NCBI RefSeq assembly: GCF_003576245.1 | Contig: NZ_QWGA01000003.1 | Span: 1 to 64,000, forward strand | Reading direction: 5' to 3' | DNA from: Henriciella algicola | Lineage (GTDB): Bacteria; Pseudomonadota; Alphaproteobacteria; Caulobacterales; Hyphomonadaceae | DNA length: 64,000 bases | The notes under the pieces: model-generated | Told to the model about the DNA's origin: nothing | The model's database searches: none | Seen by the model: only the letters and a program-made list of their open reading frames with translations | Made by a program: the position numbers and the translations under genes | Shown here: positions 1-64,000 of the stretch, piece after piece | How positions within the stretch are numbered: position 1 is the stretch's first letter | Layout of the letters: each line of letters starts with the position of its first letter

Positions 1-5
1 AGGTC

Positions 6-1196
<1,191 letters not shown>

Positions 1197-1276
1197 CGGG
1201 CCTCTCCTTCACTTCAAACTTAGTCTTCAGCCAAAATTCCGGGCATGAACCGCCAGGCCGGTATCCGGATCTATTC

Positions 1277-3421
<2,145 letters not shown>

Positions 3422-3466
3422 GGGATTACCTTTTTGTCTAGTTCCGGGAGGAACGTGTCGAACGTG

Positions 3467-3937
3467 TTACCAGCGGTAGTGGGAGAAGGCGCGGTTAGCT
3501 TCGGCCATGCGGTGGGTATCTTCCCGCTTCTTCACAGCCGTGCCGCGTCCTTGCGATGCGTCGAGCAGTTCACCTGCAAGGCGCTCACGCATGGTGTTTT
3601 CGTTGCGCGAGCTGGCAGCAGAGGCGAGCCAGCGAATCGCGAGAGCCTGACGGCGCTCCGGACGAACTTCGACCGGGACCTGATAGGTCGCACCGCCAAC
3701 GCGGCGCGAACGCACTTCGACAGCTGGCGAGATAGCTTCAAGCGCAGAGTGGAACACCTCGACAGGGTCCTTCTTCGCTTTCGACTCAACCAGATCGAAG
3801 GCACCGTAAACGATGCGCTCGGCGGTGGATTTCTTACCGTCCTGCATGATCTGGTTCATGAACTTCGAGATAACGATGTCCTTGAACTTCGGATCAGGAA
3901 GAACCTGGCGTTTTTCGGCGCGGTGACGACGTGACAT
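3467..3937 (-). CDS. rpsG: 30S ribosomal protein S7
   Basis: The 156-residue product is S7, the primary binder of the 16S rRNA 3' major domain at the head of the small subunit. Visible family segments are [11 protein letters not shown] at the start, [38 protein letters not shown] and the C-terminal [15 protein letters not shown]. Length is normal. It begins 12 bases after the rpsL stop and leads into fusA, the classic str operon order. S7 is the translational repressor of this operon in E. coli; no comparable site was identified here. Confidence 0.98.
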
Positions 3938-3949
3938 GCTCTATGACCC

Positions 3950-4321
3950 TTATTTCGGTTTCTTGACGCCGTAATGCGAGCGGCGTTGCTTACGGTTCTT
4001 GACGCCCTGCGTATCGAGGACACCGCGGAGGATGTGATAACGCACACCCGGAAGGTCTTTCACGCGGCCGCCGCGGATCAGGACAACAGAGTGCTCCTGA
4101 AGGTTGTGGCCTTCACCTGGAATGTAGCAAAGCGATTCAAAACCCGTGGTCAGACGGACCTTGGCGACCTTACGAAGTGCCGAGTTCGGCTTCTTCGGCG
4201 TGGTCGTGTACACGCGCGTGCAAACGCCGCGACGCTGTGGGTTGCCCTTGAGGGCCGGTGTCTTCGAACGCGCAGGCTTTGGCTTGCGCGGATTGCGGAT
4301 CAGTTGCTGAATCGTGGGCAT
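3950..4321 (-). CDS. rpsL: 30S ribosomal protein S12
   Basis: The 123-residue S12 lies at the decoding centre of the 30S subunit. The family blocks [31 protein letters not shown] and [16 protein letters not shown] are intact. The lysines of [10 protein letters not shown] and GRVKDLPG, the usual streptomycin-resistance positions, are wild type. It is the first gene of the rpsL-rpsG-fusA-tuf run. A 252-base spacer separates it from rpoC and should hold the operon promoter, but no convincing promoter hexamers were picked out by eye. Confidence 0.98.
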
Positions 4322-4515
4322 GAGGGCCTTTTTGATTACTTTCTAACTTGGCCCCATCGGACCAGTCCAAACCAAGATAGCCCGGCTGGGCCATTACTTG
4401 GCCCACCGGACAATCAATTCCGTACTATGCCGACCTGACAGCGCCCTTACGGGCCGCTGGAGGCAATAAAACCTACCGCCTCAGCCAGCGTTCGGCGCGT
4501 GTTAAGACCCTGCAG

Positions 4516-4545
4516 GCGTCCCGTCAAGTGTTTGGGACGGGACGC
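4516..4545 (-). terminator. Hairpin downstream of rpoC
   Basis: A perfect 10-bp inverted repeat, GCGTCCCGTC pairing with GACGGGACGC around a 10-base loop, lies 29 bases past the rpoC stop in the rpoC-rpsL spacer. No T-run follows it on the minus strand, so it is not a textbook intrinsic terminator. It could be a Rho-assisted end, a 3'-protecting hairpin or an mRNA processing site. The rest of the spacer 4322-4573 holds nothing else I can support. Confidence 0.4.
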
Positions 4546-4573
4546 GCTGCGATAGGGTCGGTTTCAGCTGCAA

Positions 4574-7500
4574 CTACTCTGCAGCGTCTGGTGCCGGCAG
4601 GGCCGCTGCGGCCTGTTCAGCTGCTTCGCGGCGCTTCGCCTTGAGCTTCTGGTCGCGCTGACCGGCTATGCGACGGAAGTTGCGCATGCCGCCGCCCGTA
4701 CCAGCCGGAATCAGGCGGCCGACAATGACGTTCTCTTTCAGGCCTTCGAGCGTATCGACCTTGCCCTGCAGGGCAGCTTCGGTCAGCACGCGCGTCGTTT
4801 CCTGGAAGGATGCTGCGGAGATGAAGCTGCGGGTCTGCAGCGACGCCTTGGTGATACCGAGGAGAACCGGAACACCCGATGCCTCGCGCTGGTCCTGCTT
4901 GCGCGACCGGCGAACCGACGCGTTTGCTTCTTCCAGCTCGAGCAGGTCGACATGTTCGCCCTTAAGGAGCGTCGTCGTACCCGGATCGGTGATCTCGATC
5001 TTCTGCAGCATCTGGCGAACGATCACCTCGATGTGCTTGTCGTTGATCGGCACGCCTTGCAGACGATAGACCTTCTGGACTTCGTCGACGAGGTAGTCAG
5101 CCAGCGCCGCGATACCGAGCGAGCCGAGGATATCCTGCGGCGCAGGGTTACCGTCGACGAGGTATTCACCGCGGCGGATGAAGTCACCGTCCTGGAAGGA
5201 GATACGCTTGTTCTTTGGAACGAGGTACTCAACAGGCTCGACGCCCTCTTCTTCCGGAATGATGCCGATCTTGCGCTTGTTCTTGTAGTCGCGAAGGTAC
5301 GACACACGGCCGTCAATATCGGCGATAACCGCATTGTCCTTCGGACGACGTGCTTCGAACAGCTCGGCCACACGCGGCAGACCACCGGTGATGTCCTTGG
5401 TCTTTGCACCACCCGTCGAAGTACGTGCAAGGCTGTCACCTGAGCCGACTTCGTCGCCATCATTGACCGACAGGATCGCGCCTGGCGAAAGCAGATAGCG
5501 GGCTTCGGTGCCGTTTGGCAGCGTCTTGGCTTCACCATTCGCATCCGTGATCAGGACCGATGGACGAAGCTCATTACCCTTGCTGCCGCGATAGTCGACG
5601 ATAACGCGCGACGAGATGCCGGTTGCTTCGTCAGTCTCTTCACGGGCCGACATGCCGTCGACGACGTCAACGAGCTTGGCGACGCCCGAGATCTCGGAGA
5701 TCAGCGGCTGTGCGAACGGATCCCAGTCAGCGAGCTTGTCGCCTGGTTTCACCTTCGCACCGTCCTTGGTGTAGACGCGCGTACCGTAGCCAGGCTTGAA
5801 GGTCTGGCGGGTACGGCCATCGCTGTCGATGATCGACACCGACATCTGGCGGCCAACCACAACGAGCGTCTTGTCCGAACGGGTAACCGTGTCGGCTTCC
5901 TCGAAGCAGATCGTGCCTTCAAACGAAGCTTCAACCGAGCTTTCTTCCGCGACGGAGGCAGCGCCGCCGATGTGGAAGGTACGCATGGTCAGCTGGGTAC
6001 CCGGCTCACCGATCGACTGTGCTGCGATAACACCGATCGCTTCACCACGGTTGACGATCGTACCACGTGCAAGATCGCGGCCGTAACACGCCACACAGAC
6101 ACCAGTCTTCGTTTCGCAGGTCAGCGGCGAACGCACCTTGATCTCATCGACACCAGCCGCCTCGATGGTCGCGGCAAGCGCTTCATCGACATAGGTGTTG
6201 GCCGGGCAGATAAGCTCGCCCGTCTTCGGATCATTGACGTCCCAACCGGTTGTCCGGCCGAGGATACGCTCAGAGATCGAAACGGTGACGTCTGCGCCTT
6301 CCATGACCGGGGCAAGCATGATGCCCTTGTCGGTGCCGCAATCATCTTCATTGACGATACAGTCCTGCGCCACGTCGACGAGACGACGGGTAAGGTAACC
6401 GGAGTTCGCGGTTTTCAGAGCCGTATCAGCAAGACCCTTACGGGCGCCGTGGGTCGAGTTGAAGTATTCAAGAACGGTCAGGCCTTCCTTGAAGTTCGAC
6501 ACAATCGGCGTCTCGATGATCTCACCCGATGGCTTGGCCATCAGGCCGCGCATACCAGCCAGCTGCTTCATCTGGTTCTTCGAACCACGTGCACCGGAGT
6601 GGGCCATCATGAAGACCGAGTTGGTCTCTTCCTGTCGGCCGGTTTCGGCGTTGATTTCAGCTTCGCCTGCGGCGTCCATCATCGCGTCAGCGACTTTGTC
6701 GGTACAGGTCGACCAGGCGTCGACCACCTTGTTGTACTTCTCACCGCGGGTGATGAGGCCTTCTGCGTACTGGCGCTCATACTCCGACACTTGCGCGCGG
6801 GTATCTTCGACCAGCTTGGCCTTGGCTGCCGGAATCTTCATGTCGTCCTTACCGAACGAAATGCCCGCCTTGCAGGCCTCACGGAAGCCGAGTGCCATCA
6901 CCTGGTCGCAGAAGATGACCGTCGCCTTCTGACCGCAGTTCCGATAGACCTCATCGATCAGTTTGGAGATCGCCTTCTTGGTCATAAGGTCGTTGACCAG
7001 CTCGGCGCGCATGCCTTTCATCTTCGGCAGCAGGGACGCAATCATGTAGCGGCCCGGCGTGGTGTCGATGATGCGGACTTCTTCATTGCCCTCTTCATCA
7101 ACGCCTTCGAAGCGCGCCTTGATCTTGGCGTGCAGCGACAGCTTGCCTGCGTGCAGGGCATGCTCGATTTCCGCCATGTCGGAATAGATGCCCTGAAGCG
7201 GACGCCCTTCCTTGTCGGTCTTGTACGAGCCTGGCTCTTCGTCCTTGTCGAGCGACAGGTAGTAGAGGCCAAGAATGATGTCCTGCGACGGAACGATGAT
7301 TGGCTTGCCGTTGGCTGGCGACAGGATGTTGTTCGTCGACATCATCAGCACGCGCGCTTCCAGCTGGGCTTCCAGCGAGAGCGGAACGTGAACAGCCATC
7401 TGGTCGCCGTCGAAGTCAGCGTTGAAGGCCGCACAGACCAGCGGGTGAAGCTGGATGGCCTTGCCTTCGATCAGCTTTGGCTCGAACGCCTGAATGCCGA

Positions 7501-8803
7501 GACGGTGCAGCGTCGGTGCGCGGTTCAGCAGGACCGGGTGCTCACGAATGACCTCTTCGAGGATATCCCAGACTTCCGGCTTTTCTTTCTCGACGAGCTT
7601 CTTGGCAGCCTTGACGGTGCCGGCGAGCCCCTTCGCATCGAGACGCGCATAGATGAACGGCTTGAACAGCTCGAGCGCCATCTTCTTCGGCAGGCCGCAC
7701 TCATGCAGCTTCATGTTCGGGCCAACCACGATGACCGAACGACCAGAATAGTCGACGCGCTTGCCGAGCAGGTTCTGACGGAAACGGCCGTGCTTGCCTT
7801 TCAGCATGTCGGAGAGCGACTTCAGCGGGCGCTTGTTGGTGCCCGTGATGACGCGGCCGCGGCGGCCATTGTCGAACAGGGCGTCGACAGACTCCTGCAG
7901 CATCCGCTTTTCGTTACGGATGATGATGTCCGGCGCGCGAAGCTCCATGAGGCGCTTCAGGCGGTTGTTCCGGTTGATCACACGGCGATAAAGGTCGTTC
8001 AGGTCAGAGGTCGCAAAGCGGCCACCGTCCAGCGGAACGAGCGGACGAAGATCCGGCGGGATCACCGGAACGATCGTCATAATCATCCATTCCGGCTTCG
8101 CACCGGATGCAAGGAACGCCTCCACGACCTTGAGACGCTTGGAGAATTTCTTCGTCTTCAGTTCGCTGGTGGATTCTGCGAGGTCTTCACGCAGCTGGTC
8201 TGCGAGCGACTCAAGATCAAGCGCGCGCAGGAGCTCGCGAACAGCTTCGGCACCGATCATCGCCGTGAAGGCGTCTTCACCGTGCTCGTCCTGAGCGTCC
8301 ATATACTCTTCTTCGGTGAGCAGCTGGTTCGGCTCAAGCGGGGTGAGGCCCGGCTCGATGACCACATAGCTCTCGAAGTAGAGAACGCGCTCAACGTCCT
8401 TCAGAGCCATGTCCAGCAGCGTGGAAATGCGCGATGGAAGCGATTTCAGGAACCAGATGTGCGCGACAGGCGCAGCTAGCTCGATGTGGCCCATGCGCTC
8501 ACGGCGAACCTTGGCGAGGGTAACTTCGACGCCGCACTTCTCACAGACGATCCCGCGATACTTGATGCGCTTATACTTGCCGCAAAGGCACTCATAGTCC
8601 TTTATTGGACCGAAGATGCGGGCACAGAACAGGCCTTCGCGCTCTGGCTTGAAGGTCCGGTAGTTGATGGTTTCCGGCTTCTTAATCTCACCGGACGACC
8701 AGGACCGGATCTTTTCCGGGCTGGCGATAGAGATCTTGATCGCCTCAAAGCTCGGGGCTGGGGCGTTGGCGTTATTGAAGGGGTTTGTGACGTCTTGGCG
8801 CAT
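4574..8803 (-). CDS. rpoC: RNA polymerase beta' subunit
   Basis: The 1409-residue beta' subunit is full length. The N-terminal zinc ribbon shows [20 protein letters not shown] near residue 73. The catalytic Mg-binding loop [12 protein letters not shown], the bridge helix/trigger loop region and the second cysteine cluster ([13 protein letters not shown]) are all present. The C-terminus ends in an Ala/Glu-rich tail ([15 protein letters not shown]). It lies 92 bases after rpoB on the same strand and is cotranscribed in the rpoBC unit. No lesion or unusual insertion was noticed. Confidence 0.99.
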
Positions 8804-8895
8804 TTAATTCCGCTCCTCGGGAGGGGGCGGCCAGACCTGATGTCTGGCCTTTAGAAAAACCTAGTCTCTATTCGACACGATTACCACGTGGCGGC

Positions 8896-13023
<4,128 letters not shown>

Positions 13024-13103
13024 CTTTAGTTCCGTTTCTTGCCGGCCACTCCGTCCTGCAGCATGCAGATCCGGCGGCGGCTTGCCACCTGAAACGCGAG
13101 CAC

Positions 13104-13132
13104 GCGGCGGAACCCATAAAGGGCTCCGCCGC
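13104..13132 (-). other. RNA hairpin in the rplL-rpoB spacer
   Basis: The arms GCGGCGGA and TCCGCCGC, extended inward by CCC/GGG, form a strong stem about 80 bases upstream of rpoB. There is no T-run. In E. coli the equivalent spacer carries a partial attenuator and an RNase III processing site; this stem is a candidate for the same job. Confidence 0.5.
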
Positions 13133-13182
13133 GCTATTTACTCTACAGAGATGATGCCTCGCGCAGACACCACCCCTTAATT

Positions 13183-13202
13183 GTAAGCCGGAACCGGCTT
13201 AC
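13183..13202 (-). other. Palindrome overlapping the rplL stop codon
   Basis: A 20-base perfect inverted repeat (GTAAGCCGG and CCGGCTTAC with two central bases) includes the rplL TAA stop. As RNA it would fold into a tight hairpin at the very end of rplL. The sequence after it on the minus strand (AATTAAGGGG) is not a clean U-run, so partial attenuation or a processing site is as likely as termination. Confidence 0.5.
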
Positions 13203-13576
13203 TTGATTTCAACCTTGGCACCAGCTTCTTCGAACTTCTTCTTGAGTTCTTCTGCTTCGTCCTTGGAAACGCCTTCCTTGATCGGCTTCGGAGCGCCTTC
13301 GACGAGCTCCTTGGCTTCTTTCAGGCCAAGACCGGACACGACTTCGCGCACGACCTTAATGACGTTGATTTTCTTGTCGCCGCCATCGGTCAGGATAACG
13401 TCGAATTCGGATTTCTCTTCAGCTGCTGCTGCGTCGCCGCCGCCAGCTGCTGGACCGGCCATAGCAACAGCTGCCGCTGCTTTGATGCCGCGCTCTTCGA
13501 GATAGTCGTTGAGCTCTTTTGCTTCGAGGATGGTGAGGCCGAGAAGTTCGTCACCAAGTTTTGCAATATCTGCCAT
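13199..13576 (-). CDS. rplL: 50S ribosomal protein L7/L12
   Basis: The 125-residue product is the acidic stalk protein L7/L12, which recruits translation GTPases. An N-terminal dimerisation helix ([22 protein letters not shown]) leads into an Ala/Gly-rich hinge ([15 protein letters not shown]). The C-terminal globular domain has [11 protein letters not shown] and [13 protein letters not shown]. It lies 64 bases after rplJ on the minus strand. A palindrome overlaps its stop codon. Confidence 0.98.
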
Positions 13577-13640
13577 TTGTCTGATCGACTTTCTTGTTCA
13601 AAAATAAGAGGTGTTCTGGTTTCGCGTTGTCTAGCTGACG

Positions 13641-14156
13641 CTATGCCGCTGCCTGCTCGCCGATGACCTTGATCGCTCCAGCAAGACCTTGGCCCGGCGC
13701 ATTGACGCGCTGGATGATCTGGCTGGCCTGACCTGTCAGGCGGGCAACAATGGTTGCAATCATCTCTTCGCGCGATGGCATCTTGGCGAGGGCTTCAACA
13801 CCCGCACCGTCCATCACTTCGGCGCCCATGACGCCTCCGACGAGTTTCAGCTTATCATTGTCTTTGGCAAAATCGGCAGTCGCTTTTGCAGGGACCGTCG
13901 GGTCTTCTGCATAGGCAATTGCCACCTGGCCAGTGAAGAGGCCCTGAGCCGCATCGCCGCCCTTGCCCTTGAGGGCAATCTTGGCAATCCGGTTCTTGAC
14001 CACTTTAAGCCGCCCACCCTGCTCTCTGAGCGTGGTACGCAGCTTCGTCAGTTCCGCAACGCTCAAACCGGTATAATGCGTGACGACAACTGCACCGGAA
14101 TTCTCGAAAACTTCTTCGAGTTCCGCGAGCGCCGCCTGCTTTCCAGCTTTATCCAT
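13641..14156 (-). CDS. rplJ: 50S ribosomal protein L10
   Basis: This is stalk-base protein L10, 171 residues, which anchors L7/L12 dimers. The start chosen is the ATG at 14156 (MDKAGKQAALAELEEVF), with GGAGA about seven bases upstream. A 19-codon upstream in-frame extension lacks family similarity. Segments typical of L10 are VVVTHYTGLSVAELTKLR and GGRLKVVKNRIAKIAL. It opens the rplJL-rpoBC unit behind a roughly 410-base spacer with two hairpins, which probably includes the autoregulatory L10 leader. Confidence 0.96.
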   Translation of the reverse strand: MDKAGKQAALAELEEVFENSGAVVVTHYTGLSVAELTKLRTTLREQGGRLKVVKNRIAKIALKGKGGDAAQGLFTGQVAIAYAEDPTVPAKATADFAKDNDKLKLVGGVMGAEVMDGAGVEALAKMPSREEMIATIVARLTGQASQIIQRVNAPGQGLAGAIKVIGEQAAA

Positions 14157-14360
14157 TACGGTTCTCCAGTTAAGGCGTCCGGCCCATCCGGGCGCCCGGG
14201 AATTCGCCTTCAACGGATCACTCCGCGTCCAGCGCCTGCCCAGGGCCTGGCGATACCAGACTGGCCGAAACGCGAATTCCGACAGCCTCTAATACTCGCC
14301 TCACCCCGTCTATCATGGGATTTCTGAGCCCAAAGGGCACGACCCATGGTCTTGGACAGG

Positions 14361-14398
14361 AAAACGGGAGCCCCCCGATTTAGGTCGGTGGCCTCCCG
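14361..14398 (-). promoter_or_regulatory. Hairpin with U-tract in the rplJ leader (candidate attenuator)
   Basis: On the minus strand a CGGGAG/CTCCCG stem is extended inward by CC/GG and CCGA/TCGG pairs, giving 14 positions with two mismatches. It is followed directly by TTTTCC. It lies about 205 bases upstream of the rplJ start and downstream of the rplA terminator. L10 leaders in many bacteria bind L10-L12 and control rplJL-rpoBC; this element is well placed for such attenuation, but the L10-binding kink-turn was not demonstrated. Confidence 0.5.
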
Positions 14399-14511
14399 TC
14401 AAGAGGGGTCTGTTAACGTGTAAACATTTTTGCCGCAACCCCTCGCCCGCACAAAATCTCAGACCGGTCAAGTAACCCGTATGAGATCAAACTGCGGCGC
14501 ACCCGGCAACG

Positions 14512-14540
14512 AAAAACGCCCGGGCCGCAAAGCCCGGGCG
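14512..14540 (-). terminator. Intrinsic terminator after rplA
   Basis: Read on the minus strand, CGCCCGGGC and GCCCGGGCG form a 9-bp perfect stem around a six-base loop, followed by TTTTTC. It lies 29 bases past the rplA stop and separates rplKA from rplJL-rpoBC. Confidence 0.85.
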
Positions 14541-14568
14541 CTTGTCTGATTTGGCATAGTGCCAGGCC

Positions 14569-15270
14569 TTAGCCGACAGCAATTGCCTCGGCGGTATCAA
14601 CGCTGACACCTGGGCCCATGGTCGAGGAAAGAGCGATCTTCCGGACATAGGTACCCTTGGCGCCCGACGGACGTGCCTTGACCAGCGCGTCGACGAATGC
14701 CTTGAAGTTCTTCTCAAGGTCAGCCTCGGAGAAGCTGGCCTTGCCGATGCCGGCATGAATGATGCCCTGCTTCTCGACGCGGAACTCGACAGAGCCGCCC
14801 TTTGCGTCGGCAACAGCCTTCGCAACGTTTGGCGTGACCGTGCCGACTTTTGGGTTTGGCATCAGGCCGCGTGGGCCGAGCACCTTACCGAGACGGCCGA
14901 CAACAGCCATCATGTCTGGCGTCGCGATGACGCGGTCGAAGTCCATCATGCCGCCCTGGATCTGCTCCATGAGGTCTTCGGCACCGACGAAGTCAGCGCC
15001 AGCCTTCTGGGCTTCTTCTGCCTTGGCATCGCGTGCGAACACAGCGACGCGGACGTCCTTACCGGTACCGGCAGGCATGGAGACCATGCCGCGAACCATC
15101 TGGTCAGCATATTTCGGGTCAACGCCCAGATTGACGGCGACTTCGATGGTCTCGTCGAACTTGGAGGTTGCGTTGGATTTCACTAGCGAGATGGCTTCAG
15201 AAACGCCATACACTTTCTCGATGTCGACAGTGCCGTGAGCGGCGCGATATCTTTTTCCGTGCTTAGCCAT
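14569..15270 (-). CDS. rplA: 50S ribosomal protein L1
   Basis: The 233-residue L1 forms the mobile stalk at the ribosomal E site and, in other bacteria, represses its own rplKA mRNA. Conserved blocks include [11 protein letters not shown] at the start, [27 protein letters not shown] and [18 protein letters not shown]. It begins four bases after rplK and ends just before a strong intrinsic terminator, so rplK-rplA form a two-gene unit. Confidence 0.98.
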
Positions 15271-15274
15271 GTTC

Positions 15275-15718
15275 TTATTCCACCACGTTCAGGCCCATCG
15301 AGCGCGCAGAGCCTTTGATGATCTCTGTTGCGGCGTCGAGGTCCGTTGCATTGAGATCGACCATCTTGGCTTCGGCGATCTCGCGGCACTGGGCGATCGT
15401 CACCTTACCGGCGACGTCTTTGCCCGGCTGCTTTGCACCTGAGTTCGGCTTGCCGATCTTCAGGCCTGCAGCCTTTTTCAGAAGAACGCTCGCAGGCGGC
15501 GTCTTCGTGGTGAAGGTAAAGGACTTGTCCTGATAGTAGTCGATCACGACTGGGATCGGCAGGCCCTTTTCCATGCTCTCCGTCTTCGCGTTAAAGGCCT
15601 TGCAGAACTCCATGATGTTGATGCCGCGCTGACCGAGCGCTGGACCAACGGGTGGAGACGGGTTGGCCGAACCGGCCGGGATCTGGAGCTTGAGCTGCCC
15701 CAGCAATTTCTTAGCCAT
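15275..15718 (-). CDS. rplK: 50S ribosomal protein L11
   Basis: The 147-residue L11 belongs to the GTPase-associated centre and is needed for RelA activation and thiostrepton binding. The N-terminal domain shows [20 protein letters not shown] and the C-terminal RNA-binding domain has the segment [19 protein letters not shown]. In most bacteria secE-nusG precede it; here the upstream same-strand gene is an M48 metalloprotease ending in its own terminator. The promoter must therefore lie in 15719-15870. Confidence 0.98.
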
Positions 15719-15870
15719 GTCATCCTCTCTGGCTTGTAAAGTGACCGGTGGTCTTTCGATCCGGCCGCCTGGTTTGAGGCCCCGTGGTCATGAGCCCGGT
15801 GATGGTCTTAACCACCGGCACCTCCCACAGGTATTCCGCCCATTGCTGAGCGAAGCGCGCGGTACACACG

Positions 15871-15901
15871 AAAAGACCCGGCAGGTCAAGCCCGCCGGGT
15901 C
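15871..15901 (-). terminator. Intrinsic terminator after the M48 protease gene
   Basis: On the minus strand GACCCGGC and GCCGGGTC pair across an 11-base loop and are followed by TTTTC. It lies 25 bases past the M48 stop and isolates that gene from rplK. Confidence 0.85.
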
Positions 15902-15925
15902 AGCTCTGCGTCCTTACATAAAGGC

Positions 15926-16741
15926 CTAGTAGCCCTTCTGCTGAATGTAATCGCGGATACGCTGCTGGCGGACATCCGGGTTCGGGTGGGTCGACAGGAA
16001 ATCAGCTGTGCGTTGGTTGTTGGCCTGTTGCATCACTTCCCAAAGGCGGATAGCTGCGCGCGGGTCATATCCGGCCCGGACCATGTAATCGACACCCGCG
16101 AGATCAGCCTCAAGCTCGGCGTTGCGGCTATAGGGCAGAACGACACCAAGGTTCGCGGCGACACTGCCAAGCGCATTCACCTGGTTCGGATCGACGCCAA
16201 GTCCGCTGCTACCGACAGCTGCTGCACCGATCTGCACCGCTGTGGAGGCCGCTGCCGCGCGGGTCGCGCGCTGGTTTGCATGGCGATAGATCGCGTGCGC
16301 GACCTCATGGCCGAGGACCGCTGCGAGCTGGTCGTCATTCTCAACGAGGTTCAGAAGGCCGGTATAAACACCGACGCGGTTTCCCGGCATGACGAAGGCG
16401 TTGACTTCGTCCGAATTAAACACCTGCACATCCCACTGCTCGCCCGCTTTTGGTGACGCTGCCGCGATGCGCCGCCAGACGGTCTGGACGCGATTATACT
16501 GAGCGCCTGAGCTGAGCGTCGGTGTCTGTGCCTGCAATTGCTGCCACGCTTGGGCAGATGCCTGTGAGAGCTGGGCGTCATCATAGGCGGCAAACTGCTG
16601 CTCGCCTGTGTAAGGGTTCACGCTACAGGCAGCCGCAGCAAGGGTCAGAGACCCGGCGAGCGCTACAAATAGCTTTCTGTGAAGCTTGTCCTGCTTGTGC
16701 GCCCCGCGCGATACGGCCTCAGCCTTGTTGTCCACTGCCAT
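15926..16741 (-). CDS. M48-family zinc metalloprotease, putative lipoprotein
   Basis: This 271-residue protein is an M48 peptidase of the periplasmic/outer-membrane quality-control type (BepA/LoiP-like). The zinc motif HEVAHAIYRH (HExxH) is followed about 55 residues later by ELEADLAGVDYM, which supplies the third zinc ligand. The N-terminus is charged (about 22 residues), then hydrophobic (LFVALAGSLTLAAAAC), with Cys as a possible lipidation site. The start has a GGGAG Shine-Dalgarno seven bases upstream. It is monocistronic, closed by a terminator. The substrate is unknown; the lipobox is imperfect, so simple secretion is an alternative. Confidence 0.88.
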   Translation of the reverse strand: MAVDNKAEAVSRGAHKQDKLHRKLFVALAGSLTLAAAACSVNPYTGEQQFAAYDDAQLSQASAQAWQQLQAQTPTLSSGAQYNRVQTVWRRIAAASPKAGEQWDVQVFNSDEVNAFVMPGNRVGVYTGLLNLVENDDQLAAVLGHEVAHAIYRHANQRATRAAAASTAVQIGAAAVGSSGLGVDPNQVNALGSVAANLGVVLPYSRNAELEADLAGVDYMVRAGYDPRAAIRLWEVMQQANNQRTADFLSTHPNPDVRQQRIRDYIQQKGY

Positions 16742-16825
16742 CCGGTGTCTCCCATTTGCATCGATTATTAGCCTGAATGGCTAAACTCGCAAATCACCGG
16801 TTCGTTCAATTGCCTGGGACAGAAA

Positions 16826-18118
16826 TTAGTCTGCGGCAATCAACTGGCTGGCCTGAGCGACCCAGCCTTCCCGTTTGGCCTGACCATCGAGACCGAAACT
16901 GCGGTCCACCCACTCAAGGTGCTGGTCGGTCCAGCTTGCGATCTGAGCATAATGCCAGATGCCGATCTCGTTGAGCTTGAGCTCTATGGACGAGCTTAGA
17001 CCCGAAATCCGGGTCAAGTCGTCTGCCTGACCGTCAGCGGTCTGCTTCGCTGGTGGCTTGATCGGTGTGGGACGGCTGGACGCTGCAGCGATTGGGGGCG
17101 CCTGCTTCTTTGCAGGGGCGGAGTTTGCGAGCGCCGAAAACGGGCTGGTGAAACGCGGACCACGCGCCGCGAGCCGGTCAGGCGATGTTTCGGCAAGACG
17201 CGGCGCGGAGGCGGGCTGGCCTGGGCGTACTGGCGCCTGTGCTGCTGATGGCGCCGGACGGGACGGGCTTGAGGCTGGGTTAGCGGCGCGCTCGCCTGAA
17301 GTAGCTGCAGGCGATGCAGGTGCAGAGGGACGTGATGAAGGCTGTCCGAGATAGGCGAGACGGCTCTCCAGATAGCGGTTGCGCCAGCGAAGACGCGCCA
17401 TCTCTTCGTCTCGCGCCTCAGTATCTTCCTTCGACAGCTCTGGCGCAGACTGCACATTAGCAAGAGCCTGCTTCTTGCCTGATGAGTTGAGCGTCTCCTG
17501 CAGCTTGGCCTGAAGCGCTTCCGCACGAAGACCGAGATAATTTGCTAGCCAAGCGTCTTTCGAACTGCTGATCGCGGGGCTCTCTTGCACCTTCGCCACA
17601 GAGACCTCTTTCGCCATGTGGTGCAGGCGCAGCTCAACGTCGTGCATGCGAGCCTCGAGATACTCGTTTCGCGCAATCAGTGCATTGCGCATCTCGGCGT
17701 CCGCGCTTGCTTTCGCAGATGCCTTTTGCTCGGCGGAGCCCTCGCTCTCGGCCGGAGCAGGCGCACTCAGCGTCTCTGGCGGCGCGGCCAATTCTGCCTG
17801 CGCCTTAGGTGCTACTTCCAGCCCTGCCCTAGCCGCAGCAAGCTCTGCCTGTAGCTTTTCGACCTGCGCCCTCAGGGCCGGATCAGCGCCCGCATCGGCG
17901 GCGGCCTTGGTTTCCGCCTTAAACTTTCGCTGCGCCGCAAACAGGCTGTCGAGCTCATCCTTCGTCTGCTGCAGCTCAAGCAGCGCGATATCGCGATCTA
18001 CAATCGCGCGCTGTTCAGCCGGCGATTTCTTCAGGCCACGCAGGATCCAGGCGAGCACAAAACCAAAGACGACGGCCCCGGCCAGGATGAACCAGACATA
18101 CTCATGAACCAAAGCCAT
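16826..18118 (-). CDS. Membrane-anchored coiled-coil protein with C-terminal helix-hairpin-helix-like region
   Basis: I do not recognise a named gene. The start taken is the ATG at 18118 with GGGGAG eight bases upstream, giving 430 residues; a TTG eight codons earlier lacks support. One transmembrane helix (YVWFILAGAVVFGFVLAWIL) sits at the N-terminus. A charged, Ala/Glu/Lys-rich coiled-coil region follows to about residue 200, then a long Pro/Ala/Ser-rich linker. The last 65 residues (DDLTRISGLSSSIELKLNEI onward) resemble the short helix-hairpin-helix modules found at the ends of other alphaproteobacterial membrane and ribosomal proteins. It faces the divergent TrmH-type gene. An envelope-scaffold or DNA-proximal role is speculative. 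Confidence 0.75.
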   Translation of the reverse strand: MALVHEYVWFILAGAVVFGFVLAWILRGLKKSPAEQRAIVDRDIALLELQQTKDELDSLFAAQRKFKAETKAAADAGADPALRAQVEKLQAELAAARAGLEVAPKAQAELAAPPETLSAPAPAESEGSAEQKASAKASADAEMRNALIARNEYLEARMHDVELRLHHMAKEVSVAKVQESPAISSSKDAWLANYLGLRAEALQAKLQETLNSSGKKQALANVQSAPELSKEDTEARDEEMARLRWRNRYLESRLAYLGQPSSRPSAPASPAATSGERAANPASSPSRPAPSAAQAPVRPGQPASAPRLAETSPDRLAARGPRFTSPFSALANSAPAKKQAPPIAAASSRPTPIKPPAKQTADGQADDLTRISGLSSSIELKLNEIGIWHYAQIASWTDQHLEWVDRSFGLDGQAKREGWVAQASQLIAAD

Positions 18119-18305
18119 CTCGTGGGCTCCCCATGCTCGCAACGGTGTTCAACGCGTCGCCAGCTTGCTTATGACGCATCATCCTGCACGCCAGAACCTC
18201 TGGCTCTGCAGGCAGGTCGGCATTCCTGTCTTGATTCTGCTACCAGACCGAACCCTGACGCCTGCGTCAATTGTCTTCCACCGCCCATCAGGCTACACGC
18301 CGCGC

Positions 18306-19118
18306 ATGTCATCGCCTCCTGATATCATTTCGAGCACATCGAACCCGCTCATCAAGAGCCTTCGCAGCCTCGAGCGCAAGAAAGGCCGGGCCGAAACCGG
18401 ACTGTTCCTCGCTGAGGGCGCGCGCCTTGTTGAACAGGGTCTGTCCGCTGGCTGGGAACTCGACAGCCTCGTCGTTTCCGCTTCCAGCGCAGAACGCTCC
18501 TTTGTCCGCGATCTTGTCTCCCGCGCCTCTAAGTCCGGCGCACGCACCGTTCAGGTCACAGACCGTCTCGCCGGGCAGATCGCCCGCAAGGACAACCCGC
18601 AAGCTGTCATCGGCGCGTTCAAACAGGCCGCCCCAAAGCTTGGCGACCTCAGCGTTCCGAAATCCTCGCTCTGGATTGCGCTTTACGAGGTTCGCGACCC
18701 AGGCAATCTAGGCACGATCCTGCGGACAGCCGATTGCGCTGGGATCTCTGGCGTCCTTCTCATCGGCCAGTGCTGCGACCCTTACAGCGTAGAGGCTGTG
18801 CGCGCATCCATGGGCTCTATCTTCGACATCCCATTCGCGCGCAGCAGCTTTGACGATTTCAACACCTGGCGTACTGGCAAAGGCCTCTCAATGTTCGCTG
18901 CCAGCGTGAACGGAACGGTCCGTCACACAGAAGCTGACATGACAGGTCCAAGCATCATCCTGATGGGCAATGAGCAGGCGGGCCTTCCTGATGAGGTCGA
19001 AGCGAAATGCGATACGCTCTGCCTCATCCCGATGCGCGGCGGCGCCGACAGCCTCAACCTCGCGCAGGCCACCGCCATCATGACGTACGAAGCCTGGCGC
19101 CAACGGGGGTTTGCATGA
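18306..19118 (+). CDS. SpoU/TrmH-family RNA 2'-O-methyltransferase
   Basis: The 270-residue product is a SPOUT-fold RNA ribose methyltransferase, close in layout to RlmB/TsnR-type enzymes. The N-terminal substrate-binding part has SNPLIKSLRSLERKKGR and LFLAEGARLVEQGL. The three catalytic motifs follow: DPGNLGTILRTADCAG, MGSIFDIPF and ILMGNEQAGLP...IPMRGGADSLNLAQA. The start at 18306 fits the family beginning; an upstream extension of 47 codons has no similarity. Its TGA overlaps the ATG of the next methyltransferase gene (ATGA), so the two are translationally coupled. The exact rRNA or tRNA target is not determinable. Confidence 0.9.
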   Translation: MSSPPDIISSTSNPLIKSLRSLERKKGRAETGLFLAEGARLVEQGLSAGWELDSLVVSASSAERSFVRDLVSRASKSGARTVQVTDRLAGQIARKDNPQAVIGAFKQAAPKLGDLSVPKSSLWIALYEVRDPGNLGTILRTADCAGISGVLLIGQCCDPYSVEAVRASMGSIFDIPFARSSFDDFNTWRTGKGLSMFAASVNGTVRHTEADMTGPSIILMGNEQAGLPDEVEAKCDTLCLIPMRGGADSLNLAQATAIMTYEAWRQRGFA

Positions 19119-20002
19119 AATACGAACAGACGCTTTTCCTCGCTGATAACTGGGAAGACTATGCCCTCCTCGACAGCGGCGACGGCATGAAGCTGGAGCG
19201 TTTCGGGAGCCAGAACGTCATCCGTCCGGACCCCCAAGCCTTCTGGCGACCCAACCAGCCCGTCAGAAGCTGGAAAGCCGATGCCTGGTTTGATGCCAAG
19301 GCAGGCGATGATGAGCGCGGCGAATGGCGGCGCCTCAATCCGAGAGCGCCCGACACATGGCCGATGGAGTGGAACGGCATCCGCTTTGAAGCGCGCCGCA
19401 CGCCCTTCCGCCACATGGGCGTCTTTCAGGAACACGCGGTTCACTGGGCTTTTGCGCAGGAACAGCTCAAAAAGGCAGGCCGCCCGGCAAAGGTTCTGAA
19501 CCTGTTTGGCTATACCGGCCTCATGTCGCTTGCCTGCGCGCAGGCCGGCGCGGAAGTGGTCCACCTTGACGCCAGCCCGAAGTCGAACGGCTTCGGCAAG
19601 GACGCCCAGTCCCTCTCTGGTCTCGACGACCGCACGATCCGCTGGATCGCAGACGATGCGATGAAGTTCGTTGCCCGCGAACAGCGCCGCGGCAATCAGT
19701 ATGACGCGATCATTCTGGACCCGCCAAAATTCGGCCGCGGCACCAAGAATGAGACTTGGCGTTTCGAGGAAGACCTGCCCGGTCTGCTCGACGGAGTGGC
19801 GAGCCTTCTGGTGAAAAAGCCGCTCTTCGTGATCCTCACCGCCTATGCCGTCCGCCTGTCGCATATTGCACTGGCGCAGGCGCTGGGCGACCGGATGAAA
19901 GCGTTCGGCGGCCGCATCGAGATGGGTGAGATGGCCTTGCCGGAAGAGAAGACCCGCCGCATGCTGCCAACTTCGATCTGCGCGCGCTGGCGCGCAGACT
20001 AG
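19115..20002 (+). CDS. Class I SAM-dependent rRNA methyltransferase, RlmI/RlmK-like
   Basis: This 295-residue Rossmann-fold methyltransferase has the SAM motif LNLFGYTGLMSLACAQAGAE, the acidic residue of VVHLDASPKS, and the catalytic block AIILDPPKFGRG. The DPPKFGRG pattern is typical of base methyltransferases of the RlmI (m5C) family. It starts at the ATG overlapping the stop of the upstream SpoU gene and converges on cckA, leaving only three bases between the two stops, so no separate terminator fits. An RNA-modification pair is implied by the coupling. Specificity is not assigned. Confidence 0.87.
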   Translation: MKYEQTLFLADNWEDYALLDSGDGMKLERFGSQNVIRPDPQAFWRPNQPVRSWKADAWFDAKAGDDERGEWRRLNPRAPDTWPMEWNGIRFEARRTPFRHMGVFQEHAVHWAFAQEQLKKAGRPAKVLNLFGYTGLMSLACAQAGAEVVHLDASPKSNGFGKDAQSLSGLDDRTIRWIADDAMKFVAREQRRGNQYDAIILDPPKFGRGTKNETWRFEEDLPGLLDGVASLLVKKPLFVILTAYAVRLSHIALAQALGDRMKAFGGRIEMGEMALPEEKTRRMLPTSICARWRAD

Positions 20003-20005
20003 GCT

Positions 20006-22597
20006 CTAGGCCGCCTCACGCTCCTTACGCACGCCCAGTTGCTGCTTCACCTTTTCGGCGAGCTGGCGAACATTGAACGGTTTTGCGAGGAAGGTGATTT
20101 CCCGGTCGTCGAGCTGTTTGGCGATGTTCGGGTCGGCATAGCCCGACACGAAGATCACGCGCGCCTCGCCAAGATATTCCTGCGCCTCACGGATCAGCGT
20201 CGGCCCATCCATACCCGGCATGACGACGTCGGAGATAACCAGATCAAATGCACCTGGCTCATCCTCGAGGATTTCCAGCGCCTCTTCACCGTCGGCCGCC
20301 GACTCTACCTCATAGCCGCGCGAGATGAGGTGCATGACGGCGATATCGCGCAGGCCCTTCTCGTCCTCGACCAGAAGGATGCGGCCACGGCCCGAAATAT
20401 CCATCGGGCGCGGCTCTTCTGCTGCCTCGACAGGCGCATCCTCTGCAGGTTGCGGGATGTCCTCTTCCTTCAGCGCAGGCAGGTAAATCTGGAAGGTCGT
20501 ACCCTCGCCAACCTTGGAGATCGGGCAGATATAGCCTTCCGACTGCTTGATGATGCCGTAAACAGTTGCGAGGCCGAGGCCCGTACCGACGCCAACATCC
20601 TTGGTGGTGAAGAAGGGCTGGAAGATCTTGTTGAGGATATCGGTCGGGATACCGCACCCGGTATCTGCCACTTCAATAAGCAGATAGTCGCCATCATCAA
20701 CATAAGTGAAGCCCTTTTCATGGGCATCGGCGCCGGTGGCTGCAGACGTGCGGATCGTCAGCGAACCGCCCGTCCGGCCTGACAGCAGCATGGCGTCACG
20801 CGCATTGGTCACGAGATTGATGATTGCCGTTTCAAGCTGGTTTATGTCCGCCTTGATGTAAGGCAGGTTGCGCCCGTGAACGGTCTTGAAGTCGATACGC
20901 TCATCCAGGATCTGCTGCAGCAGGCGTGAAAACTCCGTCAGGAAGTCCGTCGCATTCACGATCTCGCGCTTGAAGGTCTGCTGACGCGCATAGGCGAGCA
21001 GCATGCGAACAAGGTCCTTCGCCCGCACCGAAAACTCGTAGATGCTCTTGATGTTTTCGTAGGACGGGTCGCCAACCGGGTGGCGGGTCATCAGCTCATC
21101 ATTGTTGAGCATGATACCGGTCAGGACATTGTTGAAATCATGCGCGACACCGCCAGCAAGCTGGCCGATAGCCTGCATCTTCTCACCCTGCGCCAGACGG
21201 ATCTCAAGATCCTTCTGCTCAGTGATGTCGATGATGTAGGCAACGGACGGGCGCCCTGCTGCATCCAGGGACACGAATACGTTTACATTCCTGGGTGGCT
21301 CGCCTGGCATCTTCAGACCGACGGGCTTGTCGACGGCCTCAGCCAGTTTCGATGAAATTTGTTCACCTGCATCGTCGGCTTCATTCAGGAAGATATCAGC
21401 AAAAGCGCCACCTGCTTCTGATGCCTCGCTCAGTTCGCGAAGGGCGCGGTTTGCATCCAGAATGCGCGCGCTCTCAACGCTCGCCCCTTCGAGACGCGCA
21501 ACACCAAATGGTGCTTCATTGAATAGCGGGTTGGGCTCTGTCGACGGCGGCCGCACGGACACGGGAGCGCTGAAGCGGCCCTCGCGTTCGGCAGGCGCAA
21601 GCTGGGCTGACATCAGGACTGTACGGCCCTGTGCATTCACGCCCTTGCCGGACCAGGATGTCAGCGCCTGCATCGGCAGCTCCACCCCGTCCCTGCCCCG
21701 GATCATGATGCGCGTTTGCGCCGGCATCTTGCTCTTGCGATCGCGCCCCAGCATGCGAACGAATTCAGGGCGCATGATGTCATCAAGGCGCACATTCCGC
21801 GCGGTCTCCGGCAGGCCGATCAGGTCACGCAGCCACTTGTTGGCATAGCTGATGCGCCCATCGGGGCGCGCCGCGAAGAAGCCGACAGGCGCGTCTTCGA
21901 CATAAAGCGATTGACCGTCAGTTGTCGCACCGCTCAGCGGCGCAGCGCTCACTTCGCGCAGGCGCCACATCACGCGGCCACGCGGCAGCGGCGCCACCAT
22001 GGCCTCATACTGGACGGTCTCTGTCTCCGGCCCGACGGTCATCGCCGGAAGCGTCTCGCTCAGCGGCTCGCTTGCCCGCGCTGCGCGGGACAGTCGGAAG
22101 ACGGGGGCGGCCAGCCCCGGCATGGATGAGAAAAGACGGTCAAAGGAAACAGGCGCTGCAGTATCCTTGAGATTGGAAAGGATACGACGCGACAACTCGC
22201 GGTAATGCTCGTTCGCCGCAATGGGCGCGCCACCTGCGTCTGCGACCAGAACCGCTTCGTCCAGCGCCTCGATCCAGCCAAAGCGTGGACCGGCGGCATC
22301 AACAGCATCTGCAGCGGCACCGCGCTGCGGGAAGAGCCCAAGCTTGCGCCCTGCCCCCTTTAAAATCCAGAGCAGGAAAACGATAAAGCCAGCCGCCATG
22401 GAGATAAGGAGCATCGGTCCAATGCCGCCCACCGCTTCAGGCCACGCAATGGCAACACTTGCAGCAGCAACAGCCGCCAGAAGGCAGCCCCAGAAGAGCA
22501 GTTGCAGCAGGTCTACCCTCACACCTTTGGCGCCAGGATCGGCTTCCTGTTGGTGCTGTTCATCACGGTCTTTGTTTTCAGCCAGCTGATCGGACAT
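20006..22597 (-). CDS. cckA: Cell-cycle hybrid histidine kinase CckA
   Basis: The 863-residue protein matches CckA, which through ChpT phosphorylates CtrA and CpdR in Caulobacterales. The start is the ATG at 22597 with GGAGT upstream. Two N-terminal transmembrane helices lie at about residues 29-80. PAS-like sensor domains follow, then the dimerisation/phosphoacceptor helix [16 protein letters not shown] with the phospho-His at residue 486. The ATPase domain has [11 protein letters not shown] and DTGCGIP, and a C-terminal receiver ([14 protein letters not shown]) has the phospho-Asp at residue 790. The segment [20 protein letters not shown] is characteristic of CckA. It is single, divergent from the L,D-transpeptidase gene. 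Confidence 0.93.
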
Positions 22598-22895
22598 TGG
22601 GGTATACTCCGGACACGCATCAATCGCGCGCTGATTCGAAAAATCGCATGATAACGCCAAATAGCCTCAGTGCACGCGGCTAGGGGCGACGACGACTTCC
22701 GGACAGGCTGCCACGAGGATGGTTAATGCTTCCGAAAGACGCGTTAATGGATGCCCTGCAGCACCACCAAGGCGGCGGTTGACACGCAGAAACTGTGATT
22801 TGGTTCCAGCATTCTGCACCAAACTTTCTCGGGAACGCTCTCATTGTTGCCTCCGTTGGATTGGCAACAGTCACAGCGATACAGGACCCGAAAAC

Positions 22896-24731
22896 ATGAA
22901 ACCGCTCTTCGTCTCAATCATCCTTGCCTCAGCGTCGCCGGTCGCGCTTGCACAGCTCGGCGGTGATGGAGCGGCAATCCGCGCTGTAAGTGCCGCAGAA
23001 CAGGCTGCCATGTCTGGCGCCGCCGTGTCGGCACCGCTTCCAAATGCTATCGAGACGGCAGTTATGAGCGACTGGTTTGAAGCCGAACTGAATGGCGAGA
23101 TGGGCGAAAGCGTCAGTGAAGTTGCTCGCAGGGCCTACATCCAGAGAATGTTCCAACCGATCTGGACACGCCAAGGCGCCGAAAGCCTTCAGAACGCGGC
23201 GGGCGATCTCTTCGAACATGGCCTCGCAAGCGATGAAGTTCTGGACAGCGATCTGGAGCAGCTCATCGACAAGCGCTTTTCCGCAGGCAGTGAAGACGAG
23301 CAGGCCGAGGCTGATCTTGCCCTGACGGCCGCATGGCTTCGCATTGCCTCAGCCGTCAGCGGAGGTCTCAGCGATGAAGGCAAGGCCGCAACGAGCGGTT
23401 ACGGATCAGCCAAGATGGCTCTCGTCTCGAAGAAGCTGCTCGAAGCGGGCCAGGGCCGCACGCTCAGCTTTCAGGACTTTGAGTCGGGCTATCCGCAATA
23501 CGCCGCACTCAAGGGTGCACTCGCCCAGTATCGCGACATTCGCGATGCTGGCGGATGGCTCGCAATCCCTGAGGGCGAGAGCGTTGAAGCTGGCGATAGC
23601 GACCCGCGCATTCCCGCAATTCGAGAGCGTTTGAGCGTCGAAGGCTATATCGAAGCCCCCGAAAGCAATGAGCAGATGTTGCTGGCTGATGCCGGCAAGC
23701 TCCAAAATGTTTCCGTCGAAGAGCGCAATCCAGAGGCTGGCGGCGATCGCCGCACCAACCTCTTTGCGACGAAATCCATTAAGACATCCGCTGCTGACCC
23801 AATGCTCTACAGCGAAGATCTGGTTGAAGCGGTCCAGACCTTCCAGCAACGTCACGGCATTGAGCCGGATGGTGTGATCGGTCCAAAGACGCTTTCGGCT
23901 CTCAATGAAAGCGTTGAGTCCAAGATCGCACGTATCGCAGATTCCATGGAGCGCTGGCGTGCCCAGGGCCCGGCGGATGCGCACTACATCTGGGCGAATA
24001 TCCCTTCCTACACGGTTGAAGGCTGGAATGGGGATGCACGCGAGATTTCGATGAAGTCCGTGGTTGGCATGAAGAGCCGCGAGACACCGACCTTCAATGA
24101 TGAAATCGAATACACTGTTGCGAACCCACGCTGGTATGCACCTGTCAGCATCGTCGCCAAGGACAAGCTTCCAAAGCTTCGCCGCGACCCATCCTACGCG
24201 CAGCGCGCCAACTTCAAGATCTATGACCGCTCCAGCGGTGCAGAAGTGAGCGCCTATTCGGTCAATTGGAATGATCCGTCTTCGGCCAGCAATTACCGAC
24301 TGGTTCAGCAACCAGGTAGCAGCAATGCGCTCGGCCAACTGAAGATCATCTTCCCGAACCAGTATTCGATCTATCTGCACGGCACGCCGAGCACGCACCT
24401 GTTCGATCGCGCCGAACGCGCGTTTAGCTCTGGCTGCATCCGTCTCGAACAGCCAGAGAAGATGGCCGAGTGGGTTGCAAGCTATGATGGCGACGAGCGG
24501 CTCAATGAAGTGCGCGATGCCCTTTCGACGACGCGCAACACCCGCGTTGACTTTCAGGGCCGCATGCCAATTCACATCACCTACATGACGGTGACGGTGA
24601 ACGACGATGGCACGGTCAACTTCTGGCGCGACATCTACGACCGGACGGAAGGCATCCGTCAGGTCGAAAGGATGTCTCCAATCGGTCAGACCGCCAGTAC
24701 GCAAACTGTCGAAGCAACCGAACGAGGCTAG
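22896..24731 (+). CDS. L,D-transpeptidase (YcbB-like), exported
   Basis: This 611-residue periplasmic enzyme makes 3-3 (or lipoprotein) cross-links in peptidoglycan. The start at 22896 gives a clean signal peptide (MKPLFVSIILASASPVALAQ). A scaffold region is followed by a peptidoglycan-binding repeat (EDLVEAVQTFQQRHGIEPDG...GPKTLSALN). The YkuD catalytic domain ends with YLHGTPS and SSGCIRLEQPE; the nucleophile is Cys514. Length and domain order match YcbB/LdtD. An M15-type peptidase gene starts six bases downstream, so the two form a murein-remodelling pair. About 300 bases separate it from the divergent cckA. Confidence 0.92.
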   Translation: MKPLFVSIILASASPVALAQLGGDGAAIRAVSAAEQAAMSGAAVSAPLPNAIETAVMSDWFEAELNGEMGESVSEVARRAYIQRMFQPIWTRQGAESLQNAAGDLFEHGLASDEVLDSDLEQLIDKRFSAGSEDEQAEADLALTAAWLRIASAVSGGLSDEGKAATSGYGSAKMALVSKKLLEAGQGRTLSFQDFESGYPQYAALKGALAQYRDIRDAGGWLAIPEGESVEAGDSDPRIPAIRERLSVEGYIEAPESNEQMLLADAGKLQNVSVEERNPEAGGDRRTNLFATKSIKTSAADPMLYSEDLVEAVQTFQQRHGIEPDGVIGPKTLSALNESVESKIARIADSMERWRAQGPADAHYIWANIPSYTVEGWNGDAREISMKSVVGMKSRETPTFNDEIEYTVANPRWYAPVSIVAKDKLPKLRRDPSYAQRANFKIYDRSSGAEVSAYSVNWNDPSSASNYRLVQQPGSSNALGQLKIIFPNQYSIYLHGTPSTHLFDRAERAFSSGCIRLEQPEKMAEWVASYDGDERLNEVRDALSTTRNTRVDFQGRMPIHITYMTVTVNDDGTVNFWRDIYDRTEGIRQVERMSPIGQTASTQTVEATERG

Positions 24732-24737
24732 GGTTAC

Positions 24738-25619
24738 ATGGTGAACACCCTGCTAGGCGCAGCAATATTGAAGACAATGGCTTTCACCGGTGCGGTTTCG
24801 ACCGTGCCGGTGTCGCTTGATGGAGAGGAAATTCCTCACCCAGTCTGGCATCATATGGCCATGCCCTCGGAAACCGTATCAATGACCGTACCCGCAGGGA
24901 TGGCCGCCTATCTCGACGGCGAGCGTATCAAGGCCGCCGATGAGTTCACCGCGCCCGAAACGCCAGGCACCTATCCATTGGAATTCCGTAGCCTTGATGG
25001 CGACGAGAAATACGAGGTGGCGCTTTTCGTGCTCGAGCCCTCGAGCCGCGTTGACGCCGATGGTCGTCTGAACGGGTTTCGGATGGGCGCTTATCCTGAG
25101 AACACACCTCGAGGATTTATCCGCCTCGATGAGGGCTATGGCGACGTCAATGTCTCGCCGAGCTTCAAGATCGGCCAGTTCCTGTGTCATCAGCAGCCCG
25201 ACCACTGGCCAAAATATCTTTTGATCTCAGGCGACAATCTGGAAAGACTGGAAGTGCTGCTAGCGGCGCTCAACCGCGATGGCATCACCGATGCTGACAC
25301 ATTCTTCGTGATGAGTGGCTACCGCTCGCCCTTCTACAATACCGCTATCGGCTCTGCGACGCTGTCGCGTCACATGTATGGCGACGCGACCGACGTTTAT
25401 GTCGACGTCGCGCCGCGCGATGGCGTGATGGACGATCTCAACCGCGATGGCGCGATCGACAAGACGGATGCCGATTTCCTCTACGACTACGCTGAGGAGC
25501 TATTCGCTGCGACGGACAGTGTCCCACGCGGCGGGCTGGGCAGCTACAAGGCTAATGCGGTGCACGGACCGTTTGTCCATGTCGATGGTCGCGGCCGGCC
25601 TGCCCGCTGGGGAAGGTAA
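24738..25619 (+). CDS. M15-family D-Ala-D-Ala carboxypeptidase-like protein
   Basis: This 293-residue protein is related to zinc peptidases of the M15/DUF882 (YcbK/MepK) group that trim peptidoglycan stems or cross-links. The metal-site motifs are visible: SRHMYGDATDVYVDV (SxHxxGxAxD) and the C-terminal HGPFVHVDGRG. VMSGYRSPFYNTAIG is the usual preceding block. The N-terminus (LLGAAILKTMAFTGAVSTVPV) is weakly hydrophobic and may export it. It follows the L,D-transpeptidase by six bases. Cleavage specificity, possibly 3-3 links made by its neighbour, is inference. Confidence 0.82.
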   Translation: MVNTLLGAAILKTMAFTGAVSTVPVSLDGEEIPHPVWHHMAMPSETVSMTVPAGMAAYLDGERIKAADEFTAPETPGTYPLEFRSLDGDEKYEVALFVLEPSSRVDADGRLNGFRMGAYPENTPRGFIRLDEGYGDVNVSPSFKIGQFLCHQQPDHWPKYLLISGDNLERLEVLLAALNRDGITDADTFFVMSGYRSPFYNTAIGSATLSRHMYGDATDVYVDVAPRDGVMDDLNRDGAIDKTDADFLYDYAEELFAATDSVPRGGLGSYKANAVHGPFVHVDGRGRPARWGR

Positions 25620-25649
25620 AAAGGGCGAAGCTGCAGAGCCGCTTACGCC

Positions 25650-26633
25650 TCAGGCGCACTGCCGCAGGCGCACAGCCATGCTGTTGCCCTTCCGCCCCAG
25701 ATCACCCTCATAGGCAACACGCCCATCACGGCCACCAGACAGGAGCTGGACGGGCTGATCCGCTGGCAATCCAAGCAGAAGCGTATCGCCCTGTTTCAGC
25801 GCTGCAAGCTTCCTGACCGGCACACTCAGGCTTGCCATCCGGGCGGTGAGAAGCGCTGTTGCGTCTTGCACCTCACGTGGAGGCTCCGCCGGCGCACTCG
25901 CTTGCCGTTCCGCAGTCGCCACCTCCACAGTCCAGAGTGACATTGCGCTCCGGCGCCCGGCAGCATCGACGTTGAAGTCGAACCGGGCCCCGACATCGCC
26001 AGCCATAAGCGAAGATACATAGGCGGCGTTCGTCTCGATGCCGACGAGCGACAGGCCCTGTCCCATCAGCCTGCCAAAAGGCGACATGAACTGCCGAATG
26101 AGAGCGCAGTCGATGACGCTCAGATGACGTGCCTTGGCCGCTGATCCCGCGAGCGATAGCGCACCACACGCATTGGCGATCAACTGATCATTCAGATGAT
26201 TGCTCAGACAGATGATGTGCGTCGCGTCGCCTTCATCACTTTCGAAAATCGCAAACGCGTTCGTGGCAGATTCCTCTGCATACGTGCGCAGCTCACCGGC
26301 GTCCTCAAACGAGGCGGCCGTTGCAAGCGTGACAGCGGCTTTGAGGCCTGCATGTTCTCCAAAAGCCCGCGACAGGCGCGCCGCAATCTTCCGACCCTCC
26401 CTCGCTGCTTCATCAACTTCCTCGCGCGCATCGAGGTCCCGGCCGAAGGGCTGCGACGTGTCGCCTGCATCGTTGATCTTGGGCAGATCCGGACGCAGCA
26501 GGGCCTGGATCTCTTCCTTCGAAAGGATGCCCCGCGCTGTCGGAAGTTTGAAATCGTTTGCCTCGGGCAGGATTGGCGGCGCACTCACATTCGGCACGTC
26601 GCGCATGACCGCCCGCTCACGTCTTTCAGACAT
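25650..26633 (-). CDS. FliM/SpoA-type flagellar motor switch protein
   Basis: The 327-residue protein has the architecture of FliM, the C-ring protein that binds CheY-P. An N-terminal LSKEEIQALL segment resembles the EIDALL CheY-binding motif. A CheC-like middle domain follows, and a C-terminal SpoA domain begins ARMASLSVPVRKLAALKQGD. The similarity is moderate, so this may be a divergent paralogue. The start at 26633 has GAGGA eight bases upstream; an ATG 12 codons earlier is possible. It stands alone, convergent with the M15 gene, with no other flagellar structural gene nearby. A CtrA-type site lies about 80 bases upstream. Confidence 0.68.
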   Translation of the reverse strand: MSERRERAVMRDVPNVSAPPILPEANDFKLPTARGILSKEEIQALLRPDLPKINDAGDTSQPFGRDLDAREEVDEAAREGRKIAARLSRAFGEHAGLKAAVTLATAASFEDAGELRTYAEESATNAFAIFESDEGDATHIICLSNHLNDQLIANACGALSLAGSAAKARHLSVIDCALIRQFMSPFGRLMGQGLSLVGIETNAAYVSSLMAGDVGARFDFNVDAAGRRSAMSLWTVEVATAERQASAPAEPPREVQDATALLTARMASLSVPVRKLAALKQGDTLLLGLPADQPVQLLSGGRDGRVAYEGDLGRKGNSMAVRLRQCA

Positions 26634-26711
26634 GGACCAGTCCTCTTCGGTACGTTCTGTATCGCGCATAGGAACCCCAGCTCTCCAACTCCGCAGACTG
26701 GGCTGCGCTGG

Positions 26712-26726
26712 TTAATGAAGCGTTAG
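26712..26726 (-). promoter_or_regulatory. Candidate CtrA-binding site
   Basis: On the minus strand the site reads CTAA, seven bases, TTAAC, matching seven of eight positions of the CtrA consensus TTAA-N7-TTAA. It lies 79-93 bases upstream of the FliM-like start, where CtrA activates class II flagellar genes in Caulobacter. A single short match has a real chance of being coincidental. Nothing else was found in 26634-26930. Confidence 0.4.
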
Positions 26727-26932
26727 TATTTTCGAGTCCGCCTGCACTGGAATCAGCTGCAGGAGCGGTTTTCCGTCAATAAAAGTAAATTTCCGCCCCG
26801 CTGGTCATTAACCAACTCCACTCGGAATTAATCTGGCTGAAATGTTGCGGTAATTTTTGATTCGGATTCCCGTGTCATTTTCACCCTCAACGGACCGGCA
26901 CTGAAAACAAACCGCCGGGCGTTGGGTGATAC

Positions 26933-26965
26933 AAAAAACGGCAGGGCCTTCGCAGGCTCTGCCGT
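26933..26965 (-). terminator. Intrinsic terminator after the dksA-type gene
   Basis: Read on the minus strand, a 12-bp stem (one G-T pair) with a four-base loop, built on ACGGCAGAGCCT and AGGCCCTGCCGT, runs into TTTTTTG. It lies 28 bases past the DksA-type stop. Confidence 0.9.
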
Positions 26966-26992
26966 TTCCAATTCCGGTGTCAGAAAAGGCAA

Positions 26993-27409
26993 TCAGTCGT
27001 CGCGAACCGTGCGCTCCTTGCGCTCATGACGCTCTTGCGCCTCAAGGCTCAGCGTCGCAGTCGGACGGGCTTCCAGACGACGCAGGCTGATCGGCTCGCC
27101 TGTCTCGTCGCAGTAACCATAAGTGCCTTCATCGATACGGCGCAGCGCTGCGTCGATTTTCGAGATCAGCTTGCGTTGACGGTCACGGGTGCGAAGCTCC
27201 AGTGCCTTGTCGCTTTCCGATGATGCGCGGTCCACAATATCCGGAAGATTGCTCGAGTCTTCCTGAAGATTGTTGATTGTGGACTTGGTGCCATCAAGGA
27301 TGTCGGTCTTCCACTGCTCGAGGCGCATACGGAAGAATGCCTGCTGGCGAGGGTTCATGAACTCCTCGTCGTCGGACGGGATATAGTCATTCAGCTTCGT
27401 GTCAGCCAT
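26993..27409 (-). CDS. DksA/TraR-family RNA polymerase-binding regulator
   Basis: The 138-residue protein is a DksA-type secondary-channel regulator that works with ppGpp on RNA polymerase. A coiled coil (FRMRLEQWKTDILDGTKSTI) with acidic tip region is followed by the zinc-finger remnant YGYCDETGEPISLRRLEARP. Only one of the four classical cysteines remains, as is common in alphaproteobacterial DksA. The start at 27409 (MADTKLND) is set by GGAGGT nine bases upstream; upstream GTG and ATG codons overlap or precede that site. It is monocistronic with a strong terminator. Confidence 0.9.
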   Translation of the reverse strand: MADTKLNDYIPSDDEEFMNPRQQAFFRMRLEQWKTDILDGTKSTINNLQEDSSNLPDIVDRASSESDKALELRTRDRQRKLISKIDAALRRIDEGTYGYCDETGEPISLRRLEARPTATLSLEAQERHERKERTVRDD

Positions 27410-27648
27410 GGTCTCCATACCTCCCACTGGCGCGGCCTATATAGCGTGTTGCCCCTCTGCGCAATTGGCCATTACATGAGGTTTAAATTACACGCCCGCA
27501 CATGAACCTGTCCTGAATTCTGCAAGGTCTGCGCCAGTCGCCTGATTAGCTGTAGCCACTTGCGGACACGGCGGGGCCTGTGCCCTATAGCTCTCGCGCG
27601 GCCGCGTATGGGTCGCATCCAAACCAGATTGAACATCAGGTCTTGTAT

Positions 27649-28965
27649 ATGGCCCGCTATCACAGGCGCAGGGAATTGGAGGAGAAGGGCAGCTGGCGCC
27701 ATGCGCTGGTCTTCAACAGCCTGCTTCTGATTCTCGCCGTGCTGGCCGTTCGTGTCCTGGTCAGTGCCTATTCCACACAAAGCCTTGATGGCAGCCTCGA
27801 CGCTGAAGCCCGCGAGGAAACCCGGCGCGAAATCGATCAGGCATTTGAGACCATTGTGCCGGATGGCGTTCCATCCCGTGCCTATTGGGCAGAGCAGATT
27901 GCCAACGAACTTGCGCAACGCGACTTCTCGGCGGCGCGCGGCTACCTGCTGGCCGCCCCCGCCATGCTTAGTCGCAATGATCGTCGCGCCCTGCTCGCCG
28001 CTGTGAACGCCGAAGAGTCCGGCACTGAGGATGAGCGCCTGACGCGCGCGGGCCTTCTCTTTCTTCCAAACGACGTCCGCGCCGACTATCAGCGCGCCGT
28101 CGAACGCCCCGACATGCTTTATTCTGAGCAACCAGCAGCGCCTGCCGAAACGACTGACACACCGGCGCCTGAGACGGAAACGTCCGGGACTGCTGATGAC
28201 GAAACGGAAATCGGCGTATCGCCAGAAGAACTATCCGACGACGCAATGGAAGCGAGTGAGCCAGAGCCATCGCTGGACACCCAGTCCGCCGGCTTCTCCA
28301 TGATCGGCAGCCGCGCTGACCTCGTTCGCCGCTCGCAGCAATGGGTGAACGGTGAGACGACCGACACCGTGCAGCTCCGCCTGAGCGCAATCGGCTTGAT
28401 CGAAGTCAGCAATGGTGAAGCTGAACCCGCTCTACTGACAGCAATTTCGGTGTTGCGCGCCGCTGGGCGAGCTGGTCGCCTTGATGAGGCCTACCTCACC
28501 TATCTCGATGAACGCGTGGATCTCGCTTTGCCCGAGGAAGAGCTGCTTGATCGCCTCTCCGGCGTGGTGAGCGCCGTCGTCCCGCCAAGCGTACGTCAAA
28601 GCCAGGTCCTCGGCGCCTATGAGCAGTCTCTCAACGCTGAAGGCCTGCTTCGCCTGCGCCGTGACCTCGCATCGATCGCGCACATTGCGGCTGAGACAAC
28701 GCCCGCTGGCGCGGTTACGCTGATCGAACTGGCCAAATCGCCAGAGGATGTCCGCAAGCTGGAAGTCGTCGCCCAGTCAGGCAGCGACCGCGCTGTTGCC
28801 CTCGCCAAGGCCATCGGCCCGCGTGTGACCGACCTGGCTCAGATCGGTATCCGCTGGTCGACCGCTCTCGTTTTCCAGATCCTGGGACTTCTCGCCATCT
28901 TCGCGGCACTGGTCTGGTCGACGGCATCGGCCTTTCAGAAAATGCAGAATTCCAGATGGCAATGA
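27649..28965 (+). CDS. Bitopic membrane protein of unknown function
   Basis: No family is recognised. The start taken is the ATG at 27649 (MARYHRRRELEEKGSW), giving 438 residues. Transmembrane helices lie near residues 17-39 (ALVFNSLLLILAVLAVRVLV) and near the C-terminus (ALVFQILGLLAIFAALVWS). Between them is a mainly helical, acidic domain interrupted by a Thr/Glu/Pro-rich disordered stretch at about residues 160-205. That topology would put about 380 residues in the periplasm if the basic N-terminus is cytoplasmic. It is convergent with marC. Its position beside a DksA-type gene and solitary flagellar genes gives no firm functional clue. Confidence 0.8.
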   Translation: MARYHRRRELEEKGSWRHALVFNSLLLILAVLAVRVLVSAYSTQSLDGSLDAEAREETRREIDQAFETIVPDGVPSRAYWAEQIANELAQRDFSAARGYLLAAPAMLSRNDRRALLAAVNAEESGTEDERLTRAGLLFLPNDVRADYQRAVERPDMLYSEQPAAPAETTDTPAPETETSGTADDETEIGVSPEELSDDAMEASEPEPSLDTQSAGFSMIGSRADLVRRSQQWVNGETTDTVQLRLSAIGLIEVSNGEAEPALLTAISVLRAAGRAGRLDEAYLTYLDERVDLALPEEELLDRLSGVVSAVVPPSVRQSQVLGAYEQSLNAEGLLRLRRDLASIAHIAAETTPAGAVTLIELAKSPEDVRKLEVVAQSGSDRAVALAKAIGPRVTDLAQIGIRWSTALVFQILGLLAIFAALVWSTASAFQKMQNSRWQ

Positions 28966-28997
28966 TGGGCCGGCTGTCGAGCAGCCATGCCGACACG

Positions 28998-29639
28998 TCA
29001 GACGGAAGCGAAAGCGCCCTGTAGGCCGTCGATCAAAAGCTGAACCGACAGAGCTGCCAGGATAACGCCAAAGATGCGCGTGATTGCGCCAGCAACGCTG
29101 TCGCCCATCGCCTTCACCAGCGGTCCGGCAATCAGGAACACGATCAGGCAGAGCAGCATATTGATGCCAATCGCCGCCAGCACCGCCGCCTGGGTCATCC
29201 AGTTGGCAGCTTCCGACATGAAGAGCATTGCGGTCGCGATGGAGCCCGGCCCTGCCAGCATGGGGATACCGATCGGGAAGACCGATACATCGTCCGGCTC
29301 TTCATGCTCTTCGAGATACTCGTCCGCCCGCGATTCGCGACGCTCCGTGCGCTTCTCGAACACCATGTCGAGCGCGATCAGGAAGAGAAGCGCGCCGCCT
29401 GCGGCCCGGAAGGCGTCGATGGTGATGTGAAGCTGGCGCAGCAGCCATGTACCAAAGAAGGCAAAGCCGAAAATGATAAGCGTCGCCACCAGGATGGAGC
29501 GCCACGCCATGTTGCGGCGATAGCGGGCATCGCCCTTCGCCGTCAGCGACGCAAACACGGGCGCAACGCCCAGCGCATCGATAAGCACGAAAAACGTCAC
29601 AAAGGACGCAGTGAATACAGAGACAAGATCACCGGTCAT
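28998..29639 (-). CDS. MarC-family integral membrane protein
   Basis: The 213-residue protein has about six transmembrane helices and family blocks FFVLIDALGVAPVFASLT, GGALLFLIALDM and GIPMLAGPGSIATAML. MarC proteins are widespread inner-membrane proteins whose transport or other function is unsettled; the name does not imply antibiotic resistance. A charged cytoplasmic loop (EKRTERRESRADEYLEEHEE) is longer than usual. It starts 19 bases after a small unknown gene that overlaps flbT, so the three may be cotranscribed. Confidence 0.9.
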   Translation of the reverse strand: MTGDLVSVFTASFVTFFVLIDALGVAPVFASLTAKGDARYRRNMAWRSILVATLIIFGFAFFGTWLLRQLHITIDAFRAAGGALLFLIALDMVFEKRTERRESRADEYLEEHEEPDDVSVFPIGIPMLAGPGSIATAMLFMSEAANWMTQAAVLAAIGINMLLCLIVFLIAGPLVKAMGDSVAGAITRIFGVILAALSVQLLIDGLQGAFASV

Positions 29640-29658
29640 GAGGCGCGCCTTAATCGTC

Positions 29659-29967
29659 CTATTTCAGTGCGTCCAGTATCTCCTTGACCCGCGCATGCAA
29701 GGCAGGCCTGTCCTGACGCATGCTTGAAGGTCGTTCGACCGTCTCACCAGCGGCAATCATGGTGATGAGGCGCAGGCCACGAGCCCGCTGCAACAGGCCA
29801 TCAATTTCGTGGTCAGTACCAGCTTCCAGCACAACGTCATTGCCAAGCTGGATCGATACCGGCGCGCTCACACCGCCGCGCTCAAGCACATCGATCGCCT
29901 CGGCGAGGTCCGTCAGAACGGTAGGTTCGTCATTCATGGCGGTCATCTTTACGTGGCCTTCAGGCAT
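29659..29967 (-). CDS. Small protein coupled to flbT, function unknown
   Basis: No family is recognised. The start taken is an ATG at 29967 that overlaps the flbT stop by eight bases and has GAGG six bases upstream, giving 102 residues (MPEGHVKMTAMNDEP...). Internal ATGs at 29946 and 29937 are alternatives. The protein appears soluble and slightly acidic, with VSIQLGNDVVLEAG and a C-terminal helix ALHARVKEILDALK. Overlap with flbT implies translational coupling. In relatives flbT neighbours flaF, and this protein is not an obvious FlaF. A role in flagellin control is a guess from position only. Confidence 0.6.
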   Translation of the reverse strand: MPEGHVKMTAMNDEPTVLTDLAEAIDVLERGGVSAPVSIQLGNDVVLEAGTDHEIDGLLQRARGLRLITMIAAGETVERPSSMRQDRPALHARVKEILDALK

Positions 29968-30352
29968 ATTCGGCCTCATCATGGTCCGACTTGAGGAGTT
30001 TGCGGCAATTGCCAAGCGCCTTGTAAAGATCACCGGCAGCAACGTGTTGGGCGATGCGCAGAATTTCATCGCGCTCAGCCTGAGAACGGCTCCGGTCCAT
30101 CCAGTCAGCAAGGGCAGACACTGTCCCGTCGTAAAGTTTGCCGCTCGTTTCGCCGACAATGTACATCTGCATCAGACAGAAATACGCCGCGTCCTGCGGT
30201 GTCGAGATGTCTTCAGGAAACATCACGTCGCGCTCTCGCAGTATCCGCGCCTTGGTTTCAAGCAACATGGTTCCGCGGCGTTCTCCATTGCGGATAACGG
30301 CTTCGTTGACGACGACGGCCTCGCCCGGTTTCAATGACAGTTTCAGCGGCAT
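29960..30352 (-). CDS. flbT: Flagellin mRNA regulator FlbT
   Basis: This 130-residue protein matches FlbT, which in Caulobacter binds the flagellin leader RNA and promotes its decay until the hook is finished. Family blocks seen are MPLKLSLKPGEAVVVNEAVI, NGERRGTMLLETKARILRERD and PEDISTPQDAAYFCLMQMYI. Length is normal. The start has GGGGGAG about ten bases upstream. No flagellin genes or flaF are adjacent, which is unusual, but the small gene overlapping its end may be a functional partner. Confidence 0.92.
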   Translation of the reverse strand: MPLKLSLKPGEAVVVNEAVIRNGERRGTMLLETKARILRERDVMFPEDISTPQDAAYFCLMQMYIVGETSGKLYDGTVSALADWMDRSRSQAERDEILRIAQHVAAGDLYKALGNCRKLLKSDHDEAEYA

Positions 30353-30539
30353 TGTGCGCGCTCTCCCCCGAATCCTTACTGGGATAATGCAAATTCAATA
30401 CAACTTCTAAGGTTAACACCGATTAAAACGAGAGCTCGGGCGAAAATGCCGCGATTGACGCCAAGATAGGCGCGCTCAACAGGTTGCCCTTCGCACCTGC
30501 GTCTTTATCATCAGCTCGGAAAAGTTTTGGGAGAACAGC

Positions 30540-31406
30540 ATGCGCTTTGAAGGCACTGAGAATTACGTTGCAACCGAAGACCTTCGTGTCGCTGTGAACG
30601 CGGCAATTGCCCTCCAGCGGCCGCTGCTGGTCAAGGGTGAGCCTGGCACCGGCAAGACCGTTCTGGCAATCGAAGTCGCAAAAGCGCTCGGCGTGCCGCT
30701 GATCGAATGGCACATCAAATCGTCCACCAAGGCTCAGCAAGGCCTCTACGAGTACGACGCCGTGTCCCGTCTGCGTGACGGTCAGATGGGCGAGGAACGC
30801 GCCAAGGACATCTCCAACTACATCAAGAAGGGCAAGCTCTGGGAGGCTTTCACCTCCGACGAACGCCCGATCCTGCTGATCGACGAAATCGACAAGGCTG
30901 ACATCGAATTCCCGAACGACCTCCTGCAGGAGCTCGATCGCATGGAGTTCTATGTCTACGAGACCGATGAAACGGTGAAAGCCAAGCAGCGCCCACTCGT
31001 CATCATCACCTCGAACAATGAAAAAGAGCTCCCGGACGCGTTCCTGCGCCGTTGCTTCTTCCACTTCATCAAATTCCCGGACGAGCAGACGATGAAAGAG
31101 ATCATCGACGTCCACTATCCGGGCATCAAGCAGAAGCTGGTCGCCGAAGCACTCACCACTTTCTACTCCATGCGCGAAGTTCCGGGCATGAAGAAAAAGC
31201 CATCGACCAGCGAACTGCTCGACTGGCTGAAGCTCCTGATGAATGAAGACATCGACCTTGAGACCCTCAAGGAACAGGACCCGGACAAGCTGACACCACC
31301 ACTGCACGGCGCACTTCTCAAGAACGAGCAGGACGTTGCCCTGTTTGAGCGCCTTGCCTTCCTGTCGCGCCGCGAAAGCGGTGGCCGCCGCGGCCCTGCG
31401 GGCTAG
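30540..31406 (+). CDS. MoxR-type AAA+ ATPase
   Basis: The 288-residue protein is a MoxR-family AAA+ ATPase, a group that usually acts as a chaperone inserting cofactors or activating partner complexes. Walker A is GEPGTGKT (about residue 38), Walker B is PILLIDEIDKAD, and sensor 1 is VIITSNNEKELPDAFLRRC. The start has GGGAG seven bases upstream. MoxR genes normally sit next to a von Willebrand factor A (CoxE-like) partner. Here the downstream gene is the convergent tlyA, overlapping by four bases, so no partner is adjacent. Confidence 0.92.
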   Translation: MRFEGTENYVATEDLRVAVNAAIALQRPLLVKGEPGTGKTVLAIEVAKALGVPLIEWHIKSSTKAQQGLYEYDAVSRLRDGQMGEERAKDISNYIKKGKLWEAFTSDERPILLIDEIDKADIEFPNDLLQELDRMEFYVYETDETVKAKQRPLVIITSNNEKELPDAFLRRCFFHFIKFPDEQTMKEIIDVHYPGIKQKLVAEALTTFYSMREVPGMKKKPSTSELLDWLKLLMNEDIDLETLKEQDPDKLTPPLHGALLKNEQDVALFERLAFLSRRESGGRRGPAG

Positions 31407-32134
31407 GCCTTCACAGCATGAATGAGGCGTTCGGCATTGCCGTCGCCGCCAAGGATCGGGCTGTCAGTTTTCGCGCTGACAGCCCAATTCATATCGGCCA
31501 GCCAGTCGCAGAATGCGGCCTCGGCGCGCGTTACCGCTTCTCTGTCCGTCACCAGCCCACCTTTGCCAACGAACTCACGCCCGACCTCGAACTGTGGCTT
31601 GAACAGTGTCACCAGTTCGCCCCCCGAAGCGGCGAGCGAAAGCGGCGCTTCGAGAAGTTTCGCCAGAGAGATAAAGCTCGCATCACAGACGATGAGTGAT
31701 GGCGCGTGTCCGACCATCTCTGCCGTCAGGGACCGCGCATCCGTCGCCTCATAGGAGGTGACACGTGGATCGCGCGCGATCTTCTCATGAAGCTGCCCGC
31801 GCCCGACATCGACCGCGACAACGCTTGCTGCGCCGCGTTGCAAAAGCACGTCGGTGAAGCCCCCAGTCGACGCGCCGACATCAAGGCAATGTCGACCGGC
31901 AGGGTCCACGCCGAAAACAACCAGCGCATGGGCGAGTTTTAACCCGCCGCGAGACACATAAGGATGGGCAGGCTCTGCCTGCAGCCGGTCAGCCGGTCCG
32001 ATCACCTGGGACGTCTTCTGGGCTCGCCGGCCATTTACCAGCACGGTACCTGCAGCGACAGCAGCTTGCGCCGCTGACCGGCTATCAAAATAGCCCTGGG
32101 TAACAAGTGCCTTGTCCAGTCTTTCTGTCGTCAT
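31403..32134 (-). CDS. tlyA: TlyA-family rRNA 2'-O-methyltransferase (S4 plus FtsJ domains)
   Basis: The 243-residue product has an N-terminal S4 RNA-binding domain (RLDKALVTQGYFDSRSAAQAAV) and an FtsJ-type methyltransferase domain. The SAM site is CLDVGASTGGFTDVLLQRGA, and VVAVDVGRGQLHEKI and SLIVCDASFISL follow. TlyA methylates cytidines in 16S and/or 23S rRNA in actinobacteria and others, and its loss there causes capreomycin resistance. The ATG at 32134 is preferred over a GTG 12 codons upstream because the S4 domain starts right after it. It is convergent with moxR and divergent from an SDR gene. Confidence 0.88.
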   Translation of the reverse strand: MTTERLDKALVTQGYFDSRSAAQAAVAAGTVLVNGRRAQKTSQVIGPADRLQAEPAHPYVSRGGLKLAHALVVFGVDPAGRHCLDVGASTGGFTDVLLQRGAASVVAVDVGRGQLHEKIARDPRVTSYEATDARSLTAEMVGHAPSLIVCDASFISLAKLLEAPLSLAASGGELVTLFKPQFEVGREFVGKGGLVTDREAVTRAEAAFCDWLADMNWAVSAKTDSPILGGDGNAERLIHAVKA

Positions 32135-32218
32135 TCGCGGGCCTGTGAAAATGTCTCGGAACGCTCGCACCTGCGGCCCGTTCGCCTAGCGTAAACCAGA
32201 ATGGAAAGAGAGACTAGA

Positions 32219-32968
32219 ATGTCGAGATTTGAAGGTAAGCGCATCCTCATTACCGGCGGCACGAGCGGTATCGGCCTCGCCACGGCGCTTCGCATCGTCG
32301 AGGAAGGCGGCGAGGTCGGCGTAACAGGCCGCAGCCAGGACCACCTTAATGAAGCAGGAAAGAAACTTCCATCCGGGTCACTCGTGCTACGCAATGATGC
32401 TTCCAGCGCAGAGGAAGCAAAGCAGCTAGCCGAAGCGGTTGGCGAGAAGATGGGAAAGCTCGACGGCCTCTATCTCAATGCCGGATACGGCGCCTTCAAG
32501 GAGGTCGGGCAGCACGACACCGACTTCTTCGATCAGATGATGAACACGAATGTCCGGGGGCCGCTTCTGCATATGGACCTACTCAAGGACAACATAACTG
32601 ATGGTGGCGCAGTGCTCCTGACCTCGTCCGTCGCCGCCTATCTTGGTCAAGCACCGGGCGCTGTCTATGGCGCATCAAAAGCATCAATGGCCGTCTTCGC
32701 TCGGTCCTTCTCTTCCGCGCTGGCACCGCGTCAGATCCGCGTAAATTCGATTGCCCCGGGGCCGATCGAAACAAACTTCTTTGACACAGCGGTCGATGAT
32801 GAAGAGCAGAAGAAGGAGATGACGGAGCAGATCAGATCACAGGTGCCACTTGGTCGGTTTGGCAAGGCGGAAGAAGTTGCCGCCGTCGCATCTTTCCTGC
32901 TGTCTGACGATGCCTCTTACGTCACCGGCTCCGAATATGTCGTCGATGGTGGCATGACAAAACGCTGA
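32219..32968 (+). CDS. SDR-family oxidoreductase
   Basis: This 249-residue classical short-chain dehydrogenase has the cofactor motif TGGTSGIGLA near the N-terminus, NAGYG after the fourth strand, and the catalytic Ser/Tyr/Lys in LLTSSVAAYLG and YGASKASMAVFARS. The C-terminus has the common VNSIAPGPIET and VTGSEYVVDGG blocks. TGRS at the end of strand 2 is compatible with NADP(H) preference. The start at 32219 (MSRFEGKR) has a purine-rich GAGAG upstream. Substrate unknown. It is divergent from tlyA and precedes the sodC-like gene by 39 bases. Confidence 0.88.
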   Translation: MSRFEGKRILITGGTSGIGLATALRIVEEGGEVGVTGRSQDHLNEAGKKLPSGSLVLRNDASSAEEAKQLAEAVGEKMGKLDGLYLNAGYGAFKEVGQHDTDFFDQMMNTNVRGPLLHMDLLKDNITDGGAVLLTSSVAAYLGQAPGAVYGASKASMAVFARSFSSALAPRQIRVNSIAPGPIETNFFDTAVDDEEQKKEMTEQIRSQVPLGRFGKAEEVAAVASFLLSDDASYVTGSEYVVDGGMTKR

Positions 32969-33007
32969 TCGAACTATGTTACAATGTGTCCAAACAGGAG
33001 AATATTC

Positions 33008-33628
33008 ATGAGCCGCTTCCTACCCCTATCCGCCGCAGCCGCTTCGATTGCGATCGTTTTTGCCTGCACGCAGCAAACCTCGGATGCCCAGCAAGACACG
33101 ACCTCCGCTGACAATGGCGCAGAAATGCAAGCTGACATGCCGCCTTCCGAAATGGAGATGGACGGCAACGAGTCCCTTCCTTCCATGATGCGCGCCACTG
33201 GCGACCTTATGGGCAATGAGGGCGACACGATTGGCAGCGTGAACATGATCGAAGGTCCGAATGGCATCGTCATGGAAGTGTCGATCAATGAAGGCGGCCT
33301 CACGCCAGGCTGGCACGCCGTCCACATTCACCAGACCGGCGACTGTAGCGATACGGGCGAGTACACCGCTTCTGGCGGCCATGTCGGCAAGATCGAAGGC
33401 GGTCACGGCCTCCTCAATCCAGCCGGCCCAGAGCCAGGCGACCTGCCAAACCTCTACGCTTTCGAGGATGGCTCGGTTAACTTCGAAACCTTCACTGACC
33501 TTGTCGCTCTTTCCGACGTGATGGATGACGATGGCGGCGCGATTATTATCCACGAAGGCCGCGACGACCATATGAGCCAGCCAATTGGCGGCGCCGGCGG
33601 ACGTATTGCCTGCGCAGTCGTTCAATAA
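33008..33628 (+). CDS. CuZn superoxide dismutase-like lipoprotein with altered zinc ligand
   Basis: The 206-residue protein has a signal peptide ending SIAIVFAC (probable lipidation at Cys). A Met/Asp/Glu-rich linker precedes a SodC-type beta-barrel. Copper ligands are intact: His106 and His108 (HAVHIHQTGDC), His125 (SGGH) and His182 (IIHEGRDD). Zinc ligands His125, His133 and Asp145 are present, but the third zinc His is replaced by Glu142 (GPEPGDLPNL). The disulfide cysteines (GDC and IACAVV) remain. AGGAG lies eight bases before the start. It is probably a periplasmic dismutase, but the zinc site may be altered or weak. A terminator follows. Confidence 0.86.
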   Translation: MSRFLPLSAAAASIAIVFACTQQTSDAQQDTTSADNGAEMQADMPPSEMEMDGNESLPSMMRATGDLMGNEGDTIGSVNMIEGPNGIVMEVSINEGGLTPGWHAVHIHQTGDCSDTGEYTASGGHVGKIEGGHGLLNPAGPEPGDLPNLYAFEDGSVNFETFTDLVALSDVMDDDGGAIIIHEGRDDHMSQPIGGAGGRIACAVVQ

Positions 33629-33653
33629 GCGTCTGACCTAAACCAGAAATGCG

Positions 33654-33688
33654 AACGCCGCCTCCTTTAGGGGGGCGGCGTTTTCTTT
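33654..33688 (+). terminator. Intrinsic terminator after the sodC-like gene
   Basis: AACGCCGCC and GGCGGCGTT form a 9-bp stem that merges into TTTTCTTTT on the plus strand. It sits between the converging sodC-like and arfB genes; there is no T-run in the opposite direction. Confidence 0.88.
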
Positions 33689-33707
33689 TGGCCGAAGACC
33701 GTTGCGA

Positions 33708-34136
33708 CTAAGGATCGACCTTGCCGCGGAGCGCTTTCTTTTCGCCGGTTTCTTTCTTGGCCTTTATCCTCCGCTCGACCGAGCCGCGCGTCGGGCGGGT
33801 CGGAATGCGGCGCTTACGCTTCTTTGCTGCCTTCCGGATCATGGAGGTGAGGCGATCACGCGCCGCATCGCGGTTCAGCGCCTGCGAGCGGTGTTCGCTC
33901 GCGTCCACAATCACGTCACCCTCTTTTGTAATCCTGTTCTTCCAGATTTGACGGAAGCGCGTCTTGATGCGCGCGGGGACGGAGGATGCATCGACATTCC
34001 ACCGCAGCTGCACCGCGCTCGAGACCTTGTTCACATTCTGCCCGCCCGGCCCGGAAGAGCGCGTGAACGTCTCCACGAGCTCCCAATGGGGAACCGTCAG
34101 TTCATCGTCGATTTCGAGATTTTGTTGGCGGGCCAT
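33708..34136 (-). CDS. arfB: Ribosome-rescue peptidyl-tRNA hydrolase ArfB
   Basis: The 142-residue product matches ArfB (YaeJ/ICT1 family), which hydrolyses peptidyl-tRNA on ribosomes stalled without a stop codon. The catalytic GGQ motif is at residues 31-33 (SSGPGGQNVNK). The basic C-terminal tail (KKRKRRIPTRPTRGSVERR and beyond) that probes the empty mRNA channel is present. Length is typical. SmpB, of the trans-translation rescue pathway, is encoded about 4 kb away, so the window holds two parallel rescue systems. Confidence 0.94.
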   Translation of the reverse strand: MARQQNLEIDDELTVPHWELVETFTRSSGPGGQNVNKVSSAVQLRWNVDASSVPARIKTRFRQIWKNRITKEGDVIVDASEHRSQALNRDAARDRLTSMIRKAAKKRKRRIPTRPTRGSVERRIKAKKETGEKKALRGKVDP

Positions 34137-34259
34137 GATGAAGGACTTGTTCAGCTAAGGTTCAAGCTTGGAACCCCATAATTAGTTAACGCTTGTATTC
34201 AGACCAGAAACATTTCCGGGCAAGGGTCCGGTGAGCGAACTTGTAAAAGGAGGCTCCTC

Positions 34260-34820
34260 ATGGCGTTCAGAAAACTACTTCTCCGTATTGGTGCCGCAGG
34301 AGCTCTCGCGCTTGTGGCGTTCACACCCGTCGCAGCTGCCGACCAGCGCGGTGACCGCGGACATTATGACCGGGGCGATCGAGGCGACCGCTATCATGGT
34401 AACCGTGATCGCGGCAATCGTGGCTACCATCGCGGTGACCGACGTGGCGACTACCATCACCGCCGCGACCAGCGGCGCGACTATCGCCGCGGCCGCGATT
34501 ACTATCGTGACCACAACCGCCACTACAATCGCGGCCGGGTCGTCACGCGCAACTATTACAGTTCGCCGACCTATTACCGTCCTCGCCCGCGCGTCGTCTA
34601 TCACTACAATCGTGGCTACCACCACCCGCGCTATACGATTGGTAACCGTTATCACTACGGCTCCAACTCTGTGATCATTCGCGATTATGGCCGCTACGGT
34701 CTCTACAATCCGCCGCGCGGTCATCAGTGGGTCCACCACCGCGGCAGCAATGATGCGGTCCTGACCTCAGTCGCCACCGGCGCAATCGTCGGCCTCGCGA
34801 TTGGCATCCTGAGCCAATAG
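34260..34820 (+). CDS. RcnB-like exported protein with Arg/Asp/His/Tyr repeats
   Basis: The 186-residue protein has a signal peptide (LLLRIGAAGALALVAFTPVAAA). A long low-complexity stretch, about residues 29-95, is built from short RGDR, DRGN and HRGDRR-like units rich in Arg, Asp, His and Tyr. The C-terminal part (YGLYNPPRGHQWVHHRGSND then VLTSVATGAIVGLAIG) is the RcnB-type module, which in E. coli helps nickel/cobalt homeostasis. The His-rich repeats could bind metal or nucleic acid, but this is unproven. The start has AGGAG seven bases upstream, and an intrinsic terminator follows. Confidence 0.8.
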   Translation: MAFRKLLLRIGAAGALALVAFTPVAAADQRGDRGHYDRGDRGDRYHGNRDRGNRGYHRGDRRGDYHHRRDQRRDYRRGRDYYRDHNRHYNRGRVVTRNYYSSPTYYRPRPRVVYHYNRGYHHPRYTIGNRYHYGSNSVIIRDYGRYGLYNPPRGHQWVHHRGSNDAVLTSVATGAIVGLAIGILSQ

Positions 34821-34845
34821 AGCAGGCATCAGACCACCAAACAGA

Positions 34846-34876
34846 AAGCCGGCTGCAGATCGCAGCCGGCTTTTTT
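34846..34876 (+). terminator. Intrinsic terminator after the RcnB-like gene
   Basis: AAGCCGGCTGC and GCAGCCGGCTT pair perfectly (11 bp) around a five-base loop and run into TTTTTT. Confidence 0.92.
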
Positions 34877-34962
34877 AATGTCGCGCCCTTTAAATCGCCG
34901 CAAATCATGTTCTATTTGAGGTACCGGGCGCGCCTTGCGGTCGGTGTTCTGTATCAACAGCT

Positions 34963-34977
34963 GAAAGGAGGTGATCC
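34963..34977 (+). promoter_or_regulatory. Extended 15-base Shine-Dalgarno sequence
   Basis: GAAAGGAGGTGATCC is complementary to the whole 3' end of bacterial 16S rRNA (GGATCACCTCCTTTC in alphaproteobacteria), far longer than the usual 4-6 bases. The AGGAGG core is seven bases from an ATG, the optimal distance. Such length would give very tight 30S binding. An alternative reading is a stray antisense fragment of a 16S gene, but the well-placed start codon argues against that. Confidence 0.75.
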
Positions 34978-34978
34978 A

Positions 34979-35059
34979 ATGTCGAGTGAGAAACCAGGAA
35001 CGGCAAATGGGTCCGTCTGTGCTGGTGGCCTTGGAGAGCAACCTCTCTCTGTTTGCTAG
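34979..35059 (+). CDS. Putative 26-residue small protein or leader peptide
   Basis: A 26-codon ORF (start MSSEKPGTANGSVCAGG, end EQPLSVC, then TAG) directly follows the 15-base Shine-Dalgarno. It is bounded by the RcnB-like terminator upstream (ends 34876) and its own terminator at 35118, so it appears to be an independent short transcript of roughly 200 bases. The peptide has no signal or membrane segment and contains two cysteines. A short hairpin (GAGAG/CTCTC) lies inside the ORF near its end, and an imperfect one (GGTAGG/CCTGCC arms) follows the stop. It may be a translated small protein, a leader, or a structured RNA that captures ribosomes. No downstream same-strand gene exists for it to regulate in cis. 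Confidence 0.6.
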   Translation: MSSEKPGTANGSVCAGGLGEQPLSVC

Positions 35060-35117
35060 CACTGACCTTGGGTAGGCATTGCCCTGCCAGGATTCATGGG
35101 CCAATCCGGCTCACGGA

Positions 35118-35146
35118 GGCCACCCCTCGGGGGTGGCCTTTTCGTT
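35118..35146 (+). terminator. Intrinsic terminator of the small ORF transcript
   Basis: GGCCACCCC and GGGGTGGCC form a 9-bp perfect stem with a three-base TCG loop, followed by TTTTCGTT. It ends the short transcript 14 bases before the end of the converging lytic transglycosylase gene. Confidence 0.88.
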
Positions 35147-35159
35147 TGCCGGTCGCTCG

Positions 35160-37193
35160 CTAGTACCTGCCTCTGTTGAGGTCTTCCGTCAGACGGATAT
35201 CTACCGCCTCCCCGGCAATGCGCTGACGATACACCTGCGTATTCTCCAGCACGCGCTGCACATAGTTGCGCGTCTCGGCGAACGGGATGAACTCCACCCA
35301 GTCGATCGGGTCGATCTCGCCCCGGCGCGGGTCACCATATTCCTGCATCCAGCGGCGCGGACGCGACGCCCCGGCATTATAGGCCGCCGCCGTCATGATA
35401 TAGCTGCCATTGAACTGGCCGAGCAGCGTGTCCAGGTGGGAGCCACCAAGGGTCATGTTGTAACCCGGGTCATCGGTCAGCCACGATGTCCGGAACGGCA
35501 GTCCGAGACGGCGAGCTTCCTCCCGCGCGGTCGCCGGCAGGAATTGCATCAGTCCCCGCGCATTGGCGTGCGACACCGCCGATGGGTTCATCTCGCTTTC
35601 CTGACGGGCGAGCGCATAGATCATCGCCCGCTCAACATTCGGTTCGCGCTGGAGCGGAAAATTCGGGATCGGGAACACTGCCTGCGGCGCGATCACATTC
35701 TTGGCGAGCCCCGCCTTTGCACCGCGCACGCCAACCTCGGGATAGAGATAGTCGTTCGCGACCTCTGACAGCAGCACATAGTCAGCCTCGGTCTCCAACG
35801 TATCGTCGATATTGTAGGCGAAACGGCGGAAATCCATTTCCTGCCCGTTCTCCGCCAACAGGATCGCCGCCTTCACCTGCGGCCGGCTCATGAACGCATT
35901 GCGCTCGGCATCCGTCACATCGGCTTCGGTCTTCAGGTAGATCCGCTGCAGGCCTGCCTTCTCAGCGGCCAGCTGGCCATAATAGACGTAGGGATACTGC
36001 GCCGCCTTCTGATAGCTCGCGGCCGCCTCGACCTGGTTGCCCAGCGCCTCATAGGTGCGCCCCTGCCAGTAATGCGCTCTGGCTTGGCTGATAGGGGTCG
36101 ATGTTCCCGTTTCGAGTGCTTTGAAGTGCGGGAGCGCCATTGAAGGCTGGTTCAGATGCCGAAGCGCCGTCCAGCCAGATACCCAGGCCGCCTCAGCGAA
36201 ATTCGCCCCCGAACCCATGCCATGGCGTGACCCGAGATTGTAGGCGAGCTGAAAATTGCGTTCCTGCAGCGCCTCACGGATCGGCCAGTGGCGAAGGTTC
36301 CACAGCGCATCCTGGCCCGCCGCCGGAACACCGGTGCCATCAATCTCTGCAAGCAGCGGCACCCAGTTCTCATCACGCTGACCGGCACGCTTGCGCCAGT
36401 TGGCGCGGTCGAACATCAGGCCGGGATGGTTCTGCAGGGATGCTGGTACCGCATCTACGGCTGCATCGACACCCGCTGCTCTCGCCTGCAGCCTGATCCG
36501 CGCCTCGATCAGCAGCGCCCAATCGCCTCCAACTCTCGACTTCAGTTGCGACGCCGCGGTGCGCTGGTTGGTCCAGAGCAGGAAATCAGCGCGTTTACGA
36601 TGATCATCCTGGGTCAACTGGCTGCCATACTGGTTGAGCACGCTTTGGGTGATCGAACTATTCAGCGTGTTGCCGTGCCAGGCATCGCGGATAAGCTTGA
36701 TTGCCTGATCGGATTGTCCCGTCCGGCGATAGGCTTCGGCCAAGGCGAATCGGCCTTCGCCGGATGCTGGTCCACCCATCTCCTCAAACCAGGCGATCTT
36801 CTGCTGATCGTTCAGCGCTGAGTCGGAAATCTGACCTTCTGCGCGCACTTGCAGCGTCGTCATAAACGGCCAGTCAGCACGCTGACGCAGCAGCACACTC
36901 ATTTCGTCAAAAGACATGTTCGGGTCGCTTCGACCACGAAACCAGGTGATGAGGTCACGCACCACTGCATCGCCGGATCTGGCCTGCAGGCTTCGCACCG
37001 TAGACCAGTCCCCGCGGTCCATTGCGGACACCGCATCACGGAACAGTCTAGCCTCGGCGGTCGTTACCACACTCGACGCGGGCACCAGGTCTGGCTTAAC
37101 ACTCGGAGAAGATGAGGGAATCGCCACTGCAATCGGTGATGCAGTCGCCAGCATTATTGCTGCTGTAATCGCTCTGTATGTGGTAACGCCCAT
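35160..37193 (-). CDS. Soluble lytic murein transglycosylase (Slt-type)
   Basis: This 677-residue periplasmic enzyme cleaves the MurNAc-GlcNAc bond of peptidoglycan to give anhydro-muropeptides. A signal peptide follows the ATG at 37193 (YRAITAAIMLATASPIAVA). A long alpha-helical superhelix with TPR-like repeats occupies the first 500 residues. The C-terminal SLT domain has ALARQESEMNPSAVSHANA with catalytic Glu532, then RGLMQFLPATA and AAYNAG. Size and layout match Slt70. A 21-codon upstream extension is unlikely because it would precede the signal peptide. It is divergent from dapA. Confidence 0.92.
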   Translation of the reverse strand: MGVTTYRAITAAIMLATASPIAVAIPSSSPSVKPDLVPASSVVTTAEARLFRDAVSAMDRGDWSTVRSLQARSGDAVVRDLITWFRGRSDPNMSFDEMSVLLRQRADWPFMTTLQVRAEGQISDSALNDQQKIAWFEEMGGPASGEGRFALAEAYRRTGQSDQAIKLIRDAWHGNTLNSSITQSVLNQYGSQLTQDDHRKRADFLLWTNQRTAASQLKSRVGGDWALLIEARIRLQARAAGVDAAVDAVPASLQNHPGLMFDRANWRKRAGQRDENWVPLLAEIDGTGVPAAGQDALWNLRHWPIREALQERNFQLAYNLGSRHGMGSGANFAEAAWVSGWTALRHLNQPSMALPHFKALETGTSTPISQARAHYWQGRTYEALGNQVEAAASYQKAAQYPYVYYGQLAAEKAGLQRIYLKTEADVTDAERNAFMSRPQVKAAILLAENGQEMDFRRFAYNIDDTLETEADYVLLSEVANDYLYPEVGVRGAKAGLAKNVIAPQAVFPIPNFPLQREPNVERAMIYALARQESEMNPSAVSHANARGLMQFLPATAREEARRLGLPFRTSWLTDDPGYNMTLGGSHLDTLLGQFNGSYIMTAAAYNAGASRPRRWMQEYGDPRRGEIDPIDWVEFIPFAETRNYVQRVLENTQVYRQRIAGEAVDIRLTEDLNRGRY

Positions 37194-37288
37194 TAGGCCC
37201 TGCCTGTTTTCTTTTGGCTGTTGAGATGTCAGACACTTTATCGTCCAACTCAGCATATGTGTAACATAAACTTCGCGGCAAAATCACG

Positions 37289-38164
37289 ATGTTCAATGGT
37301 TCAATTCCGGCACTAGTCACTCCGTTCCATAATGGGGAGGTCGACCGGAAAGCGTTTGCCGATCTCGTGGAGCGCCAGATCGAGAATGGCGCAGGCGGTC
37401 TTGTCCCCTGTGGCACCACTGGCGAGTCCGCCACGCTGAGCCACGCAGAACACCGCGAAGTCGTCAGCCTCTGCATCGAAGTGACAGCAGGCCGTGTGCC
37501 CGTGATTGCGGGCGCAGGCTCCAATTCGACGCGCGAAGCCATCGGCCTCGTCGAGCATGCCAAAGAAGCTGGCGCCGATGCCGCCCTTTGCGTCTGCCCC
37601 TATTACAACCGTCCGGATCAGGCTGGCCTTGAAGCCCATTTCCGCGCCATCGCGGACGCTGTCGCCCTGCCTATCATCCTCTACAACGTACCGGGCCGCA
37701 CCGTTTCAGACCTTCAACCCGAAACGGTCATCCGCCTCGGCAAGCACCCGAACATTGTCGGCATCAAGGATGCGACAGGTGATCTTGCGCGCATCAGCCT
37801 TCATTCGGCTGGCCTCAAGGGCGAGCAGTTCGTCCAGATATGCGGCGAAGACCCCGTCACGCTTGGCTACCGCGCCATGGGCGGCACCGGCTGTATCTCG
37901 GTCACCTCGAACGTTGCACCGGCTGAAATGGCGAAGATGCACAAGGCCATGGATGAGGCTGATCTAGAGACCGCACGCGAGATCGAAACCCGCTTCATCG
38001 CCCTCCACAAGGCACTCTTCTGCGCGCCATCACCAGGGCCCGCGAAGTTCGCACTGTCGCGCCTTGGCCTCTGCAGTGACGAGGTTCGCCTGCCGCTTGT
38101 CGCGCCAGATGATGCAGCCCGTCGCAGGATTGAGGCTGCAATGGAGATCGCAGGCCTTATATAG
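37289..38164 (+). CDS. dapA: 4-hydroxy-tetrahydrodipicolinate synthase
   Basis: The 291-residue enzyme condenses pyruvate with aspartate semialdehyde, the first committed step to lysine and meso-diaminopimelate for the cell wall. The family blocks GSIPALVTPF, VPCGTTGESATLSHAEH and YYNRPDQAGL are present. The proton-relay Tyr132 (LYNVPGRT) and the Schiff-base Lys160 (VGIKDATGD) are in the expected places. smpB begins six bases after its stop, a linkage seen in other alphaproteobacteria. It is divergent from the transglycosylase gene. Confidence 0.96.
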   Translation: MFNGSIPALVTPFHNGEVDRKAFADLVERQIENGAGGLVPCGTTGESATLSHAEHREVVSLCIEVTAGRVPVIAGAGSNSTREAIGLVEHAKEAGADAALCVCPYYNRPDQAGLEAHFRAIADAVALPIILYNVPGRTVSDLQPETVIRLGKHPNIVGIKDATGDLARISLHSAGLKGEQFVQICGEDPVTLGYRAMGGTGCISVTSNVAPAEMAKMHKAMDEADLETAREIETRFIALHKALFCAPSPGPAKFALSRLGLCSDEVRLPLVAPDDAARRRIEAAMEIAGLI

Positions 38165-38170
38165 CCTCCC

Positions 38171-38650
38171 ATGTCAAAGAAGAGCCAGATCAAGGGTCGC
38201 TCGGACGGCCTCGTTGCGGAAAACCGCCGCGCCCGCTTCGACTATCAGGTCGAGGACACGCTGGAGGCTGGCCTGCAGCTGCAGGGCAGCGAAGTGAAAT
38301 CGCTGCGGAACGGCCGCGCCAATATCGCAGAGTCCTATGCAGCCGTTGAGGAAGGCGAACTCTGGCTCGTGAATGCGGACTTCCCGCCCTATGAAGGCGC
38401 AAACCAGTTCAATCACGAACCCAAACGCCGCCGCAAACTCCTCGCCTCAAAGCGCGAGATCGCAGAGCTGTCCCAGAAAGTAGAGCGCGCAGGCCGCACA
38501 ATTGTCCCGCTAAAACTCTACTTCAACGACCGTGGCATGGCGAAACTGCTCATCGGTCTCGCAACCGGTAAGAAGGCGCCCGACAAGCGCGAAACCGCCA
38601 AGAAACGCGACTGGCAGCGCGAGAAGTCCCGCATCCTGAAAGAAAACTAG
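38171..38650 (+). CDS. smpB: SsrA-binding protein SmpB
   Basis: The 159-residue SmpB carries tmRNA to stalled ribosomes for trans-translation. Conserved blocks are [47 protein letters not shown] and the basic C-terminal tail [20 protein letters not shown], which mimics the anticodon arm and mRNA. It is six bases after dapA and probably cotranscribed with it. A palindromic repeat lies just downstream, between it and the convergent dehydratase gene. Confidence 0.97.
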
Positions 38651-38667
38651 GTAGACGCGATCCGATT

Positions 38668-38703
38668 GCCGCCTCCCCAACGAAAGTTGGGGCCTATGGC
38701 GGC
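38668..38703. repeat. REP-like palindromic element, copy 1
   Basis: An outer stem GCCGCC/GGCGGC encloses CCCCAAC-GAAA-GTTGGGG, a 7-bp stem with a GNRA-type tetraloop. A close copy lies at 43269-43304, differing by a compensated base pair in the inner stem. It sits between converging smpB and the dehydratase gene. Confidence 0.75.
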
Positions 38704-38731
38704 TGGATTGAAATTGAACGACGCCTATCGG

Positions 38732-39718
38732 CTAGCCCGCAAAGATCCGCGCATACTGCGCCGGATCAACATTGCCGCCTGACAGCACAACGCCGACTGA
38801 TTTGCCCTTCGCCGCTTCCGGCAGGTCGAACAGGGCGCAAGCGAGCGCCGCTGCGCCGCCCGGCTCGACAACCAGCTTCAGGTGCCGGAACGCGAGCCGC
38901 ATCGCTTCCTCAATCTGATTGTCGCCAACAGCACACCCACCTGCCAGCGAGTCACGACCCAACGCCCAGGTCAGGTCCCCTGGCGACGGTGTCAGGATTG
39001 CATCGCAAATCGAGCGCGTGCCCGGGGCATTCACCTCAATCCGGTCTGCCGCCAGCGAACGCCGCCAGTCATCATGCGCTTCAGGCTCTGCTGTCCAGAT
39101 CGCGACATCAGGGTCAAAGTGCCGGTAACCCAACGCCAGCCCGGTAATGAGCCCCCCGCCGCCTGCACAGCAGATGATATGATCGAGCGGCGTGTTCGCG
39201 TCGCGCATCTGCTGACCGAATTCGACCCCGGCGCTCCCCTGCCCGGCGATGATGTACGGATCATCAAAACTCGGCACGAGCGTCGCGCCGCGCTTTTTGG
39301 TCTCTTCAGCCGCGATCTCCTCGCGGCTTTCGCTGTCGCGATCATAAAGCCGGATTTCAGCCCCGTCGCGGCGCACGCCTTCGACCTTGATGGCTGGCGC
39401 ATCTGACGGCATGACGATCAGCGCTGGCATCCGGAAGTTCTTTGCCGCTCTCGCGACGCCTTGCGCATGATTGCCTGAGGAGAAAGCGACGACGCCGTTC
39501 TTCCGTTCTTCAGGGCTCAGCTGCAGCAGCCTGTTGGTCGCGCCCCGGATCTTGAAACTGCCCGTGACCTGCAGATTTTCACATTTAAACCAGAGCTTTG
39601 CGCCCGCAACCTCATCCAGCGCATCATTGCGCAGGACGGGCGTACGCAGCACATGCCCATGAAGCCGCCGGGCCGCATCGAGCACATCCTCACTGGTCGG
39701 AAGCGCCCCCAACGACAT
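38732..39718 (-). CDS. PLP-dependent threonine/serine dehydratase
   Basis: The 328-residue enzyme is a fold-type II PLP protein of the catabolic threonine/serine dehydratase group, without the regulatory ACT domain of biosynthetic IlvA. The Schiff-base lysine lies in GSFKIRGATNRLLQL, the substrate loop in SSGNHAQGVA, and the phosphate-binding glycines in CCAGGGGLITGLALG. Serine racemase is an alternative function for proteins of this size. It starts three bases after the epimerase stop, forming the last gene of a galU-epimerase-dehydratase run, though the pathway link is not obvious. Confidence 0.88.
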   Translation of the reverse strand: MSLGALPTSEDVLDAARRLHGHVLRTPVLRNDALDEVAGAKLWFKCENLQVTGSFKIRGATNRLLQLSPEERKNGVVAFSSGNHAQGVARAAKNFRMPALIVMPSDAPAIKVEGVRRDGAEIRLYDRDSESREEIAAEETKKRGATLVPSFDDPYIIAGQGSAGVEFGQQMRDANTPLDHIICCAGGGGLITGLALGYRHFDPDVAIWTAEPEAHDDWRRSLAADRIEVNAPGTRSICDAILTPSPGDLTWALGRDSLAGGCAVGDNQIEEAMRLAFRHLKLVVEPGGAAALACALFDLPEAAKGKSVGVVLSGGNVDPAQYARIFAG

Positions 39719-39721
39719 GGT

Positions 39722-40726
39722 CTAGTACCCCTGCCGGAGCGCCGGACCCGCCGCAACGCGCTGCGTCTTGAACCAGTCCGCAAACTGCTGAAGCCCCTCT
39801 TTCAGGCTCACCTTCGGCTCATAGCCATAGTCGGCCTGCATGCGGGAAATATCGGCGCAGGTTTCGGTAACATCGCCGGGCTGCATCGGCTCCAGTGCCA
39901 TACGCGCTTTCTTGCCTGTGACCTCTTCGATGGTCTCAATGAACTTCAGCAGCTCCACGGGCTGGTTGTGCCCAATATTATAAAGCTTGTGCGCGCGCTG
40001 CCCCTCCACGAACACGGCACGCCGCGTGGCAATCGCTTTCAGACCGGCCACGGCATCCGCGATATAGGTGAAGTCACGCTTCATCTTGCCGCCATTGAAT
40101 ACGCGGATCGTCTCACCGCGCAGGATGCGGTCAGTAAACGACCAATACGCCATGTCAGGGCGCCCCCAGGGGCCATACACAGTAAAGAAGCGCACCCCGA
40201 TCTGGGGAATGTCATAAAGCTTGGCATAGGCCTGGCTCATCAGCTCATCGGCCCGCTTCGTGGCAGCGTAAAGCGAGACCGGCCTGTCGACATTGGCGTC
40301 TTCGCGGAACGGCGCCACCGCATCATCGCCATAGACAGAACTCGATGAGGCATAGACCAGCATCGGCACTTTTGCCGCCCGGCGGCAGAATTCCAGCATC
40401 GCAAGATGCCCGGTCAGGTTGGACTGGGCATAAGCAAACGGGTTCTCCAGCGAATAGCGAACGCCCGCCTGCGCCGCGAGATGGATCACCCGGTCGATCG
40501 AATCGCGTTCAGGCAGTCCAAGCAGCTTTTCATGGTCGGAAATATCGAGCTTGCGGAACGAGAAATTCTCATGAGCCTGCAGCTCATACAGGCGTGCCTG
40601 CTTCAGCGCCGGGTCGTAATAGGCATTGAGATTGTCGAGTCCGATGACTTCATGGCCGTCGCCCAAAAGCGCTCCGGCAATTCGTGATCCAATAAAACCG
40701 GCGACGCCAGTTACAAGAAATCTCAT
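39722..40726 (-). CDS. NAD-dependent epimerase, UDP-glucuronate 4-epimerase-like
   Basis: The 334-residue SDR-type sugar-nucleotide enzyme has the NAD motif TGVAGFIGSRIAGALL, the block HLAAQAGVRYSLENPFAYAQ, and the catalytic YAATKRADELMSQAY (YxxxK). The AGVRYSLENP pattern is typical of UDP-glucuronate 4-epimerases that supply UDP-galacturonate for envelope polysaccharide. The start has GAGGT seven bases upstream. It lies 80 bases after galU, which makes UDP-glucose, so both may feed polysaccharide or LPS synthesis. Confidence 0.88.
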   Translation of the reverse strand: MRFLVTGVAGFIGSRIAGALLGDGHEVIGLDNLNAYYDPALKQARLYELQAHENFSFRKLDISDHEKLLGLPERDSIDRVIHLAAQAGVRYSLENPFAYAQSNLTGHLAMLEFCRRAAKVPMLVYASSSSVYGDDAVAPFREDANVDRPVSLYAATKRADELMSQAYAKLYDIPQIGVRFFTVYGPWGRPDMAYWSFTDRILRGETIRVFNGGKMKRDFTYIADAVAGLKAIATRRAVFVEGQRAHKLYNIGHNQPVELLKFIETIEEVTGKKARMALEPMQPGDVTETCADISRMQADYGYEPKVSLKEGLQQFADWFKTQRVAAGPALRQGY

Positions 40727-40806
40727 CCGCTCACCTCGCGCGAACCGCTATAGCCAGTCGCGCAAATGAGGGAAAGGCACGGGCTGCGCTCGACAGCGCC
40801 GACGGC

Positions 40807-41679
40807 TCACCCGCCCGAATACTTTTTCAGGATGGCCCTGGCATCTTCTGCCGTTTCGGAGTGCTCCAACGCATGGGCGACGCAAGCTTCGAAATAACCG
40901 GTCTTGGAACCGCAATCGAACTCCTCGCCATCAAACTCGTAGGCGTGGAAGGCTTGCGTTTCCATCAGGCGCACCATCGCGTCAGTGAGCTGGATTTCAC
41001 CGCCGGCCCCTTTGCCTTGATCCTCCAGCAGGCCAAAGATTTCAGGCTGCAGGATGTAGCGACCGGTAATCTTGAGGTTCGAGGGCGCATCCTCGCGCGC
41101 TGGTTTCTCGACCATACCGCTCATCTCGATAAGGCGCCCATCACGCGACTTCGGTGTGATGACCCCGTAGGACGAAACCTGCTCTTCGGGCACCGGATTT
41201 ACGGCGATGACATTTCCACCAACCTCATCATAAGCGCTGACCATCTGCGCCAGCGCGGAAGGCTCTGCGCGCAGAATCACATCCGGCAACAGCACCGCAA
41301 ACGGTTCATCTCCGATGATGTCCTTGGCACACCACACCGCGTGCCCAAGCCCCAGCGGCGATTGCTGACGGGTAAAACTCGCGGCACCAGGCGGCAGCTT
41401 GGTGCGCTGAAGGTCTTTCAGGATATCGGCTTTTGAAGACTTGGACGCAAGGGTCTGCTCAAGCTCAAAAGCCTCGTCGAAATAGTCCTCGATGGCATGC
41501 TTGCCGCGCCCGGTGACGAAGACGAAATGCTCGATCCCGGCTGCGCGGGCCTCATCGACGACGTATTGCAGCACAGGCTGGTCGACGACCGTCAGCAGTT
41601 CCTTCGGAATAGACTTCGAAGCTGGCAGGACGCGGGTTCCATGGCCTGCAACAGGCAGCACGGCTTTTCTGACTTTCAT
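40807..41679 (-). CDS. galU: UTP-glucose-1-phosphate uridylyltransferase
   Basis: The 290-residue GalU makes UDP-glucose for exopolysaccharide, LPS and glycolipids. The nucleotide-binding signature VLPVAGHGTRVLPASKSIPK, then YVVDEARAAGIEHFVFVTGRGK, PLGLGHAVWCAK and QLTDAMVRLMETQ fit the bacterial family. The ATG at 41679 (MKVRKAVLPVAG) fits the family start better than one 12 codons upstream. It heads a minus-strand run with the epimerase and dehydratase genes. Confidence 0.95.
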   Translation of the reverse strand: MKVRKAVLPVAGHGTRVLPASKSIPKELLTVVDQPVLQYVVDEARAAGIEHFVFVTGRGKHAIEDYFDEAFELEQTLASKSSKADILKDLQRTKLPPGAASFTRQQSPLGLGHAVWCAKDIIGDEPFAVLLPDVILRAEPSALAQMVSAYDEVGGNVIAVNPVPEEQVSSYGVITPKSRDGRLIEMSGMVEKPAREDAPSNLKITGRYILQPEIFGLLEDQGKGAGGEIQLTDAMVRLMETQAFHAYEFDGEEFDCGSKTGYFEACVAHALEHSETAEDARAILKKYSGG

Positions 41680-41747
41680 TCGGACTCTTTCGCATTCAAC
41701 TTCTCTAGCAATCATATTGCCCGCTCAGCCGATTGCCAGAGAAAGCG

Positions 41748-42011
41748 CTAGGAAATCGCGTTAAAGAGGAAAAAGCCCATCACCATGGTCAGGCCAGAGG
41801 CCGTGACCAGCGCTTGGGCAATCTGACGAAACGTCGACGCACGCACTTGGGGCGCGAGGCGATTCTGCAGATCGTCCTGAAGCTGACGCGCCGGTGAGTG
41901 CGAGCCGTCATGACGCTCATAGCATGCCGCTTCCGGGCGTGAACCAGCGGCAGATTCCTGCTCACTCGCACCGGTTTGCGGGTCTGAAAACGTCTTGCGC
42001 TCTGCGGTCAT
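41748..42011 (-). CDS. Small C-terminally anchored protein, unknown
   Basis: This 87-residue protein starts at the ATG at 42011, preceded by AAGGTGG. The first 60 residues are polar and Ser/Glu/Arg-rich. The end is a single hydrophobic helix (IAQALVTASGLTMVMGFFLF), suggesting a tail-anchored membrane protein. No family is recognised. It lies 68 bases upstream of galU on the same strand and may share its transcript. Confidence 0.6.
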   Translation of the reverse strand: MTAERKTFSDPQTGASEQESAAGSRPEAACYERHDGSHSPARQLQDDLQNRLAPQVRASTFRQIAQALVTASGLTMVMGFFLFNAIS

Positions 42012-42205
42012 CTTGCCACCTTTCAATGGGCCTTGGATGTCTCACGACGCCCCTAACGAAGCCCTAAACTCCGCTTCCAAATTGACCGCATTGCACGGAT
42101 GGCAGGCAGATTCTGCGAATTGCGGCCGATCTTCCGCAGGTTCGAAACATGCCTCTGCGGCTCGCGTTAGTCTGCCAACACTCACCGCGCGAAACGAGGC
42201 AATTG

Positions 42206-43252
42206 ATGACGACCCGAAAGTTGAGCCGTTGGGAATGGATCGCGCGGCTGCGCACGCCCGTCTTCATCCTCCTTTGCGCCGCTGGCCTGGTTGCCGGCGC
42301 CGAATATCTCTGGCCCGATACCGATTATGTCGGCGCGACCTTGATCACCGCGCGCTTTCTGACAATTGCGGCGGTCGGCTGGGCGGCGACGTCTCTCGCT
42401 GATCTTGCCATCAAGCGCCGCATGTCACGGCTGGACATTGACGCCGCGGACAATTTCCTCGCCCGCAAATCTGCAACCCGCCTTGATGTCATGCGGCGGG
42501 TCATCGTCGTTCTCGGCGCCATCGCAACACTCGCCTGCGCGCTTGTTGTCGTGCCCTGGGCGCGACAGCTCGGTGTGTCGCTCCTCGCCTCAGCCGGTAT
42601 CGTTGGTATTGCTGTCGGTCTTGCCGCACGCCCGGTCCTCGCCAACCTCATCGCCGGCATCCAGATCGCCTTCACCCAGCCCATCCGCATTGAGGACGCT
42701 GTCGTCGTCGAGAATGAGTGGGGCTGGATTGAGGAGATCGACCTTTTCTACGTCGTGATCCGCATCTGGGACCGTCGCCGACTGATCGTGCCGCTCACCC
42801 ATTTCATCGAAAAGCCCTTCCAGAACTGGACCCGAAAGACCGGGACGATCATCGGCTCTGTCTACTGGTGGCTCGACTACCGCGCCCCGGTCGCGAAAAT
42901 GCGCGACAAGCTTCAGGAGATACTGGACTCTACCGACCTTTGGGACGGCGAGGTCTGCAACCTCCAGGTTTCCGAAACCGACACGATGACAATCCAAGTC
43001 CGCGCGCTGGCCACCGCCAGCACCAGCCCCCGCGCCTGGGACCTTCGTTGCTATATCCGCGAGCAGATGATCAACTGGCTACAGGCCGAACACCCCGAAG
43101 CCTTCCCGCGGATCCGCGCCCGCGCCGAAGTCGCCGCCGACGAGCCGATGAGCTTCGCCCCGCCGCCAAAGCCGTCCGATATCGAGCTTGGCGATCAGTC
43201 CCTCGACGGCAGCGAACACCTTCCGGCGGATCAGCCGCTCCCGAAGGCTTGA
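42206..43252 (+). CDS. MscS-family mechanosensitive channel
   Basis: The 348-residue protein is a small-conductance mechanosensitive channel relative. About four transmembrane helices end with the pore-lining Gly/Ala-rich helix (LLASAGIVGIAVGLAARPVLANLIAGIQIAF). The beta domain follows (IEDAVVVENEWGWIEEIDL, RRLIVPLTHFIEKPFQNW), then a C-terminal domain with a Pro-rich tail. The ATG at 42206 has GAGG six bases upstream and is preferred over an earlier ATG 19 codons upstream. A palindromic repeat follows it. Its likely role is osmotic-downshock release or related membrane-tension sensing. Confidence 0.9.
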   Translation: MTTRKLSRWEWIARLRTPVFILLCAAGLVAGAEYLWPDTDYVGATLITARFLTIAAVGWAATSLADLAIKRRMSRLDIDAADNFLARKSATRLDVMRRVIVVLGAIATLACALVVVPWARQLGVSLLASAGIVGIAVGLAARPVLANLIAGIQIAFTQPIRIEDAVVVENEWGWIEEIDLFYVVIRIWDRRRLIVPLTHFIEKPFQNWTRKTGTIIGSVYWWLDYRAPVAKMRDKLQEILDSTDLWDGEVCNLQVSETDTMTIQVRALATASTSPRAWDLRCYIREQMINWLQAEHPEAFPRIRARAEVAADEPMSFAPPPKPSDIELGDQSLDGSEHLPADQPLPKA

Positions 43253-43268
43253 GCCTAAGCTCTCAACA

Positions 43269-43304
43269 GCCGCCTCCCCACCGAAAGGTGGGGCCCATGG
43301 CGGC
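43269..43304. repeat. REP-like palindromic element, copy 2
   Basis: It is the same 36-base design as 38668-38703: outer GCCGCC/GGCGGC, inner CCCCACC-GAAA-GGTGGGG. Relative to copy 1 one A-T pair has become C-G, with both arms changed, so the fold is conserved. It lies between converging mscS-type and SDR genes. Confidence 0.75.
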
Positions 43305-43332
43305 TGGGTGGTCAGCTCTCAACCGCCATAGA

Positions 43333-43350
43333 TCCCAGCTTTCGCTGGGA
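43333..43350. repeat. Short hairpin beside REP-like copy 2
   Basis: TCCCAGC-TTTC-GCTGGGA is a 7-bp perfect stem 28 bases beyond copy 2 in the same intergenic space. It has no T-run and looks like another dispersed palindrome rather than a terminator. Confidence 0.5.
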
Positions 43351-43391
43351 AGACGGCCGAGGCGCGTGCGCAACGGATAAGGGCTCCAAAC

Positions 43392-44159
43392 CTAAAGCGT
43401 ATTCACCGTATGCCCGCCATCGACCACGATGGTCGCGCCCGTCATATAGCTACCCGCATCGGACGCGAGCAGTAGCAGCGCGCCAGCCAGTTCACCATGC
43501 TCACCAAAGCGTTTCATCGGGATACGCTTGCGCATCTTGTCGCCCGCTTCGCTGTCGAGGAATTCGTCGTTGATGTTGGTCTTGTAATAGCCAGGCGCGA
43601 TTGCGTTCATACGGATGCCGTAGCGGGCCCCTTCAAGCGCCATGACGCGGGTCATGTGATCCACTGCCGCTTTTGACGCTGCATAGGCTGAGATGAAGTA
43701 TTGCGGGCGCAGCGCGGTAATCGATGCGATATTGATAATGGAGCCGGGCTTGCCAGCATCGATCAGCGCATTGGATGCCGCTTTCGCCACCCGCCAGACG
43801 CCGTCGACATTGGTCTCCATGACCGAGCGCCACTCTTCCTCGGTGATCTTCGTGTACCAGTTGTCGCGCGAAATACCCGAATTGTTCACGATGATATCGC
43901 ACGGCGCGCCAAGCTTTTCCTGGATCTTTGCGAAAGCCGATTCGACGCTTGCCGGGTCCGTCACGTCCATCGCAACCGCGAGCGCTTCCCCGCCCTGCGA
44001 TTTGATTTCATCGGCCAGCGCCTCAAGTTTCTCAAGGCGCCTCGCAGCGAGCACGACTCGCGCCCCTGCTTGCGACAGGGCCCGTGCGAAACTTTCACCA
44101 AGGCCGCCGGACGCTCCGGTAACAAGCGCCGTTTTTCCGTTGAGTTTGAACAATTCCAT
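43392..44159 (-). CDS. SDR-family oxidoreductase
   Basis: The 255-residue classical SDR has TGASGGLGESFARAL for cofactor binding, VNNSGISRDNW, and the catalytic Ser, Tyr and Lys in IASITALRPQYFISAYAASK. The family ending GATIVVDGGHTVNTL is present. ARR after strand 2 fits NADP(H). Many relatives are annotated as glucose 1-dehydrogenase or 3-oxoacyl reductase; the substrate cannot be set. It is divergent from pntAA with a 57-base gap. Confidence 0.88.
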   Translation of the reverse strand: MELFKLNGKTALVTGASGGLGESFARALSQAGARVVLAARRLEKLEALADEIKSQGGEALAVAMDVTDPASVESAFAKIQEKLGAPCDIIVNNSGISRDNWYTKITEEEWRSVMETNVDGVWRVAKAASNALIDAGKPGSIINIASITALRPQYFISAYAASKAAVDHMTRVMALEGARYGIRMNAIAPGYYKTNINDEFLDSEAGDKMRKRIPMKRFGEHGELAGALLLLASDAGSYMTGATIVVDGGHTVNTL

Positions 44160-44216
44160 GCCTCGCCTTTCGACTTACTATTGCTTTCACGCAAAATTTT
44201 TCCGATCACTCGCGCC

Positions 44217-45344
44217 ATGAAGCTGACAATTCTGAAAGAAACAAGTCCGGGAGAGACGCGCGTCGCGGCAACCCCGGAATCGGTGAAGAAGCTTGTCGGC
44301 CTCGATCACACCGTCACCATTGAATCTGGTGCCGGTGTGGCCGCTGGCTTTCCGGACAAGGCTTTTTCAGATGAAGGTGCCACCATCGCAAGCTCCGCTG
44401 GCGAAGCGCTGCAGGGGGCCGATCTGCTCCTCAAGGTCCGCGCGCCGAGCGCAGAGGAAGCGGGCAGCTATCCTGAAGGGCTGACAGTCATCGCGCTGAT
44501 GAACCCGTTCGGCATGGGCGACCTTCTGACTGCCTTCAACGGCAAGAAGCTCAACACGCTCGCCATGGAGTTCACCCCGCGAATCACACGCGCCCAATCC
44601 ATGGACGCGCTTTCATCCCAGTCGAACCTCGCTGGCTACCGTGCCATGATCGAAGGCGCGACCCTCTATGGCCGCGCGCTTCCGATGATGATGACCGCCG
44701 CAGGCACGGTTGCCCCGGCCAAGGTCTTTGTCATGGGCGCAGGCGTTGCAGGCCTTCAGGCGATCGCGACGGCCCGCCGTCTCGGCGGCGTGGTCACGGC
44801 AACGGATGTTCGCCCGGCCGCCAAGGAACAGGTCGCCTCGCTCGGCGCGAAGTTCATCGCGGTCGAGAATGACGAGTTCAAGGAAGCCGAGACCGCTGGC
44901 GGCTACGCCAAGGAAATGTCTGACGACTACAAGAAGCAGCAGGCAGAACTGACGGCGACCCACATCGCCAAGCAGGATATCGTCATTACCACCGCCCTCA
45001 TTCCGGGCCGTCCGGCCCCGGAACTGGTGACCGAAGAGATGGTGAAGGCAATGAAGCCCGGCGCCGTCATTGTCGACATGGCAGTCGCCACAGGCGGTAA
45101 TTGCAAGCTGTCCAAGCCTGATGAAGTCGTCGATGTGAACGGCGTGAAAGTCGCTGGTTTCTCAAACCTGCCCGCACGCCTTCCGGCCGACACCTCCTCG
45201 CTCTACGCCAAGAACCTCGTCGCCTTTCTGCCGCTGATTACGGCTGAAGATGGATCGCTCAATCTCGAGACCGATGACGAGATCGTTACCGCGATGATCC
45301 TCACCAAGGCCGGCGAAACCGTGAATGAAAGGCTGAAATCATGA
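44217..45344 (+). CDS. pntAA: NAD(P) transhydrogenase subunit alpha, part 1
   Basis: The 375-residue soluble NAD(H)-binding domain (dI) of the proton-translocating transhydrogenase begins [20 protein letters not shown]. It shows the RQD-loop-equivalent region around [16 protein letters not shown], the Rossmann site [22 protein letters not shown], and [13 protein letters not shown]. The alpha subunit is split here into PntAA and PntAB, as is usual in alphaproteobacteria. No good Shine-Dalgarno is visible before the ATG, so it may be leaderless or weakly initiated. Its stop overlaps the pntAB start (ATGA). Confidence 0.95.
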
Positions 45345-45709
45345 AAGCCATCCCAGTAGCTCTTTCGGCCTTTGCGCTGGCCCTGCCAGCCCATGCTGCC
45401 GAAATCACAAACCTCAACCCGACGGTATTCCTGGCGGCGATCTTCGCGCTCGCCTGCTTTGTCGGTTACTATGTCGTCTGGTCGGTTACCCCGGCCCTCC
45501 ACACCCCGCTCATGGCTGTGACCAATGCGATCTCTTCTGTGATCGTGGTCGGCGCCATCGTGGCAGCAGCTTCGTCTGGCCTGATCAATGGCGGCTGGAC
45601 CGCCAAGATCCTCGGCGGCGTCGCTGTCGCGCTTGCCAGCGTGAACATCTTCGGTGGCTTCATGGTCACCCAGCGGATGCTCGCCATGTACAAGAAGAAG
45701 GGGGAATAA
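45341..45709 (+). CDS. pntAB: NAD(P) transhydrogenase subunit alpha, part 2
   Basis: This 122-residue membrane subunit contributes three or so helices of the dII proton channel. A signal-like first helix ([17 protein letters not shown]) is followed by [39 protein letters not shown] and a C-terminal helix with the [13 protein letters not shown] block. It overlaps pntAA by four bases and abuts pntB with no gap, so the three subunits are translationally coupled. Confidence 0.95.
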
Positions 45710-47128
45710 ATGGAACAGTTCACCAACACCTGGGCCCCGCTTCTCTATCTTGTCGCGGGCATGCTCTTCATCCTCGCGCTACGCGGGCTTTCCAGCCCGG
45801 CCACGGCGCGCAAAGGCAACCGGAACGGCATTGTCGGCATGGGCATTGCCGTCGCCACGACGATTGCCCTCCTCTGGCCACAGCTTGATGCTGTCACATG
45901 GGGCATCCTCATCGCAGGTGCCGCCATAGGCGGTGTAATCGGCGCGATCATCGCCCGCCGCATCCCGATGACGGCGATGCCGCAGCTGGTTGCTGCCTTC
46001 CACTCACTGGTCGGTATGGCCGCCGTGCTCGTCGCGGCAGCCGCGCTCTATGCGCCAGCTGAATTCGGCATCGGCACAGTCGGCAACATTGCCACTGTCT
46101 CGCTGATTGAACTCGCTGTCGGCTCGGCCATTGGTGCGCTGACCTTTACTGGCTCGGTGATCGCCTTCGCCAAGCTCAACGGCAACATGTCTGGCTCGCC
46201 CATCCTGCTGCCAGCGCGTCACCTGCTGAACATCGCCCTCGCCGTCGCCATCGTAGCGCTCGTCGTCGTGCTCATCATGTCCAGCGGCAGCGCGACCTGG
46301 GCGTTCTGGACGCTGACCGTCCTCGCCTTCGTCCTCGGCATCACGCTAATCATCCCGATTGGCGGCGCGGACATGCCGGTCGTCGTCTCCATGCTCAACT
46401 CCTATTCCGGTTGGGCTGCGGCGGCGCTTGGCTTCACGCTTGGTAACTTCGCGCTGATCATTACCGGCGCGCTCGTTGGCTCGTCAGGCGCGATCCTTTC
46501 CTACATCATGTGCAAGGGCATGAACCGCAGCTTCATCTCGGTCATCCTTGGCGGCTTCGGCGCTGACGATGATGGCGGTGCGTCTGCCGGTGCGCAGGTC
46601 GACCGCCCGTTCAAGCAGGGCTCTGCCGACGACGCAGCCTTCATCATGAAGAACGCGTCCAAGGTCATCATCGTGCCGGGCTATGGCATGGCGGTTGCCC
46701 AGGCACAGCACGCGCTGAAGGAAATGGCAGAACTGCTCAAGGAAGAAGGCGTCGAAGTGAAGTACGCCATTCACCCTGTTGCGGGCCGTATGCCGGGCCA
46801 CATGAACGTGCTGCTCGCCGAGGCACAGGTGCCGTATGACGAGGTGTTCGAACTGGAAGACATCAATTCCGAGTTCAACACCTCTGACGTCGCCTTCGTG
46901 ATCGGTGCAAACGACGTGACGAACCCGGCCGCGAAGACCGACCAGACCTCGCCAATCTACGGCATGCCCGTCCTCAATGTTGAGGATGCTGGCACGGTCC
47001 TCTTCATCAAACGCTCCATGGGCTCCGGTTATGCCGGCATCCAGAACGAGCTCTTCTTCAAGGACAACACCATGATGCTGCTGTCCGACGCCAAGAAGAT
47101 GGTCGAGAATATCGTGAAGGCCCTGTAG
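45710..47128 (+). CDS. pntB: NAD(P) transhydrogenase subunit beta
   Basis: The 472-residue beta subunit has about nine transmembrane helices, completing the proton channel, and a C-terminal NADP(H)-binding domain (dIII). Visible dIII motifs are VIIVPGYGMAVAQAQHAL, HPVAGRMPGHMNVLLAEA, VIGANDVTNPAA and MPVLNVEDA. The complex uses the proton gradient to reduce NADP+ with NADH. It starts immediately after the pntAB stop and is closed by a strong intrinsic terminator. Confidence 0.97.
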   Translation: MEQFTNTWAPLLYLVAGMLFILALRGLSSPATARKGNRNGIVGMGIAVATTIALLWPQLDAVTWGILIAGAAIGGVIGAIIARRIPMTAMPQLVAAFHSLVGMAAVLVAAAALYAPAEFGIGTVGNIATVSLIELAVGSAIGALTFTGSVIAFAKLNGNMSGSPILLPARHLLNIALAVAIVALVVVLIMSSGSATWAFWTLTVLAFVLGITLIIPIGGADMPVVVSMLNSYSGWAAAALGFTLGNFALIITGALVGSSGAILSYIMCKGMNRSFISVILGGFGADDDGGASAGAQVDRPFKQGSADDAAFIMKNASKVIIVPGYGMAVAQAQHALKEMAELLKEEGVEVKYAIHPVAGRMPGHMNVLLAEAQVPYDEVFELEDINSEFNTSDVAFVIGANDVTNPAAKTDQTSPIYGMPVLNVEDAGTVLFIKRSMGSGYAGIQNELFFKDNTMMLLSDAKKMVENIVKAL

Positions 47129-47151
47129 GGCTCTCGGAAACCATCAAAACA

Positions 47152-47181
47152 AAAGCCCGGCCGCACTGGCCGGGCTTTTTC
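47152..47181 (+). terminator. Intrinsic terminator after pntB
   Basis: AAAGCCCGGCC and GGCCGGGCTTT form an 11-bp stem around GCACT, ending in TTTTTC. Confidence 0.92.
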
Positions 47182-47199
47182 TTGTCCTCCGTTTCCGAA

Positions 47200-47221
47200 G
47201 ATACCTGCGAAGGCAGGTATC
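47200..47221. repeat. Palindromic hairpin GATACCTGC/GCAGGTATC
   Basis: A 9-bp perfect stem has a GAAG loop. Together with the next hairpin it lies in a 126-base spacer between converging pntB and the DUF885 gene. The outer sequences GTTTCCG (47191) and CGGAAAC (47251) also pair. It is probably a dispersed palindromic repeat, not a terminator. Confidence 0.55.
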
Positions 47222-47268
47222 CAGAGTGCATCGCCCGCATCTCTCGATCCCGGAAACGGAGCTCCTTG

Positions 47269-47290
47269 GACCCCTGCCTGCGCAGGGGTC
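47269..47290. repeat. Palindromic hairpin GACCCCTGC/GCAGGGGTC
   Basis: A 9-bp perfect stem with a CTGC loop shares the CCTGC/GCAGG core with the element at 47200. It lies 17 bases before the DUF885 stop. Neither strand has a T-run. Confidence 0.55.
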
Positions 47291-47306
47291 TCCGGAACGA
47301 AGTGTC

Positions 47307-49115
47307 CTACTCCCCGAACACTGCGCGCGCTTCCTCCTCGTCCATCATGGCTTGACGGACCTGCGGGATGTTCGGGCCGCCATAGGACAGGAATTCGTCG
47401 TGAAATTCCTTCCAGCCTTCGGTGCCTGTCGCGTCCGGATAGTTCGCCGCAACCCAGTCATTGCGCAGCTTGCGGATCATCAGCTTGCCCATCGTGTAAT
47501 TGAGATAGGCTGGGTCATACGTGCCGCGTGCGGCCTGCTGCAGCGCGTTGCCGCGGTCGATATAGCACTCCTTGCGGAACAGCTCGTAGCTGTCATCGAC
47601 GCTCCAGCCCTGCGTATGCAGGCCAATCGTCGAGAGGTAGCGGCAATTGCGCAGCAGTGCGTTCGACAGCTGGCCGATCTTGGTTTCCGGGTCGCCATCA
47701 TGCAGGCCCGCATCCAGCATCATCTCTTCGGTATAGTGCGCCCAGCCCTCAGCGAAGGCGTAGCCGACAAACATCTGCCCGAAGACCGAATCAGAGCGGT
47801 TGGCATGCAGGAAATTCAGGAAGTGGCCCGGCCAGACTTCGTGGATCGTCGTGCCGAGAAGGTCCATCTTGCCCGGAATGTATTCGGCGCGCGTCGCCTC
47901 GTCCCAGCTCGGGTCTGGCGGTGAGATGTAATAGACCGACGGCATGCCTTCTTCATAAGGCCCCGGAATGGAAATGTAGGCTGAGTTCTGCCGGCGATAG
48001 GGCGGCGACTCCGTGACCAGCGCTTCCTCGGTGCCCGGAATGGAGACAATGTCCTCATCGATCAGGAACTGCTTCAGCGCAGGCAGCGAGTCGCGCGCTT
48101 CCTGCACCGGGCCATTCTCCGGCTTGTTCGCCGCCATCTTGGCCATGCAGTCAGCCATGTTCGCGCCCGGGGCAAACACCGCGCAGGCTTCGGCCAGCGC
48201 ATCCTGATTGGCCTTGAGGTCAGCCCGCCCGATGGCTTCCAGCTCTTCGAGCGAGATGCCAACGCCTTCGGTCAGCGCGATCATATCGGCGAATTTCTCT
48301 TGCCCGAGGGCATAGCCATCCTCGGTGCCCTCTTCGCTCTCGATATAGTCGGCAACAGAGCGCATGGCGGCCGCCGCTTCTGCGACTACAGCGTCATACT
48401 CGGCGATCAGCGCTTCGTCCTCAACCTCGGCAAAGGCATCCCTCGCGCCGGTCTCATAGTGGTCCGCCAAGCCATTAAAGCCTGCGGTGCCCAACTTCAC
48501 ATAGGTCGCCGGCATTGGCAGCTTCAGATTGGCTTTCGCCTGCGCAGCGGCCTCAGGGACGTTCTTTGCGTACGCGATGAACGCCTTCATCCGCGTTTCA
48601 GCGTCCGCATAGGGCCGCGCCACATAGACGCTCGGGCCAAGCGGGCCGAGATAGAAGCTCGGATTGAGATGCGGCTGGTCAGCTTCGGTGAGCCAGAACA
48701 GCTCACCCTTCATCGTGTTGATCAGATACTGGCGCTCGAATGCATCGGCCTCACTGAGGCTGCCTGCATCCATTTCTTGCGCAAGCTCAATCGCGAACTG
48801 GCGAAACAGGATCTGCGCTTCGAGGCCCGCATCGCTCCAGTCTGGCAGCTGGCCGTCAAACTCGTGGCGCCCCTGGCTGACGGCGAAAGTCGGGTTGAGC
48901 TCGAAATAGCCTTCGAGAAAGCTCTCCATATAGCTGTCCCATGAGAGCCCCTCGGCGTTCAGCTCTGCAAAGTCGCTTACGCTCGTGAGGATATCTGCCT
49001 CGCCAGAAACAGAGGCATTTGCCGTTTCACCCGCCGCGCCGGTCTCAGGCGTCGCGCAGCCAGCAAGGACGAGCGTCAGCGCAGACGCGGCGAACATAAG
49101 GGGCTTCAGTGTCAT
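47307..49115 (-). CDS. DUF885-family putative metallopeptidase lipoprotein
   Basis: The 602-residue protein begins at the ATG at 49115 with GGAG upstream. It has a lipoprotein signal (LMFAASALTLVLAGC) followed by a Gly/Ala/Glu-rich linker. The DUF885 signature TTIHEVWPGHFLNFLH (HExxPGH) and the later FAEGWAHYTEEM are the presumed zinc and catalytic residues. The family is thought to be carboxypeptidase-like, but the substrate is unknown. It lies on the same strand as an acidic small gene and an M14 peptidase, forming a peptide-degrading neighbourhood, though an intrinsic terminator separates it from them. Confidence 0.88.
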   Translation of the reverse strand: MTLKPLMFAASALTLVLAGCATPETGAAGETANASVSGEADILTSVSDFAELNAEGLSWDSYMESFLEGYFELNPTFAVSQGRHEFDGQLPDWSDAGLEAQILFRQFAIELAQEMDAGSLSEADAFERQYLINTMKGELFWLTEADQPHLNPSFYLGPLGPSVYVARPYADAETRMKAFIAYAKNVPEAAAQAKANLKLPMPATYVKLGTAGFNGLADHYETGARDAFAEVEDEALIAEYDAVVAEAAAAMRSVADYIESEEGTEDGYALGQEKFADMIALTEGVGISLEELEAIGRADLKANQDALAEACAVFAPGANMADCMAKMAANKPENGPVQEARDSLPALKQFLIDEDIVSIPGTEEALVTESPPYRRQNSAYISIPGPYEEGMPSVYYISPPDPSWDEATRAEYIPGKMDLLGTTIHEVWPGHFLNFLHANRSDSVFGQMFVGYAFAEGWAHYTEEMMLDAGLHDGDPETKIGQLSNALLRNCRYLSTIGLHTQGWSVDDSYELFRKECYIDRGNALQQAARGTYDPAYLNYTMGKLMIRKLRNDWVAANYPDATGTEGWKEFHDEFLSYGGPNIPQVRQAMMDEEEARAVFGE

Positions 49116-49212
49116 GGGGGTCTCCTCAATAGACAGGACCGCCAAAGCGGCAGCCATTCAGCAGTCGGGGTGGTGCGAACATCACCACGTCTGAGCCCGC
49201 ATCGCAAACACG

Positions 49213-49238
49213 AAAAAGCCCGGCACTCTGGCCGGGCT
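49213..49238 (-). terminator. Intrinsic terminator after the small acidic gene
   Basis: On the minus strand AGCCCGGC pairs with GCCGGGCT around a six-base loop and is followed by TTTTTCG. It lies 15 bases beyond the stop at 49253. Confidence 0.82.
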
Positions 49239-49252
49239 CTCTCAATTCGCTT

Positions 49253-49585
49253 CTAGCGTTTGGGGTCTTCCACATCCGGGTCGACCACCGAATAGGCATC
49301 TTCCAGAAGGTGCCCATCCGGCTTTTTCTTCAGCGCCGCATGGCCTTCAATCGTCTCGCTCGATGCATCGTCATGGTCATCATTCGGTACATTCGGCAGG
49401 CGCTCATCCTCCATATCGACGACGAGGTCGGCGTCATGGTCCTGCTGGTCGGCTATGGGTGAACCTTCCTTGTAACCGGCAGCTGCGGTGGACTGATCTT
49501 CCACATCTTCGCCTTTGCGAAAGCCCTCGCCATAGCCGCGCTGACGTTCAACTTCTTCAACTCTCTGATGGTCGCGCTCACTCAT
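49253..49585 (-). CDS. Small acidic hydrophilic protein, unknown
   Basis: This 110-residue protein (start MSERDHQRVEEVERQRGYGE) has GGAG seven bases upstream. It is rich in Asp and Glu, with clusters such as NDDHDDASSETIE and a Pro/Asp-rich end. There is no signal peptide, membrane segment or recognised domain, and the composition suggests disorder. It follows the M14 peptidase gene by 63 bases and ends at an intrinsic terminator. Confidence 0.7.
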   Translation of the reverse strand: MSERDHQRVEEVERQRGYGEGFRKGEDVEDQSTAAAGYKEGSPIADQQDHDADLVVDMEDERLPNVPNDDHDDASSETIEGHAALKKKPDGHLLEDAYSVVDPDVEDPKR

Positions 49586-49648
49586 CGCGGGTCTCCTTTG
49601 TGACTGTTCACAAAAGAAACGGGCAAGGCGTGAGCGCGGTTCCAATCG

Positions 49649-52300
49649 CTAGCGCGTATGCGCAGGCCCAAAGAGCACGGCATTCACCAGAAGCAGGTTC
49701 AGACCGTCGAGATAGGCGCGCGTCACCGGGCTTTGCGTGAAGGCGATCACCACGCCAGCGCCCTGCTGCTCTGCCATCAGATACGGCTTGTAGGCAAGCT
49801 GTGCCCGGTTCTCTTCCCAAAGATAGCCGCTCGCCACCAGCTCATCGGCGGCCGCATAGCGAAACACATTGGCGCCGTCGGCATCATTGAGAGGTCGATA
49901 GATGGTTGAACCTTGGTAGAGCGCCACTGCCTCCTCATAGCCGGACGACAACCAGTGATCGGTATCGGCGATCACATTCGCCAGAACGCCTGGCACGCTG
50001 TCAGGTCGCGCGGTCTGGTTCGCCGTAACCGCGTCATAATCCTCATCGCTCTCGATCAGCAGGCCAGAGGCAGGCGCTTCCTCACCATCGTTGCGCTTAT
50101 CTTCCTCGGCGAGATAGGCCGTCTCCGCGCGCGCAGAGAGCAGCTTGTCATCACCGCTCGTCAGCGCTCCAAGTGCGCCTTCAAACCCGATCAGCACTCC
50201 GCCATTGCGGGTAAAGGTCGCGATGGCCGACTTCCCGGCCACCCCAAGCTCACCTTCAAAGCCCCAGCCGGCATCCGGCAGGATCAGCACGTCATAGCGG
50301 CCAAGATTGGCGCGCGGCAGCGTGCCGACTCGGATCGGCGCGACCGGAATACCAAGCTCCCGCTCCAGCACAAAGCGCGCCGCGCCAGCATCCGTCGCGC
50401 TCGTCCCCTCGCCCCAGGCCATGGCGACTTTCGGCATGGTCAGGGCGACGAACTTGTCGCTGCCATAGTTCGGGCCATCCTCGACCCAGCTAGACTGCAG
50501 CGCCACATATTCAGCGCCTATCTCCGTCGCGAGCCCGTTCAGCGTGGTCGCTAGGTTGCTTTCATTCGCCGCCAGCGGGAAGACCACTGACCCGCGCGGA
50601 TATTCACGCCCATCGACCGTAAACGCCTCGGTCGTCGCGCGGCCCGTCAGACCAGCATCCAGCGCGCTGAGCACAAGCTTTGCCTGCCCCGCATCGCTCC
50701 AGGGCACGACATAGCCATACGCCGCATTAGACGCCGTCAGCGCGGTGACCGGATCGTCGGCGCTCACCATGCTCGCATTGAAAACATTCACCTGCCCGCA
50801 GGTCCGGCTCGTCACGCCTTCCATCAGCGGCATGGACCAGGCGGTCACATCATAAAGCTCATGATTGAGGCCTCGGTCGCGGCGCGATTCCTGCTCGTCG
50901 ACAAAGTCTTCAGGAAGGCTCGTATCCTCGCTCAGCAGCGTCGTGATCCGTTTGCCGGATGGCTGCGCGCGGTCGACCACTAGCGCCCCGTCAGGATAGC
51001 GCACGCCGCAAGCCTGCGCGCCGGGCGACAGGCGCTGAACGGTTATGTCCTGCGCCGCTAGCTTGCGGCCAAGCTGCTCTGCCTGCCAGCGGCGGTCGGA
51101 CAAATCGAACACAAAGTACCGGTCACTCGCGCCTCGTGCTTCAGCGGCGGCTTCACGCCGGTAGGATGCGAAATCATTCAGGAAAAGCGACTGGTTGTTC
51201 GCAACCACTTCCGCCGTCGACAGCGTCGCCACAAAGTGCTGCTCCACGCCCTGCTTATAGGTCAGCACATCGCCGGTAGAGCGTTCATAGGCGAGCCCGC
51301 GCGCAGAGCCTTGCTCATAGGTCATCGCGATCGCCCCGCCGAGCGTTGGCCACATGTCGCCATAGCCCGGATAGAAGGCGTCAAAGACCTCGCGGGTAAA
51401 ATAGTCATAGCCACGCTGGTCGAACCAGCGGGCATGGTTGCGCCCGATCAGGACCTGTTTTTCCTTCTGGGCTTCAGTGATGTTCGGATTGAACGGGTCG
51501 GCAGCTGGGGCGAAGAAATAGCTCTCATCCCCGCCCATTTCGTGCGCGTCGACCACGACCACCGGATGCCATTCCAGCATGCTCGACACCCGGCCCCGCG
51601 TTTCCGGCTGGGACAGGGTGAACCAGTCACGGTTCATGTCGAAGAGATAGTGATTGAAGCGCCCGCCCGGCCATGGCTCATCATGCTCGGCGGTGTAGCG
51701 GTCCGCAAAAGGCGTGATCCCGCGTGCCGCCTCGAAACTGTTGGTAAAGCGCGCCCGCCCGTCCGGGTTCTGCATAGGGTCGATCACGACGATCGTATTT
51801 GACAGGATCGTATCCACTGTCTGGTCGCCCTCTGCCGCCAGCAGGTGATAGGCGAGCGCCAGGCCCGCATCCGTGCTCGAAATCTCATTGCCGTGGACGC
51901 CATAGGACAGCCAGACGACCGCAGGCGTCTCATTGATGAGGGAGCTGCGCTCGCCCGCCGACAGCTCACCAGAGGCAAGGCGGCTCATATTCGCCTTGAT
52001 CTCATTAAGGCGCGCCAAGTTCTCCGGCGAAGAGATCACCGCATAGAAAAGCTCCCGGCCTTCCCAGCTTTCCGCATAAGGCGTGATCTGCATGCGGTCA
52101 GGCGCCGCTTCGGCCAGCGCCTCCATATAGTCGCGCGCTTCGGTGACAGTAGAAATCTCATCGCCCGGCGCATGGCCTGCGACCTCTTCCAGCGTCGGGA
52201 TGGATGGGTCAGCCTGAATGTTCAGAAAGCTCTGCGCCTCGGCGCTCCCTGCCATGACGGCGCTGCAAAACCCTGCTGCGGCAATCACCCAAGTCTTCAT
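49649..52300 (-). CDS. M14-family zinc carboxypeptidase, exported
   Basis: The 883-residue protein starts at the ATG at 52300 with GGGGAGG upstream and has a signal peptide (WVIAAAGFCSAVMAGSAEA). The M14 fold is shown by the zinc motif YGVHGNEISS (HxxE), the downstream DAHEMGGDESYFFAPA with the third His, and IVVIDPMQNPDGR. A long C-terminal part of several hundred residues resembles the accessory domain common in large bacterial M14 proteins, including a glutamine-amidotransferase-like VLILPDAGWGFEGE segment. It probably degrades peptides in the periplasm or at the cell surface. Confidence 0.88.
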   Translation of the reverse strand: MKTWVIAAAGFCSAVMAGSAEAQSFLNIQADPSIPTLEEVAGHAPGDEISTVTEARDYMEALAEAAPDRMQITPYAESWEGRELFYAVISSPENLARLNEIKANMSRLASGELSAGERSSLINETPAVVWLSYGVHGNEISSTDAGLALAYHLLAAEGDQTVDTILSNTIVVIDPMQNPDGRARFTNSFEAARGITPFADRYTAEHDEPWPGGRFNHYLFDMNRDWFTLSQPETRGRVSSMLEWHPVVVVDAHEMGGDESYFFAPAADPFNPNITEAQKEKQVLIGRNHARWFDQRGYDYFTREVFDAFYPGYGDMWPTLGGAIAMTYEQGSARGLAYERSTGDVLTYKQGVEQHFVATLSTAEVVANNQSLFLNDFASYRREAAAEARGASDRYFVFDLSDRRWQAEQLGRKLAAQDITVQRLSPGAQACGVRYPDGALVVDRAQPSGKRITTLLSEDTSLPEDFVDEQESRRDRGLNHELYDVTAWSMPLMEGVTSRTCGQVNVFNASMVSADDPVTALTASNAAYGYVVPWSDAGQAKLVLSALDAGLTGRATTEAFTVDGREYPRGSVVFPLAANESNLATTLNGLATEIGAEYVALQSSWVEDGPNYGSDKFVALTMPKVAMAWGEGTSATDAGAARFVLERELGIPVAPIRVGTLPRANLGRYDVLILPDAGWGFEGELGVAGKSAIATFTRNGGVLIGFEGALGALTSGDDKLLSARAETAYLAEEDKRNDGEEAPASGLLIESDEDYDAVTANQTARPDSVPGVLANVIADTDHWLSSGYEEAVALYQGSTIYRPLNDADGANVFRYAAADELVASGYLWEENRAQLAYKPYLMAEQQGAGVVIAFTQSPVTRAYLDGLNLLLVNAVLFGPAHTR

Positions 52301-52525
52301 GTCAGCCTCCCCGGCACATCTACTCAAATCCAGTTCGCGCCAGCTAAAGCCGACGCAGGACGCCGCATCAAGTCACACCTCGTTGAATTGAACCGGCCAC
52401 CTGCGTTTGCCTCAGTTTGCGTCACACGCCCGCCTGCTGACCACGTGGCTCGCCGGATGGACTTGCCGCGCCACTTCATGCCACACCCCCAGATGTAAAG
52501 ACTGTTGCAATTGCAAAGGCCCGTC

Positions 52526-54913
52526 ATGACCGCCGATCTCGATCATCTCAAAACCATCGAACAGCGCCTGCTCTGGCTCTCGGCCTGGACGGTCCACAAC
52601 GCCAACAATATCCGCAAGAAGGAAGACGGCGCGATCAAGGTGGGCGGGCACCAGGCCTCCTGTGCCTCAATGGTGCCGATCATGACGGCGCTCTACTTCA
52701 ATACGCTGAAGCCGGAAGACCGCGTCGCCGTAAAACCGCACGCCTCGCCCGTCTTCCACGCCATGCAATATCTGATGGGCAACCAGACGCGCGAGAAGCT
52801 CGAGAACTTCCGCGGCTATGGCGGCGCTCAGTCCTATCCAAGCCGCACCAAGGATGTCGACGATGTCGACTTCTCCACCGGCTCTGTCGGTCTCGGCGTG
52901 GCGGCCACTGCCTTCAACTCACTCGTGCAGGATTATGTCGCCGCCAAGGGCTGGCTCGGCGACACGCCGCTCGGCCGTCAGGTCGCGCTCGTCGGCGACG
53001 CCGAACTCGACGAAGGCAACGTCTATGAGTGTCTTCAGGAAGGCTGGAAGCACGACCTCAGGAACACCTGGTGGATCATCGACTATAACCGCCAGAGCCT
53101 CGACGGCGTTGTCCATGAGGGCCTCTGGGAAAAGATTGAGGCCATCTTCAAGGCGTTCGGCTGGCGCACTGTGGTGCTGCGCCACGGCGTCCTGCAGCGC
53201 GAGGCCTTCAAGGAGCCGGGCGGCGAAGCCCTGAAAGAGTGGATCCAGAACTGTCCGAACATGGATTACTCCGCCCTCACCTACAAAGGCGGCAAGGCTT
53301 GGCGCAAACGCCTGATGAACGACATTGGCGATCAGGGCGACGTCTCCGCCCTTCTCGACAAGCGCAGTGACGAAGAACTCGACGCCCTGATGAATAATCT
53401 CGGCGGACAGTGCCTCGCAACGCTGACCGAAGCCTTCGACAAGATCGATGACGACAAGCCGACTGTCTTCCTTGCCTATACGATCAAGGGCTGGCAGACC
53501 CCGCTCGCAGGCCACAAGGACAATCATGGCGGCTTCATGAACAATCCCCAGTTCGCCGAATTCCAGAAGCGGATGGGCGTTCCGGAAGGCGAGGAATGGG
53601 ACAAGTTCGCCACCGTTGAGGACGAAGACAGCCTCCAGAAATTCCTCGATAGCGTCCCCTTCTTCGCTAAAGGCACGCGCCGCTACACCGCCCCCACGGT
53701 AAAGTCCCCCGGCCCGGTCTGGCTGGACGACCGCGAACTCGCGACGCAGGCTGGTTTCGGCAAGATCCTCGACGCCCTTGCGCGCGGCGATTCAGACCTC
53801 GCCGACCACATCGTCACCATGTCTCCGGATGTGACCTCCTCGACCAATCTCACCGGCTGGGTCAATCGCCGTTCACTCTTTGCCCGGCGTGAGGTCTCCG
53901 ACATTTTCAAGGAACAGTCGATCCCGTCCGCCCAGAAGTGGGAATTCTCGCCCGAGGGCCAGCATTTCGAGCTTGGCATCGCAGAGATGAACCTCTTCCT
54001 CCATCTCGGCCAGTGCGGGCTCGCGCACAGCCATTTCGGCACCCGCCTCATCCCGATCGGCACCCTGTACGATCCGTTCATCGCGCGCGGCCTCGACGCC
54101 CTGAACTATGCCTGTTATCAGGACGCCCGTTTCATCGTCGCGGGCACCCCGTCCGGCATAACGCTCGCGCCCGAAGGCGGCGCCCACCAGTCGGTCGGCA
54201 CCCAGCTTATCGGAATGAGCCAGGACGGCCTTGTCAGCTTTGAGCCCGCTTTCCTCGATGAGCTGTCCATCATCATGGACTGGAGCTTTGACTACCTCCA
54301 GCGCTCCGGCGAGAATGACCCGGATGAGCGCACATGGCTGCGCGATGAAACCGGCGGCTCAGTCTATCTCCGCCTCTCCACCCGCCCTATAGAACAGCTC
54401 GGCCCCCGCAACCGCGACAATGAAGAGTTTCGCCGCGGCGTCGTCGACGGCGCCTACTGGCTGCGCGAACCGGGCCCCAATTGCGAGGTCGTGATCGCCT
54501 ATCAGGGCGTCATCGCGCCCGAAGCTATCGAAGCCGCCGGCCGCATCGGCAATGACCGCCGCGACATCGGCGTGCTCGCCGTGACCTCCGCCGACCGCCT
54601 CAATTCAGGCTGGACCGCCGCCCGCCGCGCCCGCGCCAAAGGCCACAGCTCAGCGATGAGCCAGATTGAGCGCCTGATGGCCAAAGTCCCCCGCGACGCA
54701 ACCCTCATCACCGTCACCGACGGTCACCCCGCTACACTCGCCTGGATCGGCTCCGTCGCCGGCCACATGACCGCCCCCCTCGGCGTCGAACACTTCGGCC
54801 AAACCGGCACCATCCCCGACCTCCACCGCCACTTCCAGATCGACACCGACGCCATCGTAAACGCCGCTAACCATCTCAGCGCCGGGCGGAGAATTAGGCT
54901 GATGGGAGGTTAG
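52526..54913 (+). CDS. Homodimeric pyruvate dehydrogenase E1 / transketolase-family enzyme
   Basis: The 795-residue thiamine-diphosphate enzyme resembles the single-chain E1 (AceE) family more than classical transketolase. The TPP motif is GDAELDEGNVYECLQEGW followed by IIDYNRQSLDG, and HASPVFHAMQY and FRGYGGAQSYPSRT match AceE-like substrate blocks. It lacks about 90 residues relative to E. coli AceE (887). The start at 52526 has AAAGG seven bases upstream. No E2 or E3 genes are adjacent, and most alphaproteobacteria use the heterodimeric PdhA/PdhB, so its substrate could be another 2-oxo acid. Often annotated simply as transketolase. Confidence 0.8.
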   Translation: MTADLDHLKTIEQRLLWLSAWTVHNANNIRKKEDGAIKVGGHQASCASMVPIMTALYFNTLKPEDRVAVKPHASPVFHAMQYLMGNQTREKLENFRGYGGAQSYPSRTKDVDDVDFSTGSVGLGVAATAFNSLVQDYVAAKGWLGDTPLGRQVALVGDAELDEGNVYECLQEGWKHDLRNTWWIIDYNRQSLDGVVHEGLWEKIEAIFKAFGWRTVVLRHGVLQREAFKEPGGEALKEWIQNCPNMDYSALTYKGGKAWRKRLMNDIGDQGDVSALLDKRSDEELDALMNNLGGQCLATLTEAFDKIDDDKPTVFLAYTIKGWQTPLAGHKDNHGGFMNNPQFAEFQKRMGVPEGEEWDKFATVEDEDSLQKFLDSVPFFAKGTRRYTAPTVKSPGPVWLDDRELATQAGFGKILDALARGDSDLADHIVTMSPDVTSSTNLTGWVNRRSLFARREVSDIFKEQSIPSAQKWEFSPEGQHFELGIAEMNLFLHLGQCGLAHSHFGTRLIPIGTLYDPFIARGLDALNYACYQDARFIVAGTPSGITLAPEGGAHQSVGTQLIGMSQDGLVSFEPAFLDELSIIMDWSFDYLQRSGENDPDERTWLRDETGGSVYLRLSTRPIEQLGPRNRDNEEFRRGVVDGAYWLREPGPNCEVVIAYQGVIAPEAIEAAGRIGNDRRDIGVLAVTSADRLNSGWTAARRARAKGHSSAMSQIERLMAKVPRDATLITVTDGHPATLAWIGSVAGHMTAPLGVEHFGQTGTIPDLHRHFQIDTDAIVNAANHLSAGRRIRLMGG

Positions 54914-54971
54914 GTTTTTCGTTAGCTCTATCAGCTGCGATATTCTCGAAATTCAAGAACAGGAAAGAGCG

Positions 54972-55451
54972 ATGGGGAACCCGTATTTAAAAGAGAACAG
55001 ATTATCAGATGTTATCGCCGGAATTACTGCCTTGGGTACGTATAAGTTCTACAAATTAGATTTTTCGAAGTGGTCTGATCGCATATCCGGCTCCGAAAAG
55101 AATGCTACTCACTGGAAATCCGTCTTCATCGAGCATCCAGAATTTTTCCGACTGAGTGCGGAAGGTGACAAAGCCTCTCTGGTGTGGAGACGACAGTTTC
55201 CGAAAACTTATGACGTGGACCAGCAGCGGGATATACCCATACCCGAGGGCAACAAGCATCATGAAGATATTGATCGACTAAGCCGCAGGCCCTTGGAGCC
55301 CGCTGAACTAACCGCTCTCATCAACATCGCGACCAATTTGCACGATGGGGCACTTGAGCAAGCTAAAGCGGAAAAATGGTGGGTACCAATTGTGCCAGGT
55401 CTGCTCGCGCTTGGTGGTGCAATAATTGGCGCATTTCTAGCGAATATCTAA
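54972..55451 (+). CDS. C-terminally anchored hypothetical protein in an AT-rich islet
   Basis: The 159-residue protein begins MGNPYLKENRLSDVIAGITA. The N-terminal 60 residues (LGTYKFYKLDFSKWSDRI) are reminiscent of a scattered family whose database label as a carbamoyl-amino-acid hydrolase is probably wrong. A single C-terminal helix (WVPIVPGLLALGGAIIGAFL) anchors it to a membrane. AGGAAAGAG precedes the start. The gene is clearly richer in A and T than its neighbours. Its stop overlaps that of the convergent HNH endonuclease gene. Function unknown; such solitary genes often travel with restriction or defence genes. Confidence 0.72.
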   Translation: MGNPYLKENRLSDVIAGITALGTYKFYKLDFSKWSDRISGSEKNATHWKSVFIEHPEFFRLSAEGDKASLVWRRQFPKTYDVDQQRDIPIPEGNKHHEDIDRLSRRPLEPAELTALINIATNLHDGALEQAKAEKWWVPIVPGLLALGGAIIGAFLANI

Positions 55452-56179
55452 GCTGCCTCAAATACTACATCCCGATGGTGCTCGAGATACTCCGGCAGCG
55501 GCCGAAACTTCGCTGGCTTCAGCCGGATATCCTCATTGAAGAGAGACCGGACATGATCCGGAATGACGATCTTTGACGATACCATCATGGTGAGGTCATC
55601 GCGGAAGGTGATCAGGCCGCGATCAAAGGCCCGGTCATGTAGCGAATTTAGGCTGATCCCATTGCGTGGGTCGAGGCGCGTGTCCTCGCGTGTCTTCCAC
55701 GGAATAATATGGCTCGCCGTTAGCAGCGACGGCGAAACCTTACCCATCACCGCACACTGATTGTCGTAAGACGGCAGCACGATCTCCCGGAAGACACGCT
55801 GGTTTTGGCGCACCTTCACGGTACGCTCTACTTCTTTGCCTTCGGTCACTTGGAGGACCGCAGAAGACTCCGGTTCCCTATAAAAAATTTCGCTCACAAT
55901 GCGCCGCGCCCGCTCAATGAATTGCGTTGGACGGGCTGTAAAATCGGTCCAGACCTCGCGGTCCAAGTTCGATGCGCCGTCGAGACCTTTGCGATCCAAG
56001 TCTTCATCCAGCGAGGCAAGATTGCTAAGCTTCATCGCCAAAGCGCTCGGCGTGCGCCCAATCTCTGCGGCAAGCGCAATGATCTCCGGATTGCCACTAT
56101 GCAAACGCCCAAAAGGCAGCCGCGTATAGAGCTCAATCGCGAGCGTGACCTCTCTGCGATCCCAATTCCTGCGCGCCAT
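55448..56179 (-). CDS. HNH endonuclease, putative restriction-type
   Basis: The 243-residue protein has an N-terminal helical region (RRNWDRREVTLAIELYTRL, IGRTPSALAMKLSNLASLD) like that of small stand-alone restriction endonucleases. The C-terminal HNH domain reads LLTASHIIPW...DPRNGISLNSLHDRAFDRG, with the metal-binding His, Asn and His intact. The start overlaps the end of an upstream small gene by 47 bases. No methyltransferase is encoded nearby, so if it is a restriction enzyme it is either modification-dependent or a solitary nuclease. It lies in the same AT-rich islet. Confidence 0.85.
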   Translation of the reverse strand: MARRNWDRREVTLAIELYTRLPFGRLHSGNPEIIALAAEIGRTPSALAMKLSNLASLDEDLDRKGLDGASNLDREVWTDFTARPTQFIERARRIVSEIFYREPESSAVLQVTEGKEVERTVKVRQNQRVFREIVLPSYDNQCAVMGKVSPSLLTASHIIPWKTREDTRLDPRNGISLNSLHDRAFDRGLITFRDDLTMMVSSKIVIPDHVRSLFNEDIRLKPAKFRPLPEYLEHHRDVVFEAA

Positions 56180-56468
56180 CCCGCTCCCAGCTGTTCTCCG
56201 CTCGAACGGTTGAGACTATCGCATTGGCGCGTTTACGAAAGTCTTGCGGTACAAACTCCGCCTTCGCCGCCTCCTCCAACATCGCCAGCATGTCTGGCGC
56301 AGCCAGAATCAGGCGTACCACCGCGTCTTCATCCGCCCCCAGGCATGGACTCAAGACAGCCGCGAGGTAGCCATCCTGCAGCTCCAGTACCCGGCATTCT
56401 TCGCTTGCTTCCGCCACTAAAAGGTCCACGATCTCGGTCTTCTCTCTGGTGCCATCCTGCAAGCGCAT
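56133..56468 (-). CDS. Small hypothetical protein overlapping the HNH gene
   Basis: This 111-residue acidic protein (MRLQDGTREKTEIVDLLVAE...) overlaps the HNH start by 47 bases on the same strand, in a different frame. It has helical segments (AVVRLILAAPDMLAMLEEAA) and a charged C-terminus, and no recognised domain. A GGAG lies about 12 bases upstream. It may be a regulatory or partner protein of the nuclease; the overlap suggests coupling, but the coding status is only moderately supported. Confidence 0.5.
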   Translation of the reverse strand: MRLQDGTREKTEIVDLLVAEASEECRVLELQDGYLAAVLSPCLGADEDAVVRLILAAPDMLAMLEEAAKAEFVPQDFRKRANAIVSTVRAENSWERDGAQELGSQRGHARD

Positions 56469-56558
56469 AAGGTGAATATGCTCCAGCTTTTAAATCTACT
56501 CAAGCGTGTTGTAAGATACTTTTCTCGTTTTAATTTATTTGTTGGCGCGGAGACCCGA

Positions 56559-56631
56559 TGGTTCGACTGCGCTCACCATGCGGGTCTACTTTCAACCTCT
56601 CAAAGCCCGCATGGTGAGCGAAGTCGAACCA
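56559..56631. repeat. 26-bp inverted repeat
   Basis: The arms 56559-56584 and 56606-56631 are complementary at 25 of 26 positions around a 21-base loop; CCCG/CGGG extend the pairing outside with one bulge. The arms contain GGTTCGACTGCGCTCACC. It lies at the edge of the AT-rich islet, within a 282-base spacer (56469-56750). It is probably a dispersed palindromic element; no transposase is present. Confidence 0.75.
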
Positions 56632-56750
56632 CGGGCGTGTGCGCTTCCGTCCCAAAACTGCCACCTTCCCCTCCGCGTCCAAATCGCTAGGCTCTGCGCC
56701 AGCACCAACAACCGGCCGCATGAGACGGCCCGTCCCGGAGGAAACCGCCT

Positions 56751-58211
56751 ATGCCTGCCCTGTCGCTGTCGCGCATTCTTGCCCATTGGGCCGCTATCCA
56801 GCCGGAGCGGGTCGCTGTCGACCATGAGGGCCACCAGATCACATGGGCGGACCTCGACGCGCGCACCAACCGGCTCGCCCGCGCCTATGCGGACCTTGGC
56901 GTCAAGGAAAACGACTTCGTCACCATCGCCCTGCCCAACAGTCTTGAATTCTTCGAGGCGACTTTCGCGGCCTGGAAACTCGGCGCGACGCCGCAGCCGG
57001 TCTCTGCCCGCCTGCCGAAATATGAGCGCGACCAGATCGTCGAGCTCGGCAAGCCATCCCTCGTCGTTGGCGTGGCCGAGGGAGAGTACGCGCCCACCCC
57101 GTGCGTGCCCGCAGGCTTCACCCCGGACAGCAGCCTCTCTGAAGAGCCGCTGCCCGAGAAGACCGCCGCCTCCCTGAAAGCGATGACCTCAGGCGGCTCC
57201 ACGGGCCGTCCGAAACTCATCGTCTCAAAGCTACCGGCCCAGTGGGACACTGAGTTGGATTTCCTCGAAATCCGCAATCAAGGCTCCATGCTGATCCCGG
57301 GGCCGCTCTACCATAATGGCCCTTTCATGTGGGCCACCATCGCCCTCTTCAAGGGCGCAACCGTCGCCGTCACGACCCGTTTTGATGCCGAGAAGACGCT
57401 TGAGCTGATCGACCGTCTGCAGCTCGAAACCGCCTATATGGTGCCGACCATGATGCGCCGGATCTGGGCCCTGCCTGAGGATGTGCGCACGCGCTATGAC
57501 ATCTCGAGCCTCAACGCGCTCTGGCACCTGGCCGCCCCTTGCCCGCCCTGGCTGAAAGAGGCCTTTATCGAATGGCTGGGCCCCGAGGTCATCTGGGAGC
57601 TTTATGGCGGCACGGAAGGCCAGGGCTCGACCACGATCCAGGGCACTGAATGGCTGACCCACAAAGGTTCGGTCGGAAAGCCGGTTGAGACCTGCGAGAT
57701 GAAGATCGTCGGCGAGGAAGGCGAGACCCTGCAACCCGGCGAGGTCGGTGAGGTCTTCCTCCGCCCGCTCGCAGGCCAAGGTACCTCCTATTATTATCTC
57801 GGCGCCGAAGCCAAGGCGATCGAGGGCGGTTGGGAAAGCCTCGGCGATATGGGCTGGATGGACGAGGATGGCTATCTCTACCTCACAGACCGCAAGTCAG
57901 ACATGATCATCGTTGGCGGCGCGAACATCTACCCCGCAGAGGTCGAGGCCGCGCTCGATGCGTTTCCGGGCGTGCGCAGTTCTGCCGTCATTGGCCTGCC
58001 GGATGAGGATATGGGCTCCCGCCTCCACGCCATCATCGACATGCCGACCGGCGACCTCGACGAGGCGGCCCTCACCGCGCACCTGAAAGAGCGGCTGGTC
58101 ACTTACAAACAACCGAAATCCATCGAACTCGTGCGCGAACCCCTGCGCGATGATGCCGGCAAGACCCGCCGCAAGGCACTGCGCGAAGCCCGCCTCCAGC
58201 CTGCGGGCTGA
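56751..58211 (+). CDS. AMP-binding acyl-CoA synthetase/ligase
   Basis: The 486-residue ANL-superfamily enzyme activates a carboxylic acid as acyl-AMP and transfers it to CoA. The nucleotide loop is MTSGGSTGRPKLIVSK (about residue 145). YGGTEGQGS, GDMGWMDEDGYLYLTDRKSDMI and GGANIYPAEVEAAL follow, and the C-terminal catalytic lysine lies in GKTRRKAL. GGAGGA is eight bases upstream of the ATG. Relatives are often called bile-acid or fatty-acyl CoA ligases; the substrate is undetermined. It is the first gene after the AT-rich islet. Confidence 0.9.
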   Translation: MPALSLSRILAHWAAIQPERVAVDHEGHQITWADLDARTNRLARAYADLGVKENDFVTIALPNSLEFFEATFAAWKLGATPQPVSARLPKYERDQIVELGKPSLVVGVAEGEYAPTPCVPAGFTPDSSLSEEPLPEKTAASLKAMTSGGSTGRPKLIVSKLPAQWDTELDFLEIRNQGSMLIPGPLYHNGPFMWATIALFKGATVAVTTRFDAEKTLELIDRLQLETAYMVPTMMRRIWALPEDVRTRYDISSLNALWHLAAPCPPWLKEAFIEWLGPEVIWELYGGTEGQGSTTIQGTEWLTHKGSVGKPVETCEMKIVGEEGETLQPGEVGEVFLRPLAGQGTSYYYLGAEAKAIEGGWESLGDMGWMDEDGYLYLTDRKSDMIIVGGANIYPAEVEAALDAFPGVRSSAVIGLPDEDMGSRLHAIIDMPTGDLDEAALTAHLKERLVTYKQPKSIELVREPLRDDAGKTRRKALREARLQPAG

Positions 58212-58288
58212 CACCGCACCCCAGCGCCCGCAGAACCAAAACGCCTCCCAGACGTTCGCTCCGGCGAACGCTTCTGTGAGGTAATGAC

Positions 58289-58999
58289 ATGTCCAGACAT
58301 ATGATGACCGGGCTGCTGCTCGCTGCGGGCCTTGCTGCCTGCTCCGAACCGATGGAGCAGCCAGCGCCGCCGCCAACACCGGGCACGGAAGACGCCGCGA
58401 AGACCGGCAAGATCGACATGCCAGAAATCCGCGACGCGGAAGGCCTCTCCCCTCGCGATGAGGAAGACACCGAAGCGGCCCCATTCTTCGACCCACGAGA
58501 AGCAGGCGCGACTGCAGCCGCCTATGAAGCCGGGGACGCAACACCCCCGGATGAGATCGAAACCGGAGCAGTTCTCGGCCGGGTAAGCGGCTCATTCACG
58601 GCGCCCGGCGCGAATGAGACGGCATGGCTCATCGGAGAGGAAGGCGCCCCCGAACGCATCGTCCTCGTCTCAATTGGCGGCATGATGCAACAGGTCGACC
58701 TGCCCGGTTCTGAAGGCGCGGAACCGCCGCGCATCGTCGCTGCGCCGGACACCAATCAGGACGGCATGACGGAGCTGGTGCTCTATTCAACCAGCGACTC
58801 CGATGGCCTCGTTACAGGTCAGGCAACCCATCTCAGCCTGCGTAGCGGTGAGGCGTCAGTGCTCACGGAATGGAGCCTCCTGTCAGACCCATGTGCAAGT
58901 AGCACCCCGGAAGACGCTGAGATGACCGGCAGCCTTCTTATGCTGGATGAAGACACTAGCGAGATCAGCGAAGAACCCTTCTCAGCCCCCTGCGACTAG
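58289..58999 (+). CDS. Putative lipoprotein, unknown function
   Basis: The 236-residue protein has a clear lipoprotein signal (MMTGLLLAAGLAAC). A long acidic, Pro/Glu/Ala-rich linker and a C-terminal domain of about 130 residues follow, including APDTNQDGMTELVLYS, which resembles a single FG-GAP/calcium-binding-like loop. GAGG lies ahead of the start. Two cysteines near the end (DPCASS and APCD) may form a disulfide. No family is recognised. Confidence 0.72.
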   Translation: MSRHMMTGLLLAAGLAACSEPMEQPAPPPTPGTEDAAKTGKIDMPEIRDAEGLSPRDEEDTEAAPFFDPREAGATAAAYEAGDATPPDEIETGAVLGRVSGSFTAPGANETAWLIGEEGAPERIVLVSIGGMMQQVDLPGSEGAEPPRIVAAPDTNQDGMTELVLYSTSDSDGLVTGQATHLSLRSGEASVLTEWSLLSDPCASSTPEDAEMTGSLLMLDEDTSEISEEPFSAPCD

Positions 59000-59081
59000 G
59001 CCGCCCGCTTGATTGGCGCAGCTCACCAGACAGCTATGCACTTGCGGGCGGGAGATTTGCAGCCTTACCCGAATTACGGCT

Positions 59082-59102
59082 TGCGTATGAGAATGATTTG
59101 CA
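59082..59102 (+). promoter_or_regulatory. Fur-box-like site before the PepSY gene
   Basis: A 21-bp partial palindrome begins TGCG, has the centre TGAGAATGATT and ends ATTTGCA. It shares the TGC...TGAGAA...ATTTGCA pattern with two sites upstream of the TonB receptor at 62239 and 62286. It matches the form of alphaproteobacterial Fur sites and lies 56 bases before the first gene of the cluster. Confidence 0.7.
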
Positions 59103-59157
59103 ATTAGGGTTGCGCTTCTAGCTTCCTCCCTTCCTTGCAATTGCGGCCCTCATCACC

Positions 59158-59838
59158 TTGCCAGACTCTTCAGTTTCCTCCCGACCGGCAAGCCGGCTGT
59201 CGCGTGCCTTGCATTTCCAGAAATGGTCGACCTATGCATTCTGGAAACGCCAGGCCCGCACCTGGCACTGGATGTCAGGCGCCATCTGCCTGCTCGGCAT
59301 GCTGCTCTTCGCGCTCACCGGCATCACCCTCAATCACGCCCACCAGATCCCCGCGAATACAGAAATAACAGAGCGGGAAATGGTGCTGCCGGCCGACGCG
59401 TTGGCGAGCATCTCGCCCGATATCACGATTGAAGACGGCGCCATACTCCCGGCCGAAATCGTCCGGTCGGTTCGCCGCGAGATCAACGTCAATCTGGCGG
59501 GCGAAGCGGGTGAATGGACCGATATCGACGTCTATGTCAGCCTACCCCGTCCGGGCGGCGATGGCTGGATCAGCATCGACCGCGAGACCGGCGAGGTTTT
59601 CTATGAAGGCACCTCACGCGGCGCGATTTCCTATCTCAACGATCTTCACAAAGGGCGTAGCACCGGCCCGGTCTGGTCCCTCTTCCTCGACATCTTCGCC
59701 GTCGCCTGCGCCGTATTCTGCCTGAGCGGTCTCTGGCTTCTCCAGATCCATTCACCGCGCCGCCGCTCCACATGGCCGCTCGTTGCTGGCGGCCTCGCCG
59801 TCCCCGCGCTGCTTCTTCTCATCTTCATTCACATCTGA
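59158..59838 (+). CDS. PepSY-associated transmembrane protein
   Basis: The 226-residue protein has three transmembrane helices: WHWMSGAICLLGMLLFALTGI, WSLFLDIFAVACAVFCLSGLW and PLVAGGLAVPALLLLIFIHI. A periplasmic PepSY-like domain of about 110 residues (IVRSVRREINVN, GGDGWISIDRETGEVFYEG, YLNDLHKG) lies between the first two. Such proteins occur with iron uptake and flavin-dependent redox systems. The histidines in WHWMSG and NHAHQ could bind heme or metal. The start is uncertain: a TTG at 59158 keeps the conserved HFQKWSTYAFWKRQARTWHW segment, and no clear Shine-Dalgarno is visible. First gene of the apparent Fur-controlled cluster. Confidence 0.85.
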   Translation: MPDSSVSSRPASRLSRALHFQKWSTYAFWKRQARTWHWMSGAICLLGMLLFALTGITLNHAHQIPANTEITEREMVLPADALASISPDITIEDGAILPAEIVRSVRREINVNLAGEAGEWTDIDVYVSLPRPGGDGWISIDRETGEVFYEGTSRGAISYLNDLHKGRSTGPVWSLFLDIFAVACAVFCLSGLWLLQIHSPRRRSTWPLVAGGLAVPALLLLIFIHI

Positions 59839-59847
59839 GGTTTTCAT

Positions 59848-60354
59848 ATGCGTTCAATCCTGACCCTGGCGGGCCTCACCCTCGCTGCCGGACACGCCGC
59901 TGGCGAAGGTGTCGAGCTGGAAATCGAGATCCCTCGCCTCGACGTCGCCGAATATCACCGCCCCTATGTTGCCGTCTGGGTCGCCCGGCCCGACCACAGC
60001 GTCGTTTCCAATGTCGCCGTCTGGTACCAGCAGGAATCCCGCGGCGCAGAGGAAGGCGAAACCTGGCTCAAGGATCTGCGCCAATGGTGGCGGCGCGCTG
60101 GCCGCTCTCTCGATATGCCGGTCGACGGTGTTTCCGGGCCAACGCAGGCCCCCGGCAAACACACGATTGATCTCGGCCCCAACACCGATCTTGAGCCCGG
60201 CGACTATCAGCTCGTCGTCGAAGCCGCGCGCGAGGTTGGGGGCCGGGAGCTGGTCACCATCCCGTTCAGTTGGCCGCTCGCAGAAGGCACGTCATCAACC
60301 GCCGAGGGCGAGCGTGAGCTCGGCACCGTCATCCTGCGCAGCACTGCGCCCTAA
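59848..60354 (+). CDS. DUF2271 periplasmic protein with flavinylation-like motif
   Basis: The 168-residue protein has a signal peptide (SILTLAGLTLAAGHAAG) and a DUF2271 domain: YHRPYVAVWVARPDHSVVSN, then VWYQQ, KDLRQWWRRAG and the C-terminal PGDYQLVVEAARE. Residues 93-99 (DGVSGPT) resemble the D-x-x-[ST]-G-A-[ST] motif that ApbE modifies with FMN. ApbE is encoded two genes later, so this protein may be a flavin carrier; that is inference. It begins nine bases after the PepSY gene. Confidence 0.85.
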   Translation: MRSILTLAGLTLAAGHAAGEGVELEIEIPRLDVAEYHRPYVAVWVARPDHSVVSNVAVWYQQESRGAEEGETWLKDLRQWWRRAGRSLDMPVDGVSGPTQAPGKHTIDLGPNTDLEPGDYQLVVEAAREVGGRELVTIPFSWPLAEGTSSTAEGERELGTVILRSTAP

Positions 60355-60375
60355 GAGTTATAACAGGAGTTCTCC

Positions 60376-61194
60376 ATGAAACTGAATCTGCCGAAAGCCG
60401 GGGCGTGTCTTACGGCTGCAGCACTGATCGCCGCCGGTACCGCCAGCGCCCACCGCGCCTGGATGCTGCCATCCACCTTCACCCTCTCCGGTGACGAACA
60501 ATGGATCACGGTAGACGGCGCCATCTCGAACAATCTGTTCACGCCCAACCATGTGGCGATGCGCCTTGACGGCGTGACAGTGACTGGCCCTGATGGCGCG
60601 GCAGTCGAGATCCAGAACGCATCCAGCGGTGAAATCCGGTCAGCGTTCGATGTCCTCCTCGACCAGCAGGGCACCTATCGCCTTTCCTCCGGCGGCGCGG
60701 GCTATTTCGCAAGCTGGCAGGAAGACGGCGAGCGCAAGCGCTGGCGCGGTACCGCCGAAACGCTCGCAGCTGAAGGCATCGAGCAGAAGCCTGACGTCGA
60801 AATCTCCAGAACCGTTCGGCGCACCGAAACCTTCGTCACGCTCGGCGCGCCAAGCGATGGCGTGTTCGCGACCGAAGGCACAGGCCTTGAGCTTAAGCCG
60901 GTCACACACCCCAACGACATCTACGCCAGCGAGGAAGTCAGCTTCCAGTTCCTCCTCGACGGTGCGCCTGCCGAAGGCGTTTCCATCGAACTCGTGCGCG
61001 GCCACGACCGCTACCGCGATGTCGAGGGCGCCGTTGAGCTGACGACTGACGCCGACGGCATGGTGACCTTCACGCCAGACACCGCCGCCCCCTACTGGAT
61101 GAGCGCCGAACATGAGAGCGAAGGCTCACTGAACGGCCAGCCAATCGCTGTTCGGACCAGCTATGTCGTTACATTCGAGGCCCTGCCCTTTTGA
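60376..61194 (+). CDS. DUF4198 periplasmic protein
   Basis: The 272-residue protein has a signal peptide (GACLTAAALIAAGTASAHRAW) and the DUF4198 layout, with an N-terminal HRAWMLPSTF and Ig-like segments (NDIYASEEVSFQFLLDGAPAEGV, YVVTFEALPF). DUF4198 proteins commonly accompany metal uptake genes (some near nickel or cobalt transporters) and TonB receptors. The N-terminal His after cleavage, in SAHRAW, is a plausible metal ligand. It begins 21 bases after DUF2271, and its stop overlaps the TTG start of apbE. Confidence 0.85.
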   Translation: MKLNLPKAGACLTAAALIAAGTASAHRAWMLPSTFTLSGDEQWITVDGAISNNLFTPNHVAMRLDGVTVTGPDGAAVEIQNASSGEIRSAFDVLLDQQGTYRLSSGGAGYFASWQEDGERKRWRGTAETLAAEGIEQKPDVEISRTVRRTETFVTLGAPSDGVFATEGTGLELKPVTHPNDIYASEEVSFQFLLDGAPAEGVSIELVRGHDRYRDVEGAVELTTDADGMVTFTPDTAAPYWMSAEHESEGSLNGQPIAVRTSYVVTFEALPF

Positions 61195-62174
61195 GCGGAG
61201 TAAACCTCCTTCTACCAAATGATTTGCAGCCCGGTCAGGTATCGCCCGACCGGGCTGCGATTCTTCATATGCGCCTTGCTGGTGAAACGATGGGGACGAA
61301 CTGGTCGGCAACATGGTTTGCCCTGCCGGGCCTCGACCCTGAAGACATCCGGAGAGAATTCGAGGCACTGTTCGAGCGCACCATCCTCTCCATGAGCCCC
61401 TGGGAAAGCGCGTCCCTGATTTCCCGCTTCAACGCCCTGCCAGCAGGCGCAGAGCTGAAGGTGGACACGGCGTTTGAAGAGGTGCTTCGCGCCGGCCTGC
61501 ATCTTGCCCGGCTGACCGATGGCGCTTTCGACCCATGCCTCGGCGGCGCGGTCATGCGAAATGGCTTTGGCGCGGCAGGACTTGGCACGGGCACAGACGG
61601 TACGGCGCACGGCCCTGATATCTGGGACAGGCTTTTCAGCCGCTCAGAGCACATCCGCCAGCCAGGCGGCGTCACGCTGGACCTGTCAGCCATCGCCAAG
61701 GGCTACACGGTCGACCGGATGGCTGACATTCTCAAGGCGCGCGGCGTCCACCAGTACCTGGTAGAGATCGGCGGTGAATTCGTCGCCAGTGGCGTCAAAC
61801 CTGACCGCTCACCCTGGTGGCTGGATCTGGAAACACGAACCGGGACAGAAGCCCCTTGGCGGATTGCCCTCATCGATGGCGCCCTGGCAACCTCAGGCGA
61901 CTATCGCCAGTTCGCCGTCCGGCACGGCACGCGCATTTCTCACATTGTTGGCGATAAGGCGCGCGAAACCGTCCATGGCGACTTCGCCTCAGTGAGTGTG
62001 ATCGCAACCAACTGCATGGATGCTGATGGGTGGGCGACCGCCCTCTTCGCATGCGGTGACCAGCGCGGTCTCAACCTCGCTGACATCCACGGCATCAAAG
62101 CCATTTTTCAGTATCGGGATGCGCCCGCTCAGCTGTCTTCTGCGCTGATGCCGATGGTCGATCGAGCCAGCTGA
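61191..62174 (+). CDS. apbE: FAD:protein FMN transferase ApbE
   Basis: The 327-residue ApbE transfers FMN from FAD to a Ser/Thr of target proteins, usually in the periplasm. Motifs seen are MRLAGETMGTNWSATW, SLISRFNALPAG, TLDLSAIAKGYTVDRMADIL, VEIGGEFVASG and IDGALATSGDYRQF. No clear signal peptide precedes the domain; the start at the TTG of 61191 overlaps the upstream stop (TTGA) and implies coupling. An internal ATG near 61269 would begin just before the domain. Export without a signal is uncertain. Confidence 0.92.
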   Translation: MSGVNLLLPNDLQPGQVSPDRAAILHMRLAGETMGTNWSATWFALPGLDPEDIRREFEALFERTILSMSPWESASLISRFNALPAGAELKVDTAFEEVLRAGLHLARLTDGAFDPCLGGAVMRNGFGAAGLGTGTDGTAHGPDIWDRLFSRSEHIRQPGGVTLDLSAIAKGYTVDRMADILKARGVHQYLVEIGGEFVASGVKPDRSPWWLDLETRTGTEAPWRIALIDGALATSGDYRQFAVRHGTRISHIVGDKARETVHGDFASVSVIATNCMDADGWATALFACGDQRGLNLADIHGIKAIFQYRDAPAQLSSALMPMVDRAS

Positions 62175-62238
62175 TCGAACCGTCTCAGGGTGCCTGTGGC
62201 CCATCTGCCACAGCTTACGCGGCGACATCATAAATTAA

Positions 62239-62259
62239 TGCAAATTGTTCTCATTTGCA
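62239..62259 (+). promoter_or_regulatory. Fur-box-like site A upstream of the TonB receptor
   Basis: Perfect 7-base palindromic arms TGCAAAT and ATTTGCA flank TGTTCTC. Read on the other strand it shows the same TGAGAA core as the other two sites. It lies 63 bases before the receptor start. Confidence 0.75.
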
Positions 62260-62285
62260 GTTGAGACCATCACCGAACCTGTTAG

Positions 62286-62306
62286 TGCGACTGAGAATAA
62301 TTTGCA
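62286..62306 (+). promoter_or_regulatory. Fur-box-like site B upstream of the TonB receptor
   Basis: The site begins TGCG, has the core TGAGAATAATT and ends ATTTGCA. It is centred 47 bases from site A and ends 15 bases before the receptor ATG, where Fur binding would block transcription. Confidence 0.75.
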
Positions 62307-62321
62307 CTACGGGATGAGGCA

Positions 62322-64000
62322 ATGACCAAGTACGAACTTCTCAGGCAATCAGCACTCGCTGGCGCCGCCATGACACTGATCTTCTCCGCGCCGCTCGCGG
62401 TCGCTCAAACAGCTCAGGACGATCCAGAGACCGTCGATCGCAACAGCGCGCAGGATGAAGCGGCTGGTGAAATGCGCATGGACGACATCGTCGTTACCGC
62501 AGCAGGCTTCGAGCAGAAGCTGACAGATGCGCCGGCAAGTATCAGCGTGGTGCCTGTCGATGTCCTGCAAGAGCGCCCCTACATGACACTCATCGACGCG
62601 GTGCGCGATCTGGAAGGTGTTGATGTCGGCGAGACCTCCGACAAGACCGGCCAGCGCACGATCAGTATTCGCGGCATGGGCGCCGACTACACGCTGGTCC
62701 TCATCGACGGCAAACGCCAGAACAATCACGGCGACATTTACCCGAACAATTTCGGCGGCAACCAGTTCAACCACATTCCACCGCTCGACACGATCGAACG
62801 GATCGAGGTGATCCGTGGCCCGGCCTCCACTCTCTACGGCGCCGATGCGCTTGGCGGCGTGATCAACATTATTACGAAGCGCCAGTTTGACCGCTGGAGC
62901 GGCTCCGCCACGGTCGGCCGCAGTTTCCAGGAGAATGACAATTTCGGCGACGACATCACTTTTGACGCAGTCGTCTCCGGCCCAATCATTCAGGACCGTC
63001 TCGGCCTCTCGCTGCGTGGTTCGGTCTATGAGCGCATCGCGTCGAACCCGGAGTTCGAACCGGTAACCGATCCGGCTGGCGTCGTGCACGTTCGCAGCCT
63101 TGGCTTCGGGAGCGGTGGACGCACGGTCGACAATACAAATAAGGCCGCCGGTTTCACGCTGAACTGGACGCCGACTGCGCAGCAGAAAGTCGTCTTCGAC
63201 TACGATTTTTCCACGCAAAGCTATGACAATACGCCGACTTACGACCCTGATACCGGGGCCGTCAGCTTCCCGCTCGGCACCCTCGATAGCATCGACACGA
63301 TCTGGCAGACGCGTGGCGGCATTGTCGCCCCCCGCGTCGGCTATGCGGCTGAACAGAAATATGAGCGCCAGAACTGGGCCCTGACCCATGAAGGCGACTG
63401 GAATTTCGGGTCGAGCTTTGTCTCGCTGGCCTATGTCGACACGTCCAACGATGGCCGCACGCTGCCCTTCTCTGTCGCAGAGCGCGTGCTTCTGGATCGT
63501 CTGTACAATGGCACTGGCGAGTTCGCAGGCCTGTCTGAGGATGAGCGCCGCGCCATCGCTGAAGATACATTCCTGCCGCGTCCGAAGCGGACCCTCGAAA
63601 GCAGCCAGTACACGCTTGACGCCCGCGTCGACATTCCCGTGTCCGGCTTTGTCGGCGACCACCGCTTCGTCATCGGCGGTCAGGTCATCGATGGAGAGCT
63701 GGAAGACGGCGTCTTCGGTCTCGAGGACACCGCCGAAGGCCTTCAGGCCGTGCAGGATCAGGAAATGTGGTCCGTCTTTGCCGAAGATAACTGGTCACCG
63801 ATTGAACCCCTCACCATTACTGGCGGCGTTCGCTTTGATGACCACGAGGTGTTCGGCTCCCACACCAGCCCGCGCCTCTATGCGGTCTACACCCTGTCTC
63901 CAGCCTGGACGGTAAAGGGCGGCGTCAGCACTGGCTACAAGACGCCGAAGACCACCGACCTCTATGACGGCATCACAGGCTTTGGTGGCCAGGGCACCGT
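62322..64000 (+). CDS. TonB-dependent outer-membrane receptor (partial, runs off the window)
   Basis: The reading frame from the ATG at 62322 stays open to the window end, so only about 559 N-terminal residues are seen. A signal peptide (AGAAMTLIFSAPLAVAQ) is followed by the TonB box DDIVVTAAGF, the plug domain (LTDAPASISVVPVDVL, GQRTISIRGMGADYTLVLID, IERIEVIRGPASTLYGADAL, GVINIITKR) and many barrel strands. The plug signatures and strand sequences resemble ferric-siderophore (FepA/PirA-like) receptors. Tandem Fur-type sites precede it and the PepSY/DUF2271/DUF4198/ApbE genes lie upstream, so iron-chelate uptake is likely. The exact ligand is not determinable. Confidence 0.93.
   Translation, partial: MTKYELLRQSALAGAAMTLIFSAPLAVAQTAQDDPETVDRNSAQDEAAGEMRMDDIVVTAAGFEQKLTDAPASISVVPVDVLQERPYMTLIDAVRDLEGVDVGETSDKTGQRTISIRGMGADYTLVLIDGKRQNNHGDIYPNNFGGNQFNHIPPLDTIERIEVIRGPASTLYGADALGGVINIITKRQFDRWSGSATVGRSFQENDNFGDDITFDAVVSGPIIQDRLGLSLRGSVYERIASNPEFEPVTDPAGVVHVRSLGFGSGGRTVDNTNKAAGFTLNWTPTAQQKVVFDYDFSTQSYDNTPTYDPDTGAVSFPLGTLDSIDTIWQTRGGIVAPRVGYAAEQKYERQNWALTHEGDWNFGSSFVSLAYVDTSNDGRTLPFSVAERVLLDRLYNGTGEFAGLSEDERRAIAEDTFLPRPKRTLESSQYTLDARVDIPVSGFVGDHRFVIGGQVIDGELEDGVFGLEDTAEGLQAVQDQEMWSVFAEDNWSPIEPLTITGGVRFDDHEVFGSHTSPRLYAVYTLSPAWTVKGGVSTGYKTPKTTDLYDGITGFGGQGT

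Follow-up and report, generated by a model that had tools for sequence, protein, structure and literature searches.

A divergent CC2171 (RF01867) RNA in Henriciella algicola keeps a short reading frame and a covarying helix that may compete with ribosome loading

Comparative analysis of a 64,000-nucleotide stretch of the Henriciella algicola genome (the window) indicated that it carries an element that is almost certainly a divergent relative of the alphaproteobacterial RNA CC2171 (Rfam RF01867). Comparison across genomes supports this homology, the conservation of the frame, start and stop of a short ORF, and the covariation of a long-range helix (P1); it indicates that RNA structure and reading frame have both been kept, while the encoded peptide mostly has not. 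Our main reading, held tentatively and at somewhat less than an even chance, is that of a stand-alone structural RNA that is also translated, with ribosome loading and the closing of P1 in competition. Its features are listed in Table 1.

Table 1. Features of the CC2171-like element, in coordinates of the window
Feature	Positions	Strand	Basis
P0, short hairpin	34923..34945	+	fold of the upstream 62 nt; part of the transcript only if the start site lies upstream of P0
Extended Shine-Dalgarno (SD), 16 nt complementary to the 16S 3' region	34963..34978	+	sequence and computed duplex
26-codon ORF, ATG to TAG	34979..35059	+	conservation of frame and length
P1 5' strand, GUGAG (codons 3-4)	34986..34990	+	covariation across clades; pair probability 0.99-1.0; part of the Rfam CC2171 consensus
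P2, hairpin inside the ORF, CARC loop	35033..35048	+	scan and covariation
P1 3' strand, CUCAC, just before the terminator	35110..35114	+	covariation and folding
Terminator-like hairpin, UCG loop, T run of four	35117..35142	+	sequence; stems covary in alignments

The SD is complementary to the 3' region of the 16S rRNA of the same genome, which was located with Rfam: GAAAGGAGGTGATCC spans 34963-34977 and A34978 also matches, giving 16 nt, one more than the 15 claimed by an earlier sequence-only reading of this DNA. The free SD:anti-SD duplex was computed at -28.4 kcal/mol, compared with -8.6 for AGGAGG alone. The exact 11-mer AAAGGAGGTGA occurs at two sites in 3.2 Mb, the element and the strand opposite the 16S 3' end, and these are also the sole genomic sites of the 14-mer AAAGGAGGTGATCC when up to one mismatch is allowed. 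Directly downstream, an ATG (34979-34981) opens a frame of 26 codons (MSSEKPGTANGSVCAGGLGEQPLSVC) that closes with TAG (35057-35059), exactly as the sequence-only reading had it, and the hairpins that it placed in and after the ORF were found at 35033-35048 and 35117-35139. The latter is a strong stem with only four T behind it, then CG and another three T. A terminator scan did not list it on account of this short T run; we call a terminator on the grounds of the sequence itself and of the covarying stems in homologues. Upstream, where the sequence-only reading placed a second terminator, an RcnB-like gene is followed by a hairpin with a T run, seen by eye (34845-34877); the scan lists this one on the minus strand only. 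The next gene, the lytic transglycosylase slt (35160-37256, minus strand), is convergent, in agreement with the claim that no protein-coding gene follows on the same strand.

The element folds more stably than shuffled sequences (z -2.82; 2 of 200 shuffles fold equally well). A promoter scan recognised no sigma-70-like site, and a tRNA and tmRNA search of the window returned none. Hairpins at about the position of P0, differing in sequence, were seen by eye in the window's element and in most of the others in a set of 18, largely from the same genus; P0 may be a stem that stabilises the 5' end, or an operator. In 14 of these 18 elements a GANTC (CcrM methylation) site was also seen by eye at a similar place upstream (loci L010, L012, L013, L016-L018, L020, L021, L025-L028, L030 and L037), which hints at cell-cycle control; the window's own subclade (L002, L004, L006 and L008) has none.

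An Rfam scan of the whole window at gathering scores returned no match. A permissive search recovered RF01867, named CC2171 and described as a "caulobacter sRNA", in all 20 of the homologous loci hand-picked from 120 (each with E <=0.025). In the window, the match extends from 34955 to 35139 and covers model positions 1-159 of 159 with 38.3 bits, and it was the sole match in a search of the whole genome (E 1.8e-6). Since this full-length match lies below the curated cut-off of 75, we describe membership as divergent homology; the family identity adds to what the sequence-only reading contained. The window element and CC2171 have in common a 5' CAACA together with GAAAGGAGGTGATCC, the position of the start, the register of the long-range helix (P1 forms part of the CC2171 consensus) and a terminator right after its 3' strand. 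Between the P1 strands, the internal helices of the model align poorly in the window, and P2 covaries in the window's clade. Rfam types RF01867 as an sRNA, whereas the ORF of the window type shows conservation of its frame.

Across the 29 genomes of the genus, RF01867 matched in 22 at E <=0.001 and reached the curated cut-off in none. A survey of 385 genomes of the class gave 85 with matches at E <=0.001, 13 of which passed the cut-off, so the family extends beyond what the cut-off implies and a curated cut-off can hide most members. The other 300 class genomes gave no match, which we count against the main reading. Among 14 control genomes, only Caulobacter vibrioides matched. At the DNA level, homologues were found in 58 of 101 genomes searched, the source genome included; the check for presence in close relatives gave homologues in 26 of the 28 other genomes of the genus, and the two genomes without a match (G005 and G023) are assemblies in 180 and 340 contigs. 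A sequence pattern matched in 60 of the 385 genomes of the class, in 138 of 249 from the order and, in a phylum-wide search, in 64 of 398, all 64 being among the 135 Alphaproteobacteria (71 of which had no match) and none among the 263 other genomes; all of these pattern searches also catch unrelated sites, for example L095 and L100. The plasmid and phage records searched contained no match to the element.

The CC2171 family reportedly comes from work by Landt in 2008. CcnA, considered as a candidate for the same RNA, presumably lies at a different locus near the origin. It was set aside (PMC8959179); its placement at another locus is based in part on the transcription start site table of PMC5988900. 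One further covarying pair is reported for RF01867 in the sections on Rfam 15 consulted (PMC11701678), and no function for the family was found in the portions consulted of the open-licence literature, including PMC11701678 and PMC5596092, the sole two papers that a full-text search there returned for RF01867.

To compare reading frames, elements were collected with a regular expression for the SD core followed by RTG, which yielded 287 elements from 308 loci, 259 of them distinct and with homology not verified singly. A frame of 18-26 codons from start to stop is present in 237 of the 259, whereas the two alternative frames give 30 and 32 such cases and shuffled bodies 16%. Seven elements have an ORF over 36 aa. 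Among the remaining 252 (ORF <=36 codons), starts are ATG in 178 and GTG in 74, and stops interchange between TGA (112), TAA (82) and TAG (58). Gaps point the same way: in alignment A2 (50 of 70 CATTGT/CATTGC elements, unfiltered for ORF length and with near-duplicates removed by hand), the gap length is divisible by three in 457 of 594 pairwise comparisons within the ORF and in 207 of 883 between stop and terminator, counts that give a direction and not a probability because related pairs are not independent. Alignment A1 (42 of 54 AGTGAG elements) shows zero ORF gaps, which we do not count because it was preselected for a 26-codon ORF. Two motifs mostly keep their frame where they are found: TGG does so in 35 of 37 CATTG elements (36 of 73 gave no such motif) and CAR-YCT in 81 of 84 AGTGA elements (5 of 89 gave none). 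In two CATTG elements, L151 and L213, a CTGGA motif lies in another frame and the ORF nonetheless stops at 23-25 codons, as though its middle had been frameshifted and then restored.

From this conservation, the element is probably translated in cells. Counting against a translated reading is a Caulobacter study which, in the part consulted, describes ncRNAs as mostly intergenic and their regions as untranslated by ribosome profiling; it also found two earlier ncRNAs to be translated, and either statement may apply to CC2171 (PMC4117421). In Sinorhizobium meliloti, some annotated sRNAs are reported with a translation efficiency of at least 1 in the sections consulted (PMC10117765).

P1 is a long-range helix that joins codons 3-5 to the segment immediately preceding the terminator. 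Its strands are nearly invariant within clades and co-vary between them, as in CATTGT(C)/(G)ACAATG, CATTGC/GCAATG, GTGAG/CTCAC, CATGGT/ACCATG, GTGTTT/AAACAC, ATGAGATT/AATCTCAT and others. After removal of ORFs over 36 aa and of elements without a called terminator, 241 of the 259 distinct elements remained; all five central P1 pairs are present in a fixed register in 165 of these, and the 76 without the full five pairs count against the main reading. Class-balanced pairing is 0.43 for cognate and 0.075 for non-cognate strands. When one representative was taken for each of 39 5' hexamers, the observed pairing was 5.58 and the permuted mean 4.43, with none of 500 permutations as high (the controls for P1 covariation are crude and not tree-aware).

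Folding of the window element gave the P1 pairs in Table 1 near certainty, with the start codon predicted to be 0.84-0.98 unpaired. The SD is predicted to be 0.61 unpaired in a transcript from 34954 and 0.31 unpaired in one from 34925, the latter counting against the main reading. A P1 probability of at least 0.5 was obtained in 157 of the 231 elements that passed a further length filter, and in only 12 of 31 CATGG-type (Sphingomonadales) elements, which is also a point against it. So is the size of P1, whose roughly 5-7 pairs would be easily melted by a translating ribosome. In P2, three of six pairs show two-sided changes, and the two outermost fail to form in 10 and 5 of the 42 sequences.

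The sequence-only reading had set out two outcomes, synonymous bias for a protein or compensatory stem changes with loss of the ORF for an RNA. The comparison gave a third, in which stems change in a compensatory manner and the ORF is kept. As for synonymous bias, a crude pairwise estimate of dN/dS for the codons after the fifth gave 0.47 in the window's clade, 0.93, 1.59 and 0.73 in three other clades, and 0.26 in a protein control. Among the 14 elements closest to the window's, variable positions fall at third (10), second (6) and first (4) codon positions, with 315 synonymous single-change codons against 266 others. There may thus be some amino-acid constraint in the window's clade, arising from the peptide or from the overlapping P2 hairpin, and these alignments indicate little or none in the three other clades. 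N-terminal residues track the helix and not one peptide (MSSE, MSHCH, MSHGS and others), and Pfam and NCBIfam searches returned no match for the three ORFs tested, the window's included. The peptide is probably mostly incidental. Peptides of 18-26 residues would stay in the ribosomal exit tunnel until release, in keeping with a peptide of no consequence.

The same chassis can, from its sequence, evidently carry a real signal-peptide protein in the Azospirillaceae. The SD pattern occurs in 60 of 82 Azospirillaceae-like genomes (the family of G445), and of 45 sites read (30 + 15 loci) from a total of 62, 34 have a longer ORF with a signal-peptide-like start and 11 a short ORF. All loci collected contain 35 distinct long versions, of 55-59 aa except for one of 47, with the consensus MSHGA.PV..LFGLAALLTAG.A.A behind the same 14-base SD (L340-L353, L355-L368, L377-L381, L383, L065, L169, L207 and L225). 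In 34 of the 35, an exact P1 partner of ORF positions 7-11 lies within 60 nt after the stop, where shuffles lead one to expect 2.0. dN/dS for this protein is 0.26 (33 sequences), and two genomes, G1000 and G1039, have a separate short CC2171-type copy beside the long gene. At locus L291, a different 56 aa ORF also has a signal-peptide-like start, and its early codons were seen by eye to pair with pre-terminator bases.

Genes adjoining the element differ between the clades and loci examined, and include SMC with MutS, cyclopropane synthase, acetyl-CoA synthetase and ExoD, among others. No conserved co-directional downstream gene was found in these loci (from rough ORF calling, mostly on loci of 3 kb), as both orientation and identity vary. 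Because neighbours differ in this way, a leader of one conserved gene is unlikely, and the independent unit proposed by the sequence-only reading agrees with the variable neighbours and with the lack of a conserved downstream target gene at the loci examined. Some neighbours recur within types of element: RcnB-like (27 loci), Slt (14) and SOD (10) genes adjoin AGTGAG-type elements only, ArfB-like genes are found at 28 loci (26 AGTGAG-type and two of other types) and TlyA at 16, all CATGGT-type; absent neighbours mean little because most loci comprise only 0.5-3 kb. We claim no functional link to neighbouring genes. In the window, a TlyA-like rRNA methylase, an ArfB-like release factor and SmpB lie nearby (31403-38650), possibly by chance, and L075 carries a tmRNA on the same 3 kb locus as the element, without overlap.

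We infer from these features that the RNA would be translated in cells and would alternate between two competing states. An SD complementary to the whole 16S 3' tail would catch 30S subunits very strongly, and the resulting ribosomes would read the short ORF (18-26 codons in most elements, 26 in the window) and then leave. Without an initiating ribosome, codons 3-5 would pair with the pre-terminator bases, and the closed P1 would give a ring-like fold with the P2 hairpin inside. The start of P1 falls within the footprint of an initiating ribosome; initiation would melt P1, the two would be mutually exclusive, and the RNA would be either open and ribosome-loaded or closed. Such competition could act as a read-out of, or feedback on, free initiating ribosomes, or could control the lifetime of the RNA. 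That the competition between P1 and the ribosome is the function is possible but rather doubtful. A more specific version, in which this is a widespread alphaproteobacterial RNA sensor of initiation-competent ribosomes, whose pairing test of the full 16S tail sets RNA lifetime or trans activity and whose peptide is a by-product, seems quite improbable.

Several other explanations bear on the same observations. If the element were the mRNA of a small protein, its peptide would be functional and evolve fast between clades, with P1 and P2 only tuning translation or stability. We consider this somewhat unlikely. The frame, start and stop are kept as it predicts and the window's clade shows moderate constraint (dN/dS of 0.47, with a third-position bias), yet values of 0.73-1.59 in the three other clades, N termini that follow the helix and the lack of a Pfam or NCBIfam match for the ORFs tested speak against it. 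The Azospirillaceae, in which the SD and the 3' pairing segment frame a signal-peptide protein of mostly 55-59 aa under clear constraint, keep it alive, although G1000 and G1039 have their short copy apart from the long gene. A classical trans-acting sRNA, with the ORF a remnant or by-product, would pair with mRNAs through its 5' end or loops, or its GGAGG-rich 5' end would act as a sponge for sRNAs with anti-SD loops. This is unlikely: conservation of frame and stop position would be unexplained in a non-coding RNA, and complementarity of 16 nt to the 16S tail exceeds any CCUCC loop. It would suit the filing of the family as an sRNA in Rfam and the element's own terminator and context, and, in the parts of the reports consulted, Rhizobiales have sRNAs whose loops carry CCUCC (PMC3927594), Caulobacter CrfA is reported as a sponge of the alphaR8 sRNAs SisA-D (PMC12559287) and Caulobacter ncRNA regions are described as untranslated (PMC4117421).

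We regard as very improbable a decoy that titrates ribosomes, whose long SD would hold 30S subunits while P1 blocked their progress, so that free 30S would fall. A single gene would need rRNA-like abundance to have this effect, and the conserved stop codon, frame and ORF length would be superfluous, despite the strength of the computed duplex, its being the only such site in the genome and a P1 that begins inside the footprint of the initiating ribosome. A decayed antisense 16S fragment or a chance SD, suggested by the 16 nt of identity to the 16S antisense strand, is practically refuted because the element is conserved: its anatomy recurs in many genomes with start codon and SD kept, and the identity stops just before the ATG.

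Known systems share single features with the element. Hok-type mRNAs, which are inhibited by folding back of the 5' end on the 3' end, resemble it in the long-range pairing of the translation start region with the 3' end; unlike theirs, the peptide here is not toxin-like or membrane-associated and is not conserved between clades, and no antisense partner was noticed. The rnTrpL/peTrpL RNA of Sinorhizobium is likewise a small terminated alphaproteobacterial RNA with a short translated ORF (14 aa), which, in the sections consulted, is leaderless and derives from the attenuator upstream of trpE (PMC10117765), whereas our element starts from a maximal SD in a context of its own, with no operon downstream. 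In Staphylococcus aureus, extended SD motifs also pair beyond the core, as a general feature of initiation according to the part consulted (PMC13009471); here, a single genomic site has such length.

A family filed as an sRNA thus combines, across many Alphaproteobacteria, conservation of a frame with a ribosome-binding site of maximal length and a closing helix that covaries. How RNAs of this sort acquire or shed a protein can be followed in the Azospirillaceae as a natural experiment, and the family as a whole poses a clean, testable question, namely whether it is translation itself, rather than the peptide, that is important.
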